This document shows, one piece after another, positions 1 to 41,978 of a stretch of 41,978 nt of DNA. Where the stretch lies: the NCBI GenBank assembly GCA_023133655.1, contig JAGLWB010000283.1, positions 1-41,978 of the forward strand, in the 5' to 3' direction. A program made the position numbers and the translations under genes. How positions within the stretch are numbered: the stretch's first letter is position 1; the number at the start of each line of letters is the position of its first letter. Origin of the DNA: Bacteroidales bacterium. Lineage in GTDB: Bacteria > Bacteroidota > Bacteroidia > Bacteroidales > JAGONC01. Under the pieces are notes generated by a model. The model was not told where the DNA came from and made no database searches. It saw only the letters and a list, made by a program, of their open reading frames with translations.

Positions 1-2753
1 TTGCCGGAGCTGTTGATTATCTTTTAGGTGAGGTTGGAAGTGATGAGCAGCTTACAAAACTGTTGATTCATTTCACTGAGGCGAAAGCTGATATGGAACA
101 CGACTGGCATATTGAAAATGATTTGCGGGATTTTGCCAGGAACCTTATGGATGAAGGGAGTTATGAATATCTGAAGAGATTGAAAGAAGTGAGCCTTGAC
201 GAATTTTTTGCTATTTCAGCTATATTATTCAATCATATAAAGATATTTGAAAACAAACTTAATAACTACGCTTCAGCTGCCTTATCACTTGTTGAACGAA
301 AAGGATTGCAGGCCGGAGCTTTTTTTCAATCCCGTTCAGGAATTCTCAAGTATTTTGAATATATTACCTTAAAGAATTTTAAAAAACTTGAACCAAATTC
401 TTATGTTTTAAAGACCATCAATGAAGATCGCTGGTACTCAGGTTCGGCAACGATTGATCAAAAAAACGCTATTGATGAGATAAAATCGGATTTAAGGAAT
501 ATTTTTGATGATATCAGCTCTTATTCAAGTAAGCATTACGAAGAGTATTCGCTATTCAGGCTTTTATACAGGAATATTTTTCCTCTGGCCCTGCTTAACG
601 AGATTGGAAATATAATTGACGAGATCAAAACATATAATCGGAAAATACCAATTTCCGAGTTTAATAAAAGAATTGCTGAAATAGTCCTGAATGAACCGGT
701 TCCCTTTATTTATGAACGTATTGGGGAAAAATATTCACATTTTTTGATTGATGAGTTCCAGGACACTTCAGTTCTTCAATGGATGAATTTTCTTCCCTTA
801 ATTGACAATGCACTGGCAAACGGTAATTTCAATATGGTTGTTGGAGATGCCAAGCAATCTATTTACCGTTGGAGAAATGGAGATGTTGAACAATTTGTCA
901 GGCTACCTGAGATATTTAATAAAAGAGATAACCGTATTGATAACGAACGCCAGCAAAGCCTGCAAAGGAATTTTGAACAGGTAGTCCTTAATCGGAATTT
1001 TCGATCATTCGCTGAGGTCATTCAATTCAATAATGACTTTTTTAAAGCCATTTTGGATAAATTTCCTCCTTATGTGCGGCATATCTACTTAAATCATGAA
1101 CAGGAATTTGATCAGGGCAAGAGAGGTGGGTATGTGCATATTGAGTTTTATGATAAGAAAAAGGAAGAAAATAGTTTTTCGGAGTATAACCTCCAAAGGG
1201 TACTTGAGCTAATACAGGAGATTAAATCTGATGAATTTAAGCTGTCTGATATTGCTGTTCTATGCCGTACCAATGATGAAGGTAGTCATATAGCGCGTTT
1301 CCTCCTAAAAAATGAAATTGATGTAATTTCTTCAGAGTCCTTATTGTTGAAAAATTCTTCTGATGTTAAGTTTCTGGTTTCATTTTTACAGTATTTGATA
1401 ACCCCGTGTGATCTGTTACAAGCAGAGATTGTTAATTATTTGATAATAAATGAGTTAATAACGGGATATAGATTGGCGGATTTAACTTCAGGTTCAGGTC
1501 AGTGGAATAAAATGGAGAATGAGAATGATCTGGTTGGTTTTCTCATCCGGTTTGGAATCCGGATTTCTGCTTCAAGGCTGTTAAAATTATCTGTTTATGA
1601 ACTTACTGAAGAGTTGATACGTGTTTTTAATCTTAACAAGCAGGTTGATCCCTATGTGCAGTTTTATATGGATGCGGTATTTGAATATACCTCAAAGGAA
1701 AATGGTGGCATTTTGGATTACCTAAAGTGGTGGGAAGAAAAAAAAGATAAACTGTCGATCCAGGTACCGGAAGGTGCAAATGCTGTTACTATCATGACCA
1801 TCCACAAAGCCAAGGGGCTTGAATTTCCGGTTGTTATCTATCCATTTGCCAAGCTATCAGATAAAAAACTGACCCGGAAATATCTATGGGTTAATGTAGA
1901 TAACCCGAAAATTGCTAAGCTTTCAACATCATTATTGCGCACTACCACTGATATGAAGCAAACGGTTTATCAAAATGATTATCTGGTAGAATATGAAAAA
2001 TCGCTTCTCGATATGATCAATATGCTATATGTGGTATTGACCCGGCCAGTCGTGAGGTTGTACGTAATTACAGAATTGCCGCCAGATCATTCTGAAACGA
2101 TAAACGTATCCACATTGCTGGCATTGTATTTAAAAAAAACAGATAACTGGAGTGCTGGTCAATTGGTGTATACGTTCGGGAGTAAAGCCCCTTACCTGAA
2201 GTCAGCAAAAAAAACAGCCACTTCTAAATATCTTTTGAAACATAATATTTCCAGCAGCTGGCGTGAGAAGATTATGCTAAGTATGCGGGCCCCTGAAGCC
2301 TGGGATGTTGATGACCCTGACCGAAACCGGGAGTGGGGAAATCTGACCCATTATATACTGTCAAAAGTAAAATTCAGTTCTGATTTGTCTCAGGTACTGG
2401 CTCAGTGTTTGAGTCAGGGTCTTATCGATGAAAAACAGATGCATGCGCTGAAGCAGGTCTTAACAGAACTGATTACCGATCCGGAGATAGCTCAATTTTT
2501 CAAAGAAGCAGGTCATGCTAAAATGGAAACAGAAATACTCCTGCCTGATGGCGAATCTTTTAGGCCCGACCGCTTGATATTTAATAAGGATGAGACCCTT
2601 ATTGTTGATTATAAAACTGGTAAACCATCCGAAAAGCATAAAATTCAAATCAAGAGATATGCTAACCTCCTTGAAGAGATGGGATACCCTGATGTGAAAA
2701 AATACCTGATTTATATTGATCAGACGGACAAGTTAATTGAGGTTGATTACTAA
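1..2753 (+). CDS. UvrD/RecB-family helicase with C-terminal nuclease (AddA-like), 5' truncated by window edge
   Basis: Seen: the frame is open from base 3, so about 917 codons are present and the N-terminus with the Walker A motif lies outside the window; the internal TTG at 63 is not the true start. Superfamily-1 helicase motifs follow in order: DEFQDT (Walker B) near 750-770, GDAKQSIYRWR near 845-875, LNRNFRS near 990, TIHKAKGLEFPVV near 1800-1835 and a motif VI-like MLYVVLTRP near 2025. The C-terminus carries a RecB-type PD-(D/E)XK nuclease: RPDRLIF, then IVDYKTGK, then QIKRYANLL. Known: such helicase-nucleases (AddA/RecB) process double-strand DNA ends for recombination, usually with an AddB-like partner, which would lie upstream here. 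Motif VI is unusual, with TRP in place of the common TRA. mnmH begins 21 nt downstream on the same strand, so cotranscription is possible. Family is confident; the exact AddA versus RecB label is not. Confidence 0.9.
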   Translation, partial: AGAVDYLLGEVGSDEQLTKLLIHFTEAKADMEHDWHIENDLRDFARNLMDEGSYEYLKRLKEVSLDEFFAISAILFNHIKIFENKLNNYASAALSLVERKGLQAGAFFQSRSGILKYFEYITLKNFKKLEPNSYVLKTINEDRWYSGSATIDQKNAIDEIKSDLRNIFDDISSYSSKHYEEYSLFRLLYRNIFPLALLNEIGNIIDEIKTYNRKIPISEFNKRIAEIVLNEPVPFIYERIGEKYSHFLIDEFQDTSVLQWMNFLPLIDNALANGNFNMVVGDAKQSIYRWRNGDVEQFVRLPEIFNKRDNRIDNERQQSLQRNFEQVVLNRNFRSFAEVIQFNNDFFKAILDKFPPYVRHIYLNHEQEFDQGKRGGYVHIEFYDKKKEENSFSEYNLQRVLELIQEIKSDEFKLSDIAVLCRTNDEGSHIARFLLKNEIDVISSESLLLKNSSDVKFLVSFLQYLITPCDLLQAEIVNYLIINELITGYRLADLTSGSGQWNKMENENDLVGFLIRFGIRISASRLLKLSVYELTEELIRVFNLNKQVDPYVQFYMDAVFEYTSKENGGILDYLKWWEEKKDKLSIQVPEGANAVTIMTIHKAKGLEFPVVIYPFAKLSDKKLTRKYLWVNVDNPKIAKLSTSLLRTTTDMKQTVYQNDYLVEYEKSLLDMINMLYVVLTRPVVRLYVITELPPDHSETINVSTLLALYLKKTDNWSAGQLVYTFGSKAPYLKSAKKTATSKYLLKHNISSSWREKIMLSMRAPEAWDVDDPDRNREWGNLTHYILSKVKFSSDLSQVLAQCLSQGLIDEKQMHALKQVLTELITDPEIAQFFKEAGHAKMETEILLPDGESFRPDRLIFNKDETLIVDYKTGKPSEKHKIQIKRYANLLEEMGYPDVKKYLIYIDQTDKLIEVDY

Positions 2754-2774
2754 AAGGTACAAGATTTAAAGCAT

Positions 2775-3827
2775 ATGATAGAATATGTTGATATTGAAAA
2801 AGTGATTGAACCAATTGGCAAAATCCCTGTTATTGATGTCAGATCACCTTCGGAATACGAACACGGCCACCTGCCGGGTGCGGTGAATATACCTTTATTT
2901 GATGATGAGGAAAGAGCCATGGTTGGGAAGTTGTACAAAAATTCGGGGAGAGATGCTGCAATACTTTTAGGATTGGAGATTGTTGGGCCTAAGATGGTAG
3001 GACTTGTGAAACAAGCACGTAGAGTAAATTCAAAAAATGGCCTGTTTATGTACTGTTGGCGTGGAGGTATGCGAAGTGCTAGTATGGCCTGGTTGTTTAA
3101 TACTTCCGGTTTGAAAGTAACAGTTGTGAAGGGAGGTTATAAAGCATATAGAAGATTTATAAGGGACGGGTTTTCAAAACAAATGAATTGTTGGGTGCTT
3201 GGAGGAATGACTGGAAGTGGAAAAACAGAAATTCTACACAAAATGAAACAAAAAGGAGAACAAGTACTTGATCTTGAAAAACTTGCAAATCATAAAGGAT
3301 CTGCATTCGGTGCCATTGGTCTGCCGGCTCAACCAACAAATGAGCAGTTTGAAAATGATCTTTATAAGGAGTTTAGCTTTTTTGACCTGTCCAGTGTCGT
3401 TTGGATTGAGAATGAGAGCCGATCCATTGGAGTGAATAGCGTACCTGAACCACTTTTTAAACAAATGAAAGATGCTCCTCTTGTAAACCTTGTTATGGCT
3501 AAGGAGTTGAGAATTCAGCGATTGGTAACGGAATATACCTCTTTTAACGCGGAAAAACTGGAAGATGCCACTTTTAGGATTGCTAAAAAGCTTGGCGGTG
3601 CCCAAACGAAGAAGGCTGTTGAAGCCGTTCGTAATGGTGATTTTTATACAGCCATTGATATTGCATTAACATATTATGACCAAACATACCAGTATGGCCT
3701 GTCACGAAGAGATGAAAAGTTGGTTTTTAATATTGAACTTGCAGAGGACAACCCGGAGAAAAGTGCAGACATCATTCTGGAACAGGTTGTGGGCCTGGAA
3801 CAAAATATATTAAGAAACATGTTATGA
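2775..3827 (+). CDS. mnmH: tRNA 2-selenouridine synthase MnmH (SelU)
   Basis: Known role: replaces sulfur of 2-thiouridine at the wobble position of certain tRNAs with selenium from selenophosphate. Seen: 350 residues, close to the E. coli enzyme. The N-terminal rhodanese domain (about 10-125) has the diagnostic YCWRGGMRS with catalytic Cys94; a P-loop GGMTGSGKT at about 143-151 opens the C-terminal ATPase-like domain. The ATG at 2775 is the first in frame and leaves 21 nt after the helicase gene. The stop overlaps the start of the downstream desulfurase-SelD gene as ATGA (3824-3827), which implies translational coupling with the gene supplying its selenium donor. Little doubt about the family. 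Confidence 0.96.
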   Translation: MIEYVDIEKVIEPIGKIPVIDVRSPSEYEHGHLPGAVNIPLFDDEERAMVGKLYKNSGRDAAILLGLEIVGPKMVGLVKQARRVNSKNGLFMYCWRGGMRSASMAWLFNTSGLKVTVVKGGYKAYRRFIRDGFSKQMNCWVLGGMTGSGKTEILHKMKQKGEQVLDLEKLANHKGSAFGAIGLPAQPTNEQFENDLYKEFSFFDLSSVVWIENESRSIGVNSVPEPLFKQMKDAPLVNLVMAKELRIQRLVTEYTSFNAEKLEDATFRIAKKLGGAQTKKAVEAVRNGDFYTAIDIALTYYDQTYQYGLSRRDEKLVFNIELAEDNPEKSADIILEQVVGLEQNILRNML

Positions 3828-6034
3828 CTGTAAAGAAAACCATTTACCTTGATTATAACGCTACAACACCTGTTGACAAGGAGGTAGCGGATACTATGAA
3901 GCCTTTTATTTATGAATTTTTTGGCAACCCATCAAGTATTCATTCTTATGGAATTCAGGCAAAAAAAGCGATTGAAAAAGCCAGGAAACAGGTTGCTGAT
4001 TTAATCAAATGTAAGCCTGAAGAGGTGGTCTTTACCAGTGGTGGATCCGAATCAAATAATATGGCAATAAAAGGAGTGGCTTTGGCTAATCGCGAAAAAG
4101 GCAATCACATCATAACCACTGCCATTGAACATCCGGCTGTTCTGGAAGTGTGCAGGTACTTAGAAAAGCTGGGCTTTAGCATTTCCTATCTTCCTGTCGA
4201 CTCATTCGGGATGGTTGATCCGGCTGATGTTGAAAAAGAAATCAACCCAGGGACAATTTTAGTGTCTGTAATGCATGCAAATAACGAAGTGGGCACCATT
4301 CAGCCCCTTGCAGAAATATCAAAAATTTGCCGTGATAAAGAAGTATTGTTTCATTCGGATGCCGCACAATCAGTTGGAAAAATTAAGACTGATATTCGTG
4401 AAATGGGAGTTGATTTGATGTCAATTGCCGGCCATAAAATGTATGCGCCAAAAGGTATTGGCGCTTTGTATATCAATAAGGGTATTATATTGGAAAAGCT
4501 GATCCATGGAGCTGACCACGAGCAGAATAAACGTGCCGGGACCGAGAATGTACTGGAAATAGTCGGCCTGGGGCAGGCATGCGAGGTGGCAGGGAGAGAC
4601 CTTGAAAAAAATCAACGGCATTTGCTGGATATGCGGGACCGTTTGTATAATGGCTTGATTAAAAAAGGGTTGGATATTAAGCTTAACGGACATTTAACGT
4701 ATCGTCTGCCAAATACACTGAGTATCGGTTTTCGGGATATTGAAGCGAACACCCTCTTATGGTCGATTAATCAGTTGGCTGCCTCTGCCGGAGCTGCCTG
4801 CCATACCGATAGCGAAGAAACATCGTCTGTTCTGATGGCTATGAAAGTGCCTGACGAATATGCCATGGGAACTATCCGGTTTTCTGTTGGCAAGTATACC
4901 ACGAAGGATGAGATAGACACAGCGATTGATGTTATTGACAGTTCTGTGAAGACATTTGTTGACAGTGAAGATCATCAGAATGCTGTATTGGCTGAAGATG
5001 AAGTCAAGTTAACGCATTTTACTCACGGCATGGGATGTGCATGTAAATTACGTCCACAGGATCTGGAGGCTGTTTTGAAAGAGATACCTTTCTCAAATGA
5101 TCCCAGGATCCTCGTTGGGACAGATACCTCGGACGATGCAGCTGTTTTTCGGATAGATGATGATAAAGCCATTGTTCAAACAGTCGACTTTTTCACTCCG
5201 GTAGTTGACGATCCGTACCATTTTGGCGCAATTGCTGCCGCAAATTCGCTGAGTGATATCTATGCAATGGGAGCCGATCCTCTTTTTGCGTTGAATATTG
5301 TTGGATTTCCAATAAAAAGATTGTCTCATGATGTACTCCGAAAGATATTGAAAGGTGCTCAGGATAAGGTGGCAGAGGCTGGAATACCTATCCTTGGTGG
5401 GCACACCATCGAAGATAATGAGCCTAAGTTTGGCCTGGTAGTATCAGGAATTATTCATCCCGATAAGATAATTAAAAATTCAGGTGCCCAATCCGGCGAC
5501 ATGATCATTCTTACGAAACCAATCGGCACAGGGATCATTTCAACAGGTATCAAAAATGGAATGGCCAGCAAAAAATTGCAGGAAAGGGTTATTTCCATCA
5601 TGAGTGAACTGAACCGCAAAGCCGTTGAGATCGCAAAGAACTTTGTTCTTCATGCTTGTACCGATGTAACCGGATTTGGGTTGTTAGGGCATCTCAAAGA
5701 GGTTACTGAAGGCAGCGGGCTTGATGCGGAGATTTTTTTGAACAAGGTTCCGCTCATTGAACAGGTCAGAGAGCTGGCTACTGCCAATATGATCCCGGGA
5801 GGAAGTATCAATAATCTTGATTATGTAAATAAAAAATTGATTTGGGGTAAATCCATCACTCGTCTTGATAAACTGATTCTGTGCGATGCACAAACGTCAG
5901 GGGGATTGTTGCTGATTGTTCCTGCGGAGACAGCAAATGATTTACTGTCCCGGTTAAAAGCTGATGGCATAAAAGATGCTGCCATCATCGGTAAGTTTCT
6001 TGACAGGGGAGAAGGAATGATCAGTGTTACATAA
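3824..6034 (+). CDS. selD: Cysteine desulfurase (NifS-like) fused to selenide, water dikinase (SelD)
   Basis: Seen: one uninterrupted 736-residue frame with two complete enzymes. Residues 1 to about 380 form a PLP-dependent NifS/IscS-like desulfurase (LDYNATTP at 9-16, SIAGHKM with PLP lysine K205, ASAGAACHTD with active-site C326). Residues about 395-736 form SelD: HGMGCACK with C405, C407 and K408 matching the essential CxCK of the family, then DDAAVF and a nucleotide-binding AANSLSDIYAMGA segment. Known: NifS-like enzymes can release selenium from selenocysteine, and SelD makes selenophosphate using ATP. Inference: the fusion could channel selenide to SelD, and the product passes to MnmH, with which it is coupled by ATGA overlap. 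SelD carries Cys rather than Sec. No selA or selB is in the window, so selenouridine is the only visible use. Such fusions are reported in other bacteria as far as I recall. Confidence 0.95.
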   Translation: MTVKKTIYLDYNATTPVDKEVADTMKPFIYEFFGNPSSIHSYGIQAKKAIEKARKQVADLIKCKPEEVVFTSGGSESNNMAIKGVALANREKGNHIITTAIEHPAVLEVCRYLEKLGFSISYLPVDSFGMVDPADVEKEINPGTILVSVMHANNEVGTIQPLAEISKICRDKEVLFHSDAAQSVGKIKTDIREMGVDLMSIAGHKMYAPKGIGALYINKGIILEKLIHGADHEQNKRAGTENVLEIVGLGQACEVAGRDLEKNQRHLLDMRDRLYNGLIKKGLDIKLNGHLTYRLPNTLSIGFRDIEANTLLWSINQLAASAGAACHTDSEETSSVLMAMKVPDEYAMGTIRFSVGKYTTKDEIDTAIDVIDSSVKTFVDSEDHQNAVLAEDEVKLTHFTHGMGCACKLRPQDLEAVLKEIPFSNDPRILVGTDTSDDAAVFRIDDDKAIVQTVDFFTPVVDDPYHFGAIAAANSLSDIYAMGADPLFALNIVGFPIKRLSHDVLRKILKGAQDKVAEAGIPILGGHTIEDNEPKFGLVVSGIIHPDKIIKNSGAQSGDMIILTKPIGTGIISTGIKNGMASKKLQERVISIMSELNRKAVEIAKNFVLHACTDVTGFGLLGHLKEVTEGSGLDAEIFLNKVPLIEQVRELATANMIPGGSINNLDYVNKKLIWGKSITRLDKLILCDAQTSGGLLLIVPAETANDLLSRLKADGIKDAAIIGKFLDRGEGMISVT

Positions 6035-6087
6035 CTCCACAACTTTATAAAAGAAAGAAAAAATGTTATTATTATGGATTGTCTAAT

Positions 6088-6095
6088 TAACTTTG
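6088..6095 (+). promoter_or_regulatory. Putative -7 box (TAACTTTG) for the ychF-like gene
   Basis: An exact match to the Bacteroidota -7 consensus TAnnTTTG, 23 bp before the ATG at 6119. A good -33 TTTG was not found at the usual distance. It would give a very short, A/T-rich leader without a Shine-Dalgarno site, common in this phylum. Confidence 0.45.
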
Positions 6096-6118
6096 TCATT
6101 TAATTCAAATATATTTTT

Positions 6119-7216
6119 ATGCCTCTTAAATGCGGAATTGTTGGACTGACCAACACGGGGAAAACTACCATTTTTAATTGCATGTCAAGTACAAAAGCTG
6201 AAGCTACAACTTATGCTTTTAGCACATCCAAATCCAACCTTGGTGTTATTGATATCCCGGATGATCGTTTATATGAAATAGATAAAATTGTTCATGCTGC
6301 CAAAGTCACCCCTGCAACTGTTGAGATAGTTGATATACCAGGTTTGGCCAAAGGCTCCAGTCGCGGTGAAGGGATCGGGAATAAGTTTTTGGGCGATATA
6401 CAACAAACTGATGCCCTCATTCATGTATTGCGTTGCTTTGATGATGTTAACCTGCCACACGTAGAAGGATCCGTCGACCCCGTAAGGGATATTGAAATTC
6501 TGGACCTTGAGTTTATAGTCAGAGACCTGGAAATGGTTGAAAGGAAGATCCGGAAATTGGAGAAAGTGGCTAAATCGGGAGATAAAGATGATAAGAAAAG
6601 CCTGGAAATCTTACATCGGTATTCGGATCATTTCGAGAATTTTAATCCAGCCAGAACATTGGAAATAAATGAAACGGATAAACGGATTACAGGAGATCTG
6701 TTTCTCCTTTCCGACAAGCCAGTGGTCTATGTTTGTAATGTAGATGATGCTTCTGCCGTGAATGGCAATCCTTATGTAGATGCAGTAAAAGAAGCCTTGC
6801 AGGATCAGCAAGCGGAAATATTGATTATTGCCGGAGAGTTGGAAGCTGAGATTGCCGAGCTTGACAATCCGGATGATAGAAAAGCATTTCTGGATGATGC
6901 CGGCTTGTCTGAACCCGGAGTAAATAAATTGATAAAAGCGGCCTATACGCTTTTGAACCTCGAATCATTTTTTACTGCAGCCCCGAAAGAGGTCAGGGCC
7001 TGGACGATCAAGAAAGGAATGACTGCCCCACAGGCTGCCGGCATTATACATAGCGACCTTGAGCGCGGCTTTATCAGAGCTGAAGTTATAAAATACCATG
7101 ATTACATTACGCTTGGTTCAGAACATGCCTGCAAAGAGGCTGGAAAAATGAGTGTTGAGGGAAAAAAATATGTTGTGGAGGAAGGGGATATTGTTTATAT
7201 CAGGTTTAATGTTTAG
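6119..7216 (+). CDS. ychF: YchF/OLA1-family P-loop GTPase/ATPase, variant motifs
   Basis: Known: YchF (OLA1) is a ribosome-associated Obg-family NTPase that often prefers ATP and is linked to translation and stress responses. Seen: 365 residues, usual family length. G1 reads GLTNTGKTT at about 9-17 instead of the common GLPNVGKST; G3 is DIPGLAKGSSRGEG near 73-86; the G4 position is NVDD instead of the usual NVDE. The C-terminus is the TGS domain, including EVRAWTIKKG and ERGFIRAEVI. ATG at 6119 gives the typical MPLKCGIVG start. It appears to be monocistronic, with a -7 box just upstream. The altered motifs suggest a Bacteroidota subfamily or a paralogue; I cannot tell whether a second YchF exists elsewhere. 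Confidence 0.92.
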   Translation: MPLKCGIVGLTNTGKTTIFNCMSSTKAEATTYAFSTSKSNLGVIDIPDDRLYEIDKIVHAAKVTPATVEIVDIPGLAKGSSRGEGIGNKFLGDIQQTDALIHVLRCFDDVNLPHVEGSVDPVRDIEILDLEFIVRDLEMVERKIRKLEKVAKSGDKDDKKSLEILHRYSDHFENFNPARTLEINETDKRITGDLFLLSDKPVVYVCNVDDASAVNGNPYVDAVKEALQDQQAEILIIAGELEAEIAELDNPDDRKAFLDDAGLSEPGVNKLIKAAYTLLNLESFFTAAPKEVRAWTIKKGMTAPQAAGIIHSDLERGFIRAEVIKYHDYITLGSEHACKEAGKMSVEGKKYVVEEGDIVYIRFNV

Positions 7217-7237
7217 AAATCACTTCGCATCCGCCGG

Positions 7238-7286
7238 GTTTAAAGTTTAAAGTTTAAAGTTCAAAGTTCAAAGTTCAAGGTTTAAT
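7238..7286. repeat. Tandem heptamer array (GTTTAAA/GTTCAAA)
   Basis: Seven consecutive 7-bp units in exact phase: three GTTTAAA, then GTTCAAA twice, GTTCAAG and GTTTAAT. It lies just after ychF in the gap between two convergent genes. No coding or terminator structure explains it. Confidence 0.9.
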
Positions 7287-7303
7287 GCTATTACCAACAC
7301 ACT

Positions 7304-7401
7304 CCCGGTTCCTGATTCCCGATTCCTGATTCCTGATTCCTGATTCCTGATTCCTGATTCCCGCCTACCGGCTACCGCCTACCGGCTACCGGCAACCAGG
7401 T
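7304..7401. repeat. Second tandem heptamer array (CCTGATT then ACCGGCT types)
   Basis: Fourteen 7-bp units in unbroken phase. The first part is built on CCTGATT/CCCGATT (7304-7359), the second on ACCGGCT/ACCGCCT (7360-7401). The array runs to within 1-2 bp of the stop codon of the phosphohexomutase gene on the other strand. The second part shares its heptamers, in reverse complement, with the array at 29631-29714. Confidence 0.92.
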
Positions 7402-7402
7402 A

Positions 7403-8740
7403 TCATTGAAACGCCCCCAAAACAAGATTAACCTCCTTAATAACTTTTTGTAGCTTTTCCTCATCCTTCGCTTCCGCGATAAACCGCAGAAATGGCTCAG
7501 TGTTGGATGGCCTGATGTTAAACCACCAGTCATGGAACTCAATTCTGTATCCGTCAAAATCATAGAATTTTTGAGGTTTTTCTGCTTTGGTAAAATGATC
7601 TTTAACAGCCTGCATAGCCTCTGTTTTCTTTTCAATTCTGAAGTTGATTTCGCCGGAATTAGCATAGGTTGAAATCTGGCTGATTAGCTGTGATACAGAC
7701 ACTCCATGGTTTTTCATATCGCTGATAATATTCAGTACCAACAGACATGCCAGTAATCCGGAGTCTGAATAATAGAAATCCCTGAAGTAATAATGTCCTG
7801 CCAATTCACCACCGAAGATGCCGTCAATATCTCTCAATTTTAGCGCCGCATAAGCCCTGCCAACTTTCCACATGTGCATCTTTCCTCCAAACTTCTCAAT
7901 ATATTCTCTAACACCTTCAGATGTTCGGATATCCTGAAGTACATTTTCTGCTTCCCCGGTAAGGAAATGATGTGCTAAAACACCGATGATAAGATCAGGG
8001 CGGATAAATTGACCTTTCTCATCCACAAACATAACCCTGTCGGCGTCACCGTCAAAAATAACACCAATATCACAATTATTATCCAGTACCAGCTTTTTAA
8101 GATCTTTAACATTCGCAGGAATCAACGGGTTGGCCTCGTGATTAGGGAAGGTGCCATCAAGGGTGTCGAAAATATATATCGGTGCATTGCCAAGTAAATC
8201 TTTGATAAGCAAGGCAGCCATGCCATTTGAACAGTCAATCCCGATCTTTAAATTTGAATGATCTCTTTGGTAATTATTCAAAAATTCTAAGTAATCATTT
8301 CTAAAAGAAAAATTAATTTCCTCTCCTCTATTTATTACTGGAACTACAGGCATATCGTTAATCATCTGCTCAAGTTCGGCAAGGCCGGTCTCATAACCTA
8401 CCGGTAGTGCTTCTTCCCGGGATACTTTTAATCCGTTGTATTCTTTTGGATTGTGTGAAGCTGTGATCTGAACAGATGCAGCGAAATTGTATTTTGCTGT
8501 CGCCCAATAGATCATTGGTGTGGTTGTTAACCCTGCATTATATACATCAGCACCCGCATCATTGATGCCTTGCTTCAAATGATCATATATCTCATCTGAC
8601 GAAACCCTGACATCCCGTCCTATTAAAATTTTAGTGGTTTTAAGAAGTTGCGGAAGAAAGTAGCCAATTTTATAAATATCTTCTTTTGTGAAGTCAATGC
8701 CATAAACACCTCTGATATCATAAGCCTTGAATGCGTTCAT
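7403..8740 (-). CDS. Phosphomannomutase/phosphoglucomutase (alpha-D-phosphohexomutase)
   Basis: Known: interconverts hexose 1- and 6-phosphates, supplying nucleotide-sugar synthesis for envelope polysaccharide. Seen: 445 residues with all four family motifs: catalytic TASHNP with phospho-serine S95, metal-binding DGDADR, sugar-binding GELAGH (the family usually shows GEMSGH or similar) and phosphate-binding RPSNTEP near the C-terminus. Its start overlaps the mltG stop by ATGA (8737-8740), so it is the last gene of the dapF-GNAT-mltG operon. Motifs fit ManB/AlgC-type PMM/PGM, but mannose versus glucose preference cannot be read from sequence. A heptamer repeat array abuts its stop codon. Confidence 0.93.
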   Translation of the reverse strand: MNAFKAYDIRGVYGIDFTKEDIYKIGYFLPQLLKTTKILIGRDVRVSSDEIYDHLKQGINDAGADVYNAGLTTTPMIYWATAKYNFAASVQITASHNPKEYNGLKVSREEALPVGYETGLAELEQMINDMPVVPVINRGEEINFSFRNDYLEFLNNYQRDHSNLKIGIDCSNGMAALLIKDLLGNAPIYIFDTLDGTFPNHEANPLIPANVKDLKKLVLDNNCDIGVIFDGDADRVMFVDEKGQFIRPDLIIGVLAHHFLTGEAENVLQDIRTSEGVREYIEKFGGKMHMWKVGRAYAALKLRDIDGIFGGELAGHYYFRDFYYSDSGLLACLLVLNIISDMKNHGVSVSQLISQISTYANSGEINFRIEKKTEAMQAVKDHFTKAEKPQKFYDFDGYRIEFHDWWFNIRPSNTEPFLRFIAEAKDEEKLQKVIKEVNLVLGAFQ

Positions 8741-9828
8741 TGTTTAATGTTTAACTTGTCGAGTGCCTGCTGGAACTTCCTGGCGTTTTTTTGATGTTGA
8801 CGATTTGATTTAGCGAAGTTATGATATCCGGACAGATCATCTTTAGCACAAAAAAACATAAAGCCGGTATCCTCGAAATCCAAAACTGCATCAATGGAGA
8901 CTATCGATGGTATGCATATGGGGCCGGGGGGAAGCCCGGCATTTTTATATGTGTTGTATGGTGAATCAATTTTTTTGTGTTCGTTAAGTACACGCTTGAT
9001 ATTAAAGTCTCCTAAAGCATAAACAATGGTTGGGTCAGCCTGGAGAAGCCATCTTTTTTTTAGGCGGTTGATATAAACACCGGCAATTAATGGTTTTTCG
9101 TCATCTTTTATCGTTTCCTTTTCAACAATAGAAGCTAAAATAATAACCTCTTCTTTTGTCATTCCTGTCCGGCCTAGCTTTTGCATTCTTTTGGTATTCC
9201 AAAAACGATTGTATTCCTCACCCATTCGTTCAACAAAGTCCCTGGCATCTGTATTCCAGTAAAATTCATAGGTATTTGGAATGAAAATCATGATTGAATT
9301 TTCAGGGGCCAGGTCGAATTGCTTTAAAAATGAAGGATCATCAATAACCTGCATGATCGATGTTGAGTCGGCCTCTATTTGCTTCGCAATTATTTGAGCC
9401 AGTTGATTTTTTGTTCGAATATTGTTAAATAGAACATTAACAGGGGTTTGCATTCCTGATCTAAGCAGATTAATCAGCTCGTTATTTCCAATTTCTTCTT
9501 TTATAATATATCTTCCCGGCTTAACGAGACCCGGATATTTTTTCTTCTTTGCCAGCCATTCAAATGAATTTCTATTTATGATCAGCCCCTGTTCGTATAA
9601 TATATCTTTAACATCATTAAAAGTAGCCCCCGTTGGAATATATATGGAGGTGGTTGTGTTTTCATGAATCCAGACATTTGTTTTCCAGAGAGCTCTGTAT
9701 ATGAGGTATGTGCTTATGCTGCCGGCAATAATTAGTAAAATAATAATATTTCGAAAAATGCGCAGCATTTTTGCTTTTTTCTTTTTTTTAGGCGGCCGCC
9801 CATATTTGGTGTGGTAGAATGCACTCAT
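8737..9828 (-). CDS. mltG: Endolytic murein transglycosylase MltG (YceG-like)
   Basis: Known: a membrane-anchored lytic transglycosylase that cuts nascent peptidoglycan strands and is thought to end their elongation. Seen: 363 residues; a lysine-rich cytoplasmic stretch (KKKKKAK, about 14-20), one transmembrane helix at about 23-45, then the extracytoplasmic YceG domain with catalytic glutamate E236 in ASIVEKET, followed by QADPTIVYALG and the conserved SPYNTY and GLPPGPI segments. It follows the GNAT gene by about 40 nt and overlaps the downstream mutase by ATGA. Grouping with dapF suits a peptidoglycan role. Confidence 0.95.
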   Translation of the reverse strand: MSAFYHTKYGRPPKKKKKAKMLRIFRNIIILLIIAGSISTYLIYRALWKTNVWIHENTTTSIYIPTGATFNDVKDILYEQGLIINRNSFEWLAKKKKYPGLVKPGRYIIKEEIGNNELINLLRSGMQTPVNVLFNNIRTKNQLAQIIAKQIEADSTSIMQVIDDPSFLKQFDLAPENSIMIFIPNTYEFYWNTDARDFVERMGEEYNRFWNTKRMQKLGRTGMTKEEVIILASIVEKETIKDDEKPLIAGVYINRLKKRWLLQADPTIVYALGDFNIKRVLNEHKKIDSPYNTYKNAGLPPGPICIPSIVSIDAVLDFEDTGFMFFCAKDDLSGYHNFAKSNRQHQKNARKFQQALDKLNIKQ

Positions 9829-9843
9829 TTGTTGCTCGTTTTT

Positions 9844-9885
9844 TGTATTACAAATTACGCATTATGTATTATTTATCATTTATTA
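9844..9885. repeat. Degenerate heptamer array (nnnATTA type) crossing the 3' end of the GNAT gene
   Basis: Six 7-bp units in phase: TGTATTA twice, plus CAAATTA, CGCATTA, TTTATCA and TTTATTA. It fills the gap between mltG and the acetyltransferase and continues across that gene's stop codon (9869-9871), so its last few codons lie in the array. Confidence 0.7.
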
Positions 9886-10399
9886 GTTGTAGTAAATACT
9901 CATCAACCCATCTGTTCTTCACTGATAACCACTCTTTTTTTAAGCCAACCTCCTTAAAGTTGAATTTTTTAAAAAGATGAAGGCTTTTTTTGTTTTCTGC
10001 ATCAATGTTGCAGTACAATTGATGTAGCTGTAGTGTGTTAAAAGCAAAATCAATCAGTAATTCCATTGCTTCAGAGGCATAGCCCTTATTACTCATTTCT
10101 TCTCTAATTAATATGCCTACTCCAGCTCTCATATGTGTTGGCTCAAAGTCAAAAAGATCAATAGTGCCAATCGTTACAATTTTATTTTTAATATGAAGAT
10201 CGATCATTAATCTCAGCTGCTTAGTTGAATAAATATCGAGCTGAGTATTCATGACATATTGCTCAATAGCAAACCTTGAAAATGGCATAATGGTATTGCT
10301 TACCTGCCATATGGAAGTGTCATTTTCCCATTTGAAAAGCAGTTCTGCATCTGCCGGTTCGGGTGCCCGTAAAGAAATATGTTTTCCAATCATCCCCAA
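9869..10399 (-). CDS. GNAT-family N-acetyltransferase (RimJ/RimL-like)
   Basis: Known: GNAT enzymes move acetyl groups from acetyl-CoA to amines; the RimJ/RimL branch acts on protein N-termini or small molecules. Seen: 176 residues beginning with the branch-typical ISLRAPEPADAELLFKWEND, an acetyl-CoA loop region around EEMSNKGYASEAM (about 109-121), and the usual C-terminal LYCNIDAENKKSLHLFKKFNF. Substrate unknown. It lies 24 nt after dapF and about 40 nt before mltG in the same operon. Its last residues are encoded by a heptamer repeat array, so the C-terminus is probably not functionally constrained. Confidence 0.88.
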   Translation of the reverse strand: MGMIGKHISLRAPEPADAELLFKWENDTSIWQVSNTIMPFSRFAIEQYVMNTQLDIYSTKQLRLMIDLHIKNKIVTIGTIDLFDFEPTHMRAGVGILIREEMSNKGYASEAMELLIDFAFNTLQLHQLYCNIDAENKKSLHLFKKFNFKEVGLKKEWLSVKNRWVDEYLLQLINDK

Positions 10400-10423
10400 T
10401 TCAGATCTAAAATAGTTAATCTT

Positions 10424-11221
10424 TTAATTGTTAATCGATATCTCTCCTTTATAAACAAAGGTAGCCGGCCCTGTAAGCTTTATGTCACTGAAGGATAGAT
10501 TGGTGTTGCGTTTAAACTGAACCTTCAGGTCACCACCTCGTGTTCTGACAAGGTGCTGCTTTATACTTTTTTCTCCCGATATTGAGGCTGCCAGGGCTGA
10601 AGCTATTATACCTGTTCCGCATGATAATGTTTCATTTTCTACTCCTCTTTCATAAGTGCGAACGAAAAGGATTTTTTTTGATTGTTTTACGAAATTAACA
10701 TTCATACCTTTTTCCTTAAACTTAGGACTGTATCTGATTTTGCTTCCTTCGTTGTTAACATTCATTGATTCAATATCATCAACAAACCTGACATAGTGTG
10801 GCGATCCGGTATCTAACAGTATAAATCCCTGGTTGATATCAATGTTTGATACATTATTCATTTTTATTTCTATCATGTATACATTTTCTTTTTTTTCCAA
10901 CACCCTGGCTGTATGTTCTCCATCATATGCGATAAACCTGACCTGCTTGCCCGTTAATCCTAAAGAATATGCAAAAGCTGTGATGCAGCGGCCGCCGTTG
11001 CCACACATTGAACCCTCTTTACCATCTGCATTAAAATATGTCATCCTAAAATCAAATCCCTCTTCTTCTGATAACAAAATAAGGCCATCGGCACCAATTC
11101 CAAATTTTCTGTCACAAAGAAACCGGATAACTTTCTCATCTTTATTAAAGAAATCGGTTCGATTATCGATAATGACAAAATCATTACCGGTACCTTCATA
11201 TTTTGAAAAAAATAATTTCAT
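10424..11221 (-). CDS. dapF: Diaminopimelate epimerase
   Basis: Known: converts LL- to meso-diaminopimelate for lysine and peptidoglycan synthesis by a two-cysteine acid/base mechanism. Seen: 265 residues; both catalytic cysteines are present, C73 in MCGNGGRC and C201 in LSCGTGI; the N-terminal KYEGTGNDF substrate motif is intact. It is the first gene of the leftward operon dapF-GNAT-mltG-mutase and has a good Bacteroidota promoter 40-70 bp upstream. Confidence 0.97.
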   Translation of the reverse strand: MKLFFSKYEGTGNDFVIIDNRTDFFNKDEKVIRFLCDRKFGIGADGLILLSEEEGFDFRMTYFNADGKEGSMCGNGGRCITAFAYSLGLTGKQVRFIAYDGEHTARVLEKKENVYMIEIKMNNVSNIDINQGFILLDTGSPHYVRFVDDIESMNVNNEGSKIRYSPKFKEKGMNVNFVKQSKKILFVRTYERGVENETLSCGTGIIASALAASISGEKSIKQHLVRTRGGDLKVQFKRNTNLSFSDIKLTGPATFVYKGEISINN

Positions 11222-11260
11222 CCTTGTTCTTAGGCTCCTATGACTTCGGTTGTGAATTTA

Positions 11261-11291
11261 CAAAAATAAACATAATGTCACAATATCCCAA
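11261..11291 (-). promoter_or_regulatory. Putative promoter of the dapF operon
   Basis: Read on the minus strand: TTG at 11291-11289, a 20-bp spacer, then TATTTTTG (11268-11261), an exact TAnnTTTG box. Predicted start of transcription is near 11254, giving a leader of about 33 nt. Confidence 0.6.
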
Positions 11292-11457
11292 CTAAGAGGT
11301 TTGCCCGTTATTATCCGTGCTATTTTGTCACCTTATTTTTAATTAATAATTTTTAACAGCAAATGAATAATTTAATCGATCACTGAAGCGTTTCAGTGGG
11401 ATGTATAGAAAATAAAGACAAGATTAGGGAGGCGTGATACGTTTTAGGCTTTTTAAT

Positions 11458-11477
11458 CCCCGCCTTTCAAGGCGGGG
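11458..11477. repeat. REP-like palindrome CCCCGCCTT/AAGGCGGGG
   Basis: A perfect 9-bp inverted repeat with a 2-nt TC loop, strongly GC-rich within A/T-rich surroundings. T-rich DNA lies on both sides but no clean U-tract follows directly, so it reads as a repetitive extragenic palindrome rather than a terminator. Its architecture matches the hairpin at 38078-38097. Confidence 0.75.
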
Positions 11478-11587
11478 CTATTGATAGCTTTTTACATAAA
11501 GTTTATGAATTAAGGAAGGTTAGGTATAATAATTGCAGTTGTAAAACAAAATTAAGATTTAGTTGTTAATATAATGAGGATAGAGTT

Positions 11588-13057
11588 ATGAAAAAGTTAT
11601 TTGGTTTTATTGGAGCTGCCCTGTTAGGTGCGGTTATTGCTTTGTTAATTTTTAAAGCAATACAAAGTGATGAAAAGGCATTACCCACTTTTGTTAATAG
11701 TCAACCATACCCCTTACCTGTTCATTATGTGGATCAAAATATTCATGCCGGACCGCAGATGTTGACTGATTTCACCGTTGCTGCTGATAAAACCATTCAT
11801 GCTGTGGTGCATATCAAAACCGAGTACAAAAGAAAAAGCAGCAATTACGATTATTATTTTGACTGGCGTGACTTTTTTGGTGATCCGCGGCAGGATGATA
11901 CAAGGCCGGCGTATGTTTCTGCTGGCTCAGGTGTTATTATTTCAGAAGATGGATATATTGTAACCAATAATCATGTTATTGAAGAGGCCGATAGAATCGA
12001 AGTTACGTTGAACAACAAGCGAACGTATGAAGCTTCGATCATTGGAACTGATCCATCCACAGATCTTGCACTGATTAAAATTGACTGTACAGAATTGCCT
12101 TTTATTGAATATGGTGATTCGGATGACCTTAAAATAGGTGAGTGGGTACTGGCAGTTGGTAATCCATTTAACCTGACTTCAACTGTTACTGCAGGGATCG
12201 TAAGCGCTAAAGCAAGAAATATTAATATTCTTCAAACACGGGATAACAGTTCTGCGATTGAATCATTTATTCAAACAGATGCCGCTGTAAACAGAGGAAA
12301 CAGTGGTGGTGCACTGGTTAACACCCGGGGTGAATTAGTTGGGATAAATGCAGCCATTGCTTCAGGAACTGGTTTTTATTCTGGTTATTCTTTTGCTATA
12401 CCTGTAAATATTCTGAAAAAAGTTGTTAGAGACCTCATGGAATTTGGAATAGCTCAAAGGGCGATGATTGGTGTGCAAATCAGGGACCTTGATAGTGAAC
12501 TGGCTGATGAATTGGGAATAAATGAGGTGAAAGGTGTTTATGTTGCAGGGTTGACCACAAATGGCTCGGCAAAAGAAGCCGGAATTACAGTGGGTGATAT
12601 AATTGTTGGTATTGATAATGCAAAGATCAACAGCACATCTGAGTTGCTTGAAGCAGTTGGGCAGAGACGCCCTGGTGATGATGTTCTCATCACCGTGAAT
12701 CGAAATAACAAAAAAGAATACATTCAATTAACGCTTAAGAATATTGACGGGACAACTGAGATAGTTCAAAATAATTTTGAAAATTATTTTTCAATGCTTG
12801 GTGCAACTTTTGAACCTGCCGACAAGGATGAATTGAGTCGATTACATATAGATTATGGAATAAAAGTTGTAGGCCTTGAAAATGGTAAATTATATGCCAC
12901 AGGTATTCGGAAAGGTTTAATAATAACAAAAATTGATAAAGCCCCAATAAGAACAGTCACCGATATTAAAGATGCATTTAAAGATGTTTCGGGTGGCATA
13001 CTTATTGAAGGTGTTTACCCTGATGGCATGAGGGCTTACTATGGAATTGGCTTCTGA
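11588..13057 (+). CDS. htrA: HtrA/Deg-family periplasmic serine protease with two PDZ domains
   Basis: Known: Deg/HtrA proteases degrade or refold damaged periplasmic proteins. Seen: 489 residues; an N-terminal hydrophobic segment at about 5-25 (signal peptide or anchor), a trypsin-like domain with catalytic H129 (NNHVIE), D159 (STDLALIK) and S239 (GNSGGAL), PDZ1 from about 295 to 385 and a divergent PDZ2 to the C-terminus. The ATG at 11588 has a weak GAGG nine bases upstream. It stands upstream of rpoD but is separated by about 140 bp containing the rpoD promoter. Strong family call; DegP versus DegQ cannot be separated. Confidence 0.95.
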   Translation: MKKLFGFIGAALLGAVIALLIFKAIQSDEKALPTFVNSQPYPLPVHYVDQNIHAGPQMLTDFTVAADKTIHAVVHIKTEYKRKSSNYDYYFDWRDFFGDPRQDDTRPAYVSAGSGVIISEDGYIVTNNHVIEEADRIEVTLNNKRTYEASIIGTDPSTDLALIKIDCTELPFIEYGDSDDLKIGEWVLAVGNPFNLTSTVTAGIVSAKARNINILQTRDNSSAIESFIQTDAAVNRGNSGGALVNTRGELVGINAAIASGTGFYSGYSFAIPVNILKKVVRDLMEFGIAQRAMIGVQIRDLDSELADELGINEVKGVYVAGLTTNGSAKEAGITVGDIIVGIDNAKINSTSELLEAVGQRRPGDDVLITVNRNNKKEYIQLTLKNIDGTTEIVQNNFENYFSMLGATFEPADKDELSRLHIDYGIKVVGLENGKLYATGIRKGLIITKIDKAPIRTVTDIKDAFKDVSGGILIEGVYPDGMRAYYGIGF

Positions 13058-13103
13058 TTTTTTTTGGCTCAGTAATTATTCTTGAATTATTTTGCTTTAT
13101 TAT

Positions 13104-13134
13104 TTTGAAGTAAGCATAAAATTTTGTATTTTTG
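13104..13134 (+). promoter_or_regulatory. Promoter of the primary sigma factor gene
   Basis: TTTG (13104-13107), 19-bp spacer, TATTTTTG (13127-13134): a full match to the Bacteroidota -33/-7 consensus. Predicted transcription start is near 13141, giving a leader of about 58 nt to the ATG at 13199, preceded by the purine-rich GGGAGGAAAAC. Confidence 0.7.
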
Positions 13135-13198
13135 TATCAGTTAATCCATATTTCTACATATCTGATACTCAAATGATTAAGTTTCCGGGAGGAAAACA

Positions 13199-14065
13199 AT
13201 GAGACAACTAAAAATAACAAAATCAATAACGAATCGCGAAACTGCTTCTCTTGACAAGTATCTTCAGGATATTGGAAAAGAAGAGTTAATTACAGCTGAG
13301 CAAGAGGTGTATCTGGCTCAAAAAATTAAAACCGGGGATCAGGATGCTCTTGAAAAATTGACCAAAGCAAATTTAAGGTTTGTTGTGTCGGTTGCTAAGC
13401 AGTATCAAAATAAAGGATTAAGCTTACCAGACTTAATTAATGAAGGAAATTTGGGCTTGATTAAAGCAGCAAGACGTTTTGATGAGACCCGTGGATTTAA
13501 ATTCATTTCTTATGCGGTTTGGTGGATCAGGCAGTCAATACTCCAGGCACTTGCCGAGCAGTCGCGTATTGTAAGATTGCCTCTTAATCAGGTTGGATCA
13601 TTAAATAAAATTAAAAAGGCATCATCAAAGTTGGAACAGCGCTTCGAAAGAGTCCCTTCGGTTGATGAAATAGCTGAATCCCTTGAAGTGCCCGAATATA
13701 AAATTAAGGCAGTGATGAAGATAGGGAAGAGGACTATTTCTATGGATGCTCCTTTAGCCCAGGATGAAGATGTAAAATTTTTGGACGTCTATTCGAATGA
13801 TGAAAACCCAGCGACCGATCAGGAACTGATAAGGCAATCACTTGCAAAAGAAATCCAGCGTTCCCTTGCCACACTTTCTGAAAAGGAAAGAAATGTCATC
13901 AACCTTTACTATGGAATAGGAATGAGCTATGGTTTAACCCTGGAAGAGATTGGCGCTAAGTTTAATCTCACGAGGGAAAGAGTAAGGCAAATTAGGGAAA
14001 AAGCCATCAGAAGATTAAAGCATGCCTCAAGAAGCAAACTTCTAAAAGCCTATCTTGGACAGTAA
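13199..14065 (+). CDS. rpoD: Primary RNA polymerase sigma factor (RpoD/SigA, short Bacteroidota type)
   Basis: Known: the housekeeping sigma-70 factor that recognises TTTG/TAnnTTTG promoters in this phylum. Seen: 288 residues, lacking the long region 1.1 and non-conserved insert of E. coli RpoD, as usual in Bacteroidota. Region 1.2 DKYLQDIGK at about 19-27; region 2 from [10 protein letters not shown] to [10 protein letters not shown]; region 3 with [11 protein letters not shown]; region 4 with [29 protein letters not shown]. It begins after a consensus promoter and ends with an intrinsic terminator, so it is probably transcribed alone. Confidence 0.97.
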
Positions 14066-14102
14066 GAAGTTGATTGTTTATAATTTGTGTAAAAAAAATC
14101 TG

Positions 14103-14141
14103 GGATTACCTCGAGTGAATTTTGAGGTAATCCTTTTTTTT
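14103..14141 (+). terminator. Intrinsic terminator after rpoD
   Basis: GGATTACCTC (14103-14112) pairs with GAGGTAATCC (14124-14133) over 10 bp with an 11-nt loop, followed by a run of eight T. An A-run lies on the upstream side. The -33 element of the next promoter overlaps its 3' arm. Confidence 0.9.
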
Positions 14142-14152
14142 AAATATATTTG
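14121..14152 (+). promoter_or_regulatory. Promoter of the GAPDH-pyrG unit
   Basis: TTTG (14121-14124), 20-bp spacer, TATATTTG (14145-14152). Predicted transcription start near 14158. This places the alternative TTG start at 14150 upstream of the transcript and supports the ATG at 14243. Confidence 0.65.
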
Positions 14153-14242
14153 CCAACATCACTTTTGAAGAAAAAAAGGAAAATTTATTATTCCCATAAG
14201 CGCCTAACATTATTTTTTTCATTTTTTAAAAAAAGTAACCAA

Positions 14243-17352
<3,110 letters not shown>

Positions 17353-17404
17353 TGGTTAATTCAATTCAGTAGAAATAATAATACTTAAATAGAGACATTT
17401 CTAT

Positions 17405-17412
17405 TATCTTTG
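17405..17412 (+). promoter_or_regulatory. Putative -7 box (TATCTTTG) for yidC
   Basis: Exact TAnnTTTG match 37 bp before the yidC ATG, predicted transcription start near 17419. The -33 region is weak. Confidence 0.5.
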
Positions 17413-17448
17413 CCCAGCTTTTTATAAATTTAATATAATTTGTAAGTG

Positions 17449-19389
17449 ATGAATCGAAATACGATCATTGGATTGGTACTTGTATTTGGCTTGATGATAG
17501 CCTATAGTTACTTAACGAAGCCATCAAAAGAAGAACTCGCACAGAGAAAATGGGAACAGGATTCTATCTCCCTTGTGCAAATGTACAAACAAGACTCAAT
17601 TAGGATAGCTGAAGCTACGATAAAAGCTGAAGAAGAAAAAAGAAAAGGGTTACAGGGTACAAGTGTTACTCAATTGGCAACCCCCTCAGCAGAAGAAACC
17701 AAAGCGGTCGACAGAGATATTTTTGGCGTTTTTGCTAATAGCGCTCAGGGTGAGCAAAAAAGCTATTTCATAGAGAGTGATCTGATGAAATTGGAAATAT
17801 CCTCATTGGGCGGTAAAATTATTTCTGTTGAGCTTAAGGAATACAAGACTTATGATACGCTCCCGCTGATACTCTTTGACCCGGAGTCGGTTGAGTTTGG
17901 GTTTTCATTCTTTTCCAATAACCGGATTATCAATACAGATCAACTTTATTTTGAACCATTCTGGTATCAATTAAGCCAACAGGGTAAGGACCATTTATCC
18001 GTTCAAGGGGCAAACAGGCTTCAATTTGGTATGCGGATGTATACCAGCCTGGTTGATTCAATTATGAATCCGGATCAGTATGTTGAATACCTATACACTG
18101 TAACTGGTGATAACTACATGATTGATCTGACCGTTAATCTAATTGGTATGGAAGAGGTAATTGCTTCAAATACCAGATTCCTTGATTTTATTTGGAATGC
18201 AGAAATGAACAGGATGGAGAGAGGCGTTGACAGATTTAATGGTTCGACAATTTATTATAAATATGTTAATGATGATGTTGACTATCTTTCTGAAACGAAA
18301 GATGATGATGAGTCATTAAAGACAAGGGTTAAATGGATCTCTTTTAAGCAACGATTTTTTAGTTCGGCATTGATTGCAAAGGATTATTTTACCAATGTTG
18401 AGATAAAAACCTTTACCAATCCTGAGAAAGAAGGAACAGGCAGGTATTTAAAATCAATGGGATCACAGTTAGGCATTCCATATAACTTTACAGCCACCGA
18501 ATCAATTCCCTTTAGCTTTTATTTTGGCCCGCTGAAATTTAAAACCCTAACAAAGTATGACCTTGACCTTGAGCGACAAATTCCTTTAGGGTGGAGCTTT
18601 TTTCTTTTGGCATGGGTCAACAGATTTGCGGTTATTCCTGTTTTTGATTTTCTTAGTGGCTTTGGATGGAATTATGGTATTATTATACTGGTATTAACCA
18701 TTCTCTTGAAGCTTGTTTTGTTTCCGATCGCTTATAAAACTTACATGTCGCAGGCAAAAATGCGTGTTTTGAAGCCGGAAATAGAGGAGATCACTGCCAA
18801 ATTTCCAAAGAAAGAAGATGCCATGAAGAAGCAAAAGGCTACTATGGCCCTTTACAAACAAGCTGGGGTTAATCCGATGGCCGGTTGTGTGCCCATGTTG
18901 CTTCAATTCCCGATATTGATTGCCTTGTTTCGATTTTTCCCGTCATCTATTGAACTTCGGCAAGAGTCGTTTTTGTGGGCAACTGACTTGTCAACATACG
19001 ACTCTATTCTGAATCTTCCCTGGGATATTCCTTTTTATGGAGATCATGTTAGTTTATTTACAATACTGATGACAGTCTCCACCCTCATTTATACCAAGCT
19101 CAATAATCAAATGATGTCAGGACAGCAACAGGTGCAGGGTATGAAAACCATGATGTATATGATGCCAATTATGTTCCTTGGTTTCTTTAATAGTTATGCT
19201 TCTGCCCTGAGTTACTATTATCTGCTGGCCAACCTGATTACATTTGCTCAAATGTTTGTATTCAGAAAAGTTATTGATGAAGATAAGATCAGGTTGAAAA
19301 TACAGGTGAACAAGAAAAAGCCAAAGAAAAAGTCTGGTTTCCAGAAGCGTCTTGAAGATATGGCAAAACAAAAGGGATATAAAAAATAA
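17449..19389 (+). CDS. yidC: Membrane protein insertase YidC
   Basis: Known: inserts and folds inner-membrane proteins, alone or with Sec. Seen: 646 residues. N-terminal transmembrane helix at about 5-20 (NTIIGLVLVFGLMIAYSYL), a charged linker, a large periplasmic beta domain to about 360, then a five-helix insertase core including YGIIILVLTILLKLVLFPIAYKTY, the cytoplasmic coiled hairpin (KPEIEEITAKFPKKED) and NPMAGCVPMLLQFPI. The tail is lysine-rich (KKKPKKKSG), as expected for ribosome contact. ATG 17449 is preferred to the GTG immediately before it. Confidence 0.97.
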   Translation: MNRNTIIGLVLVFGLMIAYSYLTKPSKEELAQRKWEQDSISLVQMYKQDSIRIAEATIKAEEEKRKGLQGTSVTQLATPSAEETKAVDRDIFGVFANSAQGEQKSYFIESDLMKLEISSLGGKIISVELKEYKTYDTLPLILFDPESVEFGFSFFSNNRIINTDQLYFEPFWYQLSQQGKDHLSVQGANRLQFGMRMYTSLVDSIMNPDQYVEYLYTVTGDNYMIDLTVNLIGMEEVIASNTRFLDFIWNAEMNRMERGVDRFNGSTIYYKYVNDDVDYLSETKDDDESLKTRVKWISFKQRFFSSALIAKDYFTNVEIKTFTNPEKEGTGRYLKSMGSQLGIPYNFTATESIPFSFYFGPLKFKTLTKYDLDLERQIPLGWSFFLLAWVNRFAVIPVFDFLSGFGWNYGIIILVLTILLKLVLFPIAYKTYMSQAKMRVLKPEIEEITAKFPKKEDAMKKQKATMALYKQAGVNPMAGCVPMLLQFPILIALFRFFPSSIELRQESFLWATDLSTYDSILNLPWDIPFYGDHVSLFTILMTVSTLIYTKLNNQMMSGQQQVQGMKTMMYMMPIMFLGFFNSYASALSYYYLLANLITFAQMFVFRKVIDEDKIRLKIQVNKKKPKKKSGFQKRLEDMAKQKGYKK

Positions 19390-19446
19390 ATCGCTTTTGA
19401 AATGAAAAAATCATAGAAAACACTAATTTTTTTCAAAAAAAAATAA

Positions 19447-19454
19447 TACTTTTG
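19447..19454 (+). promoter_or_regulatory. Putative -7 box (TACTTTTG) for rpsA
   Basis: Exact TAnnTTTG match; transcription would start near 19461 and give a leader of about 113 nt. The -33 region is only a T-run. Confidence 0.5.
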
Positions 19455-19540
19455 CAGCCCGAAATTCAAAAGGATGAATTTTGTGACAGTTTAGGATACT
19501 TTATTTCCTGAAAATTTGATAATTAACTTAGTATTAACCC

Positions 19541-19558
19541 GTTTCGGAATGCCGGAAC
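19541..19558 (+). promoter_or_regulatory. Hairpin in the rpsA leader, possible S1 autoregulatory site
   Basis: GTTTCGG pairs with CCGGAAC over 7 bp (one G-U) with an AATG loop, ending 15 nt before the ATG and adjoining the purine-rich AAAGGA. S1 is known to repress its own translation in enterobacteria; that this hairpin does so here is only inference. Confidence 0.4.
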
Positions 19559-19573
19559 ACAAAGGATTTTTAA

Positions 19574-21910
19574 ATGACAGAAAACGAAAAGAACATCAAC
19601 GAAAAGATAACAAAAGTTGATGAGGGAGCTGAAAAAGGTCAAGATGAAGTTATCGTTGATAAAAAAACAGATGAAGAAATACCTGAAAAAACAAAGGGTG
19701 AAATGAAGGTTGAGAAACCGGAAGTTGTGGAAGCGACAAAAAAAGATGTTGAAAAGGTGAAAGAAGTTGAAGAAGTAGAAAAGGCAGAAAAGATAGTAGC
19801 GGAGGAAAAACCTGAGAAGATTGATACAACACTGGTAGAGGAGAAAAAAGAAGAGTCGGTGGTTGTTGAAGATAGTGTTGAGGAAGTAACCGAAATTGCT
19901 AAAGATGCAGCAGACGCAGAGCCGAAAGCATCAGTAGAATCCAAGGACGAAGAGAAAAAGGACGAAAAGAGTGATGTTGACATAATAGAAGTTCCTGCTG
20001 ATGGATCAGTTTTGGAAACTGAGAAGATCGAAGATGAAGCTGAGGAAAAGGTAGAGGCTGCAAAAGAAACAGATTTGGGAGAAAATAAAATTCCAACAGT
20101 TGAAAAGACTGAGTTTGACTGGGATTCATTAGGAGAGAACCATGATACCTATTCACAAAGTGAAAGGTCAAAACTAGAAGAGGTTTATGATAAAACATTA
20201 AGCCAGATAGCTGAGCATGAAGTTGTTGACGGAACTGTTGTTGCCATGAATAATCGTGAAGTTGTTGTGAATATTGGTTTTAAATCAGATGGTGTTCTTC
20301 CTTTAAACGAACTAAGATATAATCCTGACCTTAAAGTGGGTGATACTGTAGAAGTATATGTTGAGACCCAGGAAGACCCAAATGGACAATTAATCTTATC
20401 ACATAAAAAAGCCAGGATTTTAAGATCATGGGAGCGTATCAATGAAGTGTATGATAAAGAATTGGTTATCAATGGGTATGTCAAGTGCCGTACCAAGGGA
20501 GGTTTGATTGTTGATGTTTATGGCATTGAAGCATTTTTACCCGGCTCGCAGATCGATGTGAAACCTATCAGGGATTATGATGTTTTTGTTGATAAAACAA
20601 TGGAATTTAAGGTTGTTAAGATAAATCATGAGTACAAAAATGTTGTTGTTTCACACAAAGCATTGATTGAGGATGAATTGGAAGCTCAAAGAACTGAGAT
20701 AATTGCTAAACTTGAAAAAGGCCAGATACTTGAAGGTACTGTTAAAAATATTACATCCTATGGTGTTTTTGTTGACCTGGGTGGTGTTGACGGGCTTATT
20801 CATATAACTGATCTTTCATGGGGCAGGATTAATCATCCTGATGAAATTGTTGAGCTTGACCAAAAAATTAAAGTGGCTATTCTTGACTTTGATGAAAATA
20901 AAAAACGAATCGCACTCGGACTTAAGCAGCTTACTCCGCATCCTTGGGATGCATTGGATGAAAAGCTTAAAGTTGGTGATAAATTATCAGGAAAAGTTGT
21001 TGTGATGGCTGATTATGGGGCTTTTATTGAGATTGCACCTGGTGTTGAGGGTTTGATCCACGTATCTGAAATGTCATGGTCGCAGCATTTACGTACAGCA
21101 CAGGATTTTCTTAAAGTGGGTGATAAGGTTGAAGCTGTTATTCTGACACTTAGTAGAGAAGAAAGAAAAATGTCGTTGGGCATGAAACAACTTATCCCTG
21201 ATCCATGGGAAAATATTCTTGATAAGTATCCTGTTAATTCCAAACATCAGGCTACTGTTAGAAATTTCACCAACTTCGGAATTTTTGTTGAATTGGAAGA
21301 GGGGATTGATGGATTGATACATATCTCAGACTTGTCGTGGTCAAAAAAGATCAAGCACCCGGCTGAGTTTACTAAAATAGGGGAGACCATTGATGTTGTG
21401 GTACTGGACGTTGATACTGAAAATCGAAGGTTAAGCCTTGGGCACAAGCAATTAGAGGAGAATCCATGGGAAGTTTTTGCAACAGTCTTTACTGTTGGCT
21501 CTATTCATAAAGGAACCATCATTAGTTCCAGCGATAAAGGGTATATCATAACCCTGCCTTATGGTGTGGAGGGTTTCTGTCCTATGCGTCATTCTTCAAA
21601 AGAGGATGGTTCACAGCCGAAAGTTGATGAGGTAATCGATTTTAAGGTTATTGAGTTTTCTAAAGAAAATAAAAAGATCATCCTTTCTCATTCACGGGTT
21701 TATCAGGATACGTTTGCTGCTGAAAAAGCCAAACAGGATTCTAATATAAGAGCAGAAGCCAAGTCAACCCAACAAGCTGTAAAGAAAGTGAAAGAAAGTC
21801 TTGAAAAAACTACCCTCGGTGATCTCGGAGCTCTGGCAGGTCTTAAAAAGGATATGGAAGCTACTGAGAAAAAAGCAAAGGTTGTTAAGAAACCTAAGAA
21901 AGAAGAATAA
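19574..21910 (+). CDS. rpsA: 30S ribosomal protein S1 with long acidic N-terminal extension
   Basis: Known: S1 binds mRNA on the small subunit and aids initiation. Seen: 778 residues, with six S1 (OB-fold) repeats between about 210 and 735, including EHEVVDGTVVAMN, GTVKNITSYGVFVDLGG and ATVRNFTNFGIFVEL. The first about 190 residues are a low-complexity Glu/Lys/Val/Asp-rich stretch with no fold signature; the C-terminal 45 residues are Lys-rich. The conserved part resumes at FDWDSLGENHDTYS, which in typical Bacteroidota S1 lies much nearer the N-terminus, so this extension is unusually long. A -7 box and a leader hairpin precede the gene, and a strong terminator follows. Confidence 0.96.
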   Translation: MTENEKNINEKITKVDEGAEKGQDEVIVDKKTDEEIPEKTKGEMKVEKPEVVEATKKDVEKVKEVEEVEKAEKIVAEEKPEKIDTTLVEEKKEESVVVEDSVEEVTEIAKDAADAEPKASVESKDEEKKDEKSDVDIIEVPADGSVLETEKIEDEAEEKVEAAKETDLGENKIPTVEKTEFDWDSLGENHDTYSQSERSKLEEVYDKTLSQIAEHEVVDGTVVAMNNREVVVNIGFKSDGVLPLNELRYNPDLKVGDTVEVYVETQEDPNGQLILSHKKARILRSWERINEVYDKELVINGYVKCRTKGGLIVDVYGIEAFLPGSQIDVKPIRDYDVFVDKTMEFKVVKINHEYKNVVVSHKALIEDELEAQRTEIIAKLEKGQILEGTVKNITSYGVFVDLGGVDGLIHITDLSWGRINHPDEIVELDQKIKVAILDFDENKKRIALGLKQLTPHPWDALDEKLKVGDKLSGKVVVMADYGAFIEIAPGVEGLIHVSEMSWSQHLRTAQDFLKVGDKVEAVILTLSREERKMSLGMKQLIPDPWENILDKYPVNSKHQATVRNFTNFGIFVELEEGIDGLIHISDLSWSKKIKHPAEFTKIGETIDVVVLDVDTENRRLSLGHKQLEENPWEVFATVFTVGSIHKGTIISSSDKGYIITLPYGVEGFCPMRHSSKEDGSQPKVDEVIDFKVIEFSKENKKIILSHSRVYQDTFAAEKAKQDSNIRAEAKSTQQAVKKVKESLEKTTLGDLGALAGLKKDMEATEKKAKVVKKPKKEE

Positions 21911-21926
21911 ATTATTTTCTTTTATG

Positions 21927-21954
21927 AAAATCCCGCAACTGCGGGATTTTTTTT
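21927..21954 (+). terminator. Intrinsic terminator after rpsA
   Basis: AAAATCCCGCA (21927-21937) pairs with TGCGGGATTTT (21940-21950) over 11 bp with a 2-nt loop, and the T-run continues to 21954. Confidence 0.92.
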
Positions 21955-21981
21955 ATCTTGTATGCAAATTAATTCAATTAG

Positions 21982-22902
21982 ATGATGATTTTTTCGGTTA
22001 CCATCCTTGGCTGTAGCTCAGCTATCCCAACTCCGGTCAGAAGCCTTAGCGCTCAGGTTGTCAATGTTCACGAGAAATTGTACCTGATTGATTGTGGTGA
22101 AGGAACACAAATGCAGTTACGTAAGTTTAACATAAAAGCACAGCGGATTAATCATATCTTTATCAGCCATCTACATGGTGATCATTATTATGGGCTTATT
22201 GGATTATTGACATCCAGTCACTTGCTTGGAAGGACAAACCCGTTACATATTTATGCTGAAGCAAAATTAAAAGATATTATCAATATTCAATTTTCTGCTT
22301 CAGATACCCATTTAGGTTACCCTCTGAATTTTCATGACATTGACCCGACAGTACATGAGAAAATATTTGAAGATGAAAAGGTGACTGTTTATACAATCCC
22401 TTTGAAACATCGCCTACTAACAACGGGGTTTCTGTTTAAAGAGAAGGCAGGGGAAAGGAACATAAGAAAAGATTTTGTCGAAAAAGAGCATATACCATAC
22501 AGTGAGTTTAGTAAAATTAAGGCAGGGGGAGATTATATTTCGGATAGCGGCCTCGTTTTCAAAAACCGTGACATCACCATTGACCCTCCTGAGCCCAGGT
22601 CATTTGCCTACTGCTCTGATACTGCTTATTTCGAACCGATTATTCCTAAAATAAAGCATGTTGACCTGCTCTACCATGAGGCTACTTTCATGGATGATAA
22701 AAAGGACAAAGCTTCCGAAAATTTTCATTCCACTACTATTGAGGCTGCAACTATTGCCAAAAAGGCTGAAGTGAAAAGATTGATTCTTGGGCATTATTCA
22801 ACGAGGTATGATGATCTGCAGCTTTTACTGAAGGAGGCAAGAAGCGTCTTTCCAAATACCGAACTTGGTGAGGACGGGAAGGTGTTTGAGATAGAATTGT
22901 AA
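21982..22902 (+). CDS. rnz: Ribonuclease Z
   Basis: Known: metallo-beta-lactamase-fold endonuclease that removes the 3' trailer of tRNA precursors. Seen: 306 residues; start LGCSSAIPTP, DCGEGTQMQL, zinc motif SHLHGDHYYGL at about 62-72, YCSDTAYF, YHEATFMDD and the C-terminal LGHYSTRYDD. Two adjacent in-frame ATGs (21982, 21985) are both possible starts. It converges with the FAD-dehydrogenase gene with no gap. It fits functionally with cca nearby, though the two are not in one operon. Confidence 0.95.
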   Translation: MMIFSVTILGCSSAIPTPVRSLSAQVVNVHEKLYLIDCGEGTQMQLRKFNIKAQRINHIFISHLHGDHYYGLIGLLTSSHLLGRTNPLHIYAEAKLKDIINIQFSASDTHLGYPLNFHDIDPTVHEKIFEDEKVTVYTIPLKHRLLTTGFLFKEKAGERNIRKDFVEKEHIPYSEFSKIKAGGDYISDSGLVFKNRDITIDPPEPRSFAYCSDTAYFEPIIPKIKHVDLLYHEATFMDDKKDKASENFHSTTIEAATIAKKAEVKRLILGHYSTRYDDLQLLLKEARSVFPNTELGEDGKVFEIEL

Positions 22903-25872
22903 TCATACTAGTGCTTCATAGAGAATTTCAACAGGATGATATACCAACCTGCCTGTTCCATCCTTTATCTGTTGCCGGCAACTTGTTCCGGGTGCGGCAA
23001 TAACAGTATTTTCAGGTGATTTTCGGATTTCCGGAAAAAGAATTAATTCGCCAATTTGCATGGAGAGATCATAATGTTCCTTCTCTAAACCAAACGAGCC
23101 GGCCATGCCACAACACCCGGATTTAATCTCCTCAACATGGTAATTTTCAGGAAACGATAAAATGGCCTTAGTAGGAGTGGTAGAAACCAATGATTTTTGA
23201 TAACAGTGGCCATGAAACCTGATCATTTTTGTATCTCTGGTAAATTGATCCTTTGTGATTTTGCCCTTTTTTATCTCATTTGCAAGAAATTCATCAATCA
23301 TATATGAAGATCTGGCAAGCTTCGATGCTGCATCTTTTAACTCAGGGCTGGCAAGATCACGGTATTCGTCCCTGAAGGTTAGTATTGCTGATGGCTCAAT
23401 ACCGATTAATGGCGTTTCTTCTGAAATAATACCATTTAATAAATTGATGTTTTTAGTTGCTATTTTTTGTGCTTTCCGAACTAACCCTTTTGACAATAAT
23501 GCACGTCCACTTTCTATGTGCCTGGGGATGATTACCCTGTAACCTAAATGCTGAAGCAAATGGATGGCCTTGATGCCAATATTCGTATCGTTATAATCCG
23601 TAAATTCATCAGCAAAGAAGAATACGTTGCCATTTTTGCCAGCTCCATCATTACTTAGATTATCCAACGCCCATTTTTTGAGAGATATCTTATAAATTAA
23701 TGGTAATGTGCGCTTTGGCGCAAAACCGAACAATTTTTTGATCAAATAGGAGGTTGTTTTATTGCCGACAATGAAGTTGTATATTGAAGGGACGTGGGAG
23801 GCTATTTTGTTGATTTTTGAACTATAAGCTATCAAACGTGTCCGTAACGACATCCAATGATGATCATAATAATGTTGTAGAAATTCAGCTTTGAATTTTG
23901 TAATATCAACGTTGGCCGGGCATTCTGATTTACAGCCTTTACACGAGAGACAGAGATCCATGATATCATAAATTTCCTTATGATTGAAAGGGTCGTTTTT
24001 TGACGAATTGGTTAGGAACTCTCTTAATAGATTTGCCCTTGCCCTTGTCGATTTATCCTCATCCATCGATGCCATAAAGCTTGGACACATAACGCCGCCC
24101 ATTTGGGAAGATTTCCGGCAATCGCCTGAACCAACACATTGCTCAACGGCTCTGGTAATACCATGGTTTGCAGAAAAATCAAAGATGGTATCAATCTCCC
24201 GGGTGATTTTGCCTGGTTGATAACGCAGGCTGGTATTCATGGCTGGTGTATCGATGATTTTGCCAGGGTTGAAAATATTTTGCGGATCCCAGGTTTTTTT
24301 TATTCCCCGGAGAAGTGAATAATTTTTATCACCAATCATGAGGGGAATGAATTCCCCGCGGAGCCTTCCATCACCATGCTCACCACTTAATGAGCCTCTC
24401 TGTTTTTTTACCAACCTGGCAGTTTCAAGCGCAAGGTTGCGAAATATTGCTACATGTTCTTTATCTTTGAGATTCAAAACAGGCCGTAAATGAAGCTCAC
24501 CTGTTGCTATATGTGCATAATAAACGCACTCAAGGCCATATTTGACTAACAGGTGCTGGAAATCTTTAATATACCCGGGTAGATTTTCCGGAAATACACA
24601 AGTATCTTCAATAACAGCCACAGGTTTGGCATCGCCCCGGATGTTTGAAAGAACACCTAATCCTGCTTTGCGAAGTGCCCATGCTTTTAAAATGTCCTGA
24701 CCTAAGATCAGAGGGAAATGGTAGCCCAACTCTTTACTACGCATCTCTTCTTCCAGCTTCTCCGAAATCAGTTTGATCTCTTTTTCTGATTCTCTGGCGA
24801 ATTCAATCATTAAAATGGCAGCAGGATCACCTTTGAGAAAAAAACGATTACGTTGCTGTGCAATATTTTTTTTGGTTTGCTCCAAAACCACATGATCCAT
24901 CAACTCAATAGCTCCGGGCTTATATTTTAAAGCGATAAGGTTACCATAAAGAGCATTCTCAAGTGATTGGAAATGAACGCAAATAAGCCCTATGGCCTTT
25001 GGTGGAAGTGGAATCAGATTTAGTTTAATTTCTGTAATAAAAGCCAGCGTTCCTTCTGAACCTGCTAATATTGTGCAAAAATTAAAAGGAGCCGTTGAAG
25101 AGGAAAATGGTTCAGTATCCATTAAAAGATCGATTGCATAGCCTGTATTTCTTCTTTTAATTTTTTTATCAGGAAATTGTTTCCTGATCTCTTCCTGATT
25201 GCTTTTTTTTGAAAGAATATCTTTGATATTCCAATAGATTTTGTTTTCCAGTGATTTTCCTTCACATTTCTTTTGAAACTCATCCCTGGTTAACGGACCG
25301 AATTCTACTTCTGATCCATCACTTAAAATGACATTAAGTGAAATTACATGATCCCGGGTACTGCCATAGATCAATGAATGTGTTCCGCAGGAGTTATTAC
25401 CAACCATACCACCGATCATGCACCTGTTAGAAGTGCTTGTTTCCGGACCAAAAAACAGACCGAATTGTTCAAGGTATTGGTTAAGTTCATCAAGAACAAC
25501 GCCCGGCTCGACCCTAACCCATTGTTCCTGTTGGTTTACTTCAATTATCGCGGTCATGTATTTTGAAACATCCACAACAACTCCATTCCCTACAACCTGG
25601 CCGGCAAGAGACGTGCCGGCAGTTCGTGGAATTAAGGGTATCTTCTCACGTTGTGCGATCCTGATCAGCTTGATAATATCTTCTTTATTCGCTGGCCTTG
25701 TAACAGCCGCCGGAACTTCTCTATAAACAGATGCATCTGTAGCATATAGAAATCCAGTGATTTTATCTAAAAATATATCCCCTTTAAAGAGTGTTTTAAG
25801 CTTTTCAAGCTCATGTACTATATGGTTTGTTTCTTTCCTGTCAATACACAGCATAAGAAGTGAATTTTTCAA
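22903..25872 (-). CDS. YdiJ-like FAD/iron-sulfur 2-hydroxyacid dehydrogenase
   Basis: Known: the YdiJ/GlcD-GlpC fusion family oxidises D-2-hydroxyacids; E. coli YdiJ acts on D-2-hydroxyglutarate. Seen: 989 residues, family length. The FAD_binding_4 domain (about 45-270) has PRTAGTSLAGQ and MVGNNSCGTHSL; the FAD-oxidase C-terminal domain runs to about 560 with GSLSGEHGDGRLRGEF; an Fe-S region follows with CVGSGDC and CLSCKGCKSECPAN; the C-terminal CCG domain has HGHCYQKSL and SGCCGMAGSFG. It lies 26 nt behind the aconitase-like gene and is the last gene of that operon. Inference: it may recycle D-2-hydroxyglutarate to 2-oxoglutarate. D-lactate remains an alternative substrate. Confidence 0.9.
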   Translation of the reverse strand: MKNSLLMLCIDRKETNHIVHELEKLKTLFKGDIFLDKITGFLYATDASVYREVPAAVTRPANKEDIIKLIRIAQREKIPLIPRTAGTSLAGQVVGNGVVVDVSKYMTAIIEVNQQEQWVRVEPGVVLDELNQYLEQFGLFFGPETSTSNRCMIGGMVGNNSCGTHSLIYGSTRDHVISLNVILSDGSEVEFGPLTRDEFQKKCEGKSLENKIYWNIKDILSKKSNQEEIRKQFPDKKIKRRNTGYAIDLLMDTEPFSSSTAPFNFCTILAGSEGTLAFITEIKLNLIPLPPKAIGLICVHFQSLENALYGNLIALKYKPGAIELMDHVVLEQTKKNIAQQRNRFFLKGDPAAILMIEFARESEKEIKLISEKLEEEMRSKELGYHFPLILGQDILKAWALRKAGLGVLSNIRGDAKPVAVIEDTCVFPENLPGYIKDFQHLLVKYGLECVYYAHIATGELHLRPVLNLKDKEHVAIFRNLALETARLVKKQRGSLSGEHGDGRLRGEFIPLMIGDKNYSLLRGIKKTWDPQNIFNPGKIIDTPAMNTSLRYQPGKITREIDTIFDFSANHGITRAVEQCVGSGDCRKSSQMGGVMCPSFMASMDEDKSTRARANLLREFLTNSSKNDPFNHKEIYDIMDLCLSCKGCKSECPANVDITKFKAEFLQHYYDHHWMSLRTRLIAYSSKINKIASHVPSIYNFIVGNKTTSYLIKKLFGFAPKRTLPLIYKISLKKWALDNLSNDGAGKNGNVFFFADEFTDYNDTNIGIKAIHLLQHLGYRVIIPRHIESGRALLSKGLVRKAQKIATKNINLLNGIISEETPLIGIEPSAILTFRDEYRDLASPELKDAASKLARSSYMIDEFLANEIKKGKITKDQFTRDTKMIRFHGHCYQKSLVSTTPTKAILSFPENYHVEEIKSGCCGMAGSFGLEKEHYDLSMQIGELILFPEIRKSPENTVIAAPGTSCRQQIKDGTGRLVYHPVEILYEALV

Positions 25873-25898
25873 ACGGGCAAATAGGATAGCCCCTGGTT

Positions 25899-27704
25899 TT
25901 AAAAAAGCCCACCGTTTTGATAGATCTCCATCTGAACTTCTGAGAACTTATCTGCTTTAATGGATTTATTAGTCTTGAGGTTAGTAACATCCCCTGTTTC
26001 GAAATTTACCCTGATCCTGTCACCATCTGAGAGATTTAACTCTTCAACTGTTTGGTATGTCATAATTGGGAAGGCTGCATTTATGGCGTTTCGTTCGTAA
26101 ATAGCTCCAAATGATTCAGCGAGGATAGCCTGAATACCCAGTGATTTAAAACAATCCACAGCCTGTTGCCTTGAGCTGCCACTGCCAAAATTTTTCTGAA
26201 CAATAACAACATCTCCCGGTTTTGATTTCTTAGCAAAATCTTCGTAACCATCCAGGTTGTCGAAAGTATATTGCCCCATTTCATCTATGTTGCTGATGGT
26301 CAGGTAGCGGTTGTGAAAGATCATATCAGTATCGATGTTATCTTCTTTAATATACCAAACCCGGCCTTCAATCATTGATGGATTTTCAACATCGGGCCTA
26401 AAAGCTTGCTTTTTATCCGTTGCTTGTGTGTTGTCGGTTTTCGTTTCAAAAATAGCCGGTTCATCAGGAATATCATCAAATGAAGTGATATAGCCGGCGA
26501 CGGCGGAGGCGGCGGCAGTTGCGGGAGAAGCCAGGTAAACACTGCCCTTGCCTTGTTTTCCGGGGAAGTTTCTATTGCCTGTACTAATGGTAATTTCTCC
26601 TGGTCCGTTTTGGCCAACCTGTCCGGCAGCACATCCCGCACACCCGGCATTGGAGACCAAAGCCCCTGCGTTTTTAAATATTTTAATAAGTCCTTCATCA
26701 AGGCACCTATTCCATATCTCGTTGGTAGCCGGAACAATTTTCATGACAACACCCGGAGCTACTTTTTTATTTTCCAGAACCTTTGCAATGGCATACATAT
26801 CTTCCATCCGGCCATTGGTACAGCTTCCAATAAAAGCAGAGTCGATTTTTACTTTTTTAGCTTCAAGGATATTAACAGTATCGTGTGGTTTTCCCGGGAG
26901 GGACACCATTGGTACAAAGGAGCTTATGTCAATATCATAAGTTTGTTCATAAACAGCCTCTTCATCTGCTTTGATCAGTTCCAATTTTTTTCCTGTTTTT
27001 GACTCGCAGTAATCCATCACTTCTTTATTAGGTGTGAATAACACAATGATGGTTCCCATTTCAGTTCCCATGGAGGAGATGGTAATTCTTTCGTCCATGG
27101 TAAATTTCTCAACTTCTTCCCCATAAATTTCCACAGCATATCCTAATAAAGAGTTAGCTCCAAACTCATTTAGCAGGTTCAATACAATATCTTTTGCTGT
27201 GATTCCCTCCGGACGTTTACCATTGAGGTTTATTTTTACAGATTTAGGGACTTTAAACCATACTTTTCCCTTATGAAATGCTGCTGCAATATCTTTATCG
27301 CCCATTCCCTGGCCAAAAGCACCAATAGCTCCCAAAATATTAGCATGGGAGTCGGTGGTTAAGGCAGTTGATCCTGGATATGATAAGCCTTCTGCCATCA
27401 GTGTGTGCGTTCCAATACCGATATCAATGTCAAAGACTTTAATATTATGTTTACGAGCGAATAACCTGATGATCTGTTGATTATTAGCATATTTTTGATC
27501 AGAACCGGTTGGGTTTGTGTCAAAGGTGAAAAATGTTTTACCAACATTCTCAATGGAAAGGTTGTTGTCTTCAATATGTTTAACAACATTTGTACCCCCA
27601 AAATCGCGGGCTACACGCGCATCAATCTCAATATCAATAATATCACCGGGTTTGACTATATCAAATTTTGAGTGATTGGCTATTATTTTTTCTATTATAT
27701 TCAT
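25899..27704 (-). CDS. Fused aconitase / isopropylmalate-isomerase-type hydro-lyase
   Basis: Known: the family isomerises hydroxy-tricarboxylates through a [4Fe-4S] cluster (aconitase, homoaconitase, isopropylmalate isomerase). Seen: 601 residues. A LeuC-like large domain (1 to about 420) holds cluster cysteines C295 (IGSCTNGR), C355 and C358 (NAGCAGC); a LeuD-like small domain (about 445-601) has DNIDTDMIF, NFGSGSSR at about 505-512 and AESFGAIYERNAINAAF. The loop that governs substrate choice in LeuD-type proteins reads YLTI (467-470) and not the YLRT of isopropylmalate isomerases as I recall them. It is only about 600 residues against roughly 750-900 for classical aconitases. Neighbours (ICDH-like enzyme upstream, YdiJ-like enzyme downstream) favour citrate or homocitrate; this is inference. 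Confidence 0.88.
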   Translation of the reverse strand: MNIIEKIIANHSKFDIVKPGDIIDIEIDARVARDFGGTNVVKHIEDNNLSIENVGKTFFTFDTNPTGSDQKYANNQQIIRLFARKHNIKVFDIDIGIGTHTLMAEGLSYPGSTALTTDSHANILGAIGAFGQGMGDKDIAAAFHKGKVWFKVPKSVKINLNGKRPEGITAKDIVLNLLNEFGANSLLGYAVEIYGEEVEKFTMDERITISSMGTEMGTIIVLFTPNKEVMDYCESKTGKKLELIKADEEAVYEQTYDIDISSFVPMVSLPGKPHDTVNILEAKKVKIDSAFIGSCTNGRMEDMYAIAKVLENKKVAPGVVMKIVPATNEIWNRCLDEGLIKIFKNAGALVSNAGCAGCAAGQVGQNGPGEITISTGNRNFPGKQGKGSVYLASPATAAASAVAGYITSFDDIPDEPAIFETKTDNTQATDKKQAFRPDVENPSMIEGRVWYIKEDNIDTDMIFHNRYLTISNIDEMGQYTFDNLDGYEDFAKKSKPGDVVIVQKNFGSGSSRQQAVDCFKSLGIQAILAESFGAIYERNAINAAFPIMTYQTVEELNLSDGDRIRVNFETGDVTNLKTNKSIKADKFSEVQMEIYQNGGLF

Positions 27705-27715
27705 TACAAAAAGAG

Positions 27716-28264
27716 TTATTTAATTTTAAGTCTATCTTTAAAAGGTAAGAACGTCATAAAATCAGCATGATGAACAACATAGGCTTCGGTGGTTCTTTTC
27801 ACCAGATTACCTTCTCCGGCATGAGTGGCGATGATATGGCAAACTTCCGGAGGAACCCCGCATTCTTCAGCAAGTGAAACTCCTGAAAAGGGGTGACGTA
27901 AATATTTTCCATACGTTCCCTGAATCGAATTACCCTTTTCATCCAGTACATATTCCAGCAGCTTGCCTACATCAGCTAAAATAGCACCTGCAATTAGCAC
28001 ATCCATGTTAACCGGAAGTTCACCATGATACATTTCATTCATCTTATTTCCAGCATCCCGTGCAATGTGCACGACAGACCGTTTATGGTCCATAAATGTC
28101 ACTTTCAGGTCAGGGCCAGCTAAAAGGGTGAATGGAATTTTGTTTAAATCCTCCCCGGTCAAAACGCTTCGTTCCAGCGCTAACTCCCATGTTTTGGTCG
28201 TTTTCTCCCGAAGATCATTATTCTGTATCCAATCCAGTTCGGGCCAAAGTTTTTTGATATTCAT
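27716..28264 (-). CDS. HD-domain protein with altered HD motif
   Basis: Seen: 182 residues with an HD-superfamily pattern: H60 (MDHKRSVVHIA), then LIAGAILADVGKL where the signature HD pair reads A97-D98, then H124 (RHPFSG), H148 (IATHAGEG) and D168 (VHHADFM). Known: HD proteins are metal-dependent phosphohydrolases whose first metal is usually held by H...HD...D, so loss of the pair's histidine suggests altered metal binding, a different metal, or a non-catalytic role. It sits 21 nt after the dehydrogenase gene and 11 nt before the aconitase-like gene, so it is almost certainly cotranscribed with both. Substrate unknown; a nucleotide or regulatory role is speculative. Confidence 0.8.
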   Translation of the reverse strand: MNIKKLWPELDWIQNNDLREKTTKTWELALERSVLTGEDLNKIPFTLLAGPDLKVTFMDHKRSVVHIARDAGNKMNEMYHGELPVNMDVLIAGAILADVGKLLEYVLDEKGNSIQGTYGKYLRHPFSGVSLAEECGVPPEVCHIIATHAGEGNLVKRTTEAYVVHHADFMTFLPFKDRLKIK

Positions 28265-28285
28265 ATTAAATAGTTTTTTGGTAAT

Positions 28286-29482
28286 TTATAGTTTTGCAAT
28301 AATCGCATCGGTCATATCCTGGGTTGTAGCCGCGCCTTTATCAATTACCTCCGGACGGCCTGGCATCTTCATCATGTCATATGTCCTCACTTTTCCTTCT
28401 TCAATCACTTCAGCAACGGCTTTTCTGATTTTAGTCGAAATATCGTTTTCTTCAATAAAATCAAGCATCATACATGCTGATTCGATCATAGCGATAGGAT
28501 TGACAATTGATTTATCGTATCCAACATATTTTGGTGCTGACCCGTGAGTGGGTTCAAAAACTCCGATTCCCGTATCCGGATTAAACTGGGCACTACAAGC
28601 AAAGCCTAATCCACCGATCAACCCTGCAAAACCATCAGAGACTATGTCGCCAAACATATTACCGGCAACAATAACGCCATAATTTTCAGGGTTTTTAGTC
28701 AGCCACATCATTTGGGCATCTATGTTTGTGTTCCAGAGCTCTATTTCCGGAAAGTCAGCTTTTTGCATCTCCATTGCCATTTTGTACATCATTCCGGATG
28801 TTTCCCTAATGACATTGGGTTTTTCACATAGCGTAACGGATTTATAACCATATCTCCTGGCATATTCAAAGGAAGCTCGCAAGATACGTTCAGTTCCTTC
28901 TTTGGTAAATATCCTGGTTGAAACACTAATTTCTTCCTTTGGAACACTTCCGAAATTTTTCACAAACTTAGGATGGGTTAATAGCGCATTGTATACCAAA
29001 TCCGACGGGTTAGACCATTCAACACCTCCATACAATCCTTCTGTGTTCTGGCGAAATATAATTACGTCTACTTCCGGCTCTTCGATTGTATCACCAACAC
29101 CTCTTCTGATAAAATTCAGCGGGTTTCCTTTGTAGGTGTGACATGGGCGCATACATATATCCAACCCAAAATGCTGGCGTAAACCTACTATTGGACTGGA
29201 ATAAACCAAACCCTTTTCTTGCAGCTCAGGCGCCAACTCTTCAAAGGCTGCATCTTTAGGTTTGGAAGTTATTGCACCAAACAATCCGATTTTGTGCTTT
29301 TCGATCAGTTGAATGGTCCGGTCGGGTAAAGGATTCCCTTCTTTACGCCAGAATTCCCATCCGATGTCACCTTCAACATACTCAGCTTCAAATCCGGCTG
29401 CTTTTAATACACGGATTGATTCTTCTACAACAATTTTACCGATACCATCTCCCGGTAATGCAACAATAGTTCTTTTTGACAT
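28286..29482 (-). CDS. Isocitrate/isopropylmalate-family dehydrogenase, isocitrate-dehydrogenase-like
   Basis: Known: the family oxidatively decarboxylates 2R,3S-hydroxyacids using NAD(P). Seen: 398 residues; start LPGDGIGK; VYSSPIVGLRQHFGLDICMRP; IIFRQNTEGLYGGVEW resembling the isocitrate dehydrogenase segment; NMFGDIVSDGFAGLIGG; and THGSAPKYVG, where Lys-Tyr occupy the place that in E. coli ICDH (APKYAG) favours NADP, unlike the Asp-Ile of NAD-dependent isopropylmalate dehydrogenases. First gene of the leftward operon, with a consensus promoter upstream. I infer NADP-isocitrate or homoisocitrate dehydrogenase; isopropylmalate is less likely since leuA/leuB-type partners are absent. Confidence 0.88.
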   Translation of the reverse strand: MSKRTIVALPGDGIGKIVVEESIRVLKAAGFEAEYVEGDIGWEFWRKEGNPLPDRTIQLIEKHKIGLFGAITSKPKDAAFEELAPELQEKGLVYSSPIVGLRQHFGLDICMRPCHTYKGNPLNFIRRGVGDTIEEPEVDVIIFRQNTEGLYGGVEWSNPSDLVYNALLTHPKFVKNFGSVPKEEISVSTRIFTKEGTERILRASFEYARRYGYKSVTLCEKPNVIRETSGMMYKMAMEMQKADFPEIELWNTNIDAQMMWLTKNPENYGVIVAGNMFGDIVSDGFAGLIGGLGFACSAQFNPDTGIGVFEPTHGSAPKYVGYDKSIVNPIAMIESACMMLDFIEENDISTKIRKAVAEVIEEGKVRTYDMMKMPGRPEVIDKGAATTQDMTDAIIAKL

Positions 29483-29546
29483 AGCTTTTTTTTATTTGTT
29501 TTGTATCTGTTTTATTTTTATTTTAGGATGAAATTTAAAAAGAGAT

Positions 29547-29577
29547 CAAATTTACAATACCTGTTCATATTGACAAA
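29547..29577 (-). promoter_or_regulatory. Promoter of the dehydrogenase-HD-aconitase operon
   Basis: On the minus strand: TTTG (29577-29574), 19-bp spacer, TAAATTTG (29554-29547), a full Bacteroidota consensus. Predicted transcription start near 29541, about 58 nt before the ATG. Confidence 0.7.
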
Positions 29578-29607
29578 GAAAAATAAGAAATTCGGGTTTA
29601 TTTTTTT

Positions 29608-29615
29608 TATTTTTG
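29608..29615 (+). promoter_or_regulatory. Putative -7 box (TATTTTTG) for cca
   Basis: Exact TAnnTTTG match. Transcription would start near 29622, so the heptamer array at 29631-29714 would form nearly the whole 5' leader of the cca mRNA. No good -33 element was found. Confidence 0.45.
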
Positions 29616-29630
29616 CAATACATATTTCGG

Positions 29631-29714
29631 AGACGGGAATCGGGAGACGGGAATCGGGAAGACAGTAGGCGGTAGCCGGGAGACGGTAGCCGGTAGCCGG
29701 GAGACGGGAATCGG
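29631..29714. repeat. Tandem heptamer array (TAGCCGG/GAGACGG/AATCGGG) just before cca
   Basis: Twelve 7-bp units in exact phase, including TAGCCGG three times, GAGACGG and AGACGGG, AATCGGG twice and TAGGCGG. It ends 13 bp before the cca ATG. The reverse complements CCGGCTA and CCGCCTA are the units of the array at 7360-7401. Confidence 0.92.
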
Positions 29715-29727
29715 GTGAGGAAAAATT

Positions 29728-31146
29728 ATGAAAGAGGCGTTAATATATCCAATTTTTCAAGTTATTGCAGAAACGGCAAGTGAAATGCAAATACCTGCCT
29801 ATGTTGTGGGAGGATATGTACGTGATTTCATCATGGACAGGCCATCCGAGGATATTGATATTGTAGCTGTTGGCGATGGGGTTGAACTGGCGAACAATGT
29901 TGCTTCCAGGCTAGATAAAGAGGTGAAGGTATATGTGTACAAGAACTTTGGTACTGCCATGTTTGTGCATAAGGGCGTTCGGAAATGGCGAATTGAGTTT
30001 GTTGGTGCGCGGAAAGAGTCGTACAGGAAGAATTCAAGAAAACCAGAAGTTGAGGCCGGAACGATGGAAGATGATCAGAAGAGAAGGGATTTTACAATCA
30101 ATGCAATGGCCATCAGCCTTCAGCCTGATAATTATGGAATGTTAATTGACCCTTTTGGCGGGGTAAAAGATATTGATGATAGAATAATCCGGACACCATT
30201 AGACCCGGATATTACATACTCTGATGACCCATTGCGAATGATGCGTGCAATTCGGTTTGCTACTCAGCTTGAATTCGGGATACACAAACAGTCACTGGAT
30301 GCCATATCCCGCAACCGCGAAAGGATTTTAATCATCTCTTTTGAGCGCATTACGGAAGAGCTTAATAAAATTATTTTGTCGAAGAGGCCATCAGTTGGAT
30401 TTAAACTTTTGGATGAAACCGGCTTACTGGATATTATCCTTCCTGAACTTTTTTCGTTAAAAGGAGCTGAATTCATAAATGGGAAGGGGCATAAGGATAA
30501 TTTTTTTCACACCTTGCAGGTTTTGGATAATGTTGCTGAGGAAAGCGAAAGTTTATGGTTGCGTTGGGCGGCTCTTCTTCATGATATCGCTAAACCGGTT
30601 ACAAAGAAATATGACCCAAAGTCAGGATGGACCTTTTATGGACATGACTATATAGGAAGTAAAATGGTTTTGAAGATTTTCAAAAAGTTGAAGCTTCCAT
30701 TAAATGAAAAAATGAAATTTGTCCAGAAACTGGTTTTGTTACATCTTCGCCCACAGGTATTGTCGGATGAAGGTGTGACGGATTCAGCTGTTAGAAGGCT
30801 GCTTTTCGACGCCGGAGATGATGTTGATGATCTGATGCTGCTTTGCGAAGCGGATATTACATCCAAGAATCCACGAAAAGTTAAAAAATATCTTAGTAAT
30901 TTTAAAATTGTCAGGGAAAAATTACAAGAGATCGAGGGGAAAGATAAATTAAGAAACTGGCAACCCCCAATAAGCGGAAAAGATATTATGAACGCGTTTA
31001 ATATTGGCCCTTCCAGAGAGGTAGGTATTATTAAAATCGCTATCAGGGAAGCTATTCTTGATGGCAGAATTGGTAACAATTATCATGAAGCATTTGAACA
31101 AATGATTAAAGAAGGGAAAAAAATTGGGTTGAAGAAGTCGAATTAA
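29728..31146 (+). CDS. cca: CCA-adding enzyme / poly(A) polymerase family protein with HD domain
   Basis: Known: adds or repairs the 3' CCA of tRNAs, required for aminoacylation. Seen: 472 residues. The nucleotidyltransferase head has YVVGGYVRDFIMDRPSEDIDIV (split catalytic Asp pair) and the RRDFTINAMA motif; the neck follows with DPLRMMRAIRFATQLEF; a C-terminal HD domain contains WAALLHDIAKPVT, here with a standard HD pair. The ATG at 29728 lies 13 bp after a heptamer repeat array, with only GAGGAAAA as a possible ribosome-binding sequence. miaA, another tRNA-maturation gene, follows two genes downstream. Confidence 0.93.
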   Translation: MKEALIYPIFQVIAETASEMQIPAYVVGGYVRDFIMDRPSEDIDIVAVGDGVELANNVASRLDKEVKVYVYKNFGTAMFVHKGVRKWRIEFVGARKESYRKNSRKPEVEAGTMEDDQKRRDFTINAMAISLQPDNYGMLIDPFGGVKDIDDRIIRTPLDPDITYSDDPLRMMRAIRFATQLEFGIHKQSLDAISRNRERILIISFERITEELNKIILSKRPSVGFKLLDETGLLDIILPELFSLKGAEFINGKGHKDNFFHTLQVLDNVAEESESLWLRWAALLHDIAKPVTKKYDPKSGWTFYGHDYIGSKMVLKIFKKLKLPLNEKMKFVQKLVLLHLRPQVLSDEGVTDSAVRRLLFDAGDDVDDLMLLCEADITSKNPRKVKKYLSNFKIVREKLQEIEGKDKLRNWQPPISGKDIMNAFNIGPSREVGIIKIAIREAILDGRIGNNYHEAFEQMIKEGKKIGLKKSN

Positions 31147-31159
31147 TTGATTTTGATAC

Positions 31160-31167
31160 TAACTTTG
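31160..31167 (+). promoter_or_regulatory. Putative -7 box (TAACTTTG) for the pRiA4b ORF-3-like gene and miaA
   Basis: Exact TAnnTTTG match 58 bp before the ATG at 31226; the -33 region is unconvincing. Confidence 0.4.
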
Positions 31168-31225
31168 TTTATTGAAAATCGATCTGTTATATATTATTAC
31201 ATTATTTTATTAACTTTTTAATTTT

Positions 31226-31801
31226 ATGCATGTTTACAGGTTTAGGTTGTTGAATGATGAAAATGATGATTTTCTGCGTGAAATAGAAATTGGATCAAAC
31301 CAGACTTTTAGCGATTTTCATGAAGTGATACGAAAAACCACAGGTTTTAATGGTAATGAACTTGCCTCTTTTTTTGTTTGTGACATGAAGTGGCAAAAAC
31401 TGCAGGAAATTACGCTTATTGATATGGGAGACGGGTATATCGACTCGAATCAGGATGAGGAGATTGAAGATTCTTCCTCTAATGATACTTCAATTGCTAT
31501 AATGGATCGATCTGTACTTAAAAATTTTATTACCGAACCCCAGCAACGTTTGCTATATGAATATGATATCCTGAATCAGGGAGCAATATATATTGAACTT
31601 ATTTCTATCCTTAAATTTGAGTCTGATAAAAAGTATCCTGTTATCACAAAGAGCGTTGGCTCTCTTTTCGATCAGAAAAGGATGAATGAAGATAATTTCA
31701 CCCCCCCTGAAGTTGACCAGAACGAACTTCTTAAAGAATTTGAAGAGCTATTGAAGGGAGAAATGGATGGTGATGACTTTGAACCTTATTTTGATGATTG
31801 A
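31226..31801 (+). CDS. Plasmid pRiA4b ORF-3-like family protein, function unknown
   Basis: Seen: 191 residues; the first about 150 match the pattern of the pRiA4b ORF-3 domain (start MHVYRFRLLNDENDDFLREIEI, F-DFHEVI, FFVCDMKW, YEYDI---IYIELI), and the C-terminal 40 are very acidic (GEMDGDDFEPYFDD). Known: this family is widespread, named after an Agrobacterium Ri plasmid gene, with no established biochemical role; despite the name it is common on Bacteroidota chromosomes. miaA starts 15 nt downstream, so the two are probably cotranscribed. No sign of an actual plasmid or transposon here. Confidence 0.8.
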   Translation: MHVYRFRLLNDENDDFLREIEIGSNQTFSDFHEVIRKTTGFNGNELASFFVCDMKWQKLQEITLIDMGDGYIDSNQDEEIEDSSSNDTSIAIMDRSVLKNFITEPQQRLLYEYDILNQGAIYIELISILKFESDKKYPVITKSVGSLFDQKRMNEDNFTPPEVDQNELLKEFEELLKGEMDGDDFEPYFDD

Positions 31802-31816
31802 TCACTTTTTGCTTCT

Positions 31817-32734
31817 ATGATTAATGGAGATGACACCCCTCCGGATAAAACCCTGATCGTAATTGTTGGCCCCACAGCAGTTGGGAAAACTTCATGTTCC
31901 ATAAGAATAGCACAAATGTTTGATGCTGAAATTGTTTCGGCCGATTCCCGTCAATTTTATAGTGAGTTGAATATTGGCACTGCCCCTCCTTCAGAGAAGG
32001 AGTTACAACTGGCCAAACATCATTTTATTGGTCACTTGTCAATTAACAAAGAGTATAATGTTTACAGGTTCGAGACGGAAGCGCTTGTTATTTTTGAACA
32101 TCTTTTTAAAAAAAGCCAGTACGCAGTGATGGTTGGAGGGTCGGGATTGTACATTAATGCAGTTTGTTACGGCATTGATGATCTACCTGATCCAGATGCG
32201 GTAGTAAGAAAAGAGTTGAATCAACTATTGGAAAATGAAGGCATAGAACCTTTACGGGAGCAGCTTGCTGGTTTGGATCCACAGTATTTCGCGGTAGTAG
32301 ATCAAGAAAATCCCAAAAGGTTAATCAGGGCCATTGAGGTCTGTTTGACAACAGGTAAAAAATATTCTGATCTTCGTAAAAACAGATCAAAGCCAAGACG
32401 ATTTAATATGATTAAGATTGGCTTAAACCGTGAGAGAAACGACCTGTTTGAAATCATCAATCAAAGGGTTGATAAAATGATTGAGAACGGGCTGGTGGAA
32501 GAGGTAAGGTCGCTTTATTCATACAAGCATTTAAATGCCCTGAATACGGTAGGGTATAAGGAAATTTTTGATTACCTGGATGGTAAAAATGACCTGGAGC
32601 GAGCTATTGAGAATATCAAGACCAATACAAGGCGTTATGCCAAGAGACAGCTTGTATGGTTTAAGAAAGATCCAACCATAAAGTGGTTTCATCCGGATGA
32701 AACAGATGAGATCATTAATTTTATCAATGCGTAA
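31817..32734 (+). CDS. miaA: tRNA dimethylallyltransferase
   Basis: Known: transfers a dimethylallyl group to A37 of tRNAs that read codons starting with U. Seen: 305 residues; P-loop IVGPTAVGKTS at about 12-22, SADSRQFYSELNIGTAPPS, GGSGLYINAV, and NTVGYKEIFDYL with the C-terminal NTRRYAKRQLVWFK. ATG at 31817 is 15 nt after the preceding gene. It converges with the 754-residue gene at only 12 bp distance with no visible terminator. Confidence 0.97.
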   Translation: MINGDDTPPDKTLIVIVGPTAVGKTSCSIRIAQMFDAEIVSADSRQFYSELNIGTAPPSEKELQLAKHHFIGHLSINKEYNVYRFETEALVIFEHLFKKSQYAVMVGGSGLYINAVCYGIDDLPDPDAVVRKELNQLLENEGIEPLREQLAGLDPQYFAVVDQENPKRLIRAIEVCLTTGKKYSDLRKNRSKPRRFNMIKIGLNRERNDLFEIINQRVDKMIENGLVEEVRSLYSYKHLNALNTVGYKEIFDYLDGKNDLERAIENIKTNTRRYAKRQLVWFKKDPTIKWFHPDETDEIINFINA

Positions 32735-32746
32735 GATGTTTCCTCT

Positions 32747-35011
32747 CTACGGCCTTTGGATACCAATCAATACGGGTGTCGCATGTGTTGGAGTCGGATA
32801 ACCGTGCTTTCCATTCGTGTGTCTTAGTGTAGCATGAAGATAAATGCCAAAAGAGCAATATGCTTCATCTGGTTCGAGCCATTTTCCTGACTTTGGTGTC
32901 AGGATCATTTCATAATATCCATCAGAACACAACCCGGGCTCGTTATCAGTCCCTTTAAATTTCAAGCAACATACAAGGTTATCGGCATGAACATATTTTC
33001 TACCTCTGTTTGCCAGGGAATTCATAAGTGGCCCTGTTGTTGGGAACACAGCATCCTCTATATCCGGGTTTAATCCAAACCCGCCTATGGCACCTTTATG
33101 CATGTACACGCTGTAGTTCTCCATAAATCCCGAGCTGTGATTGACCTTCACCCTTACCGTTATTGGCGCTCCTTCATTGAGTGTTAACGGATCGGTAGTG
33201 ATAACAGGTAGAGTGAACAATGCACAATTACCCAACTCAATACCATCCATTGTTACATACTCATCAATGTCGATGTCGTTATGTCGATGTAGTACCACGT
33301 TATCAAAAAACAGGGTAATGACTTCATCCGCTCCTGCAACTTTATCACCATTGTTTTTAAATCCCTCGATCCTTATTTGTATCTCCCCATTATCGTAGCG
33401 ACTTGTGTGTATTCGTGCTTTGGTGATCTTAGATAATTCAGTCCAGGCCACAGTACTATTTTCGATATTCAAAAAAGCCTTTGTCGGAATCCCAACCGGA
33501 CTACCATCAATTTTTAAATCCCTGATAGTTTCAATATTTTCCGTAACAGTAAATGACCCTGCATATCTACTTGCAGTCAGTGTATCTTCAATAGGATTCC
33601 ATGTGAATTGCCAGGGCCTTTTGTAACGTACTGTATAATATTTAATTGCAGAATTACTTAAGCAACCTGTCAGGTCAAGCCGTCCGATCCAGGAAGCACA
33701 CTTCACTTTAGGTGCAATTGAATTGTAAGCCGAAACTATTCCGTTTGAAGTCAGATAGTTATTAAATCCCACCCTTTCTCCTGAAGTATTCAACTGCCCA
33801 ACCTCAATATCCCCGATACTTTGGATCAAATGTCCATGGTCTTTACAGACAAATGGTACCAGATTCGCTTTTGATTTGGGAACACATAGATCTATCCTTT
33901 TTAAATAGGGGATATTCCAGAAAGGTGACGTTTCAAAGAGTATGTTGTTGATGTCATCTTGCTCGGCCAGGCGGGCAATAATATCCGGTTGACTATGTAC
34001 AACAGTACTTTCACCTGCCGGAGTATCCTCTGTTTCCTCGAGAATTTGCTCAAAAGTGCGATGAAACCTGAAAATGTAGTTGCCATTCATATCTGCAGCA
34101 AATGTTCCCAGGTTTTCCCTGTAGCCCAAACCAGTATAAGGGCCGCCTGCAAGTTCGGCACTTGTCCGGTCGTATTCCTGATACCGTAAGATCGCATGAG
34201 GCAAAACACCCGAATCACAAATTATTTTATACCTATCTTTAATGCTACCTAATGCCACCCTGTCCAGCGCTTTAAATTTGTCATTAATTGAATGACTTTC
34301 CATTGCGACTTCACTGATAGAAACCGGAGCATTGTATTTAATGATCTCTGAGCTTTCAGCATCTTTTATGAGCTTTTTCAATGGTATTTTCTCCACCCTT
34401 GATTTTACCATTACATTTTTTCTCTCTGGTATTCCTGCATGCCCGCTTAAGGGAATAACCATTGGAATGAATGGTACAGGATCAGGCTCTTCCGGAAGAA
34501 AATGTACTCTTTTCTTAGGTAACCTGCTGGGATATAATAACTTAACTGCCTCATAAATAGTCTTGCTTTTGATCGCTTCAAGGAATGAAATATAGTTATC
34601 AATGACTACAGCATATTTGTAACACGGATTAAACATGCAGTATTCATCATAATATTTCACTTTTCCATAAACGATATAGTCATTCACTGTAACAGGTGTT
34701 TTGCATGTAAGAATCAGGTCATTAAAGTCTGTATCATTTCCGGTATCATTTGATTCGATATCGAACTGATACAATATTCCTGATTTCAGAGGAAATTTTA
34801 TTCGCATGTCTGAAGGCGTGAATGCCCCCCCGGTTGGTTTGTGTATTATATTGATTGTCCAGTTATTTCCTGTAACATTGGCCGTATTTCCTACTGTGCC
34901 ATTGTACGTCCCATTGCCTGTAGAAGCTCCTGAGATAACAAATTTTTGTTGATATGCAGCATGTTTGGCCTTAACCTGAACAAACCAATTTCCTTGCATT
35001 GTAATTGCCAT
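32747..35011 (-). CDS. Unrecognised 754-residue protein with N-terminal Ca-binding-like motif
   Basis: I do not recognise the family. Seen: no signal peptide or transmembrane segment; start fixed by an in-frame stop just upstream. Residues 1-103 form a beta-rich module (MQGNWFVQVKAK, GASTGNGTYNGTV, SGILYQFDI) ending in NDTGNDTDFNDLILTC, whose DxDFND pattern resembles calcium-binding loops of DUF4114-type secreted domains. Residues about 105-150 include YGKVKYYDEYCMFNPCYKY. The remainder looks beta-rich with several CxxC-free cysteines and HRHNDIDIDEY. It has its own likely promoter (35265-35295) and is divergent from a T9SS secreted protein. No C-terminal sorting domain is visible. Could be a structural, adhesive or injection-system-associated protein; no function can be assigned. 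Confidence 0.75.
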   Translation of the reverse strand: MAITMQGNWFVQVKAKHAAYQQKFVISGASTGNGTYNGTVGNTANVTGNNWTINIIHKPTGGAFTPSDMRIKFPLKSGILYQFDIESNDTGNDTDFNDLILTCKTPVTVNDYIVYGKVKYYDEYCMFNPCYKYAVVIDNYISFLEAIKSKTIYEAVKLLYPSRLPKKRVHFLPEEPDPVPFIPMVIPLSGHAGIPERKNVMVKSRVEKIPLKKLIKDAESSEIIKYNAPVSISEVAMESHSINDKFKALDRVALGSIKDRYKIICDSGVLPHAILRYQEYDRTSAELAGGPYTGLGYRENLGTFAADMNGNYIFRFHRTFEQILEETEDTPAGESTVVHSQPDIIARLAEQDDINNILFETSPFWNIPYLKRIDLCVPKSKANLVPFVCKDHGHLIQSIGDIEVGQLNTSGERVGFNNYLTSNGIVSAYNSIAPKVKCASWIGRLDLTGCLSNSAIKYYTVRYKRPWQFTWNPIEDTLTASRYAGSFTVTENIETIRDLKIDGSPVGIPTKAFLNIENSTVAWTELSKITKARIHTSRYDNGEIQIRIEGFKNNGDKVAGADEVITLFFDNVVLHRHNDIDIDEYVTMDGIELGNCALFTLPVITTDPLTLNEGAPITVRVKVNHSSGFMENYSVYMHKGAIGGFGLNPDIEDAVFPTTGPLMNSLANRGRKYVHADNLVCCLKFKGTDNEPGLCSDGYYEMILTPKSGKWLEPDEAYCSFGIYLHATLRHTNGKHGYPTPTHATPVLIGIQRP

Positions 35012-35264
35012 GATGAAATATTTTTATAATTAATAGCTACTCTTTTATGGATTTTTGCTTTCCTCCTTTGATGATTTCAATTTACAGGAGGACTCCTGAC
35101 ATCTAATCTAATATTCATGATCTTCAATCTTAATAAGTTATTGCTAGCTTATAATTAACAATTGACCAGTAAAGATTGAGTGAAATACAAATAAGAAAAT
35201 CAGGAAATCAGGAAAGGGGAAAAGTTATTACCGGGATAATAATAACATTTGTTGCGATTAATAA

Positions 35265-35295
35265 CAAAGATAATACATGTTCGTCCTGATTCCAA
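35265..35295 (-). promoter_or_regulatory. Putative promoter of the 754-residue protein gene
   Basis: On the minus strand: TTG (35295-35293), 20-bp spacer, TATCTTTG (35272-35265). It would give a leader of about 245 nt. Confidence 0.5.
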
Positions 35296-35332
35296 GTAAT
35301 TCCCATGATTAATTGGAATTTTTGCCAGGGGG

Positions 35333-35363
35333 TTGACTTTCTTCTAAATATGTTGTACTTTTA
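35333..35363 (+). promoter_or_regulatory. Putative promoter of the T9SS cargo gene
   Basis: TTG (35333-35335), 20-bp spacer, TACTTTTA (35356-35363; 7 of 8 to TAnnTTTG). Predicted start near 35370. Confidence 0.45.
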
Positions 35364-35381
35364 TATGTTTATAAATACATT

Positions 35382-35405
35382 ATTAACTCATTAACTCATT
35401 AACTC
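35382..35405. repeat. Three tandem ATTAACTC octamers
   Basis: Perfect 8-bp tandem repeat in the predicted 5' leader of the T9SS cargo gene, ending 20 bp before its ATG. Confidence 0.85.
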
Positions 35406-35425
35406 ATTATTTAAAGGATCTTATC

Positions 35426-36697
35426 ATGAAAAAAACAGTCTACAGTCCGCAGCCGGCAGTCCGCAGTTTTCGCCTGTTATCTTTTGTCTTTTTTCTTTCA
35501 ACCCTATTAACCTTTTCAGCTTTCTCCCAGGATTGGCAACCCATTGGCCCTACAGATGTACAGATTAATAACTATCATTCCAGAATAGATATGGAAATAT
35601 TATGCACTCAAACCGGTATCATACTTTGGGATGGTATTAATGCGCAGGAATTTATTTATAATCTTCCTGTTTTGGGTGCGTGCGATCTGGATGATGAGAA
35701 CATCCTTGTCATTATGGGAGATGGAAGCTATTCAGACGGGATATACAAATTCAACTTATCAACACATTTGTTTGACGTGGTTGAGTGGGTTTTGTATCCC
35801 AGGTTTATCTATTATGATAATTTGGGATACTACGTTGGGCATGAATCAGGGCTGAAAAAGTCGGCAGATGGGATCATCTGGGAAGATGTTTTATCGTTTA
35901 GCGGCAGTGATTGCCTTGCAATGACCCACCAAAGCTGTTACTATGTTGTATCTATGATTGATGGTATTGTTTGCTCAGATGATGGTGGATCAACCTGGCA
36001 TCAATCTGTAATTGGATCTCCATGGTTATCTGATTTGGCTTTTGGCCCCAGTAATGTGCTCTATGGTATTTTCCCCGATGAATCATGGTCATCAGGACTC
36101 TGGTCTTCATTGGATTTTGGAGAGACATGGTGGGTTGAGTTCTGGGATATTAACATGACATCTGTATACCATGTGGAAGGATTGATGTATCTTGGTTGGC
36201 ATCAGACTCCAGGTCAGGGCACAGGTGAAGGAGTTGCTTCGTTTAATCCTGTTTCCGGTGAGCTGACATATATGAATGACAACCTGCCATGCACATTGGT
36301 CAATGAGATAACCGAAAATTTATACATCGATTGTTACAATATTGTGGTGTGTACGGATAGCGGTGCATTTATCACCTGTGATATTGTTGTGGATGCTCCT
36401 GAGATCACAGACCAGCCGGGTGATGAGCTGTTCTGTTTTCCAAACCCATTCTTTTCGGAAACAGTGATTAGTTTACCTTCACATACATCTGATCCCTTTG
36501 GGTTATCAATTTATTCAATAGACGGAAAACTTATCCGGACTTTTGAAAATGGCCTGCTTTTGCCCGGACATTTTGAGGTTATTTGGGATGGGTGTGACGA
36601 GCAGGGTAGGAGTGTGGGTAAAGGGCTTTATTATGTTGTTGTTTGGATGTCGGGTGAAACAGGTGACATCACAGTGGGGGAAATTATCAAGCAGTGA
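35426..36697 (+). CDS. Secreted protein with Asp-box repeats and T9SS C-terminal sorting domain
   Basis: Known: type IX secretion cargo crosses the outer membrane by a conserved C-terminal domain. Seen: 423 residues; signal peptide with hydrophobic core LLSFVFFLSTLLTFSAFS ending near 35; a middle region with Asp-box/BNR-like repeats (SDDGGSTWHQS, SLDFGETWW) suggesting a beta-propeller; a C-terminal type-A-like sorting domain from about 340 (CFPNPFFSETVI, LSIYSIDGKLIRTF, VIWDGCDEQGRSVGKGLYYVVV). Function unknown; possibly surface binding. Odd: codons 4-15, the signal n-region, are built from 7-bp repeats (35435-35469). The last codons resemble a palindromic repeat found downstream, and the stop lies within a duplicated 50-bp block. 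Confidence 0.88.
   Translation: MKKTVYSPQPAVRSFRLLSFVFFLSTLLTFSAFSQDWQPIGPTDVQINNYHSRIDMEILCTQTGIILWDGINAQEFIYNLPVLGACDLDDENILVIMGDGSYSDGIYKFNLSTHLFDVVEWVLYPRFIYYDNLGYYVGHESGLKKSADGIIWEDVLSFSGSDCLAMTHQSCYYVVSMIDGIVCSDDGGSTWHQSVIGSPWLSDLAFGPSNVLYGIFPDESWSSGLWSSLDFGETWWVEFWDINMTSVYHVEGLMYLGWHQTPGQGTGEGVASFNPVSGELTYMNDNLPCTLVNEITENLYIDCYNIVVCTDSGAFITCDIVVDAPEITDQPGDELFCFPNPFFSETVISLPSHTSDPFGLSIYSIDGKLIRTFENGLLLPGHFEVIWDGCDEQGRSVGKGLYYVVVWMSGETGDITVGEIIKQ
35435..35469. repeat. Heptamer array inside the signal-peptide coding region
   Basis: Five 7-bp units in phase: ACAGTCT, ACAGTCC, GCAGCCG, GCAGTCC, GCAGTTT. They encode residues 4-15 of the T9SS cargo protein. Confidence 0.75.
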
Positions 36698-36742
36698 TTA
36701 GATTAGGCGATTGTCAATTGTCGATTTTCGAGGTTCGATTTA
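36693..36742. repeat. 50-bp duplicated block, copy 1
   Basis: Matches 37029-37078 with one mismatch (G36732 against C37068). It begins two bases before the T9SS cargo gene's stop codon and contains heptamers TGTCAAT, TGTCGAT, TTTCGAG, GTTCGAT. Confidence 0.95.
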
Positions 36743-36766
36743 AAAATCGTTACATCGACAATTGAC
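36713..36766. repeat. Inverted heptamer repeat able to form a hairpin
   Basis: GTCAATTGTCGAT (36713-36725) is the exact reverse complement of ATCGACAATTGAC (36754-36766); the 28-nt loop has an inner CGATTT/AAATCG pair. Period-7 spacing continues on both arms to about 36788. There is no T-run, so it is not a standard terminator. Confidence 0.85.
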
Positions 36767-36838
36767 ATCGAAAATCGTCCAATTGACCAATTATATTATC
36801 CTCTTCAGGGGAGATTAGCAGGTGTCATTGTTGTCTGC

Positions 36839-36861
36839 ATGTCAGGTGTTTCACCTGACAT
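36839..36861. repeat. Palindrome ATGTCAGGTG/CACCTGACAT, copy 1
   Basis: Perfect 10-bp stem with a TTT loop, followed by CACA. Same arms recur at 37098-37120. Confidence 0.9.
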
Positions 36862-37000
36862 CACATAATAACTTCAACAATCAAAAATCCTTTGTTCTGC
36901 TTCATCATTCTTTAATTCTTCAATATCTAGTAACGTATTAATATCGATCATAAAATCCCGAAATAGATTGACGAACAGAGGAACAGAGGAGTGTTGATTT

Positions 37001-37033
37001 ATGAAAACAGGGGAGGAGTTGTGGGGAAAGTGA
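37001..37033 (+). pseudogene. Possible decayed copy of the T9SS cargo gene's 3' end
   Basis: The stretch from GAAAACAGG through GTGGGGAAA to GTGATTAG follows the order of the cargo gene's last codons and stop (from 36656 on) with short deletions, and leads straight into copy 2 of the 50-bp block. It reads as an 11-codon remnant including stop. Low confidence because the alignment is short and gapped. Confidence 0.35.
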
Positions 37034-37078
37034 TTAGATTAGGCGATTGTCAATTGTCGATTTTCGACGTTCGATTTA
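37029..37078. repeat. 50-bp duplicated block, copy 2
   Basis: Lies 336 bp after copy 1, identical except one base. After it the sequence runs directly into the second palindrome. Confidence 0.95.
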
Positions 37079-37084
37079 TTGAGC

Positions 37085-37120
37085 ATGTCAGGTGAACGTG
37101 TCAGGTGTAACACCTGACAT
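37085..37120. repeat. Palindrome copy 2 with an extra arm
   Basis: GTGTCAGGTG (37098-37107), TAA loop, CACCTGACAT (37111-37120), with an extra direct copy of the left arm, ATGTCAGGTG, at 37085-37094. Ends about 20 bp before the stop of the kinase-like gene. Confidence 0.88.
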
Positions 37121-37139
37121 CACATTAGCTTGTAGCGTA

Positions 37140-37982
37140 TTATCTTTTTGAATGATACGAAATTAATCCCTTAAGTGGTGATTGTGTGATTTTCCCTAGT
37201 TTAACACCATACTTTTCAGCTACCTCCGATAATATATCTTTGAAATAATAGGCAATAGAACCTGTTGCACTGAATGGGATTTCCTGATACCTGGAATATT
37301 GGCTTATCTGGTATTTAAAGAAGCTTGAAAATGCAGAATTTACGAGCTTGTGAATATGTGTTGATCGCTCGTGCTCTGATAAAAAAAATGTAAATGCGGC
37401 AAGGTATTGGTTTGGCCATTTCTCATTATAAATAGCATTAAGAATATTGTCCAGAGAGAACCCATATTTCTGATCAAACGCTTTTTCAATTTTTGGTGGC
37501 AATTTTCCAAAAAAATAGTCCCTGATCAGTAACCGCCCCATATATGCTCCGCTACCTTCATCAGCTAGAACATATCCAAGGGAAGGAACATTTTGGACGA
37601 TTTTCTTACCATCGTAATAACAAGAATTTGAGCCTGTTCCAAGTATTCCTGCAATTCCTTCTGTATGGCCCAATAAAGCCCTGGCTGCACCTAACAGGTC
37701 ATGTTCGATGTAAATGGCCGCGTTCACAAAAAAATCTTCCATTGCTATCCTGACAATATCACGGTTCTGAAGATTGGCACACCCTGCTCCGTAAAAGTGT
37801 ACTTCCTTTACATGCTTGTTTTCAAGGTGGGGGTAAAGATTTTTTTGTAGCTCGTCTTCTATTCCTTGAAGGTCAATAAAATATGGATTGAGCCCATTTG
37901 TTTGAGCTAAATGGGTCTCATGTCCTTCTTCAATAATGACCCAATCTGTTTTTGTTGCCCCGCTGTCGGCGATTAAAATCAT
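37140..37982 (-). CDS. BadF/BadG/BcrA/BcrD-family ATPase, N-acetylglucosamine-kinase-like
   Basis: Known: this actin-fold family includes GlcNAc kinases of Bacteroidota and eukaryotes, which phosphorylate amino sugars for recycling. Seen: 280 residues from the chosen ATG; phosphate-1 motif ADSGATKTDWV at about 5-15, NGLNPYF, the ACT-fold phosphate-2 region GILGTGSNSCYYDG, and LADEGSGAYMGRLL. The alternative upstream ATG (38069) would add 29 residues (MGKFTTKPTNL...) without family similarity, and a -7 box at 38016-38023 lies between the two, so 37982 is preferred. Substrate is inferred, not proven. Convergent with the T9SS cargo gene across the repeat region. Confidence 0.85.
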   Translation of the reverse strand: MILIADSGATKTDWVIIEEGHETHLAQTNGLNPYFIDLQGIEDELQKNLYPHLENKHVKEVHFYGAGCANLQNRDIVRIAMEDFFVNAAIYIEHDLLGAARALLGHTEGIAGILGTGSNSCYYDGKKIVQNVPSLGYVLADEGSGAYMGRLLIRDYFFGKLPPKIEKAFDQKYGFSLDNILNAIYNEKWPNQYLAAFTFFLSEHERSTHIHKLVNSAFSSFFKYQISQYSRYQEIPFSATGSIAYYFKDILSEVAEKYGVKLGKITQSPLKGLISYHSKR

Positions 37983-38015
37983 ATTATAGTTTTTCGTTTT
38001 TAGGCTATGATTAAA

Positions 38016-38023
38016 CAAAGATA
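38016..38023 (-). promoter_or_regulatory. Putative -7 box (TATCTTTG) for the kinase-like gene
   Basis: Exact TAnnTTTG on the minus strand, 34 bp before the ATG at 37982; no clear -33 element. Confidence 0.4.
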
Positions 38024-38077
38024 CTAAATTTATACAAAGGTTTGTAGGTTTGGTTGTAAATTTACCCACGAACTAAA

Positions 38078-38097
38078 CCCACGACTGAAGTCGTGGG
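38078..38097. repeat. REP-like palindrome CCCACGACT/AGTCGTGGG
   Basis: Perfect 9-bp inverted repeat with a 2-nt GA loop, the same architecture as 11458-11477. A second half-site TTACCCACG lies just upstream. Confidence 0.8.
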
Positions 38098-38116
38098 CTA
38101 GTCATGGGCTAGTCAT
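38095..38116. repeat. Tandem 11-bp duplication across a stop codon
   Basis: GGGCTAGTCAT occurs twice in a row (38095-38105, 38106-38116). The second copy contains the stop codon and the final two Asp codons of the tricorn-like gene. Confidence 0.85.
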
Positions 38117-41100
38117 CTACCGGAAACGGTTCATGCTTTGGCCAGGGCCTCGGCTCTTCTTTTATTTTTTTGAGCAGAACTTCAACAGCTTTCATGAGTT
38201 GGGCGTCATAACCTTCTGCAACTTCTTTAGGTTTAAGCTCCACAATGATATCAGGAGTAATACCTTCGTTCTCCACGATCCATTTTCCTTCTGGCGAATA
38301 TATTCGATAGTCGGGCGCTGTGAGTCCACCACCGTCAATCATCGGGATGAACATAGAAACACCAACCAATCCTCCCCATGTGCGGGTGCCAATTACGGGG
38401 CCCATATTAAACTGCTGAAACTCTTGTGGAAGTTCGTCTCCTCCCGAGCCTGCCTGCCTGTTGGTAATGCAAGCCATATGAGCGTTAATGCCGTATGCCG
38501 GGCTTGTTTGGTCGTGCGAATATCTTCTGGTCCAATAGGAGTGAGGCTTTTTTAGCAGACGGCTGAAGAAAATATCAGGATCAAGGCCTCCTCCATTGAA
38601 ACGGCCGTCAATGATAAGTCCTTTTTTTCGTGCCTGAGAATAGAAATATTTTGGGAACTCAGTGGCTGAACCAAGATAAGTATCCGGGAAATGCATGTAT
38701 CCGATCTTGCCTCCGGATTCCCTGTCAACTATTAGCCTGTTACTTTCTACCCAGTCCTGGTAAACCAAAATCATTTCATTTGATATTGGTTTGATCGTAT
38801 ATTCTTTTGCGCCTTCAAAGGTAGGGTTTTCATTTACCGTTATCGTAACAACCTGACCGGAAAGATTCTGAAAGTAACTGTATATGTTTTTGTTAGCATT
38901 GATTACTTCTTCATTTACTTTAAGTATATAATCTCCTTCCTTAACATCAATACCGGGTTTATTCAAAGGTGGATAAATTCCCCTTGACCAATCTTCAACA
39001 CGTAATATCTTTTTAAATTGGTACAAGTTATTTTCCTCATCAATCATATATTCAGCGCCTAACAAACCTGTATTAATGCGATCAGCTTTTCGTTTACGAT
39101 CACCACCATAGACATATGTGTGTGATGTACTTAATTCTCCAATTAATTCACCGATGATGAACTGTACATCCTGGCGGCATGAGGCATAATCCATTAGCTT
39201 TCCGTATTTAATCTTCATATCATCCCAATCCAGGCCATGCATATCAGGTTCATAATAATAATCACGCTCCATTCGCCATGCTTCATTAAATATCTGTTTC
39301 CATTCAGCAAGAGGGTCCATCCACATCTTCATGTTAGAGAGATCGAGGTCTTCTCCTTTAGAATCTGTAGCAGAAGCGTCAATAATGCCAATATTCTCAC
39401 CTTTTTTATATACGATCTTATTGCCCCCGGATGATAGCTTATAGCTATTCACGCCAGCAATAACCTTTTGCTCTTTTCTGTCATCAAAGGAGAACCTGTA
39501 GAGATCCATAGTATTTACTGCCCTGAATTCAAAGCGGTTGAAGTCGCCCTCATCTTTATTAAGGTAAAAAACACCATTATCATTAGCGGCCAGGTATCTG
39601 TAATTCCCTCTCTTCAGAGGTAATGCTTCAATACGGTTTTCCAAACCTTCAAAATCAATGACAACATCCTCACTCATCTCTACTGTTTCCTTCTCTTCTG
39701 TTTCTCCGGTTTTCACCTCATCACTTTCTGTCGGAAGCAATGGATTATCATCAGCCTGAAGTGTTAAACAATATATCCCTGAAGTTTTTTTATATACCAT
39801 TTCCCACTCAAAATCACAGAAAGTAGGACTGAAACGCCGGTTAGAAACAAAAAACAGGTGTTTTCCGTCTTTAGAGAAGGCCGGGTGAAAGTCGTTAAAT
39901 AGGGTACTTATACAATGAATATCCCTGGCATCACCCAGTTTATAGATATATATTTTATTCACCAGGTCTTGATCCATCTTTGAATAGGCGATATATCGAC
40001 TATCAGGCGACCATGCATAGTCAAATATAGGTTTCACATCAATTGAAACATCAATATTCTCATATAAAGCCTTATCAATAGTTGTTATTTTTTTAGTTTC
40101 AACATCCAGCGTGTACAGCGTAAGGTTTTGGTCGGTAAAAGCAATTTTTTTGCCATCGGGCGACCAGCGAAGTGAATGACGGTAGCCATCTTTGAAACCG
40201 GTAAGCTCAACTGCATCTTCCTTCCCCATTTGATCAATGATATAAATCTGATATTCACCACTTTTATCTGAAAGGTAGGCGATAAATTTGCCATCCGGTG
40301 ACCATGTTGCATCTTTTTCACGAGCCCCCGGTGTATTTGTCAGGTTTCGCGTGGTGCCTTCCTCTGCAGGAACAGTGAAAATCTCACCCCTGGCAACAAT
40401 AAGCGCTCTTTCCCCTTCGGGTGAACAATCGAATCCTTGTATGTAATCTGTGACTTCTCTTAAGTAAGGCCTGGTTTCAGGCATATCAGCCTTGATCTCA
40501 ACAGGTACTTTTTTTGGTTCACCTGTGTTGATGTTGAGAACCATTAATTTCCCTCCCAGCTCGTATACAATTTTATTTTGGCCAAAGGAGGGGCGCCGGA
40601 CATCATATTCAGTATGGTGTGTGAGTTGAACGATATCTCCTGTTCCGGGATCGACTGAGTAAATATTCAATACCCTGTCGCGGTCGGAACTAAAATAAAT
40701 TTTATCATCTATCCACATAGGGATACGATCGGTACCGGGAAAGTTGGTCAGGTTTGTCTCCTGGTCAGTTTCCAGGTCGTAAAGATATATCTCCTGTGCT
40801 TTGCCCCCTTTGTAGCGTTTCCAGGTGCGGTTTTCGCGCGACACTTTATTAAATGCTATTTTTTTTCCGTCCGGGGAGAAACTGCCTTGAGAAACTTCAT
40901 GAAGGATGATATCTTCCATCCCGCTTCCGTCAGGATTGATAAGATAAAGACGTGAATAGCGTGGGTATCCACTCCGTGATGACCTGAAAATTATTTTATT
41001 TTTTGTGGGATGCCATCCGACCACCTCGTCATATGACGGGTAAAAAGTCACCCTGGTTATTTCGCCTCCATACTTATTCATAACATACACGTCAGGGTTT

Positions 41101-41378
41101 CCGTCGTAATTTCCGGTGAAAGCTATCAAAGAGCCATCAGGGGAAAATTTGGGTAATACCTCCCCTCCATCGTTTACAGTAAGACGTGTTGCCACACCTC
41201 CCTCTTCAGCCACAGACCAGATATCTCCGCCATGGACGAAGACGATCTGTCCATCATGGATATCGGGAAAACGCATGATAGGCCCCTGGGCCTGAGCAGG
41301 GATCAGTGAACAGTATACTGTTATCAGTAAAATGATTGAAAGGAAGATTGTTTTTTGGAAGAGGTTTTTTGTTTTCAT
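38109..41378 (-). CDS. Secreted tricorn-like S41 protease
   Basis: Known: tricorn-type proteases cut peptides using a serine nucleophile, with beta-propellers gating access; bacterial relatives are exported. Seen: 1089 residues; signal peptide (hydrophobic FLSIILLITVYCSLIPAQAQ, cleavage near 31); TolB/PD40-like propeller repeats such as FSPDGSLIAFTGN, WSPDGKFIAYLSD and WSPDGKKIAFTD over about 35-560; a tricorn C1 helical segment (MERDYYYEPDMHGLDW); a PDZ domain (GDYILKVNEEVI); and the S41 core with GRFNGGGLDPD, nucleophile near S978 in AGSGGDELPQEF, TWGGLVG and ENEGITPDI. The gene's end lies in an 11-bp tandem duplication beside a REP-like hairpin. No sorting domain, so probably periplasmic. 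Confidence 0.95.
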   Translation of the reverse strand: MKTKNLFQKTIFLSIILLITVYCSLIPAQAQGPIMRFPDIHDGQIVFVHGGDIWSVAEEGGVATRLTVNDGGEVLPKFSPDGSLIAFTGNYDGNPDVYVMNKYGGEITRVTFYPSYDEVVGWHPTKNKIIFRSSRSGYPRYSRLYLINPDGSGMEDIILHEVSQGSFSPDGKKIAFNKVSRENRTWKRYKGGKAQEIYLYDLETDQETNLTNFPGTDRIPMWIDDKIYFSSDRDRVLNIYSVDPGTGDIVQLTHHTEYDVRRPSFGQNKIVYELGGKLMVLNINTGEPKKVPVEIKADMPETRPYLREVTDYIQGFDCSPEGERALIVARGEIFTVPAEEGTTRNLTNTPGAREKDATWSPDGKFIAYLSDKSGEYQIYIIDQMGKEDAVELTGFKDGYRHSLRWSPDGKKIAFTDQNLTLYTLDVETKKITTIDKALYENIDVSIDVKPIFDYAWSPDSRYIAYSKMDQDLVNKIYIYKLGDARDIHCISTLFNDFHPAFSKDGKHLFFVSNRRFSPTFCDFEWEMVYKKTSGIYCLTLQADDNPLLPTESDEVKTGETEEKETVEMSEDVVIDFEGLENRIEALPLKRGNYRYLAANDNGVFYLNKDEGDFNRFEFRAVNTMDLYRFSFDDRKEQKVIAGVNSYKLSSGGNKIVYKKGENIGIIDASATDSKGEDLDLSNMKMWMDPLAEWKQIFNEAWRMERDYYYEPDMHGLDWDDMKIKYGKLMDYASCRQDVQFIIGELIGELSTSHTYVYGGDRKRKADRINTGLLGAEYMIDEENNLYQFKKILRVEDWSRGIYPPLNKPGIDVKEGDYILKVNEEVINANKNIYSYFQNLSGQVVTITVNENPTFEGAKEYTIKPISNEMILVYQDWVESNRLIVDRESGGKIGYMHFPDTYLGSATEFPKYFYSQARKKGLIIDGRFNGGGLDPDIFFSRLLKKPHSYWTRRYSHDQTSPAYGINAHMACITNRQAGSGGDELPQEFQQFNMGPVIGTRTWGGLVGVSMFIPMIDGGGLTAPDYRIYSPEGKWIVENEGITPDIIVELKPKEVAEGYDAQLMKAVEVLLKKIKEEPRPWPKHEPFPVDD

Positions 41379-41471
41379 GGTGTTTTATTTTTTTCTTATT
41401 TGTTATCCTGATTAATTCATAAGTTTGGTGTGTTCTAAGATTAAATCAAGTTATTTTTTTATTTGATTATT

Positions 41472-41508
41472 TTGCCACCAAGGCACTAAGACACCAAGGT
41501 TCACTAAG
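41472..41508. repeat. Octamer-type repeat flanking the GxxExxY gene, 3' side
   Basis: Starts with TTGCCACCAAGGCACTAAG and continues with further CACCAAGG/CACTAAG units at 8-10 bp spacing. It ends one base before the gene's stop codon (41510-41512). Confidence 0.88.
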
Positions 41509-41509
41509 T

Positions 41510-41905
41510 TTATAGTACAAATCTTCTTATTCCCAATTTTATTAAAGGAACATTAAAATTTATTAAATAACCTAATCGGTTATCAGTAAGTTTAAGGTGA
41601 CTTAAAATTTGTGCCTCCCAAACAGGATTGACATTTTCCAATGCTTTTAATTCGCAAATTACCTGATCATCTACCAGCACATCTAAACGCAACCCTTCAT
41701 CAAACTCAAGTCCATCATATACTATTGGTATATACAATTGTCTTTGGTAATTTAAGCCTCTTTTCTGAAGTTCATGGCAAAAGCACGTTTCATACACTTT
41801 CTCTAATAAGCCAGGTCCCAGATTTTTATGAACAGTGTATGCTGCATCAACTATTTTTTTACCAATTATTTCAAGTTCTTCCGGTATTGGATTAAATTCC
41901 TTCAT
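41510..41905 (-). CDS. GxxExxY protein (PDDEXK_3 nuclease-like)
   Basis: Seen: 131 residues; the namesake motif is GLLEKVY within HKNLGPGLLEKVYE (about 26-39), followed by a PD-(D/E)XK-type core: RLDVLVDDQVICELKALE, then QILSHLKLTDNRLGYLINF. Known: this family (PDDEXK_3) is scattered over many phyla, often in several copies per genome, with no established function; a nuclease fold is predicted. The gene stands alone and is bracketed by 19-bp direct repeats, 53 bp before its start and just after its stop. The bracket suggests mobility or exchange by recombination; that is inference. Confidence 0.9.
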   Translation of the reverse strand: MKEFNPIPEELEIIGKKIVDAAYTVHKNLGPGLLEKVYETCFCHELQKRGLNYQRQLYIPIVYDGLEFDEGLRLDVLVDDQVICELKALENVNPVWEAQILSHLKLTDNRLGYLINFNVPLIKLGIRRFVL

Positions 41906-41957
41906 ATGCTCATATTTACTCTATTTCAATTTTACTTATTAACAGATTTTTCTTTTC

Positions 41958-41976
41958 TTGCCACCAAGGCACTAAG
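41958..41976. repeat. 19-bp direct repeat flanking the GxxExxY gene, 5' side
   Basis: TTGCCACCAAGGCACTAAG, identical to 41472-41490 and in the same orientation. It continues to the window edge, so its full length is unknown. Confidence 0.92.
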
Positions 41977-41978
41977 CC

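Follow-up and report, generated by a model that had tools for sequence, protein, structure and literature searches.

We found that the GxxExxY gene is probably the core of a single-gene mobile unit, in which a nuclease is combined with its cognate inverted arms and accompanied by gene-less derivatives resembling REPINs and MITEs. We place the probability of this reading at roughly 0.6. Arms of a shared design surround the gene in many genomes, their type follows the type of the nuclease, and the unit is present or absent at the same genomic site. Gene-less hairpins built of the same boxes depend on the gene, which is co-oriented with its neighbours and held under purifying selection. As proposed here, the unit would comprise about 0.45-0.6 kb, with the gene lying between two inverted arms of the box type proper to its nuclease clade.

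The window, which is the entire 41,978-bp contig (C205), carries an exact 19-mer, TTGCCACCAAGGCACTAAG, at 41472-41490 and again at 41958-41976, one copy on each side of the GxxExxY gene (Table 1). The original prediction had described identical 19-bp repeats bracketing a 131-codon gene of nuclease fold, a unit of about 486 bp, and a 3' copy that ends one base from the stop codon and continues as octamers. All of this was borne out: the copies are exact, the pair is not expected by chance (0 in 100 dinucleotide shuffles, even allowing 3 mismatches), the start-to-start distance is 486, and the octamers belong to a four-box array. The boxes are spaced by 8, 8, and 10, forming a complete four-box arm whose architecture matches the arm consensus of the relatives. 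It was noted that the 15-mer core of the repeat has only these two copies in the whole 3.76 Mb assembly, and the GxxExxY gene is likewise single-copy in this genome.

Table 1. Positions of the GxxExxY gene and its flanking repeats in the window.
Feature	Position	Strand	Description
GxxExxY gene	41510..41905	-	131 codons; PD-(D/E)XK nuclease; TIGR04256 and PF13366 matches
3' arm, downstream of the gene	41472..41508	-	Four boxes; sequence and pattern searches
Box 1 of the 3' arm	41476-41482	read on +	CACCAAG
Box 2 of the 3' arm	41484-41490	read on +	CACTAAG
Box 3 of the 3' arm	41492-41498	read on +	CACCAAG
Box 4 of the 3' arm	41502-41508	read on +	CACTAAG
Second copy, 5' side of the gene	41958..41976	-	Two boxes; oriented as the 3' arm
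5' flank of the gene	41906..41957	-	Without recognisable inverted 5' arm

Read in gene orientation, each copy has 3'-arm polarity, which makes the pair direct (flank alignment scores of 21 direct and 11 inverted). The second copy stops 2 bases before the contig end and probably represents the tail of an adjacent gene-less hairpin cut off there. Complete hairpins lie beside the gene in L104 and L250. Since the relatives that look like the window copy (L104 and Gemmatirosa) have a full gene-less hairpin next to the gene, the direct repeat of the window is probably a by-product of adjacent hairpins. The window copy is best explained, at the confidence given for the reading as a whole, as a mobile unit of the CACnAAG type whose 5' side meets a further arm where the contig ends. 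A protease adjoins the unit (window 38109-41378), with relatives' loci in G001, G003, and G004 (L337-L339). Upstream of the orthologous protease in these three genomes a tRNA-like sequence was found, with no unit and no GxxExxY gene, in a comparison that the contig end leaves one-sided.

The relatives whose flanks we assessed comprised 80 named ones and loci from same-order genomes. Similarity to the window protein was the basis on which most of the 105 loci were collected. Flanks of 200 nt were locally aligned and an inverted match of at least 16 was counted. Inverted arms were found at 76 of the 105 genes. Controls from the same loci reached this level at 1.1% of 530 random positions and at 1.6% of 505 other ORFs. 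Approximately 28% of the loci, the window's own included, have no detectable inverted pair at the threshold used. In an independent sample across the phylum, drawn by HMM and not by similarity to the window protein, inverted arms were present in 19 of 29 loci vs 0 of 51 control positions. A direct flank match was seen in 34/105 relatives, many of these arising from whole hairpins side by side. The expectation that the gene is always flanked by direct 19-bp copies was thus not upheld, the usual layout being inverted. The idea of a minimal mobile unit holds insofar as gene and repeats form a unit of about 0.45-0.6 kb in many genomes. Direct repeats were ruled out as its ends, since inverted arms dominate and the direct matches come mostly from adjoining hairpins.

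The common layout has GCCACnAAGnCACnAAGn... upstream of the gene and the reverse complement downstream. Each arm repeats a 7-base box, C(A/G)CNNA(G/T), often in the form GCCACnAAGnCACnAAGnCACnAAGnnnCACnAAG, and the arm consensus reads G(C)CAC n AAR n CAC n AAR n CAC n AAR nnn CAC n AAR, where n is a free position. The same inverted-arm layout was encountered in plasmid-collection records from Bacteroides, Bernardetia, and Sphingomonas, the Sphingomonas unit sitting between fabD and fabG, and Gemmatirosa in these records has whole hairpins next to the gene; no matching phage record was found. Similar arms or flanking hairpins were seen in Gemmatimonadota, Alphaproteobacteria, and Chloroflexota. 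It was also noted that several non-orthologous family f1 units (L007, L009, L022, L025, and L032) have in common an upstream element resembling GGGTAACAnnnnnTTCCGGATTAA, for which a promoter or the outer end of the unit are suggested as alternatives.

The window protein matches TIGR04256 with 139.7 bits (cut-off 35; E 5e-41) and PF13366 (PDDEXK_3) with 133.7 bits (cut-off 22; E 5e-39). Its active-site residues are E35 within the GxxExxY motif, D75, E85-x-K87, and Q99, conserved among 122 relatives at 100% (E35 and D75), 99% (E85 and K87), and 98% (Q99). The AF2 model (pLDDT 93.6) has the order helix-helix-three strands-helix-strands, of PD-(D/E)XK type. The best matches to PDB structures, all weak, include lambda exonuclease, SSO0001 (Cas4), a splicing endonuclease, and HJC, and no solved homologue was found by sequence. 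With dN/dS of 0.02-0.23 in eight pairs and nearly invariant catalytic positions, the enzyme is evidently maintained by selection. The gene was present in 99 of 198 sampled Bacteroidota genomes.

We then examined the correspondence between arm type and protein clade. The box types differ by unit (CACnAAG, CACnAAA, CACnGAG, CACnGAT, and CGC variants), all fit C(A/G)CNNA(G/T), and several coexist in one genome (G016). Five arm labels placed on the tree of 122 proteins required 17 changes, compared to 63.5 when shuffled (0/200 shuffles as low), and 7 label changes were counted over the 101 typed rows. This tree draws on few columns, and linked DNA that is inherited jointly could by itself produce such clustering, so that more weight falls on contrasts within one site and within one genome, which alone go further. 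At the junction between the radA and FAD genes of Bacteroides, units switch between GAG and GAT arms from one sister species to the next on the flank tree (G471/G406, G486/G487, G410/G446, and G463/G432), and their proteins form separate GAG and GAT clades. This indicates that arms and protein changed together at that site. Similarly, a single genome (JAHJVF) possesses an AAA-armed unit with an AAA-clade protein as well as AAG-typed units with AAG-clade proteins.

Hairpins of approximately 95-130 bp, made of the same boxes and containing no gene, occur in G000 at L164, L166, and L169, and many were found in G001, G003, and G004. Facing motif pairs in G001 and G004 are mostly 58-59 or about 78 bp apart. 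Near typed units, all six gene-less hairpins carried the unit's own box type, a small number. Box arrays without hairpin geometry showed no excess near units over reversed sequence, and only paired arrays were counted for this reason. Across the 198 Bacteroidota genomes, at least 5 motif matches were reached by 38 of the 99 genomes with the gene and by 2 of the 99 without it (Fisher 2.7e-11), with a motif pattern that covered the AAG and GAG box types only. The reversed-pattern control reached this count in 2 genomes with the gene and in none without. The association persisted when stratified by family (CMH p 0.004; permutation p 0.009). The possibility that the repeats occur as often without the gene was therefore found to apply in part: inside gene-bearing genomes the gene-less hairpins do outnumber the gene, whereas across genomes they depend on it.

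The two genomes without the gene that nonetheless have 5 or more boxes are G597 and G493. G597 is the main exception to the association: no GxxExxY gene was detected in it, yet its contig C70 has 27 motif matches, many of them arranged in near-regular tandem. Some gene-less hairpins are centred in a second inverted repeat, GAGTCCACTCCGAAAAG or GAGGCTGTGTCAAAAT (L164 and L169 in G000; L186-L188 and L193 in G003 and G004), and look as if one palindrome had entered the loop of another. A second dispersed repeat, the GC-rich palindrome CCCCTCCCCTGCTAGCAGGGGAGGGG at L007:241-322, has dozens of copies in G001, G003, and G004.

Orthologous empty sites, which the original prediction had called for, were identified at the radA-FAD junction, where B. 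finegoldii carries a 478-bp insert. They do not retain one copy of the repeat as had been supposed, and instead hold ordinary spacers: among 19 radA-FAD junctions from other Bacteroidales, 18 had spacers of 6-90 bp and one (G260) had a differently armed unit. In a sample of the genus Bacteroides, 16 of the 29 best loci at this junction had the unit, and the remaining readable ones were mostly without it. G413, G472, and G434 lack the unit and have in common an unrelated spacer of 66-80 bp. On the flank tree, the unit-less G413 is sister to B. finegoldii and the unit-less G434 is sister to G401/G449. Between the filled G401 and the empty G434, the last 375 bp of radA are 100% identical; the FAD gene diverges by 4-9% over its first 225 bp, and the sequence is near-identical again further out. 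This one-sided divergent stretch suggests that the change between filled and empty states came with a short recombination tract.

Loss of the unit is also common. An apparent arm remnant was found at the radA-FAD junction of G437, and a different unit is degraded in G001, intact in G002 and G004, and missing in G003. Given the degraded copy of G001 and the intact copy of G002, the G003 junction reads as a deletion and was ruled out as a pristine empty site for the G004 unit. Units are often vertically inherited (in Bacteroides and in G001, G002, and G004) and decay in place, which suggests that mobility may be slow. No target-site duplication could be demonstrated, the radA-FAD spacers being too divergent and the G003 junction resembling a deletion scar.

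Among 71 cases with co-directional neighbours, the gene shares their direction in 62 (62:9; p 7e-11 against 1:1), and ordinary small genes in the same loci are also biased toward their neighbours' direction (93:26). Co-orientation of an inserted unit would be unexpected unless its entry or its tolerance depended on transcription. A further set of loci was observed around four-helix-bundle genes (TIGR02436), which have 13 matches in G000. In 30 of 45 loci (G000 contigs C242, C137, C154, C114, and others; L114-L162) these genes lie between inverted arrays of other short tandem words, including GTTTCAG, GTTGCAG, AGTAGCC, and TAATGCGA, and they have no orientation bias (18:13). Relatives of these genes are encoded in 23S intervening sequences (IVSs) (PMC4990558), and the loci may represent a parallel class with a link to the 23S IVS ORF.

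We considered whether the GxxExxY gene is passive and vertically inherited, with an operator- or terminator-type hairpin through which the nuclease or the host regulates or insulates it in operons, and with presence and absence resulting from loss and ordinary homologous recombination. The strong purifying selection, the vertical copies with their decaying remnants, the co-orientation with neighbours, and the one-sided tract in G401/G434, such as ordinary recombination would leave, all agree with this account. However, it leaves unexplained why dozens of hairpins have the same boxes at near-fixed spacing but no gene, why they depend on the gene, and why the unit type at one site has switched repeatedly, and we regard it as unlikely.

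The gene occupies the loop of a long, imperfect hairpin and runs in the direction of the host operon, which would also suit an RNA-level element like the 23S rRNA intervening sequence: its arms would pair in the transcript, RNase III would excise the insert from the operon mRNA and so make insertions tolerable, and the gene would be cargo. The four-helix-bundle genes, kin of the 23S IVS ORFs and also placed between inverted arrays, lend this some support. Against it, the variable box positions of the two arms showed no complementarity beyond chance (0.327 vs 0.307 shuffled; p 0.25), which rules out a base-paired stem as the conserved feature at those positions and indicates that conservation lies in the boxes, much as in iterons recognised by a protein, rather than in a perfect stem. 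A scan of 18 loci with Rfam gave no family at the units and no rRNA match (one tRNA lies elsewhere in L158), the units lie between protein genes and not in an rRNA helix, and the arms track the nuclease clade. We consider an RNA-level element to be quite improbable. Very little credence is left for boxes that are a pre-existing host repeat family into or beside which GxxExxY genes merely insert. The surplus of gene-less hairpins over genes and the nesting of two G000 hairpins in other inverted repeats favour such an arrangement, yet arm type follows protein clade and not genome or site, and genomes that lack the gene have almost none of the boxes.

We infer that, in the single-gene mobile unit, it is the nuclease that moves the unit. 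It would recognise the boxes as an iteron-like array and cut at or near them, which may allow gene-bearing units, and gene-less hairpins in trans, to enter intergenic spacers. Recombination would then copy units into allelic sites or replace those sites in a homing-like manner, with the gene-less hairpins as REPIN/MITE-like passengers. A homing-like nuclease acting on its own repeats, as originally proposed, fits the data, and strict homing may be involved.

The closest parallel is the REPIN-RAYT system (REPtron), in which one endonuclease-type gene likewise lies between inverted repeats of a type specific to it, and many gene-less hairpin-forming doublets at near-fixed spacing are tied to the resident gene. 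A further similarity is a gene that is often single-copy and vertically inherited at the species level (PMC3116915, PMC3733652). GxxExxY units differ in that one genome can contain several divergent copies and in that they form presence/absence alleles. The only gene of the unit is a PF13366 PD-(D/E)XK nuclease and not a Y1/HUH tyrosine transposase, and its arms are arrays of 7-base boxes (consensus GCCACnAAGn...) without the GTAG tag. As enzyme class and repeat tag differ, the unit appears to work like REPIN-RAYT without being a member. TIRtrons and MITEs are similar in their terminal inverted repeats and gene-less derivatives of approximately 60-130 bp, but the unit has no transposase, no target-site duplication was found, and it terminates in degenerate iteron-like arrays. 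Free-standing homing endonuclease genes resemble it as lone intergenic nuclease genes with patchy presence and same-site allelic replacement; unlike these, the GxxExxY unit has inverted arrays at its flanks, and such arrays are also scattered as gene-less copies. The 23S rRNA IVS with its S23/four-helix-bundle ORF also places a small ORF in a long hairpin loop (approximately 430-480 nt in total), while the GxxExxY unit lies outside rRNA, encodes a different protein, and conserves boxes instead of pairing.

Neither of the two open-access papers found to name GxxExxY was about repeats, and no description of the unit was found in the open-access literature searched, so that it is apparently an undescribed tiny mobile element. 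Tentatively, such units may represent a widespread element class in which a stand-alone PD-(D/E)XK nuclease, with no transposase or recombinase, mobilises itself and gene-less hairpins via clade-specific 7-base-box arrays. If true, this would give a very common family of orphan nucleases a function and a mode of spread, would account for both the patchy, multicopy occurrence of that family and the dispersed hairpins in these genomes, and would constitute a nuclease-driven counterpart of REPIN-RAYT. The matched nuclease and target pairs would offer a ready set for studying the co-evolution of nucleases and DNA arrays, and possibly a source of small sequence-specific nucleases.
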